A stretch of DNA of 64,000 nucleotides, from contig JCKJ01000001.1 of NCBI GenBank assembly GCA_000525025.1, positions 1,550,001 through 1,614,000 on the forward strand, given 5' to 3'. Of the stretch, positions 1 through 64,000 are shown piece after piece. Position 1 is the stretch's first letter. Each line of letters begins with the position of its first letter. The notes below the pieces were generated by a model. That model was not told the origin of the DNA. It made no database searches and saw nothing but the letters and a program-made list of their open reading frames with translations. This DNA is from Methylophilaceae bacterium 11 (GTDB lineage Bacteria > Pseudomonadota > Gammaproteobacteria > Burkholderiales > Methylophilaceae). The position numbers were made by a program, and so were the translations under genes.

Positions 1-606
1 ATAAATATAGCCGTTGGCCAATGGCGTATAGGCAATCCCCACGCCGTCAATCACTGGCACCACGGTAGGACCAATCTGATCGCTAGAACCAGTGGTCACT
101 CCCCTTAAGGTTAAAGAACCTGTTCTGGGGTTGCCATAGTTAAAATTCACGTTACCAATACGCTTTAGCACTTCTGTCGCGTTTGTCGCTTGGAAAATAT
201 TTAACTCCTCCCCACTCACAATCGAAACAGAAGCCGGTTTATCAGCCACTTTTTCTAATACACTTTTCCGACGGCTTGTCACAATCAATGCATCTAACTG
301 GTTGGCATCCTCGGCATTTACGGTTTTATCTTTGGCAGTGCCGTTACTATTTGCGTTAGTCTCTGCACTATCCGCCCCTGCATTGCTTGAGTTTGTCTGC
401 GTAGGTTGTTGTTTAGCAGTGGTGAGTTCTTGTTTTAATCGCGCAATTTCTTCACGGAGCTCGTTCACCAGTTGATCATCTGCCGCATAAACAGAAGTTG
501 ACGCAACAAATGTCAAACTTGCCACTAATGCACTGATTGTTTTAAGCCTGTAGCTGGGTACGGCTGTCGGTATTTTTTGTTCTGATTGTTTCTTTAGTTT
601 TTTCAC
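1..606 (-). CDS. TonB-dependent outer-membrane receptor, N-terminal part
   Basis: Outer-membrane receptor that would import a scarce ligand using TonB energy; only about 202 N-terminal codons are inside the window. The frame opens at a GTG after an AAGGGAAA-like ribosome site. A signal peptide (residues about 1-42, ending VYA) is followed by a short coiled-coil-like stretch (VNELREEIARLKQEL), a Ser/Asn/Ala-rich linker, then a TonB-box-like LDALIVTSRR and the start of the plug (VADKPASVSIVSGEEL, later TLRGVTTGSSDQIGPTVVPVIDG). The ligand cannot be read from this part. The exbB-exbD-tonB genes lie 4-6 kb away on the same strand, and a sigma-54 type promoter precedes the start. The heptad-like insert before the plug is typical of receptors with an extra N-terminal coiled coil. 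Confidence 0.88.
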   Translation of the reverse strand, partial: MKKLKKQSEQKIPTAVPSYRLKTISALVASLTFVASTSVYAADDQLVNELREEIARLKQELTTAKQQPTQTNSSNAGADSAETNANSNGTAKDKTVNAEDANQLDALIVTSRRKSVLEKVADKPASVSIVSGEELNIFQATNATEVLKRIGNVNFNYGNPRTGSLTLRGVTTGSSDQIGPTVVPVIDGVGIAYTPLANGYIY

Positions 607-646
607 TTCATTTTCCCTTTGATTGATGACTAATCAGAAGGGAAAT

Positions 647-662
647 AGCAACTAGCATTCCA
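647..662 (-). promoter_or_regulatory. Sigma-54 (-24/-12) promoter of the TonB-dependent receptor
   Basis: Read on the minus strand the site is TGGAATGCTAGTTGCT. It has GG and GC separated by exactly 10 bases and a TTGCT -12 box, close to the consensus TGGCAC-N5-TTGCW. It lies about 40 bases upstream of the GTG start. A sigma-54 activator is encoded in the same locus. The -24 half (GGAAT) is weaker than consensus. Confidence 0.6.
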
Positions 663-894
663 GAATTACCTGACCGCATTCATTATCAACACAACTATAT
701 GATTTATAACAATATATATTAATAATATGGAGTATTTTTTTGGCGTTGGATAAATGATTTTAAGCATTAATCTGCTAGATTTGGCACAGCACAAATACAG
801 CCTGCTGAATTTCAGGCAGTTATCTTATATAGATGTTAATTAACCTCAAAAAGCTGCAAGTTAACAACTTTTAAGTGCTAAGTAGTGAGTTTTA

Positions 895-933
895 ATGACA
901 ATAAAAAATGCCCAAAACTTAGTTTTGGGCATT
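895..933 (-). terminator. Rho-independent terminator after the first exported paralogue
   Basis: Perfect 13-bp arms (AATGCCCAAAACT / AGTTTTGGGCATT, 907-933) around a single central base, followed on the minus strand by TTTTTTATTG. It lies 25 bases past the stop of the gene at 959-1984. The rest of 607-958 holds the sigma-54 promoter and AT-rich sequence with no gene that I can support. Confidence 0.85.
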
Positions 934-958
934 CAGTCATACTAGAGCAGTTTTTTAT

Positions 959-1984
959 TTATTTAGGTCTAGCAGCGCCAATACCAAAACCGCCGTTGTT
1001 TTCTGTACAAATACGCTCTTCACGTTCTACGATTGGCTCTTTACCAGCGTGCGTGGCTAATCTAGCTTCAAAATGCCAACCATTTGGTTTGTCTTCATAG
1101 GTCCAAAGCCTTGCTGGAATCGTCACAGTAAATGGGCGTGTGTATACCGTTGGATCAGTAAACACCGCTTCATAGTTATAACGTTTACCATCATTGGAAA
1201 ATATATACTTTTCTTGAATCGTGCCGTTTTCGCTAATGAACTCTCCAGAGCGTCCAAACAAAGCTTTACCGTTGTGATTTTTAACATCCACCACCAAAGT
1301 ATTACCCTCCCAATGGCCACGTGAATCAGCATTCCATAACTTTATTTTTTCTGGCAAATGTGGCTTATTGTCCAAGTGAATAATACGTGTGCCATTATTG
1401 AAGAAAAACACCACATATCCCGGATACTGCGCGATCTCATAACCATGCCAATAAAAAGACTTGGGTACGCCACCAGGTGCGCAACGTGCTAAAGGTTCAA
1501 CGTATTTAGGTTCTGTTGGATTATGAAACCCCACTTGAAACTTCTTCACCTCTTCTAATGCCCATGGTTGAAAAGGTACTTGCCCATCGGCAGGATCACT
1601 CACGCGACTAGGTGCGCGATCTTCCCGCTTGCCTAACGGTGTGCGACGTGGCGCTGGATCATTTGGAATACCACCTTGTGGGTCCGTAAAGTTATTGTGA
1701 TTTGCAATAGTGTTTGACCAATGTCCACTAATATCTGGCTGACCATCCGCTAATTTCTTACCCGTCCATTTTCCTGAAGCAATCTTAGGAAAAGAGGTCT
1801 CATTCCTATAACTAGGGCCCTCTGCTGCTGCAGGCTGCGCTACTACAGCTTGCGGTTGCGGTTTTACTTCTTTCGTTTTAGCCTCATCCGCTGATATGGC
1901 CATCATGGGCGCAGTAGCAACAGCCAATATCAACAAATTTTTAATGCTAAGTTTTAGCTTATGATGACTTACATTATTTTTCAT
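959..1984 (-). CDS. Exported protein of the 'DGQPD-SG-W / GHWEGNTLVV' family, copy 1
   Basis: Function unknown. The 341-residue product has a signal peptide (charged start, hydrophobic residues about 15-30, cleavage near AISA-DE), a low-complexity Lys/Gln/Ala/Pro spacer to about residue 55, then a globular domain. Family marks are LADGQPDISGHWSNTI, ARCAPGGVPKSFYWHG, QYPGYVVF and DSRGHWEGNTLVVDV. From memory, families with these marks are abundant in Acidobacteria and other bacteria, are annotated only as hypothetical, and often sit beside DUF6152 genes, as here. It is a tandem duplicate of the gene at 2098-3114: they share long identical blocks across the C-terminal 280 residues. It is last in a minus-strand run with exbBD-tonB and ends at a clear terminator. 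Likely periplasmic. Confidence 0.8.
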   Translation of the reverse strand: MKNNVSHHKLKLSIKNLLILAVATAPMMAISADEAKTKEVKPQPQAVVAQPAAAEGPSYRNETSFPKIASGKWTGKKLADGQPDISGHWSNTIANHNNFTDPQGGIPNDPAPRRTPLGKREDRAPSRVSDPADGQVPFQPWALEEVKKFQVGFHNPTEPKYVEPLARCAPGGVPKSFYWHGYEIAQYPGYVVFFFNNGTRIIHLDNKPHLPEKIKLWNADSRGHWEGNTLVVDVKNHNGKALFGRSGEFISENGTIQEKYIFSNDGKRYNYEAVFTDPTVYTRPFTVTIPARLWTYEDKPNGWHFEARLATHAGKEPIVEREERICTENNGGFGIGAARPK

Positions 1985-2097
1985 ATTTCCTCTTATCGTA
2001 TTCAGTTCGCTTATATTCGGCTTAGTTGGGTATTAACCAAGCAGTACATTTAGTTAAATTTATAATCTGTGGTTACTACGTTGGTATTTGCAAGGAA

Positions 2098-3114
2098 TTA
2101 TCTCTGCGCAGAACCTATTCCAAAACCGCCATTGTTTTCATGACAAATGCGTTCATCGTGCTCCAGGATTTGTGTTTTTCCAGCATGCTTTGCCCAACGC
2201 GCTTCTAAATTCCAGCCATCCGTTTCTTCCGCACGGGTATATTTAATGGCAGGTATTGTGATGGTAAATGGTCGCGTATACACCGTTGGATCGGTAAAGG
2301 TGCCTACATAGTTATAGCGTGACCCATCATTAGCAAAAATATACTTTTCTTTAATGGTGGCATTCTCGCTTATAAACTCACCTGAGCGGCCGAATAGAGC
2401 TTTACCATTATGGTTGCTCACATCGACGACTAAGGTGTTGCCTTCCCAATGACCACGCGAGTCACCATTCCACAATTTAAGCTTTTCTGGCAAATGAGGC
2501 TTGCTTTCATCCAAATGAATAATGCGTGAGCCGTTATCAAATACAAACACCACATAGCCTGGATATTGCAAAATGTCGTAGCCATGCCAATAAAGAGATT
2601 TTGGTACACCGCCGGGCGCACAACGTGCGTTAGGCTCTACGTGTCCAGGATAGGTAGGGTTGTGAAAGCCTACCTGAAACTCTTTCACCTTAGCTAAGGC
2701 CCACGGCTGAAATGGGAACTGACCATCAGTAGGATCACTGACCCGGCTAGGTGCACGTTGCTCTCTTGGCCCTAAAGGTGTTCGTCTAGCCTCACCGATA
2801 ACGCCACCTTGTGGGTCTGTCAAATTGCCATGATTACCAATTGTGTTAGACCAGAAACCACTTACATCCGGCTGGCCGTCAGATAGTTTGGGTCCAGTCC
2901 ATTCACCTGAAGCAATCGTAGGAAATGATTTTTCACGTGGTCTTCTAGTTTGCGCAGGAGGTGCAGTTTCTACAGGTTTGGCTGCAGGCTTTTTCTCTTG
3001 CGCCGGCGACGTTGTGTTTTCATCTGCCGCAACGCTCACTAGCGAAGCGCTCATTAAAGCACTCAACATTAAGTTACAAAATGCGTGCTGCCGCTTTCCT
3101 AGATTGCTATCCAT
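2098..3114 (-). CDS. Exported protein of the 'DGQPD-SG-W / GHWEGNTLVV' family, copy 2
   Basis: Closest relative of the preceding entry, 338 residues, function unknown. It has a signal peptide ending near VSVAADE, a Pro/Ala/Lys linker (residues about 35-58), then the shared domain: LSDGQPDVSGFWSNTI, QGGVIGEARRTPLG, ARCAPGGVPKSLYWHG, QYPGYVVFVFDNG, DSRGHWEGNTLVVDV. Both copies carry conserved single Cys residues near ARCAPGG and ERICxENNGG, so one disulphide is possible. About 113 bases separate it from copy 1 and 51 bases from copy 3. No promoter-like element is obvious in the short spacers, so co-transcription is likely. Confidence 0.8.
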   Translation of the reverse strand: MDSNLGKRQHAFCNLMLSALMSASLVSVAADENTTSPAQEKKPAAKPVETAPPAQTRRPREKSFPTIASGEWTGPKLSDGQPDVSGFWSNTIGNHGNLTDPQGGVIGEARRTPLGPREQRAPSRVSDPTDGQFPFQPWALAKVKEFQVGFHNPTYPGHVEPNARCAPGGVPKSLYWHGYDILQYPGYVVFVFDNGSRIIHLDESKPHLPEKLKLWNGDSRGHWEGNTLVVDVSNHNGKALFGRSGEFISENATIKEKYIFANDGSRYNYVGTFTDPTVYTRPFTITIPAIKYTRAEETDGWNLEARWAKHAGKTQILEHDERICHENNGGFGIGSAQR

Positions 3115-3165
3115 ATTGGCCTCTTTTTATTCTTAAATGACGAGATATTTAGGCGCATACGTACC

Positions 3166-3978
3166 CTATTTTTTATCCGGTTTTGGTGGGTAGTATTGGT
3201 CGTAATCTAGGGTGTAGCGGTAATCTTCAATCAACTGGAAATTCTTTTCACGATGGCGATGCAAAATCACGCTGATATTCCATGGCTTACTGAACACCTG
3301 CGCATCGGTTAAAGTGGCTTTGTATTCAATGGTGTTTGGGTCAAGAAACTTCCAACGCTCTACCACTTGCAACGCATCGCTATGAAAGTTACCAGAGCGA
3401 TCTAGCCAAGTTTTATCGTTGAAATGCTTCACATCTACCACCAAGGTATCACCTTCCCACTTACCGCGTGAGTCACCTAACCACCAATCATTCGGGTCTT
3501 CTGGATGCTCGGTATTATTGGTGTGAATGGTACGGACTGAGTGACCGAACTGATGCACAATATTCAAATCACGTGCGCGTTGAAAAATCTGAAATGGCTC
3601 TGGATAATATATTCCACGTGGTACACCCAAGGTAAACCCTTTTAACGCAGGGTCATCGGTGGCTCTGTTTTCAAAGTTTTTCTTTCTTTGCTCTAACGCT
3701 TTTGGCAAGTAAGGAATCTCACCGCCCTCTACAATGCCAGGACCCGGCGGCGCGTCTTTGCGATTTGAGTGCGGCTCTAAATCGTAATCTGCTGCGCTGG
3801 TGGTTTGCCATATCCCTGAAAAATCAGGCTTACCATTGGCCAAACGCGGTATCTTTGTAGCGTCATGGGCATCGGCGTTACTTGTGACTAATGAAAAGGC
3901 AAATACATGGGTCAGTAATAACAAGGTGAGACCAATTTTTTTAAACCACGATGGGTTCTTTATTGCTGCTGTGTTCAA
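3166..3978 (-). CDS. Exported protein of the same family, diverged copy 3
   Basis: Function unknown; 270 residues. The start is TTG: no ATG is available in the frame and a GGAG ribosome site (3986-3989) lies 7 bases upstream of it. A signal peptide ends near ADAHD. The domain is shorter than in the two neighbours but keeps LANGKPDFSGIWQ, GVPRGIYYPEPFQIFQ, GDSRGKWEGDTLVVDV and a TDAQVFSKPWN block that matches TDPTVYTRPF in the other two. The Cys in ARCAPGG is missing, as is the C-terminal ENNGG tail. This copy resembles the commoner form of the family, so the two longer copies probably arose from a local duplication. Confidence 0.8.
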   Translation of the reverse strand: MNTAAIKNPSWFKKIGLTLLLLTHVFAFSLVTSNADAHDATKIPRLANGKPDFSGIWQTTSAADYDLEPHSNRKDAPPGPGIVEGGEIPYLPKALEQRKKNFENRATDDPALKGFTLGVPRGIYYPEPFQIFQRARDLNIVHQFGHSVRTIHTNNTEHPEDPNDWWLGDSRGKWEGDTLVVDVKHFNDKTWLDRSGNFHSDALQVVERWKFLDPNTIEYKATLTDAQVFSKPWNISVILHRHREKNFQLIEDYRYTLDYDQYYPPKPDKK

Positions 3979-4011
3979 GAAAATTCTCCAGTACTGAGTG
4001 AGTTGTTATTA

Positions 4012-4431
4012 TTAATTTGTGGCTGGTTGAACTGTTGGCGCATCTTGTGCACCGCCAGTTTTCACGGTGCGTCCATCAGCAAAAGTACTTTCCACTGCAT
4101 AGCCGTAATTTTGTCCGCTTTTTGATTTGTAGCCGCTAATGGTAATTTCTGTCCCTACGGCCAATGTTTTTTTAGTCACGCCTTTTTCTTTTAAGCTAAA
4201 TGGCGCACCAAACTCAAAGCCCCAGTTGGTCACTTTGCCATCTGGCCCAGTCACATCTAGGTATAACCAGCTATGTGGATTCACTAACTCAAACTTGGTC
4301 ACTACGCCTTTCACAGTGACCGGCTTTGCTGCATCAAACTCAGCTGAGAATGCGTGATGCGCATTTGCTGGTAAAGCCCCTGCAACTACACCAAGAACAG
4401 CCAACGCACCTACTATTGTTTTACTAGACAT
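4012..4431 (-). CDS. DUF6152 family exported protein
   Basis: The 139-residue product has a signal peptide ending ANA-HHAFSAEFD. The mature protein opens with the HHAFSAEFD-x-KPVTVKGVVTKFELVNPHSWLYLDV pattern of DUF6152, a small OB-fold-like beta domain. The HH pair at the predicted mature N-terminus, plus later NPHSW, could bind a metal; that is inference. DUF6152 genes commonly neighbour the GxWEGxTLVV family, which is the case here (three copies immediately downstream). The start is an ATG. The 76-base gap to exbD (4432-4507) is AT-rich with no clear promoter. Confidence 0.85.
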   Translation of the reverse strand: MSSKTIVGALAVLGVVAGALPANAHHAFSAEFDAAKPVTVKGVVTKFELVNPHSWLYLDVTGPDGKVTNWGFEFGAPFSLKEKGVTKKTLAVGTEITISGYKSKSGQNYGYAVESTFADGRTVKTGGAQDAPTVQPATN

Positions 4432-4507
4432 TTGTTTTTTTCCTAACGATTAAAATATTATTGTGAAAAATGTTAAAACGCATCTGATTAGCAATCCGTG
4501 CTAACCC

Positions 4508-4915
4508 CTATTGATTTTGCGTGAGCACTGCAAGCTTGGTAACGCCAGCACGCTCTATCACTGCCATGACTTTGGCCACACTGCCATACTTCACAGCCTC
4601 ATCAGAGCTCAGGTGATACACTTGGTCTGGGTTAGCAGCTTGTTTTGCAATTAACTCGGCCTCCAATTGAGGCAACTCCACCTGGGTTTGATTAATAAAA
4701 GCATTGCCTTCAACATTCACGCTAATCGTAATCGGCTTACTTGGCTCAGGCGGTTTTGTCGCTGCCGTTTTAGGTAAGTTGACTTGAATCGCATTGGTCA
4801 TGACTGGCACAGTCACAATGAAAGCCACCAGTAACACCAACATCACATCCACTAATGGCGTGACGTTGATTTCACTCATGACGTCATCACCATCACTTTG
4901 AGTAGAAAAAGCCAT
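4508..4915 (-). CDS. exbD: ExbD-type biopolymer transport protein
   Basis: Subunit of the ExbB-ExbD-TonB proton-driven motor in the inner membrane. The 135-residue product has the standard ExbD/TolR layout: a short cytoplasmic start, MSEINVTPLVDVMLVLLVAFIV with the membrane Asp essential for proton use, then a periplasmic domain (residues about 45-130). Its ATG overlaps the exbB stop (TAATG), so the two are translationally coupled. Gene order tonB-exbB-exbD and the nearby receptor make it a TonB rather than a Tol system. Confidence 0.93.
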   Translation of the reverse strand: MAFSTQSDGDDVMSEINVTPLVDVMLVLLVAFIVTVPVMTNAIQVNLPKTAATKPPEPSKPITISVNVEGNAFINQTQVELPQLEAELIAKQAANPDQVYHLSSDEAVKYGSVAKVMAVIERAGVTKLAVLTQNQ

Positions 4916-5637
4916 TATGCAACCGCTCCTTTTAAGGTATGCACTACGCCAGCACTTGAGGCATCCGCTTTACCATTCGCATCGACTACTTTGCGGTATG
5001 AAACACGGCGTAATACTTTGATTAAGTCTTCAGCAAAATCATCTAAGTTGTTGCTGCTTGTTTTTAAACGTCTTAAGAAAAAGTTATAAGCAAGCACAGC
5101 CGGAACAGCTACAGCAATACCAACGCCAGTGGCTAACAAAGCTTCACCAATTGGGCCAGCAACCACATCTAAGCTGGCAGTGCCAGATTTACTGATATCT
5201 GTTAACGCGTGCATGATGCCCCACACTGTGCCGAACAAACCCACGAACGGTGATGTACTGCCGATACTCGCCAATACCACTAGCCCACTTTCACGCGTTA
5301 CACGCTCCTTTTGGATTTGTTGACGCAGAGAGCGCTCAAGCACCTCTTGGCGATCACCAGAGTGGCGCAAGTCGTCTACTGAATCTGCTTCATTCAGCGC
5401 ATGAAAACCTACTTGCGCAACGCGATACACCGGGCCATTAAACCCTTCAAGATTTGCAGCTGCCTGTAAATCTTTGGCTGCCCAGAAAGCTGCTCTAAAC
5501 TTATTATTTTCCCGACGCATTCTCCAGACTTGAATCGTCTTGAGTAGGACAATCGTCCAAGTAACGACCGAAGCCAGAATCAGGGAAACTAAAACACCTA
5601 CTACGATGGGTGATGCATTTGGATCTAAATTAAACAT
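4915..5637 (-). CDS. exbB: ExbB-type MotA/TolQ/ExbB proton channel protein
   Basis: Inner-membrane channel partner of ExbD. The 240-residue product has a first membrane segment at about 13-33, a cytoplasmic loop with RESGLVVLASIGSTSPFVGLFGTVWGI, and two further membrane segments (about 135-155 and 167-190, ATGVGIAVAVPAVLAYN). The GLFGTVWGIM and GEAL-ATGVGI-AVPAVLAYN blocks are the family signature. The order tonB-exbB-exbD, with 33 bases from tonB and a TAATG junction with exbD, points to one operon. Confidence 0.94.
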   Translation of the reverse strand: MFNLDPNASPIVVGVLVSLILASVVTWTIVLLKTIQVWRMRRENNKFRAAFWAAKDLQAAANLEGFNGPVYRVAQVGFHALNEADSVDDLRHSGDRQEVLERSLRQQIQKERVTRESGLVVLASIGSTSPFVGLFGTVWGIMHALTDISKSGTASLDVVAGPIGEALLATGVGIAVAVPAVLAYNFFLRRLKTSSNNLDDFAEDLIKVLRRVSYRKVVDANGKADASSAGVVHTLKGAVA

Positions 5638-5670
5638 TTTTTCTTACCTCACTTATATATTCAGAAATAA

Positions 5671-6471
5671 TTACTCTTCAGCTTTAAACACAATCGGCAC
5701 GGTTGCCCACCCATCTATCGGCGTGCTTCCACGTTTTGATGGGACAAACGTCCATTTTTGTACTGCAGATACTGCAGACTCATCTAGTGCTTTATGTCCA
5801 CTTGATTTTTTTACAGCTACACTTTCAACAGAACCATTTGCCAGTACACGAACACGCAGTATCACCGTCCCACCCTTACCCTGCCGTTGAGCGGACGCTG
5901 GGTATTCCGGTTTAGGGTTGTTTAAATAGCCAGCATTTGCTGAGGCCTCCGTCACAGGCTCCTCAACCACGGGTGCTGGCGGAGGCGCTGGTGGTGTTGG
6001 CACTTCGGCTGCCACTACAGGTCCAGGAGAAACTGGTGCTTGCGTGTTCTCCTGCACCACGATGTCATTTGGCGCAATGTCTTGCGTTGCCACAGGTGTT
6101 CTCAAAGCTGGCGGTGGTGGTGCCTTTTGGACTTTAGGTGGCGGAGGTGGTTTTGGCGGCTCCACAGGTGGCGGAGGCGGCGGCTCAATTTCCGGCTTGA
6201 TAAACTCAATCGCCACTTCATGCTTTTTAATGGGTGCAGAAGGCGTTTGATCTCGATTGACGTATAGCAAAATTAAGACTGCGTGCAAGCCGATGATGGC
6301 AACAATCGCCCAATACTTAGCACTTGATTTCTCTTTGCTACTAAGCGCCTTTGCTAAGCGCAATTGGGATAACTTTAAACGCTCAGCATGCTGCCCCGAA
6401 GATTCATTCGATTGAATAAACCCCACGCCATCCAGTGGTGTAGTGATATAAGAATTTAATGAATTTGACAT
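5671..6471 (-). CDS. tonB: TonB energy-transducing protein
   Basis: Links the ExbB-ExbD motor to outer-membrane receptors. The chosen ATG lies two codons inside a longer TTG-started frame and gives 266 residues. An N-terminal cytoplasmic stretch of about 55 residues, longer than usual, precedes one membrane segment (YWAIVAIIGLHAVLILLYV). A Pro-rich periplasmic spacer (PPPPPPVEPPKPPPPPK onwards, residues about 95-165) leads to the TonB C-terminal domain (NPKPEYPASAQRQGKGGTV, ending DGWATVPIVFKAEE). It is the first gene after a well-formed sigma-54 promoter. Confidence 0.93.
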   Translation of the reverse strand: MSNSLNSYITTPLDGVGFIQSNESSGQHAERLKLSQLRLAKALSSKEKSSAKYWAIVAIIGLHAVLILLYVNRDQTPSAPIKKHEVAIEFIKPEIEPPPPPPVEPPKPPPPPKVQKAPPPPALRTPVATQDIAPNDIVVQENTQAPVSPGPVVAAEVPTPPAPPPAPVVEEPVTEASANAGYLNNPKPEYPASAQRQGKGGTVILRVRVLANGSVESVAVKKSSGHKALDESAVSAVQKWTFVPSKRGSTPIDGWATVPIVFKAEE

Positions 6472-6630
6472 GATCAATGCCCTAACGAAGCACGCGCAAA
6501 CTCACCACCAACCAACAAAACCTCCTTGAAAGACTGCGTTAAAAATAATATTAATTGTTTGTTTTCTTCTAAACGTGTATTCAACATAGCAACTACCACT
6601 TCATATAAGAATTTAAATCAGCCATACATT

Positions 6631-6646
6631 AGCAATCGTTATGCCA
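6631..6646 (-). promoter_or_regulatory. Sigma-54 (-24/-12) promoter of tonB-exbB-exbD
   Basis: On the minus strand the site reads TGGCATAACGATTGCT, matching the TGGCAY-N5-TTGCW consensus with GG-N10-GC spacing. It sits about 160 bases before the tonB ATG and just past the terminator of the sigma-54 activator gene. The long leader leaves room for further control. Confidence 0.75.
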
Positions 6647-6822
6647 ACTAAATTTTTATTTAAAATCATATAGTTATAAAACATGCAACCAATATACATT
6701 CTATAGTTGTTGCCTCAGATACAACTTACTGAATCTGCTGCTTCAATATCAACAGCTGGAAATCATGAGAAAAACCGTTGAATACGCTTTGCTAGCGCCA
6801 AGTCTTTAAAAGCGATAGATAC

Positions 6823-6857
6823 AAAAAAACCCGCATTTAATTTTATTAAAGCGGGTT
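6823..6857 (-). terminator. Rho-independent terminator after the sigma-54 activator
   Basis: AACCCGC...GCGGGTT arms extended by an AT-rich TTTAAT/ATTAAA stem, followed on the minus strand by a run of seven T. It separates the activator gene from the tonB promoter. Confidence 0.85.
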
Positions 6858-6889
6858 AGAGCAATTGCAGATGATGTTTGAATTATGGA

Positions 6890-7981
6890 TTATTGAATGG
6901 TACCAAACTGCTTGAGCAATGCGCGTAATACGTTGCGACTAATGCCAAGTACTCTAGCAGTTTGCACTTGATTGCTTTTGCAATACTCATACGTTTGCAA
7001 CACTACTTTTTGAATAAATAAATCATAAAGCTGATCGGGCTCTTGTCGAATTAAATCATTGATTGATTTTTCTAATCGCTGATCTGAAGATAGCGCATGT
7101 TCACCATCTGATACATGCGTCTGCTGTATAGAAGGCAGATTGAGATCAAACGGCTTTAATGTTTTCCCATCGCAGACCAGTAGCGCCCGATGAATCACAT
7201 TTTCAAGCTCACGAATATTGCCTGGCCATGGATACTCAATGAGATGCTTTAATGTATCTGAAGTGAGCTCCGGCTTAACCGTATGCAAGCGATTGCGATA
7301 GACCTCAAGAAAGTGTTCAACCAAAGGCAATATATCGCCCCTGCGCTCTCTTAAAGGTGGAATCTCAATCGGCACTACTTTAATACGGTAATACAAGTCT
7401 TCCCTAAAACGGCCTGCATTCACCGCCTCGGTGAGATTGACATTGGTGGCTGCGATCAATCTAACATCAATCGGAATTGGCTTCCGTGACCCAATAGGAA
7501 TGACTTCACGCTCTTGCAGTACTCTTAACAATTTCACTTGTGTAGACAATGGTAAATCACCGATTTCATCTAAGAACAAAGTACCGCCATTCGCCGTTTC
7601 AAACCATCCTTTTTTAGAGCCCACTGCACCGGTAAAGGCACCTCGCTCATATCCGAACAACTCACTCTCAACTAAAGTTTCTGAAAAAGCGCCACAATTA
7701 ATCGCCGCAAACGGTCCTTCTCTACGCGGGCTAAGGTTATGCAAATGCCTTGCCACCAACTCTTTACCAGTGCCCGTTTCTCCTTTTATCAGCGCAGTAG
7801 CATTACTAGGCGCCACTTTTTCAATCAGAGATAATAGCTGCTGTGATTTTTCATCAGCAAATATGAGCGCGCTAGCACGTATTGAAAGGCTAATTTGCTG
7901 TGGATTCGGGAATTGGATAATCGACTTTTTTGTCCAGTCAGATTCCGAGCTAATCGCCTTATCAAATTGAATTCCGTGCAT
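6890..7981 (-). CDS. Sigma-54-dependent transcriptional activator without a sensor domain
   Basis: AAA+ bacterial enhancer-binding protein that remodels sigma-54 RNA polymerase by ATP hydrolysis. The ATG at 7981 was chosen over an upstream TTG (8002); neither has a good ribosome site. The 363-residue product has a 40-residue N-terminus with no REC, GAF or PAS domain. The AAA+ domain has Walker A GETGTGKE, the sigma-54 contact loop GAFTGA, Walker B GGTLFLDEIGDLP, and WPGNIRELENVIHRAL. A Fis-type helix-turn-helix sits at the C-terminus (QTARVLGISRNVLRALLKQF). With no sensor it may be controlled by a partner protein, by level or by nucleotide. The two sigma-54 motifs at 647 and 6631 are likely targets. 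Confidence 0.92.
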   Translation of the reverse strand: MHGIQFDKAISSESDWTKKSIIQFPNPQQISLSIRASALIFADEKSQQLLSLIEKVAPSNATALIKGETGTGKELVARHLHNLSPRREGPFAAINCGAFSETLVESELFGYERGAFTGAVGSKKGWFETANGGTLFLDEIGDLPLSTQVKLLRVLQEREVIPIGSRKPIPIDVRLIAATNVNLTEAVNAGRFREDLYYRIKVVPIEIPPLRERRGDILPLVEHFLEVYRNRLHTVKPELTSDTLKHLIEYPWPGNIRELENVIHRALLVCDGKTLKPFDLNLPSIQQTHVSDGEHALSSDQRLEKSINDLIRQEPDQLYDLFIQKVVLQTYEYCKSNQVQTARVLGISRNVLRALLKQFGTIQ

Positions 7982-8282
7982 TTTTTTATCAACTAAAAAC
8001 AAAACGGAAATGTATCACCAAGCAAATATATTATTAAATAATATTAAATTATACTTTTATAACAAAAAAGAATATAACTGCAGAAATAAAACATACCTCG
8101 TTGAACACGTTCTTGAATGTCTTTTTGACAGCTATCCAAACGGACTTCTGAACCTTGAATGCAATGGTCTAGTGAACCCAGCTGTTCTGCTCTATGTTAA
8201 AACACGGGCGTTTATTTTTAAACCGCCAGCAAATACAGAAGTAGATTGGGTAATCAGGTGTTGATACAGTCTTATTAAATGC

Positions 8283-9248
8283 TTACCTAATGACAACACC
8301 CCATGGCAAATTGCCTACTGGGATTTCACCGACTATTTGATTCGTTGATGTATCAATCACTGATATGCTATTACTACGTCCATTAGCCACGTATAGCTTT
8401 TTACCGTCAGGGGTTAGCGCCATATTCCACGGGCGCTTCCCTACAGCAATTGTTGTAATCACAGTATTGTTAGTGGCGTCAATCACGCTAATATTATGAT
8501 CACCACCATTACTCACATATACACGACTACCATCATGCGACACCTTTATACCGTTTGAGCGTAAACCAACGGGGATGCGATGCAGAATTGTCCAGTCGCC
8601 GACAGAGACTACTTCGACTAAGTTAGCGGCTTCATTGGCAATATAAACCAGCTTTCCGTTTGGCGAGAAGCCAATTCCTCTAGGGTGCTTGGTCGCTTTA
8701 ATCAAATGTACAGATTGATATGTTGAGGTATCAATCACATCCACATCACCGCTTTCCTCATTGCTCGCTAACAACCAATTACCTTGAGGAGAGTATTCAC
8801 AATGTTCTGGGTTGCGGCCTTGTGTTTTTGCGGTATGCGATAATTTAACGGTTGCTAAGTCCACAAATGAAACCGCATTTTCTTCCTCTAGACAGGCGGC
8901 TAATGTTTTACCATCCGGAGAAATACTAATCCCCTCAGGCTCATCCCCTACCTTCACTAACGCTTCCTGCTTATGCGTTTCTAAGTTCACCACAGCGACG
9001 GCATTTTTATCGCGGACCACGACATATAGTTTTTTGCCATCTGGCTGAATAGCAACTGCCTGAATTTTCTTACCAAACTTCCCTTTGGCGGGCAATTGAT
9101 ATATCACTTTATCTGAAGCAGTATCAATCACTGAAACTTTGCCATCTTTTTCATTGGGCACGTAAGCTAATGGAGCAGCATATATTTTAAATGCATAAGT
9201 ACTTAATACAACGGATAAAAGGGCAGCAGTCTGTAATGTTTTATTCAT
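8283..9248 (-). CDS. Exported YVTN/NHL-type beta-propeller protein
   Basis: The 321-residue product starts at an ATG seven codons inside a TTG-started frame. A signal peptide ends near IYAAPLAYV. The rest is made of about seven repeats of the type VSVIDTxxxxVIxxIPVGxxPxGIxxxPDGKxLYVAN, giving a periplasmic propeller. It resembles the propeller proteins that accompany PQQ-dependent alcohol oxidation genes, but no catalytic residues are visible and the role is unknown. A surface-binding or scaffold function is the cautious reading. It lies between the sigma-54 locus and the mxa-linked two-component system. The 301 bases before the next stop downstream (7982-8282) hold no gene I can support. Confidence 0.82.
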   Translation of the reverse strand: MNKTLQTAALLSVVLSTYAFKIYAAPLAYVPNEKDGKVSVIDTASDKVIYQLPAKGKFGKKIQAVAIQPDGKKLYVVVRDKNAVAVVNLETHKQEALVKVGDEPEGISISPDGKTLAACLEEENAVSFVDLATVKLSHTAKTQGRNPEHCEYSPQGNWLLASNEESGDVDVIDTSTYQSVHLIKATKHPRGIGFSPNGKLVYIANEAANLVEVVSVGDWTILHRIPVGLRSNGIKVSHDGSRVYVSNGGDHNISVIDATNNTVITTIAVGKRPWNMALTPDGKKLYVANGRSNSISVIDTSTNQIVGEIPVGNLPWGVVIR

Positions 9249-9320
9249 ATGTCTTTTTAATATCGGCAATCAATTATTCAATGGCGCATCAATTTTAATA
9301 GGTAAATTTTTACAATCACT

Positions 9321-9361
9321 TATCCCTGCGTCTGTATACAGGGATACTAAACTTATATCCC
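9321..9361. promoter_or_regulatory. Cluster of three GGGATA half-sites upstream of the propeller gene
   Basis: TATCCCTG (9321-9328) and CAGGGATA (9339-9346) form perfect 8-bp arms around 10 bases, and a third half-site TATATCCC (9354-9361) follows. They lie 73-113 bases before the propeller start, a usual operator distance. The binding protein is unknown. Confidence 0.4.
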
Positions 9362-9582
9362 GAATTTCATACGTCAAAACTCACTAAAAACATTAGGATT
9401 TCTTCCCTAAACTTTATATAAGTAGTTCAACAATTAATTTATAAGCGCTATTCCACGTAAGGATAATTTTCCATGGATAAGATGAAAGACTCCCGTTACA
9501 TCCCTAAATCAATAACGCTAAACTAAGGTCTCGTTATCTCCAAACTAACGGCTATTTCAATCTAAAGCTAGATTGGCAATAG

Positions 9583-9616
9583 AAAAAGCCACGCACCTTA
9601 TATCGCGTGGCTTTTT
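9583..9616. terminator. Bidirectional terminator after the response regulator gene
   Basis: Perfect 12-bp arms AAAAAGCCACGC / GCGTGGCTTTTT around a 10-base loop, with T-runs on both strands. It is 25 bases past the stop at 9641. The remainder of 9249-9640 carries the propeller gene's upstream region and no gene. Confidence 0.88.
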
Positions 9617-9640
9617 ATTTTCTTCATATTTCTAGCAATC

Positions 9641-10282
9641 TTAACTATCAACAATCAGCCCATGTTTCATTGCCAGTCGCACCATTTCTATGGGGCTAGA
9701 CACTCCGAGCTTTTGTTTAATAAGTGTGTAGTAGTTTGCAACTGTTTTCTGGCTAAGCTTCAGCATGTCGGCCACCTCTTCTACACGCTTACCCTCCACC
9801 AACAAGCGAAACACTTCAAACTCACGAGAAGTCAGTTGATGAATGGGGTCTGTATCACCTTTAAGCGTTTGCATAGCAATTTTTTTTGCAACGCCTGCAC
9901 TAAGAAAAGTTTTTCCTCTTGAAACATCAATGACGGCTTGTAATAAGTCTTCTGCCATGCCGGTTTTTGTTACAAACCCTTTAACCCCTGTTTTAAGTGC
10001 TTGTGATGCAAACGAAACAGCCTCATGCATTGAAAAAATAATAATTTTTGCATGACTATATCGCTGCAATATCCTTTTCGCTGACTCTATGCCCCCCATG
10101 CCTGGCATAGAAATATCCATGACAACAATATCAGGGTTCACTTCACCATATAACTGATAAGCAATCTCTCCTGTAGCTGCCTCTGCTACAACCTCAATGC
10201 CATTGCTGTTTTCCAAAAGTCGCCTTAACCCAGACCGCACCACAGCATGATCATCTACTAACAAAATCTTAAGATGTCTCAT
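9641..10282 (-). CDS. NarL/LuxR-family response regulator (mxa-linked pair A)
   Basis: DNA-binding partner of the histidine kinase just upstream. The 213-residue product has a receiver domain (residues 1-120: LLVDDHAVVRSG, phosphoacceptor Asp in DIVVMDISMPGMGG, Lys in GFVTKTG) and a LuxR-type helix-turn-helix (about 146-205: LTSREFEVFRLLVEGKRVEEVADMLKLSQKTVANY). Its ATG overlaps the kinase stop (TAATG). It resembles the second regulator at 25983-26642. Control of the mxa genes is inferred only from position. Confidence 0.93.
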   Translation of the reverse strand: MRHLKILLVDDHAVVRSGLRRLLENSNGIEVVAEAATGEIAYQLYGEVNPDIVVMDISMPGMGGIESAKRILQRYSHAKIIIFSMHEAVSFASQALKTGVKGFVTKTGMAEDLLQAVIDVSRGKTFLSAGVAKKIAMQTLKGDTDPIHQLTSREFEVFRLLVEGKRVEEVADMLKLSQKTVANYYTLIKQKLGVSSPIEMVRLAMKHGLIVDS

Positions 10283-11652
10283 TACAGCCCCTTATCATCT
10301 GAATTAAATGACTTCTTAGGTAAGATAACGCCAATTTTGGTACCTCTTCCTACTACACTATCTATATGCATAGTGCCTCGTAATCCTTGCACCCGCTCCA
10401 TCATTCCAGCAAGACCATAACCCTTTGTGTGCTGATTAAAATCAAAACCATTGCCATCATCTTCAAACTCCATAAACACATGCTTTTCATCATGCTTTAT
10501 TTCTATGTTTAATTTTCTGGCATTGGCATGCTTACTAACATTGGTCAAACATTCCTGCATGACTCTATATGCAGTTACAGCTGTCGTTTCCTCAACACAA
10601 CCCGTAATGTTAGCAATGTTGTGGATTAATAGCGTATTACTATTACGCTCGCGCCAATGATGCGCCAACTCAGCCAATGCCAAACTCAATCCTAATTCAT
10701 CTAGAACTCTGGGCCGTAATCTTTGCAATAGATCATGAATGGTATTCATCATCTGTCTAGTCACAGCACCGATAGCTTTGGCGCTTTCTTTAGCAGTCAC
10801 TAATGTTTTAGCTGCAAATATCGCGCTCGCATCAACATGGATAGCTGTTAAATACTGCCCTATTTCATCATGAATATCTTGTGCCAATCGTTTTCTTTCG
10901 TCTTCTTGCAAATTAATTATTTGCTGGGTCAGGCGATGATTATTCACTGTGCTTTGTTGCAAAGTATCTGCCATCAAGTTAAATTTAGAGCCAATTTCCT
11001 TTAGCTCAACTTGCTTAAACTCAGGCAATCTACTTTGAAAATTACCAGTTTCAAGTTGCGTCAGTGCCGAAATAATTTGTTTGACTGGTTTAAAAGTGTA
11101 CTTCACAGCAATGTAGGCAAATAGGTTCATCAACACGAAAAAAATAGCTACTAAGGTTAACAGCCCAACCGTATCATCCCAAACCTCAGCTATTTCAAAG
11201 CTAGGGTCAGGCGTAACGACTAACTCACCTAAAAATCGGCCATTTAAAACAATATTCTTTCGTGTTTGAGAGACGCTCAGTGTGGACAAATCCATTGCCT
11301 TAACAAACCATTGCGGCGGCTGATTGATGTCAGTTTTATCATAGGCGTTTTTATTTGTTTCACGTAATCGACCACTCGCATCATAAAAATCTATTCTAAG
11401 ATGACGGATATTGCCTAGATTTTTGAGTCTAAAAATCGATGTTTGGCCTTCGGCTCCTGGGCTCAGCCACCCAAAATCAGAACTATAATGAATGATTTCT
11501 GCATCTAGCAAATGTAAAACTAGATTCGAGGTTGACTCAATTTCAGCACGTACATCTTCTCGAGCATTATGGGTAATTGAATAAAAACTAAGTGCTAATA
11601 ATGACAATAGCAATCCAGTAATCATTAAATTAAGTTTTAACTGCAGACTCAT
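10282..11652 (-). CDS. Membrane histidine kinase with HAMP and HisKA_3 domains (mxa-linked pair A)
   Basis: NarX/MoxY-like sensor kinase, 456 residues. It has a membrane segment at about 8-27, a periplasmic sensing region to about 160 with no recognised motif, a second membrane segment about 165-187, and a HAMP domain (FKPVKQIISALTQLETGNF). The dimerisation/phosphotransfer block is ERKRLAQDIHDEIGQYLTAIHVD with the phospho-His in DIHDE, followed by a HATPase domain (MQECLTNVSKHA, EDDGNGFD, GYGLAGMMERV). Unlike the kinase at 25015 it has a real periplasmic domain and so could sense a periplasmic signal such as methanol-oxidation status; that is inference. Confidence 0.93.
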   Translation of the reverse strand: MSLQLKLNLMITGLLLSLLALSFYSITHNAREDVRAEIESTSNLVLHLLDAEIIHYSSDFGWLSPGAEGQTSIFRLKNLGNIRHLRIDFYDASGRLRETNKNAYDKTDINQPPQWFVKAMDLSTLSVSQTRKNIVLNGRFLGELVVTPDPSFEIAEVWDDTVGLLTLVAIFFVLMNLFAYIAVKYTFKPVKQIISALTQLETGNFQSRLPEFKQVELKEIGSKFNLMADTLQQSTVNNHRLTQQIINLQEDERKRLAQDIHDEIGQYLTAIHVDASAIFAAKTLVTAKESAKAIGAVTRQMMNTIHDLLQRLRPRVLDELGLSLALAELAHHWRERNSNTLLIHNIANITGCVEETTAVTAYRVMQECLTNVSKHANARKLNIEIKHDEKHVFMEFEDDGNGFDFNQHTKGYGLAGMMERVQGLRGTMHIDSVVGRGTKIGVILPKKSFNSDDKGL

Positions 11653-11707
11653 GGATAGGTACTCAAATTAACGCAGACATAGTATAGGTTCTTGCAGCAT
11701 TGTTCTT

Positions 11708-11720
11708 GGGAAAAATTCCC
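11708..11720. promoter_or_regulatory. GGGAA-AAA-TTCCC palindrome upstream of the kinase
   Basis: A symmetric site 56 bases before the kinase start in the 206-base gap 11653-11858. A near copy, GGGAAAAACTCCC, lies at 30878-30890 in another noncoding stretch. It could be an operator. Confidence 0.35.
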
Positions 11721-11858
11721 GACCTCAATAGCGCCCTATTGGAAAATAGCCTAATAACGAATGAAACTGCAATTACAGTTCTATTCAAACACAGTCAAAT
11801 AAACACTGAGACCCTTCAATTGAAACGGGTGTTAGCACTTGAGTGTTTGCACACAAGA

Positions 11859-13226
11859 TTAACGCTTTCTGCGCCTATATAACACATAAAAAGTTAAAAA
11901 AGACAGTAGCCCGGGAATAATATATTGAATCGTATAGCCAATCAGTTTAGGCGCTACTGAATGCTCAGGCACAATCATATTCACATCTTTTAATCGTGTA
12001 GGCTTAATTGTCACTTTGGTAGCATCAAAAGTTAGCCATTGCAGTATGTTACTCACAAATTGCTGGTTACCACCCTTACTCAAAGACTGACTTGTCAGAA
12101 AATGTGAGTCACCTACAACGACAATGCGCTGGACCTTTGCGTTTAACTTCCGTTCATATGTTAAGACCACATGATGCGGAACAAGCGTAGGCTCTACAGT
12201 GCTCGTTTTTTGACCTTCTGCATCACTCGTTGTGACAACCAATACTAGCGGAGTCACCTTCCAGCCTTGTTCTACTAGAGGTTGGCCATTGATTTCGTGT
12301 GGCCAACTGAATATCGTTTTCATTGAAAATTGCTGTGTAATTGGATGTTGCGCATAATAGTTAGCATAGACTTCTTTGCTAACCTGCGATATTTTTTGTG
12401 AAGAATTTTGCTGGATGATTGCCTCTGAAACTTTAAGCCCCAATCGATCGGCAAGCTCAGACAGGCTCACATTTACATGATCATCTACCATCCATAGTAA
12501 ATTTCCGCCTTGATCTATAAACTGCTGTAGTTGCGTCACTTTACTTGAGGTTAGTGAGTCTGATGTGTTGAGTATTAACGCACCCAGTTTTGCGGCGTTC
12601 AAGTCATCCGATCTTTCAGTGATGCCATAACCTTGCTGATTTAACGCCCGCTTTAATGCGAGATAATCACTATTGTCTTGTGATTGGGACTGATTAGCTG
12701 CATCAAGCAATGCAATACGCCGGCTTTTAGTATGCGATAACTTCAAAAGCAGATTGGTAAATCTCTCTTCATTGATTGGTGGGAAAATATGCATTGATTG
12801 TTGCTGGTACTTGACTACTATTTCGCCATCAATCGTGATATTTTCGGAACGCGCTAATGCTGGGTTCTCGTGTGTACTGAATATATTCAATGAAATATTG
12901 GGCTTAGTCCGTTGATAGCGCGCAATAAAATCCTGCATACTTTGACGAAATTGATCACCATGGGTCATGTCATCCTTAGAGGCAAACACAGTCATTTGGA
13001 TAGCATCTGGCATAGACTTTAAGACCGAAATACTTGGCTGTGACAAGCTGTTGCGGTTGTTTTGCGTTACATCCACGCTAAACAGATACTGCTTAGAGAA
13101 ATAGCCCATCAACAAACACAAGCATAACATTACGATCAAACATGATTTGGCATGCATTACCCAATGCTCGAATGGTTGGTGTAGATGCATAGAAGTTCCT
13201 TTAACGCTATTTGCAAATTTAACCAT
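11859..13226 (-). CDS. GldG-like auxiliary protein of an ABC transporter
   Basis: The 455-residue product has a membrane segment at about 30-48, a large extracytoplasmic region, and a C-terminal membrane segment (YIIPGLLSFLTFYVLYRRRKR). The middle matches the GldG/uncharacterised ABC-associated pattern: NNRNSLSQPSISVLKSM, then LGALILNTSDSLTSSKVTQLQQFIDQGGNLLWMVDD, and VVVGDSHFLTSQSL. The last block resembles a glutamine-amidotransferase-like fold used for binding rather than catalysis. It overlaps the permease gene by 8 bases. An ATG at 13190 with an AAAGGAA ribosome site is an alternative start. Function is unknown; its place after mxaD suggests a role in methanol dehydrogenase assembly or PQQ/cofactor handling. 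Confidence 0.75.
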   Translation of the reverse strand: MVKFANSVKGTSMHLHQPFEHWVMHAKSCLIVMLCLCLLMGYFSKQYLFSVDVTQNNRNSLSQPSISVLKSMPDAIQMTVFASKDDMTHGDQFRQSMQDFIARYQRTKPNISLNIFSTHENPALARSENITIDGEIVVKYQQQSMHIFPPINEERFTNLLLKLSHTKSRRIALLDAANQSQSQDNSDYLALKRALNQQGYGITERSDDLNAAKLGALILNTSDSLTSSKVTQLQQFIDQGGNLLWMVDDHVNVSLSELADRLGLKVSEAIIQQNSSQKISQVSKEVYANYYAQHPITQQFSMKTIFSWPHEINGQPLVEQGWKVTPLVLVVTTSDAEGQKTSTVEPTLVPHHVVLTYERKLNAKVQRIVVVGDSHFLTSQSLSKGGNQQFVSNILQWLTFDATKVTIKPTRLKDVNMIVPEHSVAPKLIGYTIQYIIPGLLSFLTFYVLYRRRKR

Positions 13227-13965
13227 ATACCCTCTGATGCTCTAATTTACGGACGGTTAAGAACACAAAAGAAAGCGCTACTAAGAGATAGAATGCAATG
13301 TCTGCTGTATTTAACAGGCCAACAGCAAATGATTTATAGTGTTGCATCATCGACAAATCAGACCAAATAGTGTTGGGCTGTTGTGCAAAAATATGATCCA
13401 AAAACAAGAGCATGATCAATACAAAAAATGAGAGTACTGCTGCCAGAATGGGTTGACGCGTTAAGCTTGAAAAAAACAAGCTAATGGCAGAAAAGCTTGC
13501 AATCAGCAAACTTAAACCTAATACGTTGGCAAAAATATATCCGAAATCAATATCTGTCCATGCATTTAAAATGCAGATAATCACAACTAAGTAAGCTAAC
13601 ATCAACGCCAAAAAGAGTATTAAGCTTAAAAATTTCCCCACTACAATTTCTGCAAGCGAGATAGGCGCACTTAGCATAAAAGGCATGGTTAGATTTTTTT
13701 GCTCTTCAGAAAATAGCCGCATGGAGAGCAAAGGAATAAAAATCAGCATAATGAAAGAGGATGTACCAAACAAATTAGATCCTATGTATTTCGTGAGTCC
13801 AATTTGTTCAACGATAGGGATATTTCCCATCATCACTTGCATATATTCGCTAAGCGATTGGGTATATAAAATTCCCATGACAATTGCATATATCGCCAAC
13901 ATACCCCAACCGATATAGCTGGCAAACAATACTTTTATTTCTTTTCTAATCACGACAAAGATCAT
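13219..13965 (-). CDS. ABC-2 type transporter permease
   Basis: Inner-membrane half of an ABC transporter, 248 residues with about six hydrophobic segments (AIYAIVMGILY, SSFIMLIFIPLLSMRLFSEE, LILFLALMLAYLVVIICI, LSLLIASFSAISLFF, ILAAVLSFFVLIMLLFL, IAFYLLVALSFVFLTV). The LLSMRLFSEEQKNLTMPFMLSAPIS block is typical of GldF/NosY-like permeases. It follows the ATPase gene by 13 bases and overlaps the GldG-like gene, so the three form one transporter unit. The substrate is unknown. Confidence 0.88.
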   Translation of the reverse strand: MIFVVIRKEIKVLFASYIGWGMLAIYAIVMGILYTQSLSEYMQVMMGNIPIVEQIGLTKYIGSNLFGTSSFIMLIFIPLLSMRLFSEEQKNLTMPFMLSAPISLAEIVVGKFLSLILFLALMLAYLVVIICILNAWTDIDFGYIFANVLGLSLLIASFSAISLFFSSLTRQPILAAVLSFFVLIMLLFLDHIFAQQPNTIWSDLSMMQHYKSFAVGLLNTADIAFYLLVALSFVFLTVRKLEHQRVYG

Positions 13966-13978
13966 GTCAGCAATTCCT

Positions 13979-14914
13979 TCACTCTGATTTTGTAAGCTTT
14001 AAAAAAACATCTTCTAGCGAAGTTTGCTGCTCGCTGATCAGAAACAATCCCCAATTATTTTTTACTGCCAATCCAACAATCTCCTCAGCTGGCGATGCAT
14101 GTTGATATTGAACAACTAAGGTATTTTCATTTTTGTAATCCACACCAACCACATGTTGAAGCTCAGTAATGGCTTGAAGATTGACGGGGCGTTTAAACCC
14201 GACAACGAGTGCGCGTGTTTGCATGTGCTGCTTGAGTGTTTCAATATCCGACTGATAAAGCGATTTCCCCTGCTCCAGAATCTGCACATCGTCACACACC
14301 ATTTCGACTTCTGGTAATAAGTGCGTAGAAAAAATCAAACTGGCGTCTTGGGCAATGTCACGCATTAAGCTTCTAATCTGCCTAATTTGAATTGGGTCTA
14401 AACCAACCGTCGGTTCGTCTAAAATAACCACCATAGGTGAGTGAATAATGGCTTGAGCTATGCCTACACGCTGCTGAAAACCATTGGACAACTGCTCTAT
14501 CACACGCCGCCCCACTTCGGTTAATCCACACCGCTCTTTCACTAAAGCAATGGATTGTTTCGCTTTACGTGAAGATAACCTGTGAAAACTTGCCGCAATC
14601 TCAAGATACTCATCGACTGTCAGCTCTTTGTACAAAGGACGCTGTTCTGGCAAATAGCCAATCAACGCTTTTGCTTCAGTTGGCTTACGCAAAATATCAA
14701 TACCACAAATACGAACAGCACCATGTGAAGGCGCTAGATGACCTGCAATCATTCTCATGGTTGTGGTCTTACCGGCGCCATTGGCGCCCAATAACCCCAG
14801 CGCTTTACCCTGCTCTAGAGTAAAGCTTAATTCACTCACCACTTTGCGGTCTTCATAGATGCGGGTAATAGCATCGACTTCTACAGTTATGTTATTCACA
14901 GTACAACTTTTCAT
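13979..14914 (-). CDS. ABC transporter ATP-binding protein
   Basis: ATPase of the transporter above; 311 residues from the ATG at 14914. The longer frame opens at a TTG that lies inside a stem-loop, so it was rejected. Motifs are Walker A LLGANGAGKTTTMRMIAG, Q-loop YLPEQRPLY, a signature reading LSNGFQQRVGIAQAI (LSGGQ degenerate at the second Gly), Walker B MVVILDEPTVGLDP and H-loop STHLLPE. A C-terminal extension of about 80 residues follows, as in GldA/NatA-type ATPases. It is separated from mxaD by 144 bases containing two stem-loops, so it may be expressed at a lower level than the genes before it. Confidence 0.9.
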   Translation of the reverse strand: MKSCTVNNITVEVDAITRIYEDRKVVSELSFTLEQGKALGLLGANGAGKTTTMRMIAGHLAPSHGAVRICGIDILRKPTEAKALIGYLPEQRPLYKELTVDEYLEIAASFHRLSSRKAKQSIALVKERCGLTEVGRRVIEQLSNGFQQRVGIAQAIIHSPMVVILDEPTVGLDPIQIRQIRSLMRDIAQDASLIFSTHLLPEVEMVCDDVQILEQGKSLYQSDIETLKQHMQTRALVVGFKRPVNLQAITELQHVVGVDYKNENTLVVQYQHASPAEEIVGLAVKNNWGLFLISEQQTSLEDVFLKLTKSE

Positions 14915-14922
14915 GTCTAAAG

Positions 14923-14948
14923 AAGCTGGCAACGTCTATTGCCAGCTT
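14923..14948 (-). other. Stem-loop just before the ABC ATPase start
   Basis: Perfect 10-bp arms AAGCTGGCAA / TTGCCAGCTT around a 6-base loop, with no U-run after it on the minus strand. It ends 9 bases upstream of the ATG at 14914 and could mask the ribosome site or protect the upstream message. Confidence 0.6.
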
Positions 14949-14976
14949 GATTCCAAATCCTCAATGAGTATCTGCC

Positions 14977-15000
14977 AACCATATTTATTTAAATATGGTT
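14977..15000 (-). other. Stem-loop after mxaD
   Basis: Perfect 10-bp arms AACCATATTT / AAATATGGTT with a 4-base loop, 59 bases past the mxaD stop and without a U-run. It is the first of two hairpins in the mxaD-ABC spacer. Confidence 0.55.
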
Positions 15001-15058
15001 ACTAGATTTCCCCACCAGCGGCGCAGTGTATTCGCGACCTTTCTTGAGTCAGCCTTAC

Positions 15059-15568
15059 TTACTTTTTTGGTGAGCTTGCCTCCAAATTTGCAAGGCCCTG
15101 CTTCACATATGCATTCACCGCATTACGTGCTGCTTCATCATCCGTACCCGGAGGTGGCTCATTAGTCGTATCAACGCGATAGTAGCGTACCATCCAGGAA
15201 ACACGGGTACCTGAACCCTCAGCTTTAATGCTAATGCGTCCATTTAACGAACTCACTGGCATGGCTTTGGTATCACTGTTGGCTCCTAGTCGATAAGAAA
15301 TTTTCATTTCGCTAACCAATACCTCGTCAAACTCTTCATAGATTTTTCCACCTGATTTGAGCGTTAACACTCGCTTATTCTGTTCAGGCGCTTCACATGT
15401 GGTGACCGAAGGATGCCAGTCTTGAATCGCACAAGGTTCGCTGAGCTTTTTCCAAACAACCTCCGGTGACAAATTTACCAATACAGATTCATCTGTTTTC
15501 TGTGGTGTAGGCCCGTGTGCAAGCGCAGTAGATGAGACAACACATAACAAACTAACTAGATACTTCAT
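15059..15568 (-). CDS. mxaD: MxaD, periplasmic SRPBCC-family protein
   Basis: Accessory protein of methanol oxidation; MxaD in other methylotrophs is reported to help electron transfer from methanol dehydrogenase to cytochrome cL. The 169-residue product has a signal peptide ending ALA-HGPTPQ and a START/SRPBCC-like domain (VWKKLSEPCAIQDWHPSVTTCEA, LTLKSGGKIYEEFDE, GRISIKAEGSGTRVSWMVRY). It overlaps mxaL by 17 bases. Length and position after mxaL match the mxaKLD order known from Methylobacterium. Confidence 0.88.
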   Translation of the reverse strand: MKYLVSLLCVVSSTALAHGPTPQKTDESVLVNLSPEVVWKKLSEPCAIQDWHPSVTTCEAPEQNKRVLTLKSGGKIYEEFDEVLVSEMKISYRLGANSDTKAMPVSSLNGRISIKAEGSGTRVSWMVRYYRVDTTNEPPPGTDDEAARNAVNAYVKQGLANLEASSPKK

Positions 15569-16574
15569 TTTTTCTCCTTAATAAAACTAAACGACTGATA
15601 CGTTGGTATACCCACTTTGGAATGAGATAGAGAATAGCCATTAGCAAACAGATGGTGGCCATCCATGGCCTTAAGTCGATCTGAGTCATTTGCCATTTGG
15701 AAAATTGGCTCGAATTAAAGAGTGATGACATCGTGCTCAACTGGTCTAGGGTGATGTATTCCAAGCCAGTCTGATTCGCTAGCTGCGTTAAATGTGCTTT
15801 ATTCAATGCAGACAAATGCGCATTTTCTGCTTCTGCCGGGTTATTACCATGCGGTGAGTTACGACCGTGATAGCCTTCCTCCATCTCTAATACTGAGAGT
15901 GTCTTTCTGTTCACACCAAATGTTGCAAATCGCATCACTTCTTCTTTATCCCAATATCCAGTGACATTATTTTTCTCATCCAACTTAGGAATAGGCGCAG
16001 GCTTATCTCCCCCTACACCGAATATGGCTCCTAATACTTGTCCTGCTTTCCCTTCAAACTTAGGTGTATTGTCTACGCTCAGTGGCGGTGCTTGATGACC
16101 GTCAGTTATAAATGCCAAGCGAAGATTTGAATCAATTTTCTTCACTTTAGTGATTGCGTCAAACAGCCCGTGTGCTATAAATGAATCGGCAGCCCAAGCC
16201 ATGCGCCAATCCAATTGCGCTACTGTTTCATCTAATGCATTAAAGTGCTGACAGACTTCCAGAGGCTTTAATACAGTAACAATGGAGCGTTCTGTAAATA
16301 CACCTAATGCCACTTTTGATCCGCAAGGAAAATGACTTAACGCTTGCCGTATCGCACGCTTGGAAAACTCAAGGCGGCTCATTGATTTTCCATCTACCCA
16401 ATAATCACTCACATTCATACTTTGGGTAATATCCACCACCACAAACCAATGATGCACCGGCGATGGTAATCGTATGGCTGGCTTAAACATGGTAACCACT
16501 AGCATGAGCAATATCGCCATCAAGCAGATACCGCGATAATCACGCACATATGGCTTTAGTTTTTTTAAACTCAA
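15552..16574 (-). CDS. mxaL: MxaL, von Willebrand A domain membrane protein
   Basis: Needed, with MxaA, MxaC and MxaK, for calcium insertion into methanol dehydrogenase in other methylotrophs. The product has an N-terminal membrane segment (GICLMAILLMLVVTMF), then a periplasmic VWA domain (VVVDITQSMNVSDYW, where the MIDAS motif reads DITQS instead of DxSxS; AFITDGHQAPP), then a C-terminal membrane segment (MATICLLMAILYLIPKWVY). I chose the TTG at 16574: it overlaps the mxaK stop (TTGA) and has an AGAGG ribosome site 6 bases before. The longest frame begins at a TTG at 16610. The first MIDAS Ser replaced by Thr should still bind a metal. Confidence 0.85.
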   Translation of the reverse strand: MSLKKLKPYVRDYRGICLMAILLMLVVTMFKPAIRLPSPVHHWFVVVDITQSMNVSDYWVDGKSMSRLEFSKRAIRQALSHFPCGSKVALGVFTERSIVTVLKPLEVCQHFNALDETVAQLDWRMAWAADSFIAHGLFDAITKVKKIDSNLRLAFITDGHQAPPLSVDNTPKFEGKAGQVLGAIFGVGGDKPAPIPKLDEKNNVTGYWDKEEVMRFATFGVNRKTLSVLEMEEGYHGRNSPHGNNPAEAENAHLSALNKAHLTQLANQTGLEYITLDQLSTMSSLFNSSQFSKWQMTQIDLRPWMATICLLMAILYLIPKWVYQRISRLVLLRRKNEVSS

Positions 16575-17128
16575 GGCATCCCTCTCGGAAAGCCCGGGAT
16601 AGAAGGCCAACCTTTTTGCGGCAACCCCTCTTGCTCTTCTTCGTCTTGATGGCCTTTGCGTTGTGACGATTTAATGTCTGGTGCAAGTCTGAACACCAAC
16701 TCCATGTTGTACTTAGCCTCAAGCCAGTTGGGGTCTATACTTAGCGCATTTCGGTACCCATCTTTGGCCAACGCAAGCAATGGCATCACTTCATCCCATG
16801 CGCCATAGCCTTGCGCATCTAGCAGTCGCAAGGCTTTTTTTAACCGAATATTTGCGCTGTTGTAATAAGCTAATTTTTTGATGTCTGAGTCTGCCACGCT
16901 CAGCACTTGGGTATATAGGTCTAATGCTTTTTGCTCGTACGCTAATTTCTGCCCTAATTTCCAAGCATTCATCAATCTATAAGATTCTGTTTGCTGTTGA
17001 CTAAGCGCGTGTGCATTCAAGGCCTGATTGTATTGATAGTGCTGATAGCAACGGACGGCAGAAAGAACAAACACCAATAAGGCTATCACTAGCACAAGGG
17101 CTATTTTCCAATTGAATCGATACGCCAT
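16571..17128 (-). CDS. mxaK: MxaK, membrane-anchored accessory protein
   Basis: The 185-residue product has one N-terminal membrane segment (IALVLVIALLVFVLSAV) and a helical, TPR-like periplasmic domain (YEQKALDLYTQVLSVADSD..LAYYNSANIRLKKA, YRNALSIDPNWLEAKYNMELV). This suits MxaK, required for calcium loading of MxaFI. Its start overlaps mxaC by 28 bases. It ends in a polar tail rich in Gln/Glu/Lys (KGHQDEEEQEG). Confidence 0.82.
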   Translation of the reverse strand: MAYRFNWKIALVLVIALLVFVLSAVRCYQHYQYNQALNAHALSQQQTESYRLMNAWKLGQKLAYEQKALDLYTQVLSVADSDIKKLAYYNSANIRLKKALRLLDAQGYGAWDEVMPLLALAKDGYRNALSIDPNWLEAKYNMELVFRLAPDIKSSQRKGHQDEEEQEGLPQKGWPSIPGFPRGMP

Positions 17129-18108
17129 GTGCGAACCTCCGTTAAATACAGCCCTGAAATGACAACCGTGGCAAGTAAAGCAATTACGTAAAACAGGTGT
17201 GCCATGTCTTTTCTTGCAATCACTTCCTGATACTTAACTGGCTTATTTTTTAATTTGGCGATAGTTTGCATCGCCAGCTTTACCTGAGCCGGGTCTTCTG
17301 CCATATAAGCGTGATAAGGCACACCCAGTGTTTGAAAATATTGGTTTAGCGCATATTCCGGCGCAGCTTGATCGTCATCTCCCTCTAGCTTTTCGTGTAA
17401 ACTCGACCCATTTTTAGAGCGTAAATAGATCCAATAGAGTGATGCGTTCTGACGTACAAATGCATTGCGCAGGAAGTCTTGTGTTTTGGCATCCAGATGT
17501 GCGGCACCATCCGAGACCAATAGCACCACCCTAGAACCGGTAACAGGCTGGCCTTCAAAAAAATCAAGCGCCATTGCCAGTCCTTTGTCTACGGCTGTAA
17601 AACCCATCCCCCCCACTTCTGTTGCACTTAAGCCCGACAATACTGCTTCACGATCATGACTCAGGGATGCAACTAACATGGGTGATGTACTAAACGTAAT
17701 CATGCCAATCAAGTCTTGACGACTATTTTTTGTAAACTCAGTTAATACGCGTCGTGCAGCCGCCATTTTGGAGGCACTGCCGCGCTCAGGACGGTCTGCA
17801 AAATCATCATTCATACTTCCACTTCTGTCGAGTACCACCATAATGTGCGCACCATTGCCATAACGATCTATCTTTTGCTCACCCAAATAAGGCTTACACA
17901 TAGCAATTAATAAACACGCCACTAACAGCGCACAACTGATGCGCCAAATACGTTCTATCCATACAGAAAATGGATCTTCGGGAATCATGTAAATAGAGGG
18001 ATATTGAAACTCGCCTTCTGTTTTAACAAGCCAAGGCAACAACACGAGTGGCAACAAATACAGCGGCCAAACTTCAGTGATCTGAAACTCATTGAAAAGA
18101 CCAATCAT
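17101..18108 (-). CDS. mxaC: MxaC, von Willebrand A domain membrane protein
   Basis: The 335-residue product has membrane segments at about 13-30 and 57-73, a VWA domain with an intact MIDAS motif (MVVLDRSGSMNDDF; Thr in the GFTAVDKGL segment; LLVSDGAAHLD), and a C-terminal membrane segment (YVIALLATVVISGLYL). The BatA-like layout and position between mxaA and mxaK identify it. Role: calcium insertion into methanol dehydrogenase. The TAATG junction with mxaA implies translational coupling. Confidence 0.88.
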   Translation of the reverse strand: MIGLFNEFQITEVWPLYLLPLVLLPWLVKTEGEFQYPSIYMIPEDPFSVWIERIWRISCALLVACLLIAMCKPYLGEQKIDRYGNGAHIMVVLDRSGSMNDDFADRPERGSASKMAAARRVLTEFTKNSRQDLIGMITFSTSPMLVASLSHDREAVLSGLSATEVGGMGFTAVDKGLAMALDFFEGQPVTGSRVVLLVSDGAAHLDAKTQDFLRNAFVRQNASLYWIYLRSKNGSSLHEKLEGDDDQAAPEYALNQYFQTLGVPYHAYMAEDPAQVKLAMQTIAKLKNKPVKYQEVIARKDMAHLFYVIALLATVVISGLYLTEVRTWRIDSIGK

Positions 18109-19010
18109 TACCCTTGCTCCAACTGCATGAGTTGTTTAGCAAAACTTTTCAACTCTTTTACAGAGATATTGAGCGGTTGATTAGCAAACAAGAATACGTC
18201 CGTGGCATTAAAAAACTGATGAATTTCATGTTCCAACTTGGCGTAGTGTGGGTATCTAATAAACAGAGAAGACAGTTGCTCTGTACTCATGCTGGACTGC
18301 ATAGTGGCATCGAATGCATTTCGAATAGCTTTTACGGCTGCATATAGCGCTGTACGGCCTTGATCCTTGCGTAAAGCACCAATTTGACGGAATGCTAAGC
18401 GAAACGGTTGGGCATGTTTAGCACCAAAGGCCAGCCAATCATTCTTCCAGGCAAGATATATCAGCGCCCAAACCATCACCAAGGCACTGATAGTCATCGC
18501 TACAATATCCGCTGTGTAGGCTTTAGCTGGCGGCTTTGCATCTGCGCGCGGTTTGAGATGTGCTTCATCCAGCACAGTTGGAATCACTGGTGACACTATG
18601 ATGGATGCTGCTTTTACGGGCACTTTGATGGATGTCTTATCCTTTACAAACTGTAAAGCCAATGCACCCAGTTTGTAGCTGCGCACTTCTTGTACCGATC
18701 TAAAATTTTGCCAATATAAATAAATGGTAAATTGTGTACGTGTGCCAAATTTTTGCTGTTTAGTATCTACTTTCACCAAATCATAATATGTTTTATTCCC
18801 CACGCTTGGCAGTGAAGAAGCATCTAACACATAGCCACTCGGCGCTTCAATAGTCACGGTTTGTAAGGTAATGTCTGCTAGGTGATATCCAAGTTCGCGC
18901 GTTTGGCTATGCACTGTAAATTGTGCCTGTAATGCCTCTACCGTTGCAGTTTGTGCTGCACACGAGATCGCCCATACCAACAGGCACAATAATTGAAATA
19001 TCAATCGCAT
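18108..19010 (-). CDS. mxaA: MxaA, membrane accessory protein
   Basis: Calcium-insertion accessory of methanol dehydrogenase, 300 residues. It has a signal peptide (LIFQLLCLLVWAISCAAQ), a beta-rich periplasmic region to about 165, a membrane segment (VAMTISALVMVWALIYLAW, about 173-191), and a cytoplasmic helical tail. The start ATG overlaps the mxaS stop by one base (TGATG) and the stop overlaps the mxaC start. A signal-like ISCAAQ could also act as a lipobox (C at residue 19), though the -1 context is Ser. Confidence 0.83.
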   Translation of the reverse strand: MRLIFQLLCLLVWAISCAAQTATVEALQAQFTVHSQTRELGYHLADITLQTVTIEAPSGYVLDASSLPSVGNKTYYDLVKVDTKQQKFGTRTQFTIYLYWQNFRSVQEVRSYKLGALALQFVKDKTSIKVPVKAASIIVSPVIPTVLDEAHLKPRADAKPPAKAYTADIVAMTISALVMVWALIYLAWKNDWLAFGAKHAQPFRLAFRQIGALRKDQGRTALYAAVKAIRNAFDATMQSSMSTEQLSSLFIRYPHYAKLEHEIHQFFNATDVFLFANQPLNISVKELKSFAKQLMQLEQG

Positions 19011-19858
19011 CAATAGTCCTCCAACAAATGCTGAGTCATCGCTTCACTATTAAATTGATTTAATACAAAAAAAGGAGGCCTGGTTCCAAAAGCTCTAAAC
19101 AGTTGTGCCAAGTGTTCTCGACGATTTAGGTAAGCATTTTCGATTGCCTTTTTCAACCTAGGACGTAAGAAAACAGGACGAGTACCACGCCCCTCCATAT
19201 CGTTCACTCGCATCCATCCCCAATCTGGCAATTGGCTGATTTCAGCAGTATCCCAAAGCACTACTGGTACCACATCATGCATGGCTAATCCATGCAAAGA
19301 CTCTGTTAGTAAAGCATCGTCCATATGAAAATCAGAGATTAAAAAAATCAATGAGCGTCTTTCAGGTAGCAGTTCAGTGACACGGGGCAAAGCTTTAGCG
19401 CCTGCAGGATGCAAGGGTTGAGTGCTACGCATTTTGTGCACAATATCGTCAACTACGGATACGCGATAAGCGCTTGGCTCATAAATATCCATACGTAATG
19501 TATCGTCTGCAGCAACGCAACCAAAAGCATCACCATTGCGCGTCGCCGACCATGCAATGGCTTGCACAATGTCGGTTGATAATTGCCATTTGTTTTGTTG
19601 CCCGACAAATTTCATGGATGCAGACATATCCACCACAGCAAACACTTGTATGGCATAACGCTCATGAAAGCTTCGCACCATGAGTTGATTCGGGACTGTA
19701 TTTAAAGAGGCCTTTAAATCTAAGCGCTTAGGATTAAAATGCTGCATCAGTGGGACATGCGCGTTGAAGTCAGTATTACCACCTTTCGCTTTGGTCGAGT
19801 GGCTGCCTACACGCCCTCCCCGGGTGCGCCATCCAATGTGGTAGAAGAACTCTTCCAT
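19010..19858 (-). CDS. mxaS: MxaS, DUF58 family protein
   Basis: The 282-residue cytoplasmic protein is of the DUF58/VWA-like type that pairs with MoxR ATPases. Key segments are MVRSFHERYAIQVFAVVDMSASMKF (DMSAS matches the MIDAS DxSxS pattern) and LIFLISDFHMDDALL. The ATG at 19858 was preferred to a TTG four codons upstream; neither has a strong ribosome site. It lies between mxaR and mxaA. Role in methanol dehydrogenase maturation is from the family. Confidence 0.83.
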   Translation of the reverse strand: MEEFFYHIGWRTRGGRVGSHSTKAKGGNTDFNAHVPLMQHFNPKRLDLKASLNTVPNQLMVRSFHERYAIQVFAVVDMSASMKFVGQQNKWQLSTDIVQAIAWSATRNGDAFGCVAADDTLRMDIYEPSAYRVSVVDDIVHKMRSTQPLHPAGAKALPRVTELLPERRSLIFLISDFHMDDALLTESLHGLAMHDVVPVVLWDTAEISQLPDWGWMRVNDMEGRGTRPVFLRPRLKKAIENAYLNRREHLAQLFRAFGTRPPFFVLNQFNSEAMTQHLLEDY

Positions 19859-19880
19859 CAATATCACCAAGGATGTAAGT

Positions 19881-20906
19881 CTAAGGAGCCGTTACGTGAG
19901 ATAACACCGCATCTAGCAATTTGGGCGCAATATCATTTCGTCTTAATTCATAGGCTGGTGTAAAAAATATACGGTGCATCATCACCGCATGAAATACGCT
20001 ACGAATATCATCTGGCGTCAAATAGTCACGCTGCTCTAACCAAGCTCTTGTACGCGCGGCAGTCATTAGCATACCAACACCGCGTGGGCTAGCACCACCT
20101 GCAATCAATCGTGGCATATCAATACCATCTAATGTGATACCGGCTGCAACAGGGTCTTTTAACGTACGCCAAAGATGTACTGCATAATCTTGAAACACAG
20201 GCTCTGCGCGTACATGCTTTTGTATCATCTCAAACATCGTATTCATCGCCGCAAATGGCACAACGCCTTCATATAAGCCTGTAATCATCTTATCCACTTG
20301 CTGAAACTTAACGTCAAACATGAGGGCGCGCTGCAATTCAAAATCATCCGGCGCGCTGATGTTAATTTCCATAAAAAAACGATCACGTGCCGCGGCAGGT
20401 AACTCAAATGTTTCTTCACGCTCCAAGCGATTTCTGTCTGCAAATACCGTCAGATGCGGGAAATAATATTCACGATTAAATGCATGTGCTGAACGTTCAG
20501 CCATTAAACGTAACAACATAGAATGCGCTTGTGGTCTTGCTCGATTAATCTCGTTGAAAAAGAAAACCGCCAACTCTTCACCATGCTGTAGCAATGGCCC
20601 AGGCGCCACCGATGGCTGTCCATTTTGGTTGATATAAGCGTGGTATAAAAAATCAGAAGGCATCAGATCGACAGCACCTTCTATACGTTGATATTGCCCG
20701 CCCAACAATCTTGCAGCGGCTCTTAATAATGTTGTTTTACCAACACCCACGTCGCCTTCTAATAAGACATGGCCGCGTGATAAAACTGCAATGGTGAGCA
20801 ACCTCACTTGATGGTTTAAGCCTAGAACAATTTGATTGATTGCATTTTCAAATAAGATGACTTGCTGGCGGTATACGTCTAAATCCATTTTGTTTGAATC
20901 GGTCAT
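19881..20906 (-). CDS. mxaR: MxaR, MoxR-family AAA+ ATPase
   Basis: Founding member type of the MoxR chaperone-like ATPases, involved in maturation of methanol dehydrogenase. The 341-residue product has Walker A GDVGVGKTTLLRAAA, Walker B-region LAVFFFNEINRARPQ (Asn in place of the usual Asp before Glu), and sensor segments NRLEREETFELPAAARDRF. The C-terminal lid reads GASPRGVGMLMTAARTRAWL. The longest frame starts at a GTG at 20972, but that lies just past a strong stem-loop and has no ribosome site; the ATG at 20906 is more likely. It works with the DUF58 and VWA proteins encoded next. Confidence 0.92.
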   Translation of the reverse strand: MTDSNKMDLDVYRQQVILFENAINQIVLGLNHQVRLLTIAVLSRGHVLLEGDVGVGKTTLLRAAARLLGGQYQRIEGAVDLMPSDFLYHAYINQNGQPSVAPGPLLQHGEELAVFFFNEINRARPQAHSMLLRLMAERSAHAFNREYYFPHLTVFADRNRLEREETFELPAAARDRFFMEINISAPDDFELQRALMFDVKFQQVDKMITGLYEGVVPFAAMNTMFEMIQKHVRAEPVFQDYAVHLWRTLKDPVAAGITLDGIDMPRLIAGGASPRGVGMLMTAARTRAWLEQRDYLTPDDIRSVFHAVMMHRIFFTPAYELRRNDIAPKLLDAVLSHVTAP

Positions 20907-20980
20907 AAGTTTCTTTAATATGAGTGCGCGGGCTAGCGGTAAAAATTGTGTTTCATCAATGGTGGTAATCACCAGAATGA

Positions 20981-21010
20981 ATTAACCGATGCTTCTCAGC
21001 ATCGGTTAAT
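20981..21010 (-). other. Stem-loop between mxaI and mxaR
   Basis: Perfect 12-bp arms ATTAACCGATGC / GCATCGGTTAAT with a 6-base loop, starting 14 bases past the mxaI stop. No U-run follows on the minus strand, so it looks like an mRNA-stabilising or attenuating hairpin rather than a full terminator. Confidence 0.75.
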
Positions 21011-21023
21011 GTTGTCATTCAGA

Positions 21024-21302
21024 TTACTCTGCGACGTTATAATCAAACTTGCCAGTTGCTTTTGCATTTGCAATACGCTTTTCATTACGCGCATCCATGG
21101 CTTTAATCGAAGCTTCTTGTTTACCCACTTCTACTGGATCATGTTTTGGATCGTATTTTGATCCAGCAATTTTTGCCGGAAAGCCAGGTTTAGCTTCCCA
21201 GCAATTGCCAGCTTCTTTACAGTTTTGTCCGTCATAAGCCAATGCTGAGCCAGATGCAACCATCGCGCCCGCAAGTACTACCAAAGTCATGATTGTTTTC
21301 AT
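21024..21302 (-). CDS. mxaI: MxaI, methanol dehydrogenase small subunit
   Basis: Beta subunit of the periplasmic PQQ methanol dehydrogenase (alpha2-beta2). The 92-residue precursor has a signal peptide ending ALA-YDGQNCKEAG. The mature part (about 70 residues) is Lys-rich and has the typical YDGQNCKEAGNCWEAKPGFP start with one disulphide pair, followed by a long helix (VEVGKQEASIKAMDARNEKRIANAKATGKF). The order F-J-G-I is the standard one. A stem-loop follows the stop. Confidence 0.97.
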   Translation of the reverse strand: MKTIMTLVVLAGAMVASGSALAYDGQNCKEAGNCWEAKPGFPAKIAGSKYDPKHDPVEVGKQEASIKAMDARNEKRIANAKATGKFDYNVAE

Positions 21303-21326
21303 TTAAATCTCCTTCTCATATGGTTG

Positions 21327-21360
21327 CTGGTGTTGCTGTCTACTTGTAGCAAGCCACCAG
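21327..21360 (-). other. Stem-loop between mxaG and mxaI
   Basis: Nested stems CTGGTG/CACCAG and TTGCT/AGCAA around a 10-base loop, 25 bases before the mxaI ATG. No U-run is present. Confidence 0.5.
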
Positions 21361-21391
21361 TCAGCTCACTACAAATTTAAAACTGGTGAAT

Positions 21392-22006
21392 CTATTTTTT
21401 CCATTTCGCTTTTTTGGGGTCTCCGCTGTAAGCACTTCTCAACCAGCTCATGACCTGCAGGATTTCATCTTGCGACAACAACCCCCTTTGCGGCCCCATC
21501 ATGCCCTGTCCGCCCCCATAGATAGTCTCGAACAACCCTTTATCTGTTGCGTTGTTTGGGTATGTCCAATAATCATCCGTAAGCGCCGGCCCTAGTTTCC
21601 CCTCAGCTAAGTGACCATGACACCCCGCGCAAGCAGTAGAGAAAATGGTGTACCCACTTTTATTGATGGCTTCATAGTCGTTGTAAGGGTTTTTACCCGT
21701 CACTTTGAATGCTTTGACTGCAGGCGTGTCATCGCCTTTTTTATCATTAAAATCCAAAGGATCCCCAGAGATGGTGCCGCGAAAATCAAGCATCGGCCCA
21801 GGTGGCACCGCTATCGTTGTAGGCTTGTTTGCTTCAGCCAGTTTGAGATGCTCTGACACAGCTTCTTTTTTTGCATCCTCGCTAACCATGCTGTGACTAT
21901 CAAGCTCTTGTGCTGAATTACAGGCCGCCAGATACACTGTCAATCCCACTGCTGCAACTGCAGTATGAAATCGAACATCTCTCACCATAGAAAAACTAAA
22001 CTTCAT
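21392..22006 (-). CDS. mxaG: MxaG, cytochrome cL
   Basis: Electron acceptor of methanol dehydrogenase, 204 residues. It has one c-type haem motif, CAGCH, in YTIFSTACAGCHGHLAEGKLGP, and a Met-rich C-terminal region (GGGQGMMGPQRGLLSQDEI) that can supply the axial Met. The start at 22006 has an AAGTGAG ribosome site; an in-frame GTG lies four codons upstream. The signal sequence ends TVYLAAC-NSAQ, a lipobox-like LAAC, so the cytochrome may be lipid-anchored rather than fully soluble. A long linker (residues about 30-100) precedes the haem site, as in other cytochromes cL. Confidence 0.95.
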   Translation of the reverse strand: MKFSFSMVRDVRFHTAVAAVGLTVYLAACNSAQELDSHSMVSEDAKKEAVSEHLKLAEANKPTTIAVPPGPMLDFRGTISGDPLDFNDKKGDDTPAVKAFKVTGKNPYNDYEAINKSGYTIFSTACAGCHGHLAEGKLGPALTDDYWTYPNNATDKGLFETIYGGGQGMMGPQRGLLSQDEILQVMSWLRSAYSGDPKKAKWKK

Positions 22007-22043
22007 ATTTTTACTCACTTATTCAATTAAAAAACTTTGTTTA

Positions 22044-22868
22044 TTAAAGCAATGGAATACCTTCTTTTTTTAGCACTGCTTCAATCTCAACCTTTTTGTC
22101 ATCAATCACTTTGTTCAACGCTTGTTGCAATTCAGTGTCACCTTTTCTCACACCCATCACTACGTCATAATGCATAGGCACTTTCACGCCATTGGATTTC
22201 TTCGCATCATCTTTAATCAATTGCATTTTTAACTTGGTCTTTGCCTCACGCACATAACGAGCAGCCTCTGGCGCCCACAACTCAGCAGCGTGTAGCACTT
22301 GGCTCTCAACATCGTTGACCAACCTTGATGGCTCAACTCTGATGTAGTTATTTCGCGTCGATTTATATCCTTGAATCTCTGCAAAATAGTCGAACATGTC
22401 ATCAAAACGATTAATCTGAAGCAACATCACCTTGCCCGGACTGTCTGGTAAAACACCTATCCGAAATGATTTGGCTTTCAACATTTCATCGTTCCAAGAA
22501 GAAATATCAATTTCACGGTCTTCTTTTGTCACAAATACATAACCGCTTTTAAAGTAAGGCTTGGTTTTTAAAACCCGCGGGTCAGCCGCATCCATACCAA
22601 ACACAACATCACATTTGTTCTTATCTAAAAAATCACGTACGGAATATCTTGGGTCTTTCCAAAATACAAATTCCACTTTTTTATTGAGCCCTTGCCCGAT
22701 CACTTCGGCTAGTGCATTCTCAAAGCCCTCTTTTTTCACATTAGAAAATGGCATTTCATTTTCACCGGCACACACACGCAACTCATCTGCATGTGCCTGC
22801 GTTGCAAGAAAACACAACACACCGGCTACCATTGAAAACAAACTGAATACCTGCTGTTTTTTAAACAT
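22044..22868 (-). CDS. mxaJ: MxaJ, periplasmic solute-binding-like protein
   Basis: Always encoded between mxaF and mxaG in calcium-type clusters; it is thought to help assemble methanol dehydrogenase. The 274-residue product has a signal peptide ending THA-DELRVCAG and a type-2 periplasmic binding protein fold (LRVCAGENEMPFSNVKKEGFENALAEVIGQGL, KCDVVFGMDAADPRVLKTKPYFKSGYVFV). 37 bases separate it from mxaG and 132 bases from mxaF. Confidence 0.95.
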   Translation of the reverse strand: MFKKQQVFSLFSMVAGVLCFLATQAHADELRVCAGENEMPFSNVKKEGFENALAEVIGQGLNKKVEFVFWKDPRYSVRDFLDKNKCDVVFGMDAADPRVLKTKPYFKSGYVFVTKEDREIDISSWNDEMLKAKSFRIGVLPDSPGKVMLLQINRFDDMFDYFAEIQGYKSTRNNYIRVEPSRLVNDVESQVLHAAELWAPEAARYVREAKTKLKMQLIKDDAKKSNGVKVPMHYDVVMGVRKGDTELQQALNKVIDDKKVEIEAVLKKEGIPLL

Positions 22869-22947
22869 AAAATTCGCATCGCCTTATTAATATTGCCAAA
22901 AGTGGTTACTCATTCGTCAGGATCTGTACCCAACATTTAGTTTGACC

Positions 22948-22982
22948 GTGGCGCTAAAGGCGAATACACCTCAGAGCGCCAC
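22948..22982 (-). other. Stem-loop between mxaF and mxaJ
   Basis: 8-bp perfect arms GTGGCGCT / AGCGCCAC with an inner AGG/CCT pairing, 18 bases past the mxaF stop. There is no U-run. It probably protects the 3' end of the mxaF message. Confidence 0.65.
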
Positions 22983-23000
22983 AGTTTCCCTATTTAAAAA

Positions 23001-24791
23001 CTACAGACTGAACACCATTAAACCGCCACCCATATTGGTGTGGTTTTGGAGCTCTTTAAATGCACCTACTGCACCCAAACCAGCACTTGGATCGGTTAAG
23101 TCAAACACCAAACCTACACCAGGCCAACCACCTACACCGTACATACTGCCGACGTATTGTTTGCCTTTAAATGAGTAAGTCATTGGCGAACCGATACCAC
23201 CTGAAGGCATTTTGAATTTCCACAACTCATTACCGTTGGTTTTATCCAAAGCTTTAATATGGCCATCAAGTGTGTTGTACCAAACCAAGCCGCCTTTGGT
23301 GTATAAAGTACCGCCCCAAGCAGCAAACTTCTCCCACTTCGTCCATTTAACGTTGCCTGTTACGGTGTCAAATGCACGAACCTGACCCATCTCTTTCTTA
23401 GTTGGGCCATTTGGGCCAGGGTACATCGCTAACGTTGCACCAACGAAGAATTGACCTGCACGGTATGGCAACATGAACGGCTCCCAATCCATACAAATAT
23501 GGTTCAAACCTGCATAGAGCGTACGTGATTCAGGATCGTATGAGTCAACCCCTTGGTTATGGAAACCCATCGCTGAGGGGCAAATGTTGGTACCTTTGTG
23601 GTCCATGCGTGTTGAGAACTCTGGATCACGTACTGGCAAGCCAGACTTCAAATCTACTTTCTTAAACACGTTCACTGCTGGGTCCACTTTATCTGCCAAG
23701 ATGAGCTCGCCAGTATCGCGATTTAATGTGTACATAATGCCGTTGCGGTCAATATGTGTTAACAGTGGCGTCACTTTGCCTTTTACCGGCTGGTCAGTCA
23801 GCACCATTTGGTTTACACCAGCAAAGTCCCATTCATCATGAGGTGTTTTTTGGTAACCCCACTTTGCCATGCCGGTATCCACATCACGCGCCCAAATCGT
23901 CATAGTCCATTTGTTGTCACCAGGACGCATCGTTTCATTCCATGGTGCTGGATTACCAGAACCGTAGTAGAACAGATTTAATTTAGGATCATATGCATAC
24001 CAACCCCAGTTAGTACCGCCACCAATCTTCCATGCATCACCTTCCCATGTTTTGGTACCCAAACCAAATTGACCATAGTGCGGATTTTTTTCATTGAAGT
24101 TTTTAGCTAGACGAACAGACTCATCTGAACCAGTAGCAAACGCACGCCACTTCAGCTCACCTGTTTTTAAGTCCACAGCATTCACTGCACCACGTACACC
24201 CAATTCAGCACCTGAGCAACCAATCAACACCGTATCTTTAACGATATAAGGTGCCTGCGTAAGCGTCATCCCTACTTTAGGATCGCATAACTCAATTTTC
24301 CAATTTTCTTTACCGGTTTTAGCATCCAATGCCAAAAGATGGCCATCCGCTTGTTTTTTCACAATCTGACCAGCGCCATAGGCCACACCACGGTCGACAA
24401 TGTCACAACACATCACTGCTTTTGTAGAAGCATCTTGTTTTGGCTTGTGTGACCAGACAATTTTGCCTGGATCATTCAAATTGATTGCATATGTATTATT
24501 TGGAAACGCAGAGTGAACATACATCATGTCACCAATGACCAACGGTGCGCCTTCGTGCCCATGCAAAACACCCGTTGAAAAAGACCAAGCCGCTTTTACA
24601 TTTTTTACATTATTTTTGTTGATTTGCGTCAAATTACTATTGTGCTGACTAAAGTAATTCCCAGTTTGAGTTGCCCATTGATTTGGATCTTGTACTCGCT
24701 TATCCAAATCAGCATCTGCATATACAGCATGACTTGTCGCCATCGCCAGCAGACCCCCTACGGCCACCCCTATCAGTTTGCGCTTATTCAT
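23001..24791 (-). CDS. mxaF: MxaF, calcium-dependent PQQ methanol dehydrogenase large subunit
   Basis: Oxidises methanol to formaldehyde in the periplasm using PQQ and Ca2+. The ATG at 24791 has a GAGGGGAC ribosome site and gives 596 residues with a signal peptide ending [11 protein letters not shown]; the longer TTG frame is rejected. Visible features are the vicinal disulphide ([11 protein letters not shown]) and the W-motif propeller blades. The catalytic Asp is in [11 protein letters not shown] (codon 23826-23828). The residue two after it is Ala (23820-23822), as in MxaF, not the Asp that marks lanthanide-dependent XoxF. The C-terminus is GGGLMVFSL. It is the first gene of the mxaFJGIRSACKLD run and divergent from a sensor kinase. 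Confidence 0.98.
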
Positions 24792-24885
24792 AAATGTCCC
24801 CTCTATAAGGTTAAAATTAAAAACCAACCATCACGTCAGTAATGGTGCAACCGAATAGTGAGCCTGCACGACCAATTAAATAAGA

Positions 24886-24985
24886 TGAATGATTCCCGCT
24901 AACCTGATAAAAGGTTCCCTTTCGTCATGTTTTGTTACAAATTACTTAATCTTTCTTACTTTTTTTCATTAGCGGGAAGGATTCA
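24886..24985. promoter_or_regulatory. Inverted repeat in the mxaF / kinase divergent promoter region
   Basis: TGAATGATTCCCGCTAA (24886-24902) and TTAGCGGGAAGGATTCA (24969-24985) are inverted copies matching at 15 of 17 positions, spaced 66 bases apart. The left arm lies 95 bases upstream of the mxaF ATG and the right arm 30 bases upstream of the kinase start. They look like paired operator sites shared by the two divergent units. Confidence 0.6.
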
Positions 24986-25014
24986 CTATTCTGAATCAAG
25001 CGCAGTAAGTAAAA

Positions 25015-25974
25015 ATGCCAAACATGAATACCTGTAGAAATTTTTGGGTGAATCTCAACCCAGTCAAGCGTGATGTAATTGTTTTATCTTCGATCATCGT
25101 GTTGTCCTATACCACAATGATGTATATCGACCTGGCAGAGCTAATTTCAAATAGCCTATCTGCTTACGAATATCTGCAATTGGACGAAATCCCTTATCTC
25201 ATCTTGCTGGTTGCTTTATCCTTGGCCATCTTTACCAAAAACCGGATGGCTGATTTAAAAAGAAGCATTCACTTAAAAGAGTTGGCAGAAGAAAAAAGTG
25301 CAACGCTGCTCGTGGAAAACCAACTGTTAACACAGCATGTCATGGAAGTTCAAGAGCGAGAAAGGCTAGAACTTGCGCGTGAGCTACACGATGAAATTGG
25401 GCAATATCTCACCGGCATCAGTTTGGATATCGCGACACTGACGGCATATCAAGATGAACGTATTGCCCTACTCGCCAATCGAATTTCCAACAACTGTCGC
25501 ATGACACGCAATATTTCTAGAAAATTGATTAGACGCTTGAGGCCAAGTTCGCTGGATAGTCAGGGAATCAAAGGCGCAATCCATGCAACGGTCAAAGAAT
25601 GGATCAGTTATCACCCGCAGATTCGCATAGATACTGAGATTGATAGCTTTACAAAAGATACAGATGAGAAAACCAACATCACGATTTATAGAGTCGTGCA
25701 AGAATCCCTGACCAACATCGCCAAGCATGCTCAGGCAAAGCATGTGAAGCTTGCATTGCTATTTAATACATCTAATCAAAGCATTCATCTTGCTATCCAA
25801 GACGATGGGATTGGCATCCAGCTGCAATCACGCCCTTTAGGATTTGGTCTGATTGGTATGCGCGAACGCGTTCATGCCGTGCATGGCCAACTATCCATTC
25901 ATTCCAACTATCCGCGTGGCACTTCAATTGAAGTAACAATACCGCTCACGCCTTTTAATCAAAATTTAAGGTAA
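25015..25974 (+). CDS. mxaY: Histidine kinase of HisKA_3 type, divergent from mxaF (MoxY-like)
   Basis: Sensor kinase, 319 residues. Two membrane segments near the N-terminus (VIVLSSIIVLSYTTMMYI and IPYLILLVALSLAIF) leave only about 25 residues between them, so there is no periplasmic sensor domain. A coiled region leads to ERERLELARELHDEIGQYLTGISLD with the phospho-His in ELHDE, then a HATPase domain (VVQESLTNIAKHAQAKHV, QDDGIGIQ, GFGLIGMRERV). Position divergent from mxaF and pairing with a NarL regulator match moxYX (mxaYX) of Paracoccus. The symbol rests on that arrangement. Confidence 0.85.
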   Translation: MPNMNTCRNFWVNLNPVKRDVIVLSSIIVLSYTTMMYIDLAELISNSLSAYEYLQLDEIPYLILLVALSLAIFTKNRMADLKRSIHLKELAEEKSATLLVENQLLTQHVMEVQERERLELARELHDEIGQYLTGISLDIATLTAYQDERIALLANRISNNCRMTRNISRKLIRRLRPSSLDSQGIKGAIHATVKEWISYHPQIRIDTEIDSFTKDTDEKTNITIYRVVQESLTNIAKHAQAKHVKLALLFNTSNQSIHLAIQDDGIGIQLQSRPLGFGLIGMRERVHAVHGQLSIHSNYPRGTSIEVTIPLTPFNQNLR

Positions 25975-25982
25975 CCACACAT

Positions 25983-26642
25983 ATGAACTATCACACGAAC
26001 AAAACCATATTACTCGTTGATGATCACGTTGTTGTCAGACAAGGGTTAAAAAACTTATTACAACAATGGGGATACACTGTGGTTGCAGAAGGCGGCTCCG
26101 GGGAAGAGGCCATTGTTCTGTGGCAGAAGCATCAACCCAGCCTTGCTATTATTGATTTAGATATGTCTGGTATTGGCGGTTTAGAAGCGTTAAATCGTAT
26201 TTTATTGCGGGATAAAAGCGCAAAAATTTTGATTTATAGCATGCATGAGGACAGTATTTTTGCCATGCGTGCCATCCAAGCCGGCGCAAAGGGGTATGTT
26301 ATCAAAACCGATGATGCCCAAACCTTGTTAGATGCAGTGAGTAAGATTATCAATGGTCAGCGCTATATCGGCCAAAAACTTGCGCAAAACTTAGCCATTG
26401 ATCATGTCAATGACAATCGACGTCCCTTAGAAAAACTCTCAGCTAGAGAGTTTGAAGTATTTCGACAAATTGTTGATGGCAATTCACTCACTCAAATTTC
26501 GAACAGCCTTAATATTTCTTATAAAACGGTTGCTAATATTCAGACACAAATTAAGCAAAAGTTAGACGTGCAAACTACAGCAAATTTGGTACATTTGGCT
26601 ATATTACATGGCGTAGTAGGCAAGCGGGAACCTTTGGCATAA
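25983..26642 (+). CDS. mxaX: NarL/LuxR-family response regulator (MoxX-like)
   Basis: Partner of the kinase 8 bases upstream; 219 residues. Receiver domain: LLVDDHVVVRQGL, phosphoacceptor Asp in LAIIDLDMSGIGG (LDM in place of the usual D-x-M/P spacing but with the acceptor kept), and Lys in GYVIKTDD. LuxR helix-turn-helix at about 150-210 (LSAREFEVFRQIVDGNSLTQISNSLNISYKTVANIQTQIKQKL). Expected to activate mxa transcription, by analogy with Paracoccus MoxX. The inverted repeat at 24886-24985 is the natural candidate target. Confidence 0.85.
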   Translation: MNYHTNKTILLVDDHVVVRQGLKNLLQQWGYTVVAEGGSGEEAIVLWQKHQPSLAIIDLDMSGIGGLEALNRILLRDKSAKILIYSMHEDSIFAMRAIQAGAKGYVIKTDDAQTLLDAVSKIINGQRYIGQKLAQNLAIDHVNDNRRPLEKLSAREFEVFRQIVDGNSLTQISNSLNISYKTVANIQTQIKQKLDVQTTANLVHLAILHGVVGKREPLA

Positions 26643-26649
26643 TCAAGAG

Positions 26650-26661
26650 TGAATCATTCCC
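26650..26661. promoter_or_regulatory. Third copy of the TGAATSMTTCCC half-site
   Basis: TGAATCATTCCC matches the two mxaF-intergenic half-sites (TGAATGATTCCC and TGAATCCTTCCC) and lies 67 bases before the next gene's ATG. Confidence 0.45.
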
Positions 26662-26727
26662 TATTCAGTCAAGTAGCATCTCTATAGCATAGCCACTTCA
26701 ATTACAACCTTTTGTAAAGTCGCCGCT

Positions 26728-27102
26728 ATGTCAATGATGAAGTCTCTGCGTATTTTTTTTAGTCTAGTCTTAATAAGTTTATCCGCCATATCCCATGCAA
26801 AATCTAACGTAGCTAGTGAGAAAATCATCTATTCAGAGCAGGAGTTTATTCAAGCGTTTGATGGAAGATCTCGCAGTGAAGTACAGAAAATATTAGGCAA
26901 ACCAAACAAAAAAGAAACGGCCGTACGCCCTATGGGCGCCGACCAATATACGGAAAAAGCGGGCAATACCAGCTTAAAGAAAGATGCCATTGAAATGTGG
27001 TACTACAGCAAAATAGTGCGATTTAACAGTAAAAAAATTTACAAAACCATTGAGCTAACCTTTGCCAACGACAAATGCATCAATTTCTCTTTTGCATTCT
27101 AG
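26728..27102 (+). CDS. Exported BamE/SmpA-like small protein
   Basis: The 124-residue product has a signal peptide ending SHA-KSNVA and a compact domain with FDGRSRSEVQKILGKPNKKE, MWYYSKIV and TIELTFANDKCINFSF. The 'G-x-[ST]-x-x-E-V-x-x-x-LGKP' start followed by W-Y-Y and a final beta strand is the BamE/SmpA two-helix-plus-sheet pattern. It is not a lipoprotein. Function is unknown. It is the first gene of a five-gene plus-strand cassette following the mxaYX-like pair and has an mxa-like half-site upstream. Confidence 0.7.
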   Translation: MSMMKSLRIFFSLVLISLSAISHAKSNVASEKIIYSEQEFIQAFDGRSRSEVQKILGKPNKKETAVRPMGADQYTEKAGNTSLKKDAIEMWYYSKIVRFNSKKIYKTIELTFANDKCINFSFAF

Positions 27103-27114
27103 ATCACAAATATT

Positions 27115-27507
27115 ATGTCGACTATTACGCTAAACAAACACAATTTTAAACATACCATTGAGCAAAGTAACTTTGTGATTGTATTGTTTACTGCCGATTG
27201 GTGTGAGCCATGCAAACTGTTTGAGACAATATTCAACGATCAATCAAACAGTAACACTGAGATTGTATTTGGCAAGGTTAACATCGACGATGATCCGTTG
27301 ATTGCAGATTACCTTAATATACAACAAGTCCCAACTGTACTCGCCATTAGAGAAACCATTATTGTCGATGGCATCCATGGCGCCATGAATTCAATTGAGT
27401 TCATGCAGATGATTCGTGTATGGGCAAACATCCGTACCACTGAGTTTAATCGGCATTTTTCAAATACAGGCAAAAACAACATTACTGATGCCACCATCAG
27501 TGAATAG
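27115..27507 (+). CDS. Thioredoxin-fold protein
   Basis: The 130-residue product has no signal peptide. It has a thioredoxin fold with the active site WCEPCK in FVIVLFTADWCEPCKLFETIF, the cis-Pro in QQVPTVL, and DDDPLIADYLNI. The active site differs from classical WCGPCK. A 25-residue polar tail is added at the C-terminus. As a cytoplasmic disulphide reductase in a cassette of exported proteins it could support redox of cytoplasmic precursors, or it could be exported by another route. It starts 12 bases after the previous stop. Confidence 0.85.
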   Translation: MSTITLNKHNFKHTIEQSNFVIVLFTADWCEPCKLFETIFNDQSNSNTEIVFGKVNIDDDPLIADYLNIQQVPTVLAIRETIIVDGIHGAMNSIEFMQMIRVWANIRTTEFNRHFSNTGKNNITDATISE

Positions 27508-27509
27508 TG

Positions 27510-28118
27510 ATGCGCGTAAAATATCTCTTTGTAAGTTCGCTATGCTTCATATCAAGCCATTCAACCACTTTGCTCGCAGACAGTTCTCGTCAACCACAGG
27601 ATACGGTCAAGCAAAATCACACACCGGCTCGCTCATCAGCCCACATAAAAAATCTTGCTGCTTTATTCGACCAACATGCTGATGACCTTCAGAAGTGGAT
27701 GGAACAAGTCTATATATCCAATCCACATGAACTTGAAAAAAGCACCAAGGTTAGTGCACATGAAATGGCTGACTGGGTTTTTAAAGGGCCTTTTAACTGG
27801 AAATTTGACGCTATTCAAGAACTACAAGCACGCGAGGCATTGGTAATAAGTGTATCTGCAGATTTCAATGGTGATCGTATTTTAGCTTTCATCACAGGCA
27901 CGTATACATTGCTTGCCCAGTATTATCAAGGGCATCACCCACTGCCACATAGGAAGTCATTATTAGAGGCTACCCAAGATATACAAGTAGCGTTGAACGC
28001 ATTAGTAAAAAACGCAAATAATTCAAATGCTAGTCTAGCAATATCCAGTATTGATTACGACGCCTTCACCGCCATTATCCACAGCATTAAATCCGAGATA
28101 AAAATGATTGAGCAATAA
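27510..28118 (+). CDS. Exported protein of unknown family
   Basis: I do not recognise this gene. The 202-residue product has a signal peptide (YLFVSSLCFISSHSTTLLA-DSS), a low-complexity linker, then a helical domain: LAALFDQHADDLQKWMEQVY, MADWVFKGPFNWKFDAIQELQAREALVISVSADFNGDRILAFITGTYTLL. The GDRILAF...TYTLL pattern suggests a membrane-near helix. Start is ATG at 27510; a GTG just upstream overlaps the thioredoxin-like stop. Confidence 0.65.
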   Translation: MRVKYLFVSSLCFISSHSTTLLADSSRQPQDTVKQNHTPARSSAHIKNLAALFDQHADDLQKWMEQVYISNPHELEKSTKVSAHEMADWVFKGPFNWKFDAIQELQAREALVISVSADFNGDRILAFITGTYTLLAQYYQGHHPLPHRKSLLEATQDIQVALNALVKNANNSNASLAISSIDYDAFTAIIHSIKSEIKMIEQ

Positions 28119-28161
28119 AATCCGCCATTCACTACTTCATAAAATTTACTGTATTAATACA

Positions 28162-28686
28162 ATGTATCTCACACACCTATTCCTCATTGTGTTTTCTCTC
28201 CTATCACTACCAGGATGTCAGAAGGATAACGCTGACACCCCAATCGATAGTGTTACGCAGGTTGTACAAGTCAATCCTGGGGCGATCGATATTCAATCCT
28301 TGTATTCCATCTCATTCCTTTCCCCGCAAGACAATAACATTGCAGCCAAGTGGCTCGTTACTCAAGACCAAAAAGATCGAGTCTATAGCGTCATTCCAAA
28401 TGCTATGGAAAATCAGTTTCAACAGCGGCTGGACTACTTATCCACACAGTTTAAAGAAGAAAAAAGGATTATCGCCAACCGCATTGTTCAGACACGTGAC
28501 CTATTGGAAAAATTTAATATTTCAACTAATTTTCTCATGCTGCTAGACGGGATGATTGCTGTGAAACAATCGCACCTGATTGGTAATTTTGGTGATTATT
28601 GTCAATTTTATATTAACTTGAGACAGCACAACTACGAGCATGCTGAAGCTGTTAAAAAAATGAAATCTCTCTCTATTTCTCATTAA
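28162..28686 (+). CDS. Lipoprotein of unknown function
   Basis: The 174-residue product has a lipoprotein signal peptide with the lipobox LPGC in MYLTHLFLIVFSLLSLPGC. A longer TTG-started frame begins at 28108 overlapping the previous gene. The mature part is helical (FQQRLDYLSTQFKEEKRIIANRIVQTRDLLEKF) with no motif I recognise. It shares its transcript with the preceding exported protein, and the two may act together. Confidence 0.6.
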   Translation: MYLTHLFLIVFSLLSLPGCQKDNADTPIDSVTQVVQVNPGAIDIQSLYSISFLSPQDNNIAAKWLVTQDQKDRVYSVIPNAMENQFQQRLDYLSTQFKEEKRIIANRIVQTRDLLEKFNISTNFLMLLDGMIAVKQSHLIGNFGDYCQFYINLRQHNYEHAEAVKKMKSLSISH

Positions 28687-28693
28687 GGCCGTC

Positions 28694-29053
28694 ATGAAGC
28701 ATCCTTTTACATTTGATTCTCCAAGCTTGGTTTTCATCATGTTAATCAGCTACTCGGCACTCATCGGTGCCGAACCAGCCGACGCAGAGACGCCGGCACT
28801 CTCTTTTATTCAATTAGTTGGGAAAGAAGATGCTGACTGTGCAATGAAGGACGGTCAGATGATGCTACTGGCTAGCAGTAGCCAAGATTACACTATAGAA
28901 GTGTGGGTCGATCGTTGGTTTATGGAGGTGCAGACCGCAGACCACACCAAACATGTTTTATCCATTGACACTCCGACAAGCCTACTTGGCTGCTCTAACA
29001 CATTATCAGGTAAACAGCGCTGGACAATTCACAGTGCAAAAGTTTTGCCTTAG
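28694..29053 (+). CDS. Small exported protein with two cysteines
   Basis: Not recognised. The 119-residue product has a signal-peptide-like hydrophobic start (LVFIMLISYSALIGA-EPADAE) and a beta-rich body with two Cys (DADCAMKDGQ and LLGCSNTL) likely to form one disulphide. It is last in the cassette, 8 bases after the lipoprotein stop, and converges with the next minus-strand gene. Confidence 0.65.
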   Translation: MKHPFTFDSPSLVFIMLISYSALIGAEPADAETPALSFIQLVGKEDADCAMKDGQMMLLASSSQDYTIEVWVDRWFMEVQTADHTKHVLSIDTPTSLLGCSNTLSGKQRWTIHSAKVLP

Positions 29054-29063
29054 AAAAGAGTAG

Positions 29064-29504
29064 CTACTGCGCGCTGCGGTGCAGTGGGCCAAAGCACTGC
29101 TCCAAGTAAGCTGACTCATCAGCACACATGACTAAACTATTCCCAGTATCATCAAACCGTACATAGTGCACCGCGCTTATACCAGACTGTGAGACTTCAC
29201 CATCACAGTCTTTCTCATCATTGGCGCGCGTGACCTGGTGCTCTAACTTATAAAAAGCATATTCACTATGTTCATCCGCAATAAAATAAATACTATCTGT
29301 CACTTGTTGTGCGCTAGACGCTCTCAAATGACCATCTCTGGAAAACTCGTAAGTTTCAACACATCCAGAATCGGGCAACTGGTAACGCCATGTGCCAATA
29401 ATGGAAAATTGAGGGAATGTAACCAGCCCGTGCAGATGCTCCTGATTTGCATGTAAGGTAACAGCGCTTAGACCAAGTAACAGTATGAATAGATACTTCA
29501 ACAT
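29064..29504 (-). CDS. Small exported protein, unknown function
   Basis: The 146-residue product starts at an ATG with a GAGGT ribosome site 9 bases upstream; a TTG eight codons earlier is rejected. A signal peptide ends LHA-NQEHLHG. The mature domain (IIGTWRYQLPDSGCVETYEFSRDGH) has a calycin-like 'GTW' start as in lipocalin-like small proteins, and four Cys (SGCVET, KDCDGE, VMCADE, EQCFGP). No function is assigned. Confidence 0.65.
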   Translation of the reverse strand: MLKYLFILLLGLSAVTLHANQEHLHGLVTFPQFSIIGTWRYQLPDSGCVETYEFSRDGHLRASSAQQVTDSIYFIADEHSEYAFYKLEHQVTRANDEKDCDGEVSQSGISAVHYVRFDDTGNSLVMCADESAYLEQCFGPLHRSAQ

Positions 29505-29691
29505 TTCTATACCTCGCAATACGTGCAAATGTGTTGTTGAAATATCATAAAATATCCTTCTATATTTACATCATGATAATTTGAAATTAACTCTTGGAGT
29601 TTTTCCTTCTAAAACCATATAACCATATGTTTTAATGAAGCATTCAGTTAAACAGTCGCTTTCCACTAATGTACCTTGATGAATGTGAGCT

Positions 29692-30657
29692 ATGAAAAAA
29701 GCCATTACATTGATATTAGTTTTGACCCAGCTTAATGCACACGCTGTCATCAATGGTCAAGAAACATCACCCAACGATGTATTCTCAGTCAAACTTAACA
29801 TTAAACACCAGCATTGGTTGAACTCAGTCCAAGAGTGGGACAAATATGAATCGACCTGTAGTAGCGTTATTGTCGGCACACACCCTTTAACAATCATCAC
29901 TGCAGGCCACTGTCTAAAAGAAATTGAGTTAGATCCCAACAATCAGCTACCTAAAATCACCATCACTGACACCAACCTTGATCAATTAGACTCCATCAAT
30001 ATCAGTAATGCTTTTTATTACCCATTTAGTGAAATTGAAAACAACTTAGCGCTTGATGTTGCCATTCTGGTTTTCGACAAATCACTACCAAAAAATGTGA
30101 AATCTGTGTCAATTGACACAAACCCAAACCTTGGCGATGTATTGGTGTGCGGCTTTGGTAGTGCATCTAACGAAGCCGTGTTATTTAACCCACGCTGTAG
30201 CGTTAAAAAAACCTTAAATAACTTAGATGATTTTTATGCGGTGATGCCTAAACAGTATGAACAGTCGGACCCAATGCTACATATTAAGGCAAGAGCCCAA
30301 TTTCACTACAAACAAGAAATTATCAGCTCTCTAGATTACTTAACTGCAATCAATCGGTTGGATAGCAAGCATCAATATTCGGCAGCAGAACCGATGCCTA
30401 CGCATGGAGATTCAGGCGGCCCATGGTTAGCCAAAACAGCGGATGAGGGTTTCTTGCTAGTAGCCATTACAAGCTACGTGGAGCGTTTTTACAATAAAAA
30501 CGATGACTGGTCATTCTTTGCTAAAGAGGCTCCTTTAGACGATTACCCCTACATTGCCTACGGCGTAAAGTTTAATAGTCCAGAAGTAAAAAGTTTAATC
30601 GAAAATGCGAAAGCTAACGGTGCTGATATCACACTCATAGACACTACAATAAGATGA
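29692..30657 (+). CDS. Secreted trypsin-like serine protease (S1 family)
   Basis: The 321-residue product has a short signal peptide (ITLILVLTQLNAHA-VINGQE) directly followed by the trypsin-type VINGQ start. The catalytic triad is visible: His in IITAGHCL, Asp in NNLALDVAILVF, and Ser in HGDSGGPW. The specificity-pocket position six residues before the Ser is Met instead of Asp, so basic P1 preference is doubtful. Cys in STCSSV/AGHC and VCGFG/RCSV could pair. A C-terminal extension of about 40 residues is present. Isolated gene; a strong terminator lies downstream at 31035. Confidence 0.9.
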   Translation: MKKAITLILVLTQLNAHAVINGQETSPNDVFSVKLNIKHQHWLNSVQEWDKYESTCSSVIVGTHPLTIITAGHCLKEIELDPNNQLPKITITDTNLDQLDSINISNAFYYPFSEIENNLALDVAILVFDKSLPKNVKSVSIDTNPNLGDVLVCGFGSASNEAVLFNPRCSVKKTLNNLDDFYAVMPKQYEQSDPMLHIKARAQFHYKQEIISSLDYLTAINRLDSKHQYSAAEPMPTHGDSGGPWLAKTADEGFLLVAITSYVERFYNKNDDWSFFAKEAPLDDYPYIAYGVKFNSPEVKSLIENAKANGADITLIDTTIR

Positions 30658-30877
30658 AATAAACCATTATTGGTTACATTTTTTAACCACCTTTCTCCTA
30701 GATAGTTTATAGGTATATTACTCTCAACTTAAAGCCTAAGTGGTAAGGGCAAGATTTCAGAGGAGTTGAAATCTGATGTTACTAAGCGATTAGAAGTATC
30801 TATACAAAACATTTACAAGTAGGCAAGTGCATCAGGTCCATCCGAACAAACAAATCGAAATAAATAATCCAAAATTC

Positions 30878-30890
30878 GGGAAAAACTCCC
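30878..30890. promoter_or_regulatory. GGGAAAAACTCCC site in the gene-poor stretch
   Basis: Differs by one base from the palindrome at 11708-11720 and shares flanking TTGGG/TCGGG and CCCGA/CCCAT contexts. Could be a second copy of an operator, or chance. Confidence 0.25.
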
Positions 30891-31034
30891 ATATGCACAA
30901 ACGGTAAATTTCATCATGCTAATGGCTAGGGCTTGTTTTTACCACTAGGAACGTTTGAATTAGGGCGACTTAATTTAGACGGGGTAAGCAAACCCTAACA
31001 GCACTGCTAAACTTGCATGTTTATCTCTTGCTTT

Positions 31035-31063
31035 AAAGCATCTCTTCGGAGGTGCTTTTTTCT
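31035..31063 (+). terminator. Rho-independent terminator with a TTCG tetraloop
   Basis: AAAGCATCTC-TTCG-GAGGTGCTTT stem followed by TTTTTTC on the plus strand. It is about 380 bases past the protease stop, so it ends either a long 3' leader or a separate short transcript between 30658 and 31035. Confidence 0.8.
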
Positions 31064-31549
31064 TTTGGAACTATAGGTAACACAAAGTAACTCATCTGAA
31101 CCCGCATAGTAAGGTCGCTTTTATTTTCTCTGCTAACTCTACTTTGCTATTCTTTGTATCTGGTAATCACCCGCCTATACTCCCCGCTTTAGAGTTGCTT
31201 ACTTGTAATCTATGGAAACTCAGCAGATACGGGAACAAAGCCGCTGTTGAGTTAATCTATCGTTTCAGAAATGCTCTACCTTAGTTTATATTTAATGGCG
31301 AAGTAGTACCCGTGCTGAAAGCATTTACAAAAGACCCGATATTGGACGCACTTTTTGCTAGGATAGAGTACCACTACGACCAATTTGTTTTGCGGATTAT
31401 TTCTCTTTGAGAAAAATAGATAAATTATGACAAGAAACCTCAGAAATAGGACTGTGGCGAAATTTGAGAATAGCCATCTAGGCATCAGCCCCGCATGGTG
31501 TGGGCTTTGTGGCTAGTAATGCTAAGTATGCCTGGAAAGCATGACTTCT

Positions 31550-31639
31550 TGGCGGAGAGGGAGGGATTCGAACCCTCGACAGAGTTGCCCCTGTGCCACC
31601 TTTCCAGGGTGGTGACTTAAACCGCTCATCCACCTCTCC
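31550..31639 (-). tRNA. tRNA-Ser (anticodon GGA)
   Basis: 90-base class II tRNA with encoded CCA (31550-31552). The 7-bp acceptor stem GGAGAGG/CCTCTCC, discriminator G, anticodon loop CT-GGA-AA between CCACC and GGTGG, a long variable arm (CACAGGGGCAACTCTGT), and TTCGAATC in the T arm are all visible. It reads UCC/UCU serine codons. Confidence 0.97.
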
Positions 31640-31696
31640 GAACAGGATGCGGATTATATAGTATCTGTGTTTCCGCTCCAAATACTTGTAACGAGT

Positions 31697-32953
31697 TTAG
31701 CGTTTATTTTTAAGCAAATAGGTGTTAACCAGCCCTTTGCCCTTTACCTGTACATCGTACCGAGTCTCAAACGTATAGTCGTCTTTCAATAAGGCATAGG
31801 TTGATTCTGATACTTGTATTTCATCCACCAATCCAGTTTGTTCCATGCGGCTGGCCATGTTCACCGCATCGCCCCAGATATCATAAGCAAATTTGCTGGT
31901 ACCAATGACGCCAGCCACCACTGCTCCGCTGCTAATCCCAATACGCATCCGTAAATGATGGCCTGTTTTATGGTTAAACTCTGCCAACGCACCACGCATT
32001 TCACAGGCCAAAGCAGCCACAGTATTGGCATGGTTTTCTAAGTAAACTGGTGCACCACCCACCACCAAGTACCCATCACCAATGGTTTTAATTTTTTCTA
32101 ACTGGTGCCCTTCTGCCAAGTAATCAAACATCGAGAAAATACCACTCAACAGGTTCACCAAATCAAACGGCGTCATGGTGGCGCTTAATTCGGTGAATCC
32201 GACAATATCAGCAAACAAAATAGTGACGGAAGGATGGCTATCCGCAATGCGTTGATCCTGATTTTTAAGGCGCTGCGCGATAGAGGTTGGCAAAATATTG
32301 AGCAACAGCTTTTCCGAGCGTGCTTGCTCTAATGCCAATGCCTGCAAAGTACGCTCTTTTTGTGATTGAAAATAACGCATGGCGGCATACAGAATACATG
32401 CCGTACCAATAATGTTCATCAAGAAGAAAGTATCTTTCACATTAGCAGGCATCGGCATCAAATTACCCACAAACAGATCGTTAAATATCCATGAGAACAT
32501 TGCCAACAACACAAACAATATGAACCAAGGGGTAGATTTACGGGTCCCTAAAATCATTAAAGCGCCAATCGGAGAAAGAATACCCCAGATAGCGACACCG
32601 CCTGCTGCTTGATACCCGCCAATGGTCCACTGCAGAAAGAAAGGCATCACCAGTAGCATGATGAGTTGCGTAAAAATAAAGTAGTGATAGCGTTGGGTGC
32701 GATAAAACACGAACAAGCTGACATAGGAAAAAATGAGATAGACGTAAGGTGTTACGGCCATTAAGGCGTAACCTTCACCCAAACCAGAGATAGTAAATAT
32801 CCAAAAAATACTGACTGCGCTCTCTGCCAGCACGAGCATAGACAGAATGGTTTTACCGAGCAGCTCATCATCTTGCGTGATGATGTTTTGCTGCGCAGAG
32901 CGTTTAATCACGCCACGCAACTTGGGCAAAAATCGTTGTAAGAGCGCGATCAT
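31697..32953 (-). CDS. Membrane class III adenylate/guanylate cyclase
   Basis: Makes cAMP (or cGMP) from the nucleotide triphosphate. The product is about 418 residues from the ATG at 32953; a TTG frame extends further. It has an N-terminal region with about six membrane segments (residues 30-210), then a coiled linker and the catalytic domain: VTILFADIVGFTELSATMTP (metal Asp in FADIVGF), EKIKTIGDGYLVVGG (substrate Lys in KTIGDGY, then metal Asp), MRIGISSGAVVAGVIGTSKFAYDIWGDAVNMASRME. The DIWGD Asp fits adenylate rather than guanylate specificity. The S-helix-like linker LLLNILPTSIAQRLKN is typical. Confidence 0.9.
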   Translation of the reverse strand: MIALLQRFLPKLRGVIKRSAQQNIITQDDELLGKTILSMLVLAESAVSIFWIFTISGLGEGYALMAVTPYVYLIFSYVSLFVFYRTQRYHYFIFTQLIMLLVMPFFLQWTIGGYQAAGGVAIWGILSPIGALMILGTRKSTPWFILFVLLAMFSWIFNDLFVGNLMPMPANVKDTFFLMNIIGTACILYAAMRYFQSQKERTLQALALEQARSEKLLLNILPTSIAQRLKNQDQRIADSHPSVTILFADIVGFTELSATMTPFDLVNLLSGIFSMFDYLAEGHQLEKIKTIGDGYLVVGGAPVYLENHANTVAALACEMRGALAEFNHKTGHHLRMRIGISSGAVVAGVIGTSKFAYDIWGDAVNMASRMEQTGLVDEIQVSESTYALLKDDYTFETRYDVQVKGKGLVNTYLLKNKR

Positions 32954-33183
32954 ACTGGCGGAATGGGGATGCCTAATAGGGATTATATAGATGTGATTGC
33001 CACTATAACCTAGGTGCAAAAATGTTGCTATACACCTGTATGGGTGTGCTAATTTATGTCTTATAAATATTTAATTGATTAATGCACAAAGTACTTGATT
33101 TACCAATTAGTAAGGTTTAATGTTGAAGGATAATTCGCTATCAAACTCCTTTATCTACAAGGGTTTTGAAGCAATTAGCAGGC

Positions 33184-33204
33184 GATTGAAATTTGCTTTC
33201 AATC
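33184..33204. promoter_or_regulatory. Palindrome upstream of the aldehyde dehydrogenase
   Basis: GATTGAAA-TTTGC-TTTCAATC, perfect 8-bp arms, 57 bases before the dehydrogenase ATG. Likely an operator; the rest of 32954-33261 holds only AT-rich sequence and a weak ACACC/GGTGT repeat. Confidence 0.45.
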
Positions 33205-33261
33205 ATATGGGGTGCGTGGCAGTTTCGTTAGATAATTGATAAAAAAACTATAGGAGTTAGC

Positions 33262-34782
33262 ATGAGTTTGGATATTTTAAAAGGCTTGGGTGTAACCATT
33301 CCTTACAAAAGCAAATACGATAATTTCATTGGGGGCAAATGGGTTGCACCTACTAAAGGTGAGTATTTTGATGTCATTTCACCGATTACCGGCAAAACTT
33401 ACACCAAAGCTGCACGCTCAAGTGCAGAGGATGTTGAGTTAGCATTGGATGCTGCGCATGCAGCTGCCGAGAAATGGGGTAAGACTTCAACTACGGAACG
33501 TGCCAATATTCTATTGAAGATTGCAGACCGCATTGAAGCCAACTTAGCCCTCATTGCTACGGCTGATACCATTGATAACGGCAAGCCGATTCGTGAAACC
33601 ATGAATGCGGATATCCCACTGACGGTAGACCATTTCCGCTATTTTGCCGGTGCGATTCGTGCGCAGGAAGGCGGCATCAGTGAGATTGACCATGATACTG
33701 TGGCCTATCATTACCATGAGCCACTAGGCGTTGTGGGTCAGATTATCCCTTGGAACTTCCCAATTTTGATGGCTGCTTGGAAACTAGCGCCAGCATTGGC
33801 TGCCGGTAACTGTGTGGTATTAAAACCTGCCGAATTCACACCGATTTCCATTCTCATTATGATGGAAACCATTGCCGATTTACTGCCACCTGGCGTAATC
33901 AATATCGTGAATGGCTATGGCCGTGAAGTGGGTGCACCACTTGCCAACAGCAAACGTATTGCTAAAATTGGCTTCACTGGCTCGACCGCTACTGGCCGCG
34001 CCATTGCAACGGCAGCCGCCAATAACTTGATCCCAGCTACATTAGAATTAGGCGGGAAATCTCCTAATATCTTCTTTGCAGACATCATGGATGAAGATGA
34101 TGCGTTCTTTGATAAAGCAATTGAAGGCTTAGTGTTGTTTGCATTTAACCAAGGTGAAGTCTGCACTTGCCCATCACGTGCCATTATTCAAGAATCTATC
34201 TACGACAAGTTTATCGCCCGTGTATTAGAGCGCGTAAAAGCCATTAAACAAGGCAACCCGCTTGATGCCAACACCATGCTAGGCGCACAAGCTTCGCAAG
34301 ACCAGTTAAACAAAATCATGAATTATATTGATATTGGTAAACAAGAAGGTGCTGAAGTGTTGATTGGTGGCAACCGCAATGTGCTGAGTGGTGATTTTGC
34401 AGAAGGCTACTATGTGCAACCAACCTTGCTTAAAGGTCATAACAAAATGCGCGTATTCCAAGAAGAGATTTTTGGCCCAGTGCTTGCAGTGACGACTTTT
34501 AAAGACGAAGCGGATGCATTGGCGATTGCGAATGACACTATCTTTGGCTTAGGTGCAGGTGTTTGGAGCCGTAATGGTACTACCGCTTACCGCATGGGTC
34601 GTGGCATTAAAGCAGGTCGTGTGTGGACAAACTGTTACCACGCCTACCCTGCCCATGCTGCATTTGGTGGTTATAAAGAATCTGGTATCGGCCGTGAAAA
34701 CCACAAAATGATGCTAGACCATTACCAACAAACCAAAAACTTGCTGGTCAGCTATAACCCTAACAAATTAGGTTTCTTCTAA
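33262..34782 (+). CDS. NAD-dependent aldehyde dehydrogenase
   Basis: Oxidises an aldehyde to the acid; 506 residues, close in style to ExaC/AcoD-type acetaldehyde dehydrogenases. Motifs are [23 protein letters not shown], the Rossmann [12 protein letters not shown], the general base Glu in [10 protein letters not shown], and the catalytic Cys in [12 protein letters not shown] (second Cys two residues on). The C-terminal [11 protein letters not shown] is standard. The GGAG ribosome site lies 8 bases before the ATG. In a methylotroph it could remove formaldehyde or longer aldehydes; the substrate is not readable. A terminator separates it from the DUF779 gene. Confidence 0.95.
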
Positions 34783-34828
34783 TTGATAGATAATTATAGG
34801 CTTAGGTAACGATAGGCATTGTGTAATC

Positions 34829-34856
34829 AAGGGGCGGGCTTACTCGCCCCTTTTTA
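34829..34856 (+). terminator. Rho-independent terminator after the aldehyde dehydrogenase
   Basis: GGGGCG-GGCTTACT-CGCCCC stem followed by TTTTTAC. Confidence 0.88.
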
Positions 34857-34893
34857 CTTTAAAATAAATAGGTGATTGGTTTGGAGATATGAA

Positions 34894-35283
34894 ATGATGG
34901 CTGAACGTCTATCCGCAACCCTGCCCGCTGTCGCATTAATCGACAAACTGGTGGCGGAGCATGGTGAAATTATTTTTTTACAATCCGGCGGATGCTGTGA
35001 GGGTAGCGGCCCATTATGCATGCCAAAAAATGAGTTTCACCCGAGCCCATCTGATGTGGTGTTAGGTGTACTGGGTACAGAACAGAAGGCGACTTTTTAT
35101 ATGGGGGATAGCCACTTTACGTTTGCAGAAAATATGCACACTATACTAGATGCACAACCCGGCTCCAGCGGCTCGTTTTCATTGGACTGTGGCAGTGGGT
35201 TTGCCTTTATTACGCAAGGCCGATTGTACTCTGATGAAGAACTAGCCAGCCTCCCACCTGTGGTGAGAGTTGGCTACCGATAA
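34894..35283 (+). CDS. DUF779 family protein
   Basis: The 129-residue product has the DUF779 signature: IIFLQSGGCCEGSGPLCMP with a vicinal Cys pair and a third Cys, and LDCGSGFAFITQG. Genes of this family are frequently adjacent to aldehyde dehydrogenases, as here (gap 111 bases). The Cys-rich motif suggests a metal or thiol role, but none is established. The start with GGAG eight bases upstream is preferred to a TTG six codons earlier. It converges with cheZ. Confidence 0.85.
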   Translation: MMAERLSATLPAVALIDKLVAEHGEIIFLQSGGCCEGSGPLCMPKNEFHPSPSDVVLGVLGTEQKATFYMGDSHFTFAENMHTILDAQPGSSGSFSLDCGSGFAFITQGRLYSDEELASLPPVVRVGYR

Positions 35284-35291
35284 GAATTGCG

Positions 35292-35954
35292 TTAGAAACC
35301 GAGGCTATCTAGCAGATCATCCACTTGCTCTTGGCTCGCCACTACATCTACTGTATTGACTGGGTCAATTTGCGGGCCATTCATCAATGAATCATCTTCT
35401 TTTTTGTGCACAGGCGGAGAGAAGTCCACTAACACTTGCACCAATTGTTTTTCCAGATCTTGCGCCAGCGAAGTGATTTTCTTAATCACCTGGCCAGTCA
35501 AATCTTGGAAATCTTGCGCCATCATAATGTCCATCAATAAGGCTTTGGTGGCTGCCGTGTTTTTCTCGGTTAACGCTAAAAACGCTAAAGTCTCTTGGGC
35601 TACACCGTTATATTCTGACTTTAATGACGGCTTATCCAAAATAGCCTGCCATTGCTGCGTCAATTTAGCAGCCTCTGTCGATAGCTCCGTTTGCAGCGGT
35701 GTGGCTTCATCGGTTGCATTCAATACACGCTCTGCAGCCTGTTCCGTCATGCGGGCAACGTAGTTTAGACGATCACGCGCATCCGGGATTTCCGATGCTA
35801 CTTGCTCGAGCATCTTATCAAAACCTAAACCACTCAAATTATCATGCAGCGCACGGGTAACATGCCCGATACGGTTGAGCATTTCATCATGAGGTGGAAT
35901 ATGTGGCATGATCTCTGGCTGCGGCGTGTTCTTATTGATTGTTTGTGCCTTCAT
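35292..35954 (-). CDS. cheZ: CheZ, CheY-P phosphatase
   Basis: Dephosphorylates CheY-P to end the motor signal. The 220-residue product is helical. The catalytic Gln-containing motif MMAQDFQDLTGQVIKKI is present. The last residues, EQVDDLLDSLGF, match the C-terminal CheY-binding helix of E. coli CheZ almost exactly. The ATG is 3 bases from the cheY stop. Confidence 0.95.
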   Translation of the reverse strand: MKAQTINKNTPQPEIMPHIPPHDEMLNRIGHVTRALHDNLSGLGFDKMLEQVASEIPDARDRLNYVARMTEQAAERVLNATDEATPLQTELSTEAAKLTQQWQAILDKPSLKSEYNGVAQETLAFLALTEKNTAATKALLMDIMMAQDFQDLTGQVIKKITSLAQDLEKQLVQVLVDFSPPVHKKEDDSLMNGPQIDPVNTVDVVASQEQVDDLLDSLGF

Positions 35955-35956
35955 GA

Positions 35957-36355
35957 TTAAGCTCCAGCCTTCTCAAGCTTCTCAAATATTTTAGATAGCT
36001 TTTCATCCAGTGTTGCTGCGGTAAATGGTTTTACCACATAGCCGTTGGCACCTGCACCTGCGGCTGCAATAATGTTCTCTTTCTTGGCTTCTGCCGTCAC
36101 CATCAATACCGGCAAATGCTTGAGCTCTGGGTCAGCGCGAATACTCTGCAACATGGTCAATCCATCCATGTTCGGCATATTCCAATCTGACACCACAAAA
36201 TCAAAATCACCGCCTTTTAATTTACTCAGTCCAATGGCGCCATCTTCAGCTTCCTCTACATTGCTGTAGCCAAGTTCCTTGAGTAAATTGCGGACGATTC
36301 TACGCATGGTAGAAAAATCATCGACCACTAAAAATTTCATATTGGGATTTGCCAT
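35957..36355 (-). CDS. cheY: CheY, chemotaxis response regulator
   Basis: Carries the phosphosignal to the flagellar switch. The 132-residue receiver has the acidic pocket [14 protein letters not shown], the phospho-Asp in [14 protein letters not shown], Thr in [12 protein letters not shown], and Lys in [16 protein letters not shown]. It matches E. coli CheY closely, including the [12 protein letters not shown]-like C-terminus. It pairs with cheZ and is preceded by a FliA-type promoter. It is one of two cheY genes in the window. Confidence 0.95.
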
Positions 36356-36444
36356 GTCTTACTCCGTCACCATTTATTCATTAAAATCGATTGCGTATGC
36401 TTGTTTAAACTTGCAACTTACACACATATCAGCGCCTAACTATA

Positions 36445-36470
36445 TTATCGGCAAAAATCTGTAAAGCTTA
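36445..36470 (-). promoter_or_regulatory. FliA (sigma-28) promoter of cheY-cheZ
   Basis: Minus-strand reading TAAGCTTT-N10-GCCGATAA closely fits TAAAGTTT-N11-GCCGATAA, with an exact -10 box. It lies about 90 bases before the cheY ATG in the 177-base gap after cheB. Confidence 0.8.
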
Positions 36471-36532
36471 AGTCTAAAGTAACTCTATAAAAGCGTATTT
36501 ATTCAGTCATTTACCATGTTTGGCATTGCTCA

Positions 36533-37603
36533 TTACACACGTAAAGCACGTGTGCCATGTTCGGTTAAATAATCTAATACTAATTTTGGCAGCGCATTTA
36601 AGTGTGCAACTTCATCCACGCCACCATGCGCAACTGCCTCTCTCGGCATGCCGTACACCACGCAACTCTCTTCGTTCTGTGCATAGTTAAACGCGCCGGC
36701 TTCTTTCATTCTTGCCATACCTGCTGCGCCATCTTTACCCATCCCGGTCAAAATCACACCAATCGCATTTTTACCGGCGTAGCTTGCAGCAGAATCAAAC
36801 AGCACATCTACAGATGGCTTGTGTCGATTCACCGGCTCGGCATCACTTAGTTTGGTGATGTAGTTTGCACCACTTCTGGCCAGCAATAAGTGCTTATCAC
36901 CAGGTGCAATATAGGCATGGCCTGGTAATACGCGTTCACCATCTACCGCTTCTGTCACCGAAATTTTGCAAAGCGAATCTAAACGATTGGCAAAGGATTT
37001 GGTGAACCCAGCTGGCATGTGTTGTGTAATCAAAATGCCAGGACAGTCCGATGGCATTTGCAATAAGAACGATTTAATCGCTTCTGTACCACCTGTAGAA
37101 GCGCCAATAATGATGAGTTTTTCACTACTAATCAGCGGGTTTTTCAGCATACCTAGCGTTTCACCTTGCGCGGCTGGCTTGGCAGAACGCTGTAAGCAAG
37201 CTACTTTGGCTTTTGCTGCTGTGCGGATCTTATCGGCAATAATCTCGGAATACTCACGCATGCCTTCGCTAATTGCAGTTTTCGGCTTGGTCACAAAATC
37301 TGTGGCACCTAGTTCTAATGCGCGCAGTGTGATTTCCGAGCCACGCTCTGTTAGCGTGGACACCATCAGTACTGGCATCGGTCTTAATCGCATCAATTTT
37401 TCTAAAAAATCTAGCCCGTCCATTTTCGGCATCTCGACATCCAATGTCAGTACATCTGGATTCAGTTGCTTAATCATCTCGCGCGCAATCAACGGATCTG
37501 GCGCGGCACCGACCACTTCCAGATCTTTCTGTTGGTTGATCATCTCCGTTAGCAAGCTACGGATGAGCGCAGAATCATCAATCACTAAGACTTTGGTTTT
37601 CAT
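36533..37603 (-). CDS. cheB: CheB, chemoreceptor methylesterase/deamidase
   Basis: Removes methyl groups from chemoreceptors during adaptation. The ATG at 37603 gives 356 residues. The N-terminal receiver domain ([12 protein letters not shown], phospho-Asp in [13 protein letters not shown], Lys in FVTKP) is joined by a linker to the esterase domain, with catalytic Ser in [12 protein letters not shown], His in ITQHMPAGF, and Asp in [12 protein letters not shown]. It follows cheD by 69 bases. Confidence 0.95.
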
Positions 37604-37672
37604 ACAATACTCTCTAGTTATTTCATCTAGTTGCAAGCAACACGGTACTGGCTGCAATACACATGAAATGGG

Positions 37673-38281
37673 TTAGAACAAGTCCACTTCACCGCCTACA
37701 TCATTGGTTTTGAGTTTGCTCGAGTAAGCTTCTTCACGTTTGACCAAGGTGTAGTTGTTCAATTGTTTCAGTTTTTTCACTAATACTTTTCCGGTTTTCG
37801 GGAAAAAGTACACTTTTCTCGGGTAGATATCCAACAAGTCTTCACCTGTAACGCGGATACCTTCATCTCTTAAATACTGTTTCACAAACGCGGCGTTACG
37901 GTCGCCTACGTTATTGGTAGTAAAGCTTCTGAGCACATTGCCACCGCCAAAGATCTTGGCTTCCAGATTCTCTCTGCGCGCGCCATTACGTAGGAGCTGG
38001 TTAATCAGCACCTCCATCGCATAGGTACCATAACGCATGGACTCTGATACTGGACTGTCCCGGTCTGCTTTCGCACTATCCGGCAACATAAAGTGATTCA
38101 TCCCGCCAATGCCACTCACAGTATCGCGAATACAAGCCGATACGCATGACCCTAACACGGTAACAATCAACATACTTTTGTCAGTATAGTAATATTCACC
38201 TGGTGAAATCTTGGCCGCATCGATATCAAACGTGCGGTCGTAATACAAGGTAGTAGAAACCTCTTCGTGCATCACGGTCAT
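37673..38281 (-). CDS. cheD: CheD, chemoreceptor glutamine deamidase
   Basis: Converts receptor Gln to Glu and interacts with CheC/CheY in other bacteria. The 202-residue product has the active-site Cys in VLGSCVSACIRD, His in GGMNHFMLPDS, and the GAKIFGGGNV-like EAKIFGGGNVLRSF. The C-terminal tail GGEVDLF recalls the tail of the CheZ-like protein at 54999 (GDIDLF). Its start overlaps the cheR stop by 4 bases. Confidence 0.94.
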   Translation of the reverse strand: MTVMHEEVSTTLYYDRTFDIDAAKISPGEYYYTDKSMLIVTVLGSCVSACIRDTVSGIGGMNHFMLPDSAKADRDSPVSESMRYGTYAMEVLINQLLRNGARRENLEAKIFGGGNVLRSFTTNNVGDRNAAFVKQYLRDEGIRVTGEDLLDIYPRKVYFFPKTGKVLVKKLKQLNNYTLVKREEAYSSKLKTNDVGGEVDLF

Positions 38282-39159
38282 ACCATTGCCTCATGTTTTA
38301 ACGCGGCAATACGGCTAGTGCTATTGGTATTTTTAAGTTGATACACTGTTTTACCTAGCAGTTGCAGCGCATTAGAGACGTATAAAAAGTTCTCTGAATG
38401 GCCAGCAAATAATAAGGTTTGTGGTTTCATGAGCGGCACAAAGCGGCTCAAAATTTTGGTTTGTGTAGGCTTATCAAAATAGATCATGACATTCCTACAA
38501 AAAATAGCGTCGAATGGCTCTTTGATTGGCCATTGTTCATCCAGCAGGTTCAGCTGGCTAAACGTAATTAAACTTCTTAATTCATTGCGCACACGCACAC
38601 TGCCTTCGTTTTGCCCTGTGCCTTTTTGAAAAAATTCTCTGCGTCTTTTCTCAGAAAGTTTGCTCACGCGCTCATAGGGATACACGCCTTTAGAGGCTGT
38701 GGCCAGCACATTGGTATCAATATCTGTCGCATAAATTTCTACAGGTGGTTTGAGTGTGCCAAACGCTTCGCATGCTGTCATGGCAATGGTATACGGCTCC
38801 TCACCTGTGGACGCTGCTGAGCACCAAATACGGATGGGCTTTTGCAGTTTAACTAAGTGATCAGCCAAAATTGGAAAATGATGTTCTTCTCTAAAAAAAG
38901 AAGTCAGATTAGTAGTCAACGCATTGGTAAATGCTTCCCACTCATCTGCATTTTGTTGCTGTTCTAACTCATCTAAGTATTGCTTAAAAGAATCGTGGCC
39001 TACGGCACGCAGTCTGCGGCCAATACGGCTATACACCATGTCTGTTTTTGCATCTGAGAGTGAAATGCCAGCGTGCTGGTAAATGAGTTTACGCACTCTG
39101 GAAAAGTCTTGCGCAGTAAATTCAAACTCCCGTTCATCTTGGTATTTTTCTTTTAACAT
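38278..39159 (-). CDS. cheR: CheR, chemoreceptor methyltransferase
   Basis: SAM-dependent methylation of receptor glutamates. The 293-residue product has an N-terminal four-helix domain (FTAQDFSRVRKLIYQHAGISLS) and the catalytic domain (RIWCSAASTGEEPYTIAM, IYATDIDTNVLATA, PFDAIFCRNVMIYFD). It should tether to the DWEEF-type pentapeptides seen on three neighbouring receptors. It is followed by cheD with overlapping codons and preceded by the fae homologue (126-base gap). Confidence 0.95.
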   Translation of the reverse strand: MLKEKYQDEREFEFTAQDFSRVRKLIYQHAGISLSDAKTDMVYSRIGRRLRAVGHDSFKQYLDELEQQQNADEWEAFTNALTTNLTSFFREEHHFPILADHLVKLQKPIRIWCSAASTGEEPYTIAMTACEAFGTLKPPVEIYATDIDTNVLATASKGVYPYERVSKLSEKRRREFFQKGTGQNEGSVRVRNELRSLITFSQLNLLDEQWPIKEPFDAIFCRNVMIYFDKPTQTKILSRFVPLMKPQTLLFAGHSENFLYVSNALQLLGKTVYQLKNTNSTSRIAALKHEAMV

Positions 39160-39284
39160 TGCATACTTTCATATCAAAACTATCTGTTCAACATCACCCC
39201 AGATGTTGAATGCCAATCCATCACAGTGCGCAATCAAAGGCTAAAAAGCCTAAGATTGCTTACTGATTATTGATGTCACCATCA

Positions 39285-39971
39285 TTAGTCGTGCGCGACA
39301 AGACCTTTACGTTGTTTCATTTGATCTAAGGCTTTGTCAGCTGCATCTACCACTGTTGGTTTTGGTGTCAATGGATTACGTGATTTCATTTGCTCAATCG
39401 CTAATGCATAAGCATGATCTTCTACGCGGCGATTTTTTGTTGCTGCAAATGGATGCAATGCTTCTTTGTAATGTTTCAACACTTCAGCAGCTTTTGGCTC
39501 ACGTGCAATTGCACTCTTGATTGCCATTTTTGTTGCGCGGTAGTTCCAATCTTGAATACGGTCATCCATATCCGCTTTATGATCGATAAACACACCTACG
39601 CAGATATATACGTCATCCGCTTCTTCAATTGGGATAGTGCCATCTTCAACACACTCCATTACTGCCATGGCTACACCGCGTTGTGCTGGGCCAAACATTT
39701 GCACAGCTTGACGACCATCTTTAATCGTCACTTTGTTAAACATCACAGTGTTTGGTTTTACCATCATGTTTGGCGCTGCAATCGCCAATAAACCGTTTAC
39801 TCCTTGTTTTTGATCGGTGAGCGTACGACAAAATGCGTCTTCTGCAGCGCTACCGCGTGGGCCCATGACTAAGTCAATGTGCGCCACATTTTTTAAATCT
39901 AGGCCTGAACCATCTGGACGTTCTTCGATGACTAAACCTTCACCAATTAATACACGATCAATTACAGCCAT
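39285..39971 (-). CDS. fae: Formaldehyde-activating enzyme (Fae) homologue with C-terminal extension
   Basis: Fae couples formaldehyde to tetrahydromethanopterin. The ATG at 39971 (AGGAGA site 8 bases before) gives 228 residues. Fae signatures are [26 protein letters not shown] with the catalytic-type His, [39 protein letters not shown] and [11 protein letters not shown]. Compared with the roughly 170-residue classical Fae there are about 55 extra C-terminal residues: a Lys/Arg-rich helix [26 protein letters not shown] and [12 protein letters not shown]. It sits between a chemoreceptor gene and cheR, an unusual place, so it may be a fae paralogue used in sensing or adaptation rather than bulk metabolism. 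Confidence 0.9.
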
Positions 39972-40096
39972 TTTATTTCTCCTAATATCAACATTCAAAA
40001 ATTCGCAACCCATACCCCTGTCGCACTTGTTTTACTTCTACTACAGTTACTATTTACTACTACTTCTAGGCTAAACAAATTCTAGAAAAAGACTGC

Positions 40097-42637
40097 TTAA
40101 CCATTGCTAACCTTCAAATACGCGGTTTCATAACGTTGTTGCTGACCACTTTCAAGACTAAATACACTCACTGTTTGTGTTAGCTCATCTGCTTGCTCCA
40201 TCAATGACTCAGCAGCAGCAGCGGCTTCTTCAACCAGGGCAGTATTTTGTTGTGTCACATCATCCATCTTCATGATGGCATCATTGACTTGGGCAATGCC
40301 CACGCTTTGTTCACCAGAAGCGGCAGCGATCTCAGCAATGATGTCAGACACGCGGCGCACCGATGCCACAATCTCTTGCATGGTTTCACCCGCCATCTCT
40401 ACTTGTTTGGTGCCTTCCGTGGTTTTATTCACGGAATCTGTAATCAGTTCTTTAATTTCTTTTGCAGCGGTAGATGAGCGTTGTGCCAAGTTGCGCACTT
40501 CAGCAGCTACCACAGCAAAACCGCGACCTTGTTCACCGGCACGCGCTGCTTCAACCGCAGCGTTTAATGCAAGAATATTGGTTTGGAAAGCAATGCCGTC
40601 AATCACACTGATAATGTCTTCAATTTTGCGTGCGCTCTCGTTAATCGCGCTCATGGTATCCACCACTTGGCCTACAGCCTCACCACCTTTGACTGCAACA
40701 CTAGAGGATGCCAATGCCAGTTGATTGGCTTGTTTGGCGTTCTCTGCATTGAGTTTTACCGTGCCGGCTAACTGATCCATGCTGGATGCAGTTTTTTCCA
40801 AGCTGCTGGCTTGCTCTTCAGTACGGCGGCTTAAATCAGAGTTGCCTTGTGCAATCTCTTTTGCTGCCGTGTTAATCGCATCTGCAGCAGATTTCACCGT
40901 GATGATCGGGCCCACAATCATTTCCAGCGTTTCATTCACGCCTTCTACAATTTTGCGGAAATCGCCTTGGTGACGCGTCACATCAGCACGTACGCTAATG
41001 CGGCCTTCTTTTGCGGCATCTGCCAGCATTTGTGCATCGGCATTCAGTGCTTTCAAATTCACACGCACTTGCTCAATCGCCTCGTTCACAAATGATTTTT
41101 TACTTGGGAATTTTTCCAATGGTGCATCAAAATTACCCTCACCAAATTGTTTCACGCAAGCCAATGCTTTTTCTGTCAAATCGATCTGACCAGCGACAAT
41201 CGTGTTCACTGCACCGGCAATTTCAGAGAAACCACCTTTAAACATATGTGCATGCAATGACATATCGATATTGCCTTTGGCATGCTCTTCAGTTACCCAC
41301 TTCACAGACTCTAAGATGCCTTTGAGCTTGCCTTGCAGGCGATCTAGGTTTTTATTGATCTCGGCTTTTTTGCCAGGATATTGCTGAATTTCTACAGCAA
41401 AGTTACCGTCACCAAGCATTTTCATCACTTGGATCATTTCATCTTTTTCTTGCACGTGTGCATGCACCATGCTGTTCACGCTATTCACCATTTCGGCATA
41501 GGCACCAGCATATTTCACTGCATCAATATAGACATCCACATCGCCCGCATCATGCTGTTGAGACATCTCTTGCATATCGGCAATAAAGGTTTTGATGTTG
41601 GTACGTAATAGTTCTACACCTTCATTAATAAAGGCGCGTTTGCCTGGGAATTTCTCAAGTGGCGCATCAAAATTACCTTTTGAGAACTCAGCAATACATG
41701 CAGTCACTTTACGCATCACTTCGGCCTGATTAGCCGCCATGTTGTTCACGTTTTCTGCCATGGTTCTATAGCTGCCTTGGAATTTAGCGGTATTGATGAC
41801 TTCATCGATATTGCCTGCCTTGTTTTCTGCAGACATATGGCTTTGTGCTTCAATCACGCTCTTCAAGGTGAGTTGCATTTGCTGCATAGACGCCATCAAA
41901 CTCGCGCTATCACCTGCTTTTATAGAGATTGGGCTATTCAAATCCCCTTGTGCAATATGGTTAGCAATGTTCACTACATCTGTCGGTTCGCCACCTAACT
42001 GTTGTAATAAACTGCGGGTGATGTAGTAACCCAAACCCAATATTGCCAATACCACTAACACAGCAATCGTTAACGTAAATGTTGCAGAAGCACTCTTTAC
42101 CGCAGCCGCTTCTACAGCACTCGCTTTTGCCAACTCGACGTTGTATGCAATATGGTTAGAAATATGTTCATTGGCTTTTTCTGCCGGCGCACGAATCGCA
42201 ATGTATAACTCACGTGCCACGTCTTTTTTATTCAAATTAGATGCATTTAGGATAGGCTTCATACGCTCAAAGTAGAGCTCGATACTGGCACGATCTTCTG
42301 CAAGTAGAGCCTTATCTTTCTCGTCCACAACCAACGCTTCATAGCCTTTAAGTTTTTCGGTTAACTCTGTTTCCAGCGCGCCGATTGCATTTTCTACCTC
42401 ATGCATCTTTTCTGGTTGCGTCAGCATGGTGTGATTGGACACACGCACACGTAACACATTGAATTTATATCGAATATCTGCCATTTTCAAAATGCTTGGT
42501 AAGCTATTTTGATTCACAGAATTCGTCTTATCAAATACCGCATGCAGTTGATATTGACCTACCGTAGCCAAGCCAATCAACCCCAACATACTGATCAGCA
42601 CTAGCAACATCATTTTTTTCGCAACAGTTAGCTTCAT
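40097..42637 (-). CDS. Methyl-accepting chemotaxis protein with poly-HAMP array, copy 1
   Basis: Chemoreceptor, 846 residues. An N-terminal membrane segment ([19 protein letters not shown]), a periplasmic 4-helix-bundle-type domain (about 35-180), and a second membrane segment (about 188-208) lead to a HAMP domain and then at least five repeats of the form 'G-[ND][11 protein letters not shown][RK]-A-F-I-N-E'. The signalling domain contains the invariant hairpin tip [33 protein letters not shown]. It lacks the C-terminal DWEEF-type pentapeptide found on the next three receptors, ending [11 protein letters not shown]. Confidence 0.93.
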
Positions 42638-42675
42638 ATCTATTCCTTAATTAAACTCTTTTGATTTTGCTTAAA

Positions 42676-45381
42676 TTAAAACTCTGCCCAATCATCATCC
42701 GTACCCGTTTTCGCGTAGCTCTGTGCTGCAACTGGTTTGGCTTGTACCTGATCCGATTTATGTGTTTGGGCCGGTTTGCGCACTTGGGTCGGTTTGCTAT
42801 AGGCCACACTGGCTACTTTTGCTGATGATTGATGATATGAAGCAGAGCTGCCTTCAATACTAAATACGCTCACGGTATTCATTAGCTCGTCTGCTTGCTC
42901 CATCAAGGATTCAGCTGCCGCTGCTGCTTGTTCAACCAATGCAGTGTTTTGCTGTGTGGTGTCATCCATACGAATAATGGCGTCATTGACTTGTGAAATA
43001 CCCACGCTTTGCTCTTGTGAAGCCGCTGATATCTCGGCAATGATGTCTGCCACATGTTTTACCGAAGTCACAATCTCTTGCATGGTGGCACCGGCGTTTT
43101 CTACTTGCTTAGTACCTTCTGTGGTTTTGCTGACAGAATCGGTGATCAGCTCTTTAATTTCTTTGGCTGCACTGGCAGAACGTTGTGCTAGGCTACGTAC
43201 CTCGCCTGCTACTACGGCAAAACCACGGCCCTGTTCACCTGCACGAGCTGCTTCTACCGCAGCGTTTAGCGCCAAGATATTAGTTTGGAAAGCAATACCG
43301 TCAATCACGCTGATAATGTCTTCAATTTTGCGTGCGCTCTCATTAATCGCGCTCATGGTATACACCACTTCACCCACGGCTTGACCGCCCTTCACTGCCA
43401 CATCGGAGGCAGTAATGGCTAATTGGTTGGCTTGTTTTGCGTTGTCGGCATTCTGTTTCACAGTGCTGGACAACTCATCCATGCTGGACGCTGTTTTTTC
43501 TAGATTGGCGGCTTGCTCTTCGGTACGGCGACTTAAATCGGAGTTACCTTGCGCGATTTCTTTAGCAGCCGTATTGATGGTTTCTGCAGCCACTTTTACG
43601 GTGGTGATTGGGGTCACAATCATGTCTAGGGTTTCATTCATACCCTCTACAATTTTGCGATAATCACCAAGATGGCGTGAGGCATCAGCACGCACAGACA
43701 CACGACCATCCCGAGCAGCATCAGCCAACAGCTGCGCATCTTCGTTCAGATTTTTTAGGTTGCTACGCACTTGCTCAATGGTTTCGTTAATAAATGCTTT
43801 TTTGCCAGGGAACTGCTCTAATGGCGCACTAAAATTACCCTCACCAAAGGCTTTGACTACCTGCATCGATTTTTGATTCATATCCAGCAAGCCAGCCATC
43901 ATTTTGTTGACGGACTTAGCGAGCGTACTGAAATCACCTTTAAACATGTCGTCACGTAAGGTCATGTCTATGCTGCCTTTTTCGTGCTCGCCACTCACCC
44001 AATTCACAGACTCAATCAGGCCTTTAAGATTGCCACCAATTTTCTTGATGTTCTTGTTAATGTAGGCTTTTTCACCTGGGAATTCTTTAATATTGGCTGA
44101 GAAATCGCCGTTGCCAAACTGGCTGACACACTCCATGACCGCTTTATTCTCGTCGATATACTCATTCACCATGCTATTGACGCCAATCGCCAACAAGCGA
44201 TAGTCACCGGCAAACTTGTCTGTATCTATCACAAAGTTGGTGTTACCTTTGCTGTGCTCTTCGGCCATCAAACGCATATCAGAAATAAGTGCGTGGATAT
44301 TGCCACGTAGCCCTTCTACACCCTCATTGACCAAGGCCAATTTGCCTGGGAATTTCTCTAACGGCACGTCAAAGTCGCCTTTAGCAAAGCTATTGACGCA
44401 GCTTGTCGTTTTGGTCATGACCGCTACGTGATTGGCCACCATACGATTGATGCCAATGGCCATATCGCGGTACGCACCTTTAAATTTGCTTACATCGATA
44501 TTCGCGTCCACATTGCCTTGCTGATGTTCGGCATCCATGCGTGCCATTTCACGGTCAATCTGGATAAGCGTTTCTGAGGCAAGTGCCAGTGCGCCAATGA
44601 CATTGGCACCTTGATTGGAATGTGATGTATTGGCACTAAAATCACCTTCGGCAATATGTTGGGCCGCTGCCAATGCTTCTGAAGCCTCACCGCCAAGCTG
44701 ACGGATGACATGCGTCACTACAGCAAATAAACCGGCTAATGCAATGCTCAATGCAATGAATGCCAATACTAAGGATTGTGTGCGTGCAGATTGCACTTGT
44801 GCAGGCACTTCAGTTTCAATCACTTTGTAAGCCTTGTCATTCAATACGACTAATTCATCAATCACCGCACGGTGTTGTTGATAGGCATTTTTAAGGTTAT
44901 TCAGCGCAGCATCAATACGTTTGGCATCGCCAGAACGCACGGCTGGAATCAATTGATTATCACGCACACGAATGAATGTCTCACCTGTGGGGATAAGTGA
45001 TTCCGTCAGGATTTTTTTCAGCTGTGGTTGTGTCTCTACCCAGAACGCAGCGCGTTTGGTAAAGGCCTCTGACAATTGCTCGCTTTTATCAATTAAAGGC
45101 TGTAAAGGCGCATTTTTAATGGCTGCCATCTCAAGCGCAACCTGCCAAGACTCCAGCAAATAAGCGGGTGGCGGCAGAATATCTGCGGCCAAATTTTTAT
45201 GTGCCTGAATGTTTTGATAGACCTCACCATTGACCAATACTTTATCAAAAGCACGGTCTGCCATGACGCCAGCAAACGCAAACCCTAATACCATGACGCC
45301 AATCAATAACAACAGTTGCGTCTTTAATTTCAAACTGCGTAATTGGCTCATCACAATATTTTCCTTTTTCATTGTTGCCAT
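42676..45381 (-). CDS. Methyl-accepting chemotaxis protein with poly-HAMP array, copy 2
   Basis: Chemoreceptor, 901 residues. It has a membrane segment ([18 protein letters not shown]), a periplasmic helical domain of about 170 residues unlike that of copy 1, a second membrane segment ([23 protein letters not shown]), and an array of poly-HAMP repeats ([45 protein letters not shown], and so on). The hairpin tip is the same as in copy 1. The C-terminal tail has a proline/Lys/Gln linker and ends GTDDDWAEF, a pentapeptide of the NWETF class for CheR/CheB docking. Start ATG with AAGGA seven bases before. Confidence 0.93.
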
Positions 45382-45497
45382 GTTGCATCCTTAATTTCTT
45401 CAACCACTATTCAAATGTATTATGGGTGGACGCAAGCTGTTTTATATTGGCGATTAAGTAGGCTTAAACCGCTCAATTCTTGCGTCACACGCTAAAG

Positions 45498-48152
45498 TTA
45501 AAATTCTTCCCAATCACCATCATCCGTGCCTGTCTTCATCGATACTTTGGTAGGCGCAGGTTGACTAAGTGGTTTTGATTGGACAGCTGGTTTTGATTGC
45601 ATAACCGGTTTAGAGGCGCTACGCATTGGACTGTGTGTTGCACGACGATCCGTACCTACAGTATCCAACTTGAATACGCTCACCACTTCCGACAGCTGAT
45701 TGGCTTGTTCCAGCAATGATTCCGCTGCAGCTGCAGCCTCTTCGACTAATGCCGCATTTTGCTGCGTCACTTCATCCATGCTGGTCACAGCTTGATTCAC
45801 CTGGTCAATGCCTGTAGTTTGTTCTGCAGAAGCCGCTGCAATCTCACTGATAATGTCGGCAACACGCTGTACAGAAACCACGACTTCTTCCATCGTAGTC
45901 CCCGCGTTTTCCACCAACTTGGTGCCTTCGGCTGTTTTATTCACAGAATCGGTAATCAGTTCTTTGATCTCTTTGGCCGCACTGGCTGAACGTTGTGCCA
46001 AGTTACGCACCTCACCCGCCACCACTGCAAAGCCACGGCCTTGCTCACCAGCACGCGCCGCTTCTACCGCCGCGTTTAATGCCAAGATATTGGTTTGGAA
46101 GGCAATGCCGTCAATCACGCTGATAATGTCTTCAATTTTATGGGCGCTCTCGTTAATGCCTGTCATGGTATTCACCACTTCGGCCACCACTTGACCACCT
46201 TTGACAGCCACACCAGAGGCGGTAATCGCCAGCTGATTTGCTTGTTTTGCGTTGTCCGCATTTTGTTTAACGGTGCCAGCCAACTCTTCCATGCTGGCTG
46301 CTGTTTCTTCTAAGCTAGAGGCTTGTTGCTCTGTGCGCGCAGACAAATCACTATTGCCGGTGGATATTTCGCCAGCGGCAGTGGCAATTGTTTCTACGGC
46401 CGCTTTAACGGCGGTAATGGGCGCCACAATCATATCCAGCGTTTGATTCACGCCTTCTACAATTTGACGGAAATTACCTTGGTGTTGCGTGGTGTCTGCG
46501 CGTTGGGTCACACGGCCTTCGGTAGCCGCTTCCGCCAGCATATTCGCATCGGTGACCAAGCGATTGATCGCATCGATACAAGTGTTTAAGTTAGTCTTAA
46601 TGACATTAAAGTCGCCACTGTAATCATCGGTAATCTTCGCTGGGATATTGCCTTTAGAGATGTTCTCTACATACTCTGCAGCCATGTTCAGCGGGTTAAT
46701 CACAGAGTCCAATGTAGCATTGACGCCTTCCACAATCTTACGGAAATCTCCCTGATGTTGATTTGCGTCTGCACGCGTCGCCAGCTTGCCTTCTACTGCG
46801 GCTTGCGCCAAGCGTGAAGCATCGGCAACCAAGGCATTGACTGCATCAATACAGGTATTGAGGTTATGTTTAATGGTATTAAAGTCACCACTGTAATCGT
46901 CTGTAATTTTCGCGGGGATATTGCCCTTAGAAATGCTATCCACATAGCTAGCAGCAACGTTAAGCGGGTTAATCACAGCGTCTAATGTGTCGTTAACACC
47001 TTGTACAATCTTGTAGAAATCACCTTGGTGTTTACTTGCATCGGCACGGGTAGATAAGCGCCCCTCTACGGCTGCATGCGCCAAAATATCGGCATCCGCT
47101 ACAAGCGCTTGGATATTGGCACGTACCTGCTCAATGGCTTCATTCACAAACGCTTTTTTACCTGGGAACTGTTCCAGCTCAGCGGTCAGATTACCTTCAC
47201 CAAATGCTTTCACTACTTGAATGGCTTTTTGGTTCATCTCAATATGACCCGCCACCATTTTATTGATGCCTTTGGCCATCTCTGAATAGCCGCCTTTAAA
47301 GCGTGTAGCATCTACGGTACAGTCAATATCGCCCGCATCATGTTGCTGGCTGACATACTGCAAAGATTGCACCAAGCCGTCTAAGGTTTTTTGTAAGCTG
47401 CGGATAGAGTAAGCAACACTGGCTTTGTCATGCTCAGCCAACTCAATTTTTTGCGTTAAATGGCCTTCTACAAAGTTTTTGGCAATCACAGACAGCGCAG
47501 CTGGCTCCATGCCAAGTTGCTGCATTAAATTACGTTTGATGTAGAGACCAATGCACACCACTGCTGCCAAGATGGATCCGGCAATCACGAGCAACAGCAA
47601 TACCGCGCCAGCCTTCATTTCTGCGGCTTGTTTGGCGCTAGCTTGGCCTAACTCAAAGTTGAACTCACGGTGCTCTTTGATTGCATTTTGAACTTGCTCT
47701 ACCTTGATGGATGACGCCAACAAACTATCACGCGCATTATTTTTCTTATTCGCCAAAGACAGTGTGAGTACTTCACCGCCCATTTGGTCGTACTCGGCCA
47801 ACATGGCAAAATCTTTATCGAGATAAGCTTTATCTTTCTCGTTACTTACATTGTTTTTTTCGTAACCTTTAAGCGTAGATGTCAGCAAGTTATGTGTTTC
47901 AGCCACTTGCGTTTCAATCACTTGCATTTTGGCGCTATCGGTATTTAGCATATGCTGCCAAATCAAGCTGTTTAAGCGCTCAAATTGTGCGAGTGCACGA
48001 TCCAACACTTCTACGCTCGGGGCTGAATTTTGATTTGCATAATTGGTGGTTTCGTAAATGCGGTTCATTTGAATATAGCTGACACCCGCCAGAGAAAACA
48101 ACCCGACCGCTGCTAACAAAATTAGCGCATACATTCTATTGGCAACACTCAT
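45498..48152 (-). CDS. Methyl-accepting chemotaxis protein with poly-HAMP array, copy 3
   Basis: Chemoreceptor, 884 residues from the ATG at 48152 (GGAG site; a TTG frame starts at 48164). The order is a membrane segment ([20 protein letters not shown]), a periplasmic 4-helix domain, a membrane segment ([22 protein letters not shown]), a HAMP, then a distinct set of tandem repeats: two nearly identical copies of a module ending [23 protein letters not shown] / [23 protein letters not shown]. The C-terminal tail is Pro/Lys/Ser-rich and ends [10 protein letters not shown]. It is the first gene of a run reading toward fae and cheR. Confidence 0.93.
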
Positions 48153-48226
48153 TTTTTTCTCCAAACGATATTCATTTCTATATTTCCCAGTTGATTAGGT
48201 GTGTTATTAGTTGTCTTACTTTACTC

Positions 48227-48241
48227 ATTTAACGACACCAT
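48227..48241 (-). promoter_or_regulatory. 15-base motif shared with the flhD/flhB intergenic region
   Basis: Reads ATGGTGTCGTTAAAT on the minus strand, 75 bases before the receptor copy 3 start. The identical 15-mer occurs on the plus strand at 59806-59820 between flhD and flhB. It may be a shared regulator site. Confidence 0.45.
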
Positions 48242-48341
48242 TTTGTACTTTCTGAAGGCCATTTCATTACTAGAAAAGCATCGTAAATACCCCTCTTTTC
48301 CAAATCACATGTCACCCAATGCCTGTAAACCGTTTCCCCAT

Positions 48342-48379
48342 AAAAAATGCCCCTCAGCGCGATACTGAGAGGCATTTTT
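48342..48379 (-). terminator. Terminator after the small exported protein
   Basis: AAAAATGCC-CTCAG arms paired with CTGAG-GGCATTTTT, T-runs on both sides. It separates receptor copy 3 from the small gene at 48444, giving that gene its own transcript end. The remaining bases of 48165-48443 hold the shared 15-mer only. Confidence 0.82.
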
Positions 48380-48443
48380 AGTTGTACTATTTTTCGATTA
48401 TATCGATCGATAAATTTAGCAATTAAGCTATCAAAATTACATC

Positions 48444-48683
48444 TTATTTACTCACTAATTTTTTAGTTTCTTTAGAAGCATCAGCAACTTCTGTTTTTTT
48501 CTTAGCGGCAGCATCTGCAACAGCGTTACCCTTCATGTGTGCAGCTGTGGCTTCCGGGCTACCTTCTTCATAACATACGCGGCCCATCATAGACACTGTG
48601 CATACTTCCGCTGCTAGTGCTTGCTGTGTTGCTAAAGCTAAAACCAATGTTGTTAATGTTGTTGCTACTAATTTAACTGCCAT
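48444..48683 (-). CDS. Small exported protein between chemoreceptor genes
   Basis: The 79-residue product has a signal peptide (VKLVATTLTTLVLALATQQALA-AEVCTV) and a mature part of about 55 residues: a Cys pair (EVCTVSMMGRVCYEEGSPEATAAH), then an Ala/Lys/Thr-rich helical tail (AVADAAAKKKTEVADASKETKKLVSK). The start ATG at 48683 has GGAG just upstream. It is a small periplasmic protein with a likely disulphide, located between receptor copies 3 and 4 and bordered by terminators on both sides. Function unknown; a periplasmic ligand-presenting partner for a receptor is only speculation. Confidence 0.7.
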   Translation of the reverse strand: MAVKLVATTLTTLVLALATQQALAAEVCTVSMMGRVCYEEGSPEATAAHMKGNAVADAAAKKKTEVADASKETKKLVSK

Positions 48684-48936
48684 AAACACTCCGTTACTAG
48701 GATTAAAAAAGGTCTAGTTATTGATCTCGTACAAATATCTCATACAAAAATCTCGTACAAAACTAAACCACTTATTAAAATTAACGGAGCGGCTCCTACA
48801 ATCTTTAAGACTTTTACAATGTAGTTACAAATATTTTTTTTACTCGCAATACACCATGATGCATATTGACGAAATGTCTTTGAAACCCGCGTGAATACAT
48901 CATTTTTGCAACATCCCATACTGACCCATACAATAA

Positions 48937-48966
48937 AAAACAGCGGGCATTTAGCCCGCTGTTTTA
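48937..48966 (-). terminator. Terminator of the motAB-cheAW-receptor operon
   Basis: Perfect 12-bp arms AAAACAGCGGGC / GCCCGCTGTTTT around ATTTA, then TTTATTG on the minus strand, 28 bases past the receptor 4 stop. Confidence 0.88.
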
Positions 48967-48993
48967 TGTCCACTGATTTGCTTGCAGATTGGT

Positions 48994-51588
48994 TTAAAAC
49001 TCTTCCCAATCTCCGTCATCTGTACCGGTTTTCATCGATACTTTTGCTGGGGCTGGTCTTGCAACAGGTCTTGCGGTTGCCACCGGTTTTGGTGCGCTGC
49101 GCATTGGACTGCTGTGTGAACGACGCTCATGTTGAGCAGCACCTTGCAGCTTAAAGCTACTAACCACATCCATTAAGCTAACGGCTTGGTCAACGAGTGA
49201 TTCAGCTGCTGCTGCTGCTTCTTCCACCAAGGCCGCATTTTGCTGTGTCACTTCGTCCATGCTGGTAATCGCGTTATTGACTTGATCAATACCAGCACTT
49301 TGCTCACTTGAAGCCGCTGAAATCTCACCCATGATGTCCGTTACACGTTGTACTGATGACACAATCTCAGTCATGGTAGTCCCTGCGTTTTCCACTAAGC
49401 GCGTGCCTTCTTGCACTTTGCTCACAGAGTCTGAAATCAGTTCTTTAATCTCTTTAGCGGCACTGGCAGAACGTTGTGCCAAGTTACGCACTTCACCTGC
49501 GACTACGGCAAAACCACGGCCTTGTTCACCCGCACGCGCTGCTTCTACAGCAGCGTTCAACGCCAAGATATTCGTTTGGAAGGCGATGCCGTCGATAACA
49601 CTGATGATGTCTTCAATTTTGCGTGCACTAGTATTAATCTCACTCATGGTATGCACCACGTTGCCGACTACCTCTCCACCTTTAACTGCCACGCCTGATG
49701 CCGCAGCAGCCAACTGATTGGCTTGTTTTGCGTTCTCAGCATTTTGTTTGACGGTGGATGAGAGTTGCTCCATGCTGGAAGCAGTTTCTTCGAGTGAAGA
49801 CGCTTGCTGTTCAGTACGTTGAGACAGGTCATTGTTGCCAGTTGAGATTTCGCCAGCCGCTGTGTTAATGGTTTCACCTGCCTCACGAACAGACATTAGC
49901 ACTTCAGTCATCTTGTCCATCAGCGCATTCACACCATCGCATAAACTCGCAATTGCACCTGTTTTTCCTTCTAATGGTACACGGCTGGTTAAGTCACCTA
50001 CTTTAGCTGACTCAATCACTTGTTGTGTTTCTTGCACTGCAGCGTCTAAAGCTTCGCTCGCTTTGTGCTGCTCTGTGATATCGGTGGCATATTTGACTAC
50101 TTTAAATGGTTTACCGCTTGCATCAAATATTGGGTTGTAAGATGCTTGCAACCAAATCTCTTTACCCCCTTTACCAATACGTTTGTATTGACCTGCATCT
50201 GCTTCACCACTGCCTAATTTATCCCAAAATGCTTTGTATTCTGGGCTAGCTTTGTATGCCGCATCGATAAACATACTGTGATGATTGCCAACAATTTCTT
50301 GCTGGCTGTAACCAGTAGCTGACGCAAAATTATCATTCACGGCTGTAATATTTCCTTTTAAGTCAAATTCGATGATGCCCATGACTTTGCCAATGGCAGA
50401 CAACTGACCGCTGAAGTCCGCTGCTTTTTGTTGAATTTTAGTAATGTCAGTGGCGTACTTCACCACTTTGAATGCTTTGCCATCTAAGCCGAAAATCGGG
50501 TTGTAAGACGCTTGCAACCAAACTTCCGTGCCATTTTTACCAATGCGTTTGTAAACGCCTTCGTCCGCTTCACCTCTGCCCAACCTATCCCAAAAGTCTT
50601 TGTATTCCTTACTAGACTTATAGGCAGCATCTACAAACATACTGTGGTGGTTGCCCACAATTTCTTTTTCTGAATAGCCTGTGACATTGATGAAGTTATC
50701 ATTGACTGCAAGAATATTGCCTTTCAGATCAAACTCAATCACGCCTTGAATTTTACTAATCGCTTTAAGTTGACCTAGGTAATTGATTGCTTCTTTTTTT
50801 TCTTCGGTAATACAAGTAGAAATTACTCTAACTTTATGCACGTTGCCTGATTGATCTAAAATCGGCGCAAACGAACCTGAGAACCAAAACTCACGACCAT
50901 CTTTTGCAACTCTTCTAATTTGCGCTCTTTGTGGAATGCCTTTTTTCACATTCTCCCAGATGGCTTTGTATGATTCACTGTTGTAATCATCTTTGGTCAG
51001 CAATATGCTTGCGCTTTTACCAATCAGTTCGTCAGCTGTATATCCCAGCGTTTTCAACACAGTGTCATTCACGCTTAGAATATTGCCTTCTAAACTAAGC
51101 TCGTAACTATTAAACACCATATTGAAAGCAGTATGCGTCGCCTCTAAATCAAGCTGCGCTGTTTTTTCTGCGGTCACATCAGTAAAAAAGCTATATACCT
51201 TGGACAATTTGTTTGTTTTGTCTAAAGCGGGGGCAAAATATCCTTGCATCCATACATCTTCGCCAGTTTTCCCTCTAAAGCAAAAAGTGTCAGATTGTGA
51301 TTTTCCTTCAGCCAAACCAGACCACAGTGTTTTTTGCTTTTGCTTGTTCGCTTCTGTATCAGTCATTAAGAACTGATGCGGCTGGCTCACTAACTCTTTT
51401 TCTGTGTAGCCAAGCGCTTTTTGTGCATTTGCATTTGCGCTAAGAATAGTGCCATTGGCATCAAACTCAATCACACATCTGGCTTTATCGATTTCCGTCT
51501 TCAGTGCTTTAAATTCAGTCACTTCTTCATTTAATTGCTGTACGCCAGAGGTTTGATTGGCTAATTTATTTACAATGCTGGATAACAT
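48994..51588 (-). CDS. Soluble chemoreceptor with four tandem PAS domains
   Basis: Methyl-accepting chemotaxis protein, 864 residues, with no membrane segments. It has four PAS/PAC units (about residues 28-140, 150-270, 275-395, 396-515), each with the GY-ELVG or GYSEKEIVG-type pocket. The third and fourth are near-duplicates ([18 protein letters not shown] vs [27 protein letters not shown] vs [11 protein letters not shown]). A single HAMP-less linker leads to a signalling domain with the standard tip, and the C-terminal tail ends [13 protein letters not shown] receptors of this layout usually sense cytoplasmic redox or energy state through FAD or haem; the cofactor cannot be read here. Confidence 0.93.
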
Positions 51589-51618
51589 AAGATTCCCCCA
51601 AGGAATTTTCGTAAACCG

Positions 51619-52125
51619 TTAATGGATAGAAGCGTCAATGAGTTCCATCTCTTGGCTACTCATGAGCTTTTCAATGTCTACCAAAATCAGCATGTGTTGC
51701 TCGACCGTGGCCAACCCTACAATGTATTTAGTGTCTATGCTGGTCACTAAAGTCGGCACTTCACGTAGTTGGTCTTCTTTTAATGCCATCACATCAGATA
51801 CACCATCGACCACGATGCCCACAATACGGCCACTCAAGTTAAGAATAATGACGACTGTAAACTCGTCATATTCCACCTTGCCTAAATTAAATTTGATGCG
51901 TAAATCCACAATCGGCACGATCTTGCCGCGCAAATTGACTACCCCTTTAATAAAGTTTGGGGTATTCGCAATTTGCGTCACTGCGTCGTAACCGCGGATT
52001 TCTTGTACTTTGAGAATTTCCAGTCCGTATTGCTCTGTGCCTAGCACAAAAGTTAAATACTCACCTGCGGCGCTCTTAATGCCTGCGCTCGTGTTGGTGG
52101 AGACCGCTTCAGTATTCGTGTTCAT
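51619..52125 (-). CDS. cheW: CheW, receptor-kinase coupling protein
   Basis: Couples receptors to CheA. The 168-residue protein (start ATG at 52125, GGAG upstream; a GTG three codons earlier is possible) has the two SH3-like barrels: [50 protein letters not shown], and [19 protein letters not shown]. It lies 12 bases past cheA. Confidence 0.95.
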
Positions 52126-52137
52126 TGCATTCACTCC

Positions 52138-54483
52138 TTATGCATTCGCTGGATTTGAAATGGAGGGGACAGCTTGATGCGAAAAAGTCGCAGCCCCAGT
52201 AATATAATTGGTGGTTTGGCCCATCTGAATAATCGCAGGCACATCCAAAATAAGCGCTACTGAGCCATCGCCCATGATGGTAGCGCCGGATACGCCTGGT
52301 ACTTTCTTAAAGTTGGTTTCCAAACTCTTAATCACCACTTGCTGCTGACCCACTAAACGATCGACAAACAAGGCTGATTTTTTACCATCCGCTTCAATGA
52401 GCACTAAGACGCCTTGTGTTGGATCTGTAATGTCGGTGTGATGATTGAATAAGCGGTGCAGCGCAATAATGGGCAGATATTCGCCACGTACATGCACCAT
52501 ATAGCCTTCACCTGTGACTGTTTTAATGTCTTCTGCTTTAGGTTGTAATGTCTCCACAATTAAGTTGAGCGGCACTACATAGACGCTATGACCAAGTGAG
52601 ACAGACATACCATCTAAAATAGCAAGCGTCAGTGGTAACGCAATCGAAATTGTCGTACCAAAGCCTAAAGCAGAACGAATCTCGACCACACCACCCATGG
52701 CAGTAATGTTTCGTTTCACCACGTCCATCCCTACACCTCGGCCAGACACATCGGTCACGACTTCAGCAGTTGAGAAACCTGGCGCAAAGATCAGTGAATA
52801 CACGTCACTATCCGACATGTTCTCATTGACAGCTAAACCATTGGACTGGGCTTTGGCTAAGATTCTGTCGCGGTTTAAGCCTGCGCCATCATCCGTGACC
52901 TCAATCACAATACTGCCGCCTTTATGGGCCGCAGACAGCGTTAATGTACCAGTCTCTGACTTACCTGCAGCTCTACGCTTTTCAGGTGTTTCAATACCGT
53001 GATCCACGCTGTTACGTACTAAGTGGGTCAATGGATCGACGATACGCTCGATCAAACCTTTGTCTAATTCTGTGGTTGCACCAATGGTGACAAACTCTAC
53101 TTTCTTGTTCAACTTGCCTGCTAAATCGCGCACCATGCGTGGGAAGCGTGAGAACACGAAGTCCATTGGCATCATACGAATCGACATCACAGACTCTTGC
53201 AAATCGCGTGTATTGCGTGTGAGCTGACCAACGCTATTGATTAAGGCCTCGTTCTGCACTGGATCCAATGCGTTCACACGTTGCTCGATCATGGCTTGAG
53301 TAATGACCAGCTCGCCAACTAAGTTAATCAGTTGATCGACTTTTTCAATCCCGACACGAATCGATGTCGTTTCCGCATTGGCTGGCGCTTTGTCGGACTC
53401 GCGTCTGGCTAATGTACGTTTCTCTGCTGGCTCTGCGCTACCTGCAGCTGGTTTAGCCGCTTCCGCTTTGGCCTCGACAGCAACAGCACTGGCACCTGCA
53501 TTTTCAGCCGTCAATTTAGTGTCGTCACCAATGAGCTGCGCTTTCTCTGCATCTGGATGTGGTTTGAATGGCGCAAAGAAACCGTAGCCTTCTTCTTGGC
53601 TCTCTTTACCATCTTCGGCAAACAAGCCATAGCCTACCTCTTCCTCTACTTTCACTTTACCATTGGCAACGGGCTCTGACTCAGCTTCGACCACAGCAGG
53701 TGCTGAGGGAGCAGGAGCAGCCACGGCAGCTTCAGGTGCAGCACCTGGCGCATTGCCCAAGGTAATGACCAAATCATCCGGATCTAAAATAAAGGAACAG
53801 ATAGAGACGATGTCATCTTGTGTGGAGTCAGTAATTAAGGTCAATACGTAGCGATCATTGGCACCTTTTGCCGCAGTCACCTCACCTAATAGCGCTAATT
53901 CATCTTTAATATTGGATAAATCTTTTTCTGAAATTTCTGGCAATGCCACATTAAACACTTGGTGGCCTGGTGGTAAATCGATGGCGATATCTGCCGCAAC
54001 AACCGGTGCTGGCGCTGTCGCAACAGGCGCGGGCGCTGCAACAGCAGGCGCAGTCTGTGGTGCTGGCGCGGCTTGTTGAGCTGGTGCAGCTTGGCTTGCC
54101 TCAGATAACGATTTCAATACCATTTTGACATCAGCCACTTGGTCTTGATCTACATCTGTCGCATGGCGATGTCCATCCAGTTCCATTTTCAACACATCTT
54201 TGGCCGCCAAAAATGCGTCTACATGTTCACCGGTCAATTTCATTTCATTCTTACGAATTTTATCCAACAGGTTTTCCAGCACATGCGTAATTTCAGCCAT
54301 GTCCATAAAACCAAATGTTGCAGCGCCACCTTTAATGGAGTGCGCTGCTCTAAAAATCGCATTTAAATCTTCTGTATCGGGCTGATCAATATCAATCCCT
54401 AGTAACAGGCGTTCTGCTTCAGCAAGCAGCTCATCTGCTTCATCAAAGAAGACCTCATAAAACTGACTCATGTCTATTGTCAT
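52138..54483 (-). CDS. cheA: CheA, chemotaxis histidine kinase
   Basis: Central kinase of the pathway, 781 residues from the ATG at 54483. Order: Hpt domain with the phospho-His in FRAAHSIKGGAATFGF; a P2-like region (LDPDDLVITLGN) inside long Ala/Pro/Val linkers; dimer domain (IRVGIEKVDQLINLVGELVITQAMIEQR); HATPase (VRNSVDHGIETPEKRRAAGK, DDGAGLNRDRI, GRGVGMDVVKRN); and CheW-like domain (GHSVYVVPLNLIVETLQPK, VLVLIEADGKKSALFVD). Two aromatic mini-repeats, GYGLFAEDGK and GYGFFAPFKP, sit in the linker between P2 and the dimer domain, at about 275-330. Confidence 0.95.
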   Translation of the reverse strand: MTIDMSQFYEVFFDEADELLAEAERLLLGIDIDQPDTEDLNAIFRAAHSIKGGAATFGFMDMAEITHVLENLLDKIRKNEMKLTGEHVDAFLAAKDVLKMELDGHRHATDVDQDQVADVKMVLKSLSEASQAAPAQQAAPAPQTAPAVAAPAPVATAPAPVVAADIAIDLPPGHQVFNVALPEISEKDLSNIKDELALLGEVTAAKGANDRYVLTLITDSTQDDIVSICSFILDPDDLVITLGNAPGAAPEAAVAAPAPSAPAVVEAESEPVANGKVKVEEEVGYGLFAEDGKESQEEGYGFFAPFKPHPDAEKAQLIGDDTKLTAENAGASAVAVEAKAEAAKPAAGSAEPAEKRTLARRESDKAPANAETTSIRVGIEKVDQLINLVGELVITQAMIEQRVNALDPVQNEALINSVGQLTRNTRDLQESVMSIRMMPMDFVFSRFPRMVRDLAGKLNKKVEFVTIGATTELDKGLIERIVDPLTHLVRNSVDHGIETPEKRRAAGKSETGTLTLSAAHKGGSIVIEVTDDGAGLNRDRILAKAQSNGLAVNENMSDSDVYSLIFAPGFSTAEVVTDVSGRGVGMDVVKRNITAMGGVVEIRSALGFGTTISIALPLTLAILDGMSVSLGHSVYVVPLNLIVETLQPKAEDIKTVTGEGYMVHVRGEYLPIIALHRLFNHHTDITDPTQGVLVLIEADGKKSALFVDRLVGQQQVVIKSLETNFKKVPGVSGATIMGDGSVALILDVPAIIQMGQTTNYITGAATFSHQAVPSISNPANA

Positions 54484-54569
54484 TGTGGTACCCCGTTTTT
54501 CATTGTGTACGTCCGGCTTGCATCTATTAAACTCGCCCAACGTTGCGGATATCTCTTCATCTCTATACT

Positions 54570-54938
54570 TTATGAACCAATTACTTTTTGTACAACTTCG
54601 ATCAAACGCTTCGGATCGAACGGTTTAACTAACCAGCCATTGGCGCCAGCAGCTTTACCCTTTGCCTTCATTTCGTCGCTAGACTCCGTGGTTAGCATCA
54701 AAATAGGCACCTTTTGGTAAGAACCCAATCCGCGTAAATTTTTAATTAAAGTCAGGCCATCCATAATCGGCATATTTTGATCAGTCAGCACAAGGTCTAC
54801 TGTTTTTTCTTTGGCTTTGTTTAAGCCATCTTGTCCGTCTACCGCTTGCAACACATCGTAACCAGCAGCTTTAAGGCTAAATGCCACCATTTGACGAAGT
54901 GAACCGGAGTCATCGACTGCTAAAATTGTTTTTGCCAT
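54570..54938 (-). CDS. CheY-like chemotaxis response regulator (second copy)
   Basis: The 122-residue single receiver has LAVDDSGSLRQMVAFSL, phospho-Asp in LVLTDQNMPIMDGL, and LMLTTESSDEMKAKGKAAGANGWLVKPFDPKRL. It resembles the CheY proteins encoded beside CheA in betaproteobacteria and differs from E. coli-type CheY (35957) by its WLVKPFDP end. It may be a phosphate sink or have another target. Confidence 0.9.
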   Translation of the reverse strand: MAKTILAVDDSGSLRQMVAFSLKAAGYDVLQAVDGQDGLNKAKEKTVDLVLTDQNMPIMDGLTLIKNLRGLGSYQKVPILMLTTESSDEMKAKGKAAGANGWLVKPFDPKRLIEVVQKVIGS

Positions 54939-54998
54939 TTCGTACTCGCTTTTATTTTGTTAAAAATTACTACCCAAAAAATAGAGTGATACTTGTGC

Positions 54999-55553
54999 CT
55001 AGAACAAATCAATATCGCCGGTGGCCATATCTTTTTGTCCCACTGCTTTTCTTAAATTGCCTGAAAGTGCATGACTACCAGCATGCAAAATGTCGTTGAT
55101 ATTGACCAAAAACTTGGCAATATCATCATGCTCACGCTGTGCGTCCATGTCATACCCATGCTCAGATAGCTCTTGTAATAGCGCTTTCAAACCATTCACA
55201 CGATTGATCGTGCGGTGTAATAATTGACTCGTCATGTCTTGAAACTGCATACCCGTCACCACTGAATTTACTTCATTACCAATTTTTTCTTCATACTCTT
55301 CAATTGCAAAAGTCATGGCTTCATCTAACTGGCCAGAGGTCACCAATAAATTATGTTGGTGTGCAATCAAGTCATGAATCTTCATAAAACTGGTGCTGAG
55401 TTTCTCAATCGCTTCATTCAATAAAAAAGCGGTTTGCTGTAGATCAGATTCCACTTCGACCAAATGCTGATTACCGTGGTTAGCCACGGCTGTCAAAAGC
55501 GTTCTTAACTCATTGATGGGTAATTTATTCATTTCCATAACATCATGCCTCAT
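54999..55553 (-). CDS. CheZ-like helical chemotaxis protein
   Basis: The 184-residue helical protein (start 55553, or 55538 after a GAGG site) has a central motif GMQFQDMTSQLLHRTINRVN, like the CheZ motif QDLTGQVI where the catalytic Gln sits, but the overall sequence is only distantly related. The C-terminus QKDMATGDIDLF resembles the EVDLF end of CheD and acidic-hydrophobic peptides that bind CheY or its partners. It lies between motB and cheY, so a second phosphatase or adaptor for CheY is the best guess. Not a recognised standard gene. Confidence 0.65.
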   Translation of the reverse strand: MRHDVMEMNKLPINELRTLLTAVANHGNQHLVEVESDLQQTAFLLNEAIEKLSTSFMKIHDLIAHQHNLLVTSGQLDEAMTFAIEEYEEKIGNEVNSVVTGMQFQDMTSQLLHRTINRVNGLKALLQELSEHGYDMDAQREHDDIAKFLVNINDILHAGSHALSGNLRKAVGQKDMATGDIDLF

Positions 55554-55607
55554 TGCACTTCATCTCAATTTGTTGAATACCGTTGTAAAACCAGCTTAAT
55601 TGTTGCA

Positions 55608-56552
55608 CTACTTTGGCGATACAATACCCGCTGGCAATGCCACACCAGCCTGATTACTCGTTATATCCGCATGCTCACTCTCTGCATCTTTCAGTGCATC
55701 TTCTTCTGCTTGTTTATTCATTACCACCAAGCTAATACGACGATTGGTAGGATTAAATGGATTCTCTTTATCATATAAAGACGCAGAAGCCAGCCCCACG
55801 ACTCGGAGTAGTTTTGACTCATCCATACCACCGGCAATCAGTTCGCGGCGTGAAGAGTTCGCACGATCAGAAGACAGCTCCCAATTGCTATAGCCTTTGT
55901 CGCCATTCGGATAAGGTGCAGCATCGGTGTGCCCAGATAAACTGATTTTGTTTTGCACGCCATTCAACATTTTGCCAATTTCATGGAGAATCTCTTTAGC
56001 ATACGGCTGCAAATCAGCTTTAGACGATTCAAACATCGGACGATTCTGTTCGTCTAAGATCTGAATACGCAGACCTTCAGGTGTAATGTCTAACATCAAC
56101 TGACTTTTGAATTTCTTTAAGGTCTCGCTTTGATCAATCGTTTGCTCAATCTTTTGTTTCAAATCTTCTAATTTGGCTTGCTCCGCTTTTTTCAATGCTT
56201 CTTTTGCATCTTCAATCGTGACTGTTTTCTGCTTGCCCGGTGGGCCATCCACGGGTTTCACCTGGCCTTGTTTTTTGGTGATGTCTCTACCACCCGTGTT
56301 TTTAATCGCCGAATCCGTGACGCCCATCGCAGGGCCGCCCATCATGGCGACCTTCAATGGTGTTTTAAAGTATTCTGCAATGCCTTCTTTCTGCGCTTTA
56401 GAGGTAGACCCCAACAGCCACATCAAAAGAAAGAACGCCATCATGGCTGTCACAAAGTCAGCATAGGCAATTTTCCATGCACCGCCATGGTGGCCACCAC
56501 CACTTTTTTTAATCTTCTTAACAATAATCGGTGCAATACGATCTTCAGCCAT
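55608..56552 (-). CDS. motB: MotB, flagellar stator protein
   Basis: Stator subunit anchoring the motor to peptidoglycan, 314 residues. It has one membrane segment with the proton-carrying Asp (YADFVTAMMAFFLLMWLLG), a plug region, then an OmpA-like domain (ISLSGHTDAAPYPNGDKGYSNWELSSDRANSSRRELI). It follows motA by 41 bases. Confidence 0.95.
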   Translation of the reverse strand: MAEDRIAPIIVKKIKKSGGGHHGGAWKIAYADFVTAMMAFFLLMWLLGSTSKAQKEGIAEYFKTPLKVAMMGGPAMGVTDSAIKNTGGRDITKKQGQVKPVDGPPGKQKTVTIEDAKEALKKAEQAKLEDLKQKIEQTIDQSETLKKFKSQLMLDITPEGLRIQILDEQNRPMFESSKADLQPYAKEILHEIGKMLNGVQNKISLSGHTDAAPYPNGDKGYSNWELSSDRANSSRRELIAGGMDESKLLRVVGLASASLYDKENPFNPTNRRISLVVMNKQAEEDALKDAESEHADITSNQAGVALPAGIVSPK

Positions 56553-56593
56553 AACTGCTTCCTCTAACTATCTATTACGTCAATTCAATCGAA

Positions 56594-57457
56594 TTATTTA
56601 GCTGCTCTAGCTTGTTTTACATGGTCTTCCAACTCAGCAAAGCCTGGACGCTCTGTGGAGTACAGCACTTTGCGGCCAAACTCAACGGCAATGGCCGGCG
56701 CATAGCCATTCAAGCTTGCCAATAGCGTCACTTTGACGGTCTGGAACATCTTGCTGGACTCTTCTAATTTCTGCTCAAGCAAACCAGATAACGGGCCAAC
56801 AAAACCATAAGCCAACAGAATCCCTAAAAATGTCCCCACCAGTGCGTGCGCAATCAAAATACCTAATTCAGCTGGCGGCAATGCAACGTTTTCCATGGTA
56901 TGCACTACTCCCATCACCGCAGCCACAATACCAAATGCGGGCAAGCCATCGCCTAGTTTGGCAATACAATGCGCAGGCACGTGGCCTTCCATATGGTGTG
57001 TTTCAATCTCGTTATCCATTAAGTTTTCCACTTGGAATGCATCCATATTGCCGGATACCATCAAGCGTAAATAATCGGTAATAAACTCAACCAAATGATG
57101 GTCGTGCAGGATTTTTGGGTATTTGTTGAACAAGGCACTGGACTCAGGATCCTCGACGTCCTTTTCGATTGACATCATGCCTTCTTTACGGATTTTGCTA
57201 AGAATCTCAAATAAGAGCGCTAACAAATCCATGTACAGGGATTTGGTATATTTGGAGCCTTTAAAGATAGTAGGGAGTGCTTTTAATGTGGCTTTGAGTG
57301 CTTTTGTGTCGTTGCCTACAATAAATGCACCGACTGCACCACCAAAAATCATCAGCACCTCCAGCGGCTGCCATAAGCCACCCAAGTGCCCTCCCGCCAG
57401 CGCATAGCCACCAAAAATGGTGCCGCACACTACGATGTAACCAATAATGACAAACAT
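56594..57457 (-). CDS. motA: MotA, flagellar stator protein
   Basis: Proton-channel stator subunit, 287 residues, four membrane segments (VIIGYIVVCGTIFGGYALAG, LMIFGGAVGAFIVGN, LPAFGIVAAVMGVVHTM, LIAHALVGTFLGILLAYGFVG). Charged cytoplasmic loop residues (RKEGMMSIEKDVEDPESS, RLMVSG) match the rotor-interaction region. It is the first of the pair motA-motB. The gap upstream (57458-57670) has no promoter I can name. Confidence 0.95.
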   Translation of the reverse strand: MFVIIGYIVVCGTIFGGYALAGGHLGGLWQPLEVLMIFGGAVGAFIVGNDTKALKATLKALPTIFKGSKYTKSLYMDLLALLFEILSKIRKEGMMSIEKDVEDPESSALFNKYPKILHDHHLVEFITDYLRLMVSGNMDAFQVENLMDNEIETHHMEGHVPAHCIAKLGDGLPAFGIVAAVMGVVHTMENVALPPAELGILIAHALVGTFLGILLAYGFVGPLSGLLEQKLEESSKMFQTVKVTLLASLNGYAPAIAVEFGRKVLYSTERPGFAELEDHVKQARAAK

Positions 57458-57670
57458 GTTATCGTCTCCGAACAGCCAATAGAAAACTTCTTAAATTGGT
57501 ATCAGAATAACAAGCGCGGACAAAAATCAATTGAGGGAATAAAGGGCATTTTTCAGGCTTTTAATCCTGTTCATCCGTGATGCTTTAAACAGGCACTATG
57601 TATTGCTGGAAGGATTGGGAACTTGGGAGAAGCGTGTAATGACGCAGGTTTAACGCTTAGTGGCTAGCAG

Positions 57671-58528
57671 TTATGCCATGCGCCACACAAACAAGTCAGG
57701 TGTAGTATCGCCGGTCTGAATAATCTGCTCTGGCATGACATTGGGAATATCAAACTCAAGGCTGACCAACAGTGTGTCTTGACGCATTTCTTGGCTGGCT
57801 TTTTCCCACAATTGAGACATCGCTGCGGGTGATAAGTAGGCAAATACAACGTCATAGTCTGCAAAATTTAAGGCGTGATAACTACCCAGTGTAAAGGTGG
57901 CTCGCGAGCCTTTCAAATAGGCTCTTACTTTGCTGATCAACCAAGGTAATGGTGCAATTTCAATGCCTTCGACCATATCATTGGGGCGGTGCTGCGCAAT
58001 GTAGGTGGAGACATCACCCAAGCCGCTGCCAATATCGATCATGCGTAAAGCATGGTGTGGACGATGTTGTTGCATCAAGCTGTGCAATGCTTGCCATACG
58101 GCAGGACGGGAAGGATAAAACGGGACTTGTGTTTTAAATGTGGTCCAGTACAGGGCCATGGTCACCACAAATCCAATGAAATATACGCTGCTGGGCACAT
58201 GCAAAATGGACATCAGCCATAACGCCAGCGGGAAGAAAAAGTGAATCCAGCGCCACCATACTGCCATGCCTACACAGGTGGCAATAAACGTAGCAAACAT
58301 GGACTGCAATAAGACCAAAGAGAACACATAAAACGTCATGTCAGCTGTTAACAGTGCGCTCTCAGCCGGTGCGCTCATTTTGGCGTACATCAATATCACA
58401 CCGAATGCGGCAGACTGTACTAACAGTGCTAATAGCGAAGGCGTCTTACTAAGGCTATGCAACGCACGTTGATACCAAGCAGTGTCTTCAAAAAATGTGT
58501 CTGGACGGTGTTGGCTATGAAGTTGCAT
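57671..58528 (-). CDS. Membrane-anchored SAM-dependent methyltransferase
   Basis: The 285-residue product (ATG at 58528 after a GAGGCGAG site) has about four membrane segments in the first half (LLALLVQSAAFGVILMYA, FYVFSLVLLQSMFATFIATCVGMAVWW, FFFPLALWLMSILH, VYFIGFVVTMALYW). A class I methyltransferase domain follows: MIDIGSGLGDVSTYIAQ, VEGIEIAPLPWL, YDVVFAYLSPAAMSQLWEKA. Motif I is intact. Substrate unknown; it is not a known flagellar gene, yet it lies between motA and flhC on the same strand, so co-expression with motility is possible. Confidence 0.8.
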   Translation of the reverse strand: MQLHSQHRPDTFFEDTAWYQRALHSLSKTPSLLALLVQSAAFGVILMYAKMSAPAESALLTADMTFYVFSLVLLQSMFATFIATCVGMAVWWRWIHFFFPLALWLMSILHVPSSVYFIGFVVTMALYWTTFKTQVPFYPSRPAVWQALHSLMQQHRPHHALRMIDIGSGLGDVSTYIAQHRPNDMVEGIEIAPLPWLISKVRAYLKGSRATFTLGSYHALNFADYDVVFAYLSPAAMSQLWEKASQEMRQDTLLVSLEFDIPNVMPEQIIQTGDTTPDLFVWRMA

Positions 58529-58560
58529 TTGCGCTCGCCTCAATCATTCAATCTATACAA

Positions 58561-59127
58561 TTAAGCTGTCATAGAAACTAATTTGTAGCTTAACTCTTTG
58601 GCTTTTTTGGTTTTGCCTGCACGTGAAGGCACATGGCATAAGTTACATACATAGTGTTGATTCAAGTCATAAGTGTTCACAATAAAATTGCCACCACAGC
58701 AGTTACATGCATTGAGTTTCAACATTTTGCTTTCTACAAAGCGTACCAAGGTCCAGGCACGTGTCAGTGAAAGCACTGGCTCTACATCTGCATCTGTTTG
58801 GCCATCAGTCACTTGTTGCAAGTACAAACCGTAGGCTTTGATGATGGCTTGAATACCGCTTACATCTGCGTAATCCACCATGAATTTATAGATATTATAA
58901 AAAATGGAAGAGTGAATATTTGGCTGCCAAGTTAAGAACCAATCGGTTGAGAATGGCAACATCCCTTTTGGAGGTGAGCAGCCTTTCATTTCTTTATAGA
59001 GTTTAATCAAGCGCTCGCGTGATAATGTAGTTTGTGATTCTAGGAGCTGTAAACGCGCGCCTAAACGAATCATTTCCATGGCCAATTGAATTTGTTCTGC
59101 CTCATTGACTACGCTTTTCTTTTGCAT
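58561..59127 (-). CDS. flhC: FlhC, flagellar master regulator subunit
   Basis: Forms the FlhD4C2 activator of flagellar class II genes. The 188-residue product has QLAMEMIRLGARLQLLESQTTLSRERLIKLYKEM and the zinc-binding Cys cluster near the C-terminus (NACNCCGGNFIV and HYVCNLCHVPSR). It follows flhD by 50 bases. Confidence 0.95.
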   Translation of the reverse strand: MQKKSVVNEAEQIQLAMEMIRLGARLQLLESQTTLSRERLIKLYKEMKGCSPPKGMLPFSTDWFLTWQPNIHSSIFYNIYKFMVDYADVSGIQAIIKAYGLYLQQVTDGQTDADVEPVLSLTRAWTLVRFVESKMLKLNACNCCGGNFIVNTYDLNQHYVCNLCHVPSRAGKTKKAKELSYKLVSMTA

Positions 59128-59177
59128 GATAAACCCCTTATTCCTTAATATCTTTTAGAGATCGAATGTCTCAAAAA

Positions 59178-59495
59178 CTAAGCCATTGCATCGGCAGTTT
59201 GGCCTGCCATCAACACTGCTGTATGTAGGTGTGCTTGTGCACGATCTTTAGTGTAGTTAGTCAACATGCCTAAAATATCGCTATCATCAAAACGGAAGCG
59301 TGCTAACATCATGTTGGTATTACACAATTTTAGAAGTTGTAAGTTGCTCAAGCCTTCTAACAAGTCTGCAATGTCTTTGCTGATACCTAAACGGAAAATT
59401 GCTGTTGCTTTATCGGAACGAATTAATTGTTGTGCCAACATTAAGTAGTTAAGGTTTGCATCTTTAATCTCTAACATCATTTCTTCTTGATTCAT
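59178..59495 (-). CDS. flhD: FlhD, flagellar master regulator subunit
   Basis: Partner of FlhC, 105 residues from the ATG at 59495 (GGGGTC ribosome site; another ATG lies four codons earlier). LEIKDANLNYLMLAQQLIRSDKATAIFRLGIS matches the E. coli FlhD core. Most of the protein is the dimerising helical domain. A strong stem-loop lies about 130 bases upstream. Confidence 0.94.
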   Translation of the reverse strand: MNQEEMMLEIKDANLNYLMLAQQLIRSDKATAIFRLGISKDIADLLEGLSNLQLLKLCNTNMMLARFRFDDSDILGMLTNYTKDRAQAHLHTAVLMAGQTADAMA

Positions 59496-59621
59496 GATTG
59501 ACCCCATTCTTGTCTGGTTAACTTTATAAACATGTTGTGTTGCGTTAGGCGTACTTTGAACTTATTGATGCCTAGCAACAATTGGGGTTTGTCGGTTAAT
59601 TACGTAAGCGAAACGGACGCG

Positions 59622-59658
59622 AGCACGTAGGCGTTTGTCCTACAAACGCCTACGTGCT
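59622..59658. other. Long perfect hairpin between flhD and flhB
   Basis: 17-bp perfect arms (59622-59638 and 59642-59658, AGCACGTAGGCGTTTGT and its complement) around CCT. It has no T-run on either strand. It lies 127 bases before the flhD ATG and may be part of the flhD leader, a cruciform, or a binding site. Confidence 0.7.
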
Positions 59659-59790
59659 GCTGATGGCTTATTTTAAAATCAATGACTTAGACATCATCAC
59701 TTAGTACAAGCGTGATGCTAAATACGGTTAAAAATCGACTTTCATTGCATTAAATTCCAAAAATAGTTTAAAAATAATTAAAGTTTATCT

Positions 59791-59842
59791 ACATAGTGTC
59801 GTTACATGGTGTCGTTAAATAGTGCCGTTACATCGGGCTGTC
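59791..59842. repeat. Three to four tandem 13-bp repeats between flhD and flhB
   Basis: ACATAGTGTCGTT, ACATGGTGTCGTT and AAATAGTGCCGTT follow each other without spacing (59791-59829); a degenerate fourth copy ACATCGGGCTGTC extends to 59842. The region 59508-60164 contains these repeats, the hairpin and long AT-rich stretches, and no gene. Confidence 0.7.
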
Positions 59843-60164
59843 GCATCTCTGCCACCAATTGCAATTGCCCGTGCTCACTTTTTTTCATCTATTGACGCAT
59901 TAACTTCACTAACGGCCCGCCTTAAAAAAACTTTAGGGGAAATTTAAAATATTTTTAAAAAAGTTCATAAGCCATTGAATTTAAATAATAATAAAATTAA
60001 AAATATTTATTATTTGTAGAAAAAATGCATCTTTTCAAACAAAAAACATGCTACTGGACAAAAGAAAGGGGGGGATAAACCCTTTTATTCTCAAGATGTA
60101 ATTGTCATGAGTTATCTAATAATTCAATCATCCACTAAGAGGTAATGAATAGTTAGAGATCATC

Positions 60165-61340
60165 ATGGCTGAAGAAAGCGATTTAGAAAAAACAGAACAG
60201 GCCTCCCCCAAGCGATTAGAAAAAGCTAGGGAAGAAGGCGATGTGCCCCGCTCTCGCGAGTTGGCGGCATGTGCTGTGTTGTTTGCTTCTGGCTTGAGCT
60301 TAATGATGATGCAGCAACCTCTGAACACCGCATTAAAGCAATCGCTACGTTCCGGCTTAGAGTTTGACCGTACTGTAGCATTTGATCCTGCCGTACTATT
60401 AATGCGCGTCTCGCATACCGTATTCGATTTATTGATTGCATTTGCTCCACTGGCATTGGTACTACTTGCCGTTGCAGTTGCGTCTCCTATATTAGTAGGC
60501 GGCTGGGTATTCAGTAATAAAGCATTCGTGCCGCAATTCAATCGTCTGAATCCATTACAAGGCATCAGCAATATGTTCTCTAAAAATGCTGTGGTCGAAC
60601 TTATCAAGTCCGTAGGCAAAGCCATCATCGTTGCGGGTGTTGCTTACTGGGTAGTCAGCAGTGATTTAAAACCGATTCTGTCACTTTCTAATATGCCGCT
60701 AGAAGCTGGCATTGGTGAAGTAAGTGATTTAATGCTCTCAGGCTTCTTAACGATTGTGGCTGCATTGATTTTTATTGCAGCAATTGATGTGCCTTATCAG
60801 CTCTATCACTACGCTGAAAAACACAAAATGACCAAAGAAGAGATCAAACAAGAATCTAAAGAAGCCGAAGGTAATCCAGAAATCAAAGCCAAGATTCGCC
60901 AACAACAACGTGAGATGGCACGCCGCCGCATGATGTCAAAAATCCCAACAGCGGATGTGGTCATCACTAACCCAACCCACTACGCCGTGGCTGTGAAATA
61001 CCAAGAAGCAGGCATGAGCGCACCGATTGTAGTGGCCAAAGGTGCAGATGCTGTTGCGCTTAAAATCCGTGAGATTGCCAAAGATAACAATATTGTCACG
61101 CTCGAGTCTCCTAAACTTGCCCGTGCCTTATATGCTCATACAGAACTAGATCAAGAAATCCCTGAAGCTTTATATGCGGCAGTGGCTGAAGTCTTAGCGT
61201 ATGTATTCCAATTGCGTATGTTTAAACAACAAGGCGGCTACCAACCAGAAGTACCAAAAGCCTTGCCAGTACCTGATGCACTAGACCCACATAGCTTGAT
61301 CCCAGCACCTAACTTAATGGCACAAGGAGGCTTAGCATGA
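60165..61340 (+). CDS. flhB: FlhB, flagellar export apparatus protein
   Basis: Switches substrate class of the flagellar type III secretion system. The 391-residue product has the FlhB start (AEESDLEKTEQASPKRLEKAREEGDVPRSREL), four membrane segments, and the autocleavage motif NPTH in DVVITNPTHYAVAVKY. Its stop overlaps the flhA start (ATGA). Confidence 0.97.
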   Translation: MAEESDLEKTEQASPKRLEKAREEGDVPRSRELAACAVLFASGLSLMMMQQPLNTALKQSLRSGLEFDRTVAFDPAVLLMRVSHTVFDLLIAFAPLALVLLAVAVASPILVGGWVFSNKAFVPQFNRLNPLQGISNMFSKNAVVELIKSVGKAIIVAGVAYWVVSSDLKPILSLSNMPLEAGIGEVSDLMLSGFLTIVAALIFIAAIDVPYQLYHYAEKHKMTKEEIKQESKEAEGNPEIKAKIRQQQREMARRRMMSKIPTADVVITNPTHYAVAVKYQEAGMSAPIVVAKGADAVALKIREIAKDNNIVTLESPKLARALYAHTELDQEIPEALYAAVAEVLAYVFQLRMFKQQGGYQPEVPKALPVPDALDPHSLIPAPNLMAQGGLA

Positions 61341-63415
61341 ACAACTTACCTCCATGGTTAGCCAATATGGGCGCACGTTCCGCTGCCGCACCAGTCATCA
61401 TCATCATGCTATTGGCCATGATGATTTTGCCATTGCCAGCGATTATGCTGGACGTGTTCTTCAGCTTTAATATTGCGTTGTCTATCTTGGTCTTGATGAT
61501 CGGTCTGCAAACTAGAAAAGCTTTGGACTTCATTGCTTTCCCTACTGTGTTGCTGATGACTACCATGTTGCGCTTATCCCTCAACGTGGCTTCTACCCGT
61601 GTAGTACTGACAGAAGGTCATACTGGCCCAGACGCAGCAGGTAAAGTGATTGAAGCGTTTGGCCACTTCTTGATTGGTGGTAACTATGCAGTGGGTATCG
61701 TGGTATTCATTATCCTCACCATCATTAACTTTACCGTGATTACCAAAGGTGCTGGCCGTATTGCAGAAGTCGGCGCACGCTTTACTTTAGATGCGATGCC
61801 AGGTAAACAAATGGCGATTGATGCGGATTTAAACGCTGGCTTGATTGGCGAAGATGAAGCACGTCGCCGCCGTACCGAAGTGGGCCAAGAATCTGAATTC
61901 TACGGCGCGATGGACGGTGCCAGTAAATATGTACGTGGTGACGCCATTGCTGGCATCTTGGTCATCATCATCAACATTGTCGGCGGGTTGATTGTGGGCA
62001 TGGTGCAACATGATCTGCAGTTTGGTGATGCCGTTAAAAATTACACCTTATTAGCGATTGGTGATGGCTTAGTCGCACAAATCCCTTCACTCATTATCTC
62101 TGTCGCAGCTGGTGTGGTGGTATCACGCGTAGCCAACAACGAAGACATTGGCGGCCAACTGATTACCCAACTATTCAATAACCCAACTGTGATTTACCTG
62201 ACTGCTGGCATTATCGGTGGTATTGGCTTGATTCCAGGCATGCCGCACTTTGCGTTCCTATTACTAGCTTCTATTTTGGCGGGTATTGCGTATGTGGTAG
62301 ACAAGCAAAAAACACAAGCAGCGCTTGAACCAGAAGTAGAAGCACCGGCAGAAGTGGTGACCGAAGTAGAAGAAGCCAGCTGGGATGATGTAGTGCCGGT
62401 CGATATCGTGGGCCTAGAAGTGGGTTACCGCCTGATTCCATTGGTAGATAAAGCACAAGGCGGTGACTTACTTAAACGCATTAAAGGTATCCGCAAAAAA
62501 TTCGCACAGGAAGTTGGCTTCTTAGCACCTACCGTGCATATTCGCGATAACTTAGAGTTACGCCCAAACAGCTACCGCGTCACCCTTAAAGGGGTTGAGG
62601 TAGCTACAGGTGAATCAAACTTTGGTCAGTTTTTAGCCATCGATCCAGGAACGGTGACAGGCCAATTAGAAGGTGCCGTGACGACAGACCCAGCCTTTGG
62701 TTTGCCAGCAGTGTGGGTAGATGCCAACATGCGTGACCATGCACAAGCCATGGGCTATACCGTGGTAGACGCTGGCACCGTGATTGCCACACATTTGAAT
62801 CACATGATTTCGATGCACGCAGCCGAGTTATTAGGCCGTGAAGAAGTACAAAAACTCTTGGATCACGTAGGTAAAGAATCACCTAAATTAGTTGAAGACT
62901 TAGTGCCTAAACTCTTATCGTTCGCACTCGTACAAAAAGTGCTGCAAAACTTACTGACAGAAGGTGTGCATATCCGTGACATGCGTACTATTTTGGAAAC
63001 GCTGTCCGAGCATGCAATCCAAACACAAGATGCTGGCGATTTGACTGCGCTAGTACGCGTGAAATTGGGTCGCGCCATTGTGCAAGACTTGTTCCCAATT
63101 GGTAACGAAGTGACTGCCATGACGTTAGACGGCAACCTAGAGCGCATTTTATTGCAAGCCTTACAAAACAATGCAGCCAACAATACATCTATAGAGCCAG
63201 GCATTGCCGAAGCCTTAGCCAGACAAGCCGAGACTGCCTCTAAACAACATGAACAAATGGGCTTAACCCCTGTGTTATTAGTGCCAGCGCCATTACGCGC
63301 AGCACTTGCAAAATTTTTACGCCGTTCCGTTCCACATCTTCGCGTGTTGTCACACGAAGAATTACCAGATTCAAAAACCATTCGCGTCACTAGTCTTATT
63401 GGAGGTCAAGCATGA
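61337..63415 (+). CDS. flhA: FlhA, flagellar export gate protein
   Basis: Export gate of the flagellar type III secretion system, 692 residues. The N-terminal half has eight membrane segments (MILPLPAIMLDVFFSFNIALSILVL, TMLRLSLNVASTRVVL, DGLVAQIPSLIISVAAGVVVSR) with the FHIPEP-type loop MPGKQMAIDADLNAGLIGEDEARRRR. The C-terminal cytoplasmic domain follows an acidic linker. Overlaps flhB and flhF by 4 bases each. Confidence 0.97.
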   Translation: MNNLPPWLANMGARSAAAPVIIIMLLAMMILPLPAIMLDVFFSFNIALSILVLMIGLQTRKALDFIAFPTVLLMTTMLRLSLNVASTRVVLTEGHTGPDAAGKVIEAFGHFLIGGNYAVGIVVFIILTIINFTVITKGAGRIAEVGARFTLDAMPGKQMAIDADLNAGLIGEDEARRRRTEVGQESEFYGAMDGASKYVRGDAIAGILVIIINIVGGLIVGMVQHDLQFGDAVKNYTLLAIGDGLVAQIPSLIISVAAGVVVSRVANNEDIGGQLITQLFNNPTVIYLTAGIIGGIGLIPGMPHFAFLLLASILAGIAYVVDKQKTQAALEPEVEAPAEVVTEVEEASWDDVVPVDIVGLEVGYRLIPLVDKAQGGDLLKRIKGIRKKFAQEVGFLAPTVHIRDNLELRPNSYRVTLKGVEVATGESNFGQFLAIDPGTVTGQLEGAVTTDPAFGLPAVWVDANMRDHAQAMGYTVVDAGTVIATHLNHMISMHAAELLGREEVQKLLDHVGKESPKLVEDLVPKLLSFALVQKVLQNLLTEGVHIRDMRTILETLSEHAIQTQDAGDLTALVRVKLGRAIVQDLFPIGNEVTAMTLDGNLERILLQALQNNAANNTSIEPGIAEALARQAETASKQHEQMGLTPVLLVPAPLRAALAKFLRRSVPHLRVLSHEELPDSKTIRVTSLIGGQA

Positions 63416-64000
63416 ACATTAAACGATTTTTCGGAAAAAACTCACGCGAAGCGTTGAGCATGGTACGTAAAGCCTTAGGCGAAGACGCGGTGATTATTTC
63501 TAACCGTGCCAGCAATGGTGGCAATGAGATTCTTGCAGTCAGCGAGGCAGACATGCACGCGATGGCGAATCAGTTCAGCCCACTCGGCGCAGATATGCTG
63601 GACAGCCCGACCATGCAGCTCCCACAAGAAACGTTTGAGGATGAAGAGGAAGAGGATTACGCGGATGCGCCTACCCTGCTTTCCATTCTCAATCAAAACA
63701 AACGTGCTGTGAAAGCACCAGAGTTTGTGCCAGAAAAACCCAAAGCGGTAATGCCGGCAGCCAAAGTTTCGCCTAGACAAGAAGCGCATTCTAGACGCGC
63801 AGCTATGGAACAACCAAGTTTTGATATGCAAGCAAATGACGATATGAGCGGCTTGTCTCACCAAGAGTTAAGTCAACAATTTAGCATGATGTTGAATGAG
63901 ATGCGTGGCATGCGTAGCCGTGTGGAAACACAGTTAACGGCCATGGCATGGAACAACAATCTGCAACACAACCCGGTGAAAGCCAAAATATTGAGCACTT
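63412..64000 (+). CDS. flhF: FlhF, flagellar placement GTPase, N-terminal part
   Basis: SRP-type GTPase that sets flagellar position and number. Only the first 196 codons are in the window. The N-terminal FlhF pattern MNIKRFFGKNSREALSMVRKALGEDAVIISNRA is clear, followed by a low-complexity acidic/Pro linker and the start of the helical region before the GTPase. The ATG overlaps the flhA stop (ATGA) and has a GGAGGTC ribosome site. Confidence 0.96.
   Translation, partial: MNIKRFFGKNSREALSMVRKALGEDAVIISNRASNGGNEILAVSEADMHAMANQFSPLGADMLDSPTMQLPQETFEDEEEEDYADAPTLLSILNQNKRAVKAPEFVPEKPKAVMPAAKVSPRQEAHSRRAAMEQPSFDMQANDDMSGLSHQELSQQFSMMLNEMRGMRSRVETQLTAMAWNNNLQHNPVKAKILST

Follow-up and report, generated by a model that had tools for sequence, protein, structure and literature searches.

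In the 64,000-nucleotide stretch of DNA analysed here (the window; bases 1550001-1614000 of the single 2.79-Mb contig of its genome, G000), a gene for the formaldehyde-activating enzyme (Fae) lies within a chemotaxis operon, directly upstream of cheR, and its product ends in a tail of about 50 residues that carries a duplicated short motif. We consider it likely that this gene encodes the main catalytic Fae, housed in the che operon, and that its tail acts as a docking peptide. The presence of fae in a che cluster and the idea of a sensing role are both already in print. According to the accessible parts of PMC3728764, the Methylotenera mobilis fae mmol_1253 belongs to a sensing/chemotaxis cluster, and it is suggested there, citing Kalyuzhnaya 2008, that Fae may sense, signal or regulate; the accessible text of PMC4109929 places one fae of several Methylophilaceae in a conserved chemotaxis cluster, outside the H4MPT cluster, and likewise raises the sensing idea for fae homologues. 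The C-terminal tail with its twofold short motif is apparently new: among the papers that could be searched, no paper on a C-terminal extension of Fae was found, and no test of the proposed sensing role either.

The sequence-only reading of this DNA had described a Fae homologue at 39285-39971 with a good ribosome site and an intact catalytic-type His region, and each of these points stands. The ATG ends at 39971 and the stop lies at 39285, which places the gene on the minus strand, and AGGAG is found 7 bases 5′ of the ATG. The Pfam match covers residues 9-175 (205.7 bits, cut-off 27), and TIGR03126, the NCBIfam equivalog domain for Fae, scores 196.8 bits against a curated cut-off of 118.05; Fae is the sole Pfam domain in the protein, with no chemotaxis domain beside it. 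The active-site His of Fae is His22 in M. extorquens. In the window protein, the VAHIDL-block histidine H31 is aligned with the His of the Fae structure 1y5y and is invariant in all 42 aligned sequences, the window copy included, and the Fae core shows dN/dS values of 0.02-0.05 in three subsets (10, 45, and 6 pairs). The nearest Fae relatives are MAG copies at 97-98% identity, one of them titled Methylophilus, followed by a 90% copy in a MAG titled Methylotenera and by Methylophilus strains at 77-88%; the named relatives suggest that the window genome belongs to Methylophilus.

Transcription of the locus runs in the order cheW, four MCP genes, fae, cheR, cheD, cheB, cheY, and cheZ (Table 1). 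Two of the MCP genes are separated by a small ORF of 81 aa, and a cheA-like ORF, named by eye, lies upstream. All four MCP genes and cheR share the strand of fae, in agreement with the placement between receptor genes and cheR that had been read from the letters.

Table 1. Features of the fae-containing chemotaxis locus, in window positions
Feature	Coordinates	Strand	Basis or detail
fae with C-terminal extension, 228 aa	39285..39971	minus	PF08714 E 5.5e-61; TIGR03126 over cut-off
Tail coding part of fae, aa 179-228	39288..39437	minus	RR..D and two A[IL]..M[K].R copies
fae-cheR spacer, several predicted hairpins	39160..39284	minus	MFE -39.3 kcal/mol, not set against shuffles
cheR, directly downstream of fae	38278..39159	minus	Pfam CheR
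cheD	37673..38281	minus	NCBIfam CheD
cheB	36533..37609	minus	Pfam CheB_methylest and Response_reg
cheY-like response regulator	35957..36355	minus	Pfam Response_reg
cheZ	35292..35954	minus	Pfam CheZ
MCP directly upstream of fae, 4HB sensor, HAMP array	40097..42637	minus	Pfam
MCP ending DDWAEF	42676..45381	minus	Pfam; end read from sequence
MCP ending GDWEEF	45498..48164	minus	Pfam; end read from sequence
PAS-type MCP ending GDWEEF	48994..51588	minus	Pfam; end read from sequence
cheW	51619..52134	minus	Pfam CheW

Several further features of this locus may be recorded. A W-x-x-F end serves as a tether for CheR; three of the four MCPs have one, and the fae-adjacent MCP does not. The fae-cheR spacer folds strongly in the window and in loci L033 and L034 (-39 to -45 kcal/mol), and in 13 Methylophilus loci with a Fae of 235-236 aa the gap is 44-52 bases long and weakly folded. 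The folding may point to attenuation or RNA processing at the junction of a strongly expressed gene with a weakly expressed one; no terminator-like site was found in the spacer, and a promoter scan gave a single promoter-like match, where shuffled sequences averaged 3.4. Upstream of fae, positions 39972-40096 contain a run of AGTAGTAGTAAATAGTAACTGTAGTAGAAG-like repeats, and a similar AGTAGTAGTAAATAGTAACTGTAGTAGAAG-like run lies between fae and cheR in genome G078. Adjoining cheZ on the opposite strand are a gene for an ExaC-type acetaldehyde dehydrogenase (33262-34782) and then a DUF779 gene (34876-35283); an ExaC-type dehydrogenase occurs near the che operon in many relatives too.

The arrangement is widespread in the family. 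A Fae match is present in 109 of 150 family genomes, and 100 stretches were fetched, with two partial Fae matches of at least 70% (G039:C394 and G127:C55) lying outside the fetched set. In 41 of these stretches, each from another genome, fae is directly upstream of cheR, and an MCP match lies upstream of fae in 34 of them (one of the seven misses has 310 bases upstream). With the window genome included, che-linked fae is thus found in 42 of the 150 genomes, comprising 22 of 22 in its own genus, 16 in g7, 2 in g22, 1 in g8, and 1 in g10, which excludes synteny confined to a single strain, a finding that the sequence-only reading had named as one that would make a sensing role unlikely. CheD occurs in 65 of the 150 genomes, namely the 42 che-linked ones, 22 others (at least 60% identity), and one with a distant match. 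The che loci of 20 of these 22 others were fetched as outgroup; two of them (L247 and L251) stop less than 0.3 kb upstream of cheR, leaving 18 informative loci, and in 18 of 18 the slot upstream of cheR is without fae, with an MCP match there in 17. No fae was found in any of the 20 fetched outgroup che stretches; one of the 20 genomes (G022) has no Fae near the canonical type, and the others have fae at another place in the genome. Its neighbours in G062 and G001 are SIS-domain, ATP-grasp, and hydantoinase-like genes, and the G001 copy also has an OMPdecase/HUMPS gene nearby; such surroundings fit the published H4MPT/RuMP neighbourhood. Of the 29 Fae loci fetched outside the family, none has a che match within its flanks of about 1.5 kb or less, and none has the tail; a plasmid search recovered Fae in other taxa and does not enter the argument.

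These distributions bear on a rival explanation in which Fae doubles as a cytosolic sensor of C1 flux or formaldehyde: its loading with formaldehyde or methylene-H4MPT would alter the docking of the tail on receptors, CheW or CheR and make taxis dependent on metabolism. The retention of the slot directly upstream of cheR in 42 of 150 genomes, the 44-52 base spacing in the 13 Methylophilus loci, and the lack of a tail in all 29 Fae loci fetched outside the family speak for it, as do, in the accessible parts of the sources, the proposals in PMC3728764 and PMC4109929 and the roughly 10-fold upregulation of m301_0896 in sediment (PMC3728764). We nevertheless regard this explanation as unlikely, for reasons that emerge from the ancestry and codon usage of the gene.

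Phylogenies were built on the core only (aa 1-172), with the tail excluded. In the first tree, from which L132 was omitted, all 42 che-linked copies fall within one 45-row clade (SH-aLRT 91); for the second, further rows were added, 6 near-duplicates and 18 divergent rows were dropped, and the clade has 48 rows (bootstrap 98, SH-aLRT 92). In this second tree, one locus (L163) was scored as che-linked from the upstream MCP alone, its contig ending there. Because the 42 copies form one clade and the slot is empty in all 18 informative outgroup loci, fae probably entered the che slot once. The comparison with other fae genes by phylogeny and synteny, proposed earlier as a check, therefore yields conserved synteny and a single clade. 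Three tailless copies without a che match nearby (G006, G140, and L172) are sister to the rest of the 48-row clade (98/71); G006 and G140 are without CheD, G140 has other CheR-domain ORFs, and L172 is known from a 10-kb contig; the trio may either have lost the che arrangement or never had it. As a side observation, the fae genes of L036 (G111), L038 (G083), and L052 (G061), which are assigned to other genera, and likewise that of L163, a MAG titled Bacteroidota, group with Methylophilus or Methylotenera copies; mis-binning or transfer is possible in these cases.

One genome shows the locus in decay. In G122 (L077 9810-10800), a C-terminal MCP remnant, 59% identical to mcp1, is left upstream of fae, no CheD is found, and the sole CheR match is part of another cluster nearby; the fae frame itself is open and 81% identical. 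In this one genome, the pattern suggests that fae is kept for something beyond the che operon, and its survival despite the decay favours a metabolic role and counts against the sensor explanation. It fits instead an account in which the location is historical or serves co-expression only and the tail serves metabolism, for example by docking H4MPT-pathway enzymes. We hold this account to be possible, and tentatively so: a single insertion would explain the synteny and the tailless sister copies agree with it, yet the che slot has been retained across several genera, and the distribution of the tail raises a further objection.

Regarding that tail, the sequence-only reading had spoken of about 55 extra residues rich in Lys and Arg. 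The extension is present, but it measures about 50 residues (179-228) and its Lys/Arg richness is weak; with 10 K/R against 7 D/E in 51 residues, its hallmark is the duplicated motif rather than charge. Other close Fae copies stop at HPF(A/Q)A plus a few residues, and the run-on past this usual end is a variant feature of Fae, end position having no part in TIGR03126. In the window protein, RR..D is followed by motif copies at residues 191-198 and 214-221. The RR end is found in 42 of 42 che-linked family copies, as 31 long tails and 11 stubs such as RRATDK, and the RR stub alone is present in 11 of the 16 che-linked g7 copies. Close non-che copies have an aligned RR end in 2 of 53 cases, G122 and G008, the latter with no che match within its 20-kb stretch. 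Four of 13 distant copies (55-63% type) have an LRRRA end that falls out of alignment with RR..D and was scored by hand as 'none' in the count of 64 of 66 sampled non-che copies that are without an aligned RR..D end. Many of these copies presumably coexist with the same pathway enzymes, which weighs against a tail that serves metabolism. The che-linked copy of one named MAG (L160) has no tail, so the tail is no precondition of the che location. In a paired comparison of tail against che linkage, only two independent pairs were available (sign test p 1, too few for power), and since the tail and the che location go back to the same ancestor, neither is evidence for the other, a further point against the sensor explanation.

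Conservation within the tail is pronounced. In the 30 long tails besides that of the window, no change is seen at R181, R182, D185, A191, I192, M195, or R198, Q194 is present in 29, and all 26 tails long enough to include them keep A214, M218, and R221; among the tails of named relatives, the first-motif Met is replaced by Leu in two and Ile by Val in one. The pattern A[ILV]x[QED][ML][KRQ]xR, composed after the alignment had been viewed, occurs twice in 29 of 34 long tails and once in the other five, the two copies lying 22, 23 or 28 residues apart; in 34,000 shuffles, which control for composition only, it appeared once in 26 and twice in none. The tail dN/dS is 0.13-0.23 in the same three subsets, a rough range as tail dS reaches 1.7, and judged by these ratios the tail is under purifying selection. 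An AlphaFold2 model (mean pLDDT 65.7; tail blocks 40-62, parts of the core below 50) places low-confidence helices at 185-198 and 210-225, coinciding with the two motifs. Two tails scanned against Pfam gave no match at E 10, and the window tail, having no Trp, contains no W-x-x-F tether. A tail search of the window genome returned fae itself as sole match and no tail-like partner elsewhere, and the motif pattern gave four hits there besides fae against two with a reversed control (two in longer ORFs, unrelated by eye, and two in short frames). A tail profile recovered fae in 22 of 22 genus genomes along with six weak other matches; three of these (E 0.008-0.03; G139, G066, and G093) fall in an ORF of 1132-1135 aa and were taken as chance, because one that was read by eye resembles a UvrD-type helicase.

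The question of which Fae is the main enzyme can be approached through copy number and codon usage. No other Fae of at least 55% identity is present in 16 of the 22 genus genomes; a second one occurs in the remaining six (G000, G130, G048, where it is partial, G115, G136, and G142). The mch gene, the one H4MPT pathway gene tested, is found in 21 of 22, including the window genome, and the one in which it was missed is 80% complete. The window genome has three Fae-family genes, namely the che-linked fae, a 61% copy with the His kept, and a Fae2-like gene (31%). Codon adaptation was scored against 25 ribosomal and translation genes of the window genome. The che-linked fae reaches 0.762, the Fae2-like gene 0.768, and the 61% copy 0.582; the values for comparison are 0.643-0.824 for eight of the 25 reference genes, 0.535-0.626 for the che genes, and 0.638-0.686 for the MCPs; the fae ORF ranks first among 40 window ORFs of at least 200 aa. 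High expression of the che-linked fae would follow, and between the two His-bearing copies it is predicted to be the main enzyme in the window genome. Copy number, codon usage in the ribosomal range, and retention in G122 thus make it the best main-Fae candidate. The Fae2-like gene (L132:9169-9711; G000 2634719 region) has Met in place of the VAHIDL His, and its codon adaptation suggests high expression despite the missing His.

Of the interpretation in the sequence-only reading, the Fae identity, location, and tail stand; the picture of a spare paralogue devoted to sensing is not supported, given copy number, codons, and G122. A dedicated non-catalytic paralogue, for which location alone would speak, is highly improbable where the gene is the sole Fae of at least 55% in 16 of 22 genus genomes, mch is present in 21 of 22, and the catalytic-type His is kept; it was rejected on copy number, pathway presence, and codon usage. 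Enzyme-like codon usage also agrees with the metabolic account, and it suggests far more Fae than che proteins, which sits poorly with a sensor. In the accessible part of PMC5023235, a single deletion of canonical fae1 in Methyloversatilis universalis FAM5 abolished C1 growth, and fae2 and fae3 deletions gave normal growth. The main-Fae role may not extend to every member of the clade, given that, in the accessible part of PMC3728764, transcription of the che-cluster mmol_1253 in M. mobilis is far below that of the other copy, mmol_2056.

Under the reading that we prefer, a main catalytic Fae with a docking tail, the enzyme would condense formaldehyde with tetrahydromethanopterin. In an ancestor shared by Methylophilus and some of Methylotenera, its gene would probably have moved a single time, out of an H4MPT/RuMP neighbourhood and into the che slot, with an MCP gene on one side and cheR on the other; the tail would have been gained there, RR..D preceding the two helical A-I-x-Q-M-K-x-R motifs, to act as a short docking peptide. 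Solved Fae is oligomeric, and if the window enzyme is oligomeric as well, the motifs would be displayed several times over. As for the partner of the tail, something else or Fae itself is quite conceivable, short of an even chance; the chemotaxis machinery is a tentative candidate, and another C1 enzyme a doubtful one. That the tail is a multivalent docking peptide tying the main Fae physically to the adaptation machinery or to chemoreceptors, with C1 flux read out by the enzyme and steering swimming, seems to us rather improbable. The tail nonetheless offers a handle, as its loss alone would spare the enzyme and part sensing from metabolism. Should it bind chemotaxis proteins, taxis would have an enzyme of central metabolism as its direct sensor; should it not, the old guess from gene order can go.

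Compared with the Fae structure PDB 1y5y/1y60, the window protein keeps the His block, the QMFGPAQ block, and the HPFAA end, and its core aligns to 1y5y over residues 25-178 (E 6.2e-56); unlike this Fae, it adds about 50 C-terminal residues with a duplicated motif, and its gene lies in a chemotaxis operon. The Fae2-like protein of the window genome (label given here), with its Met, is likewise unlike the che-linked Fae. EfgA belongs to a family other than Fae, and the window protein, matching Fae alone in the Pfam scan, differs from it. The likeness to the proposed sensor lies in function, EfgA being described in the accessible part of PMC8153426 as a formaldehyde-binding regulator in methylotrophs. 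Fae2 and Fae3 homologues, so named in the accessible parts of PMC4109929 and PMC5023235, belong to the same Pfam family as the window Fae. MtpA, MtpB, and MtpC, described in the accessible text of PMC10613068 as methylotaxis receptors for methanol taxis, two of them also for formaldehyde, are MCP-type receptors, unlike Fae, and the taxis that they mediate persists without it: the Methylobacterium 22A fae1 fae2 hgd mutant retains both methylotaxis and formtaxis. Coming from a different lineage, this mutant argues by analogy against a general need of Fae for taxis, and hence against the sensor explanation. The closest counterparts are the che-cluster fae genes mmol_1253 and m301_0896, which, as far as the accessible accounts go, lie in the same type of cluster and have had sensing or signalling suggested for them; to those accounts, the tail, the empty outgroup slot, and the codon evidence are added here.
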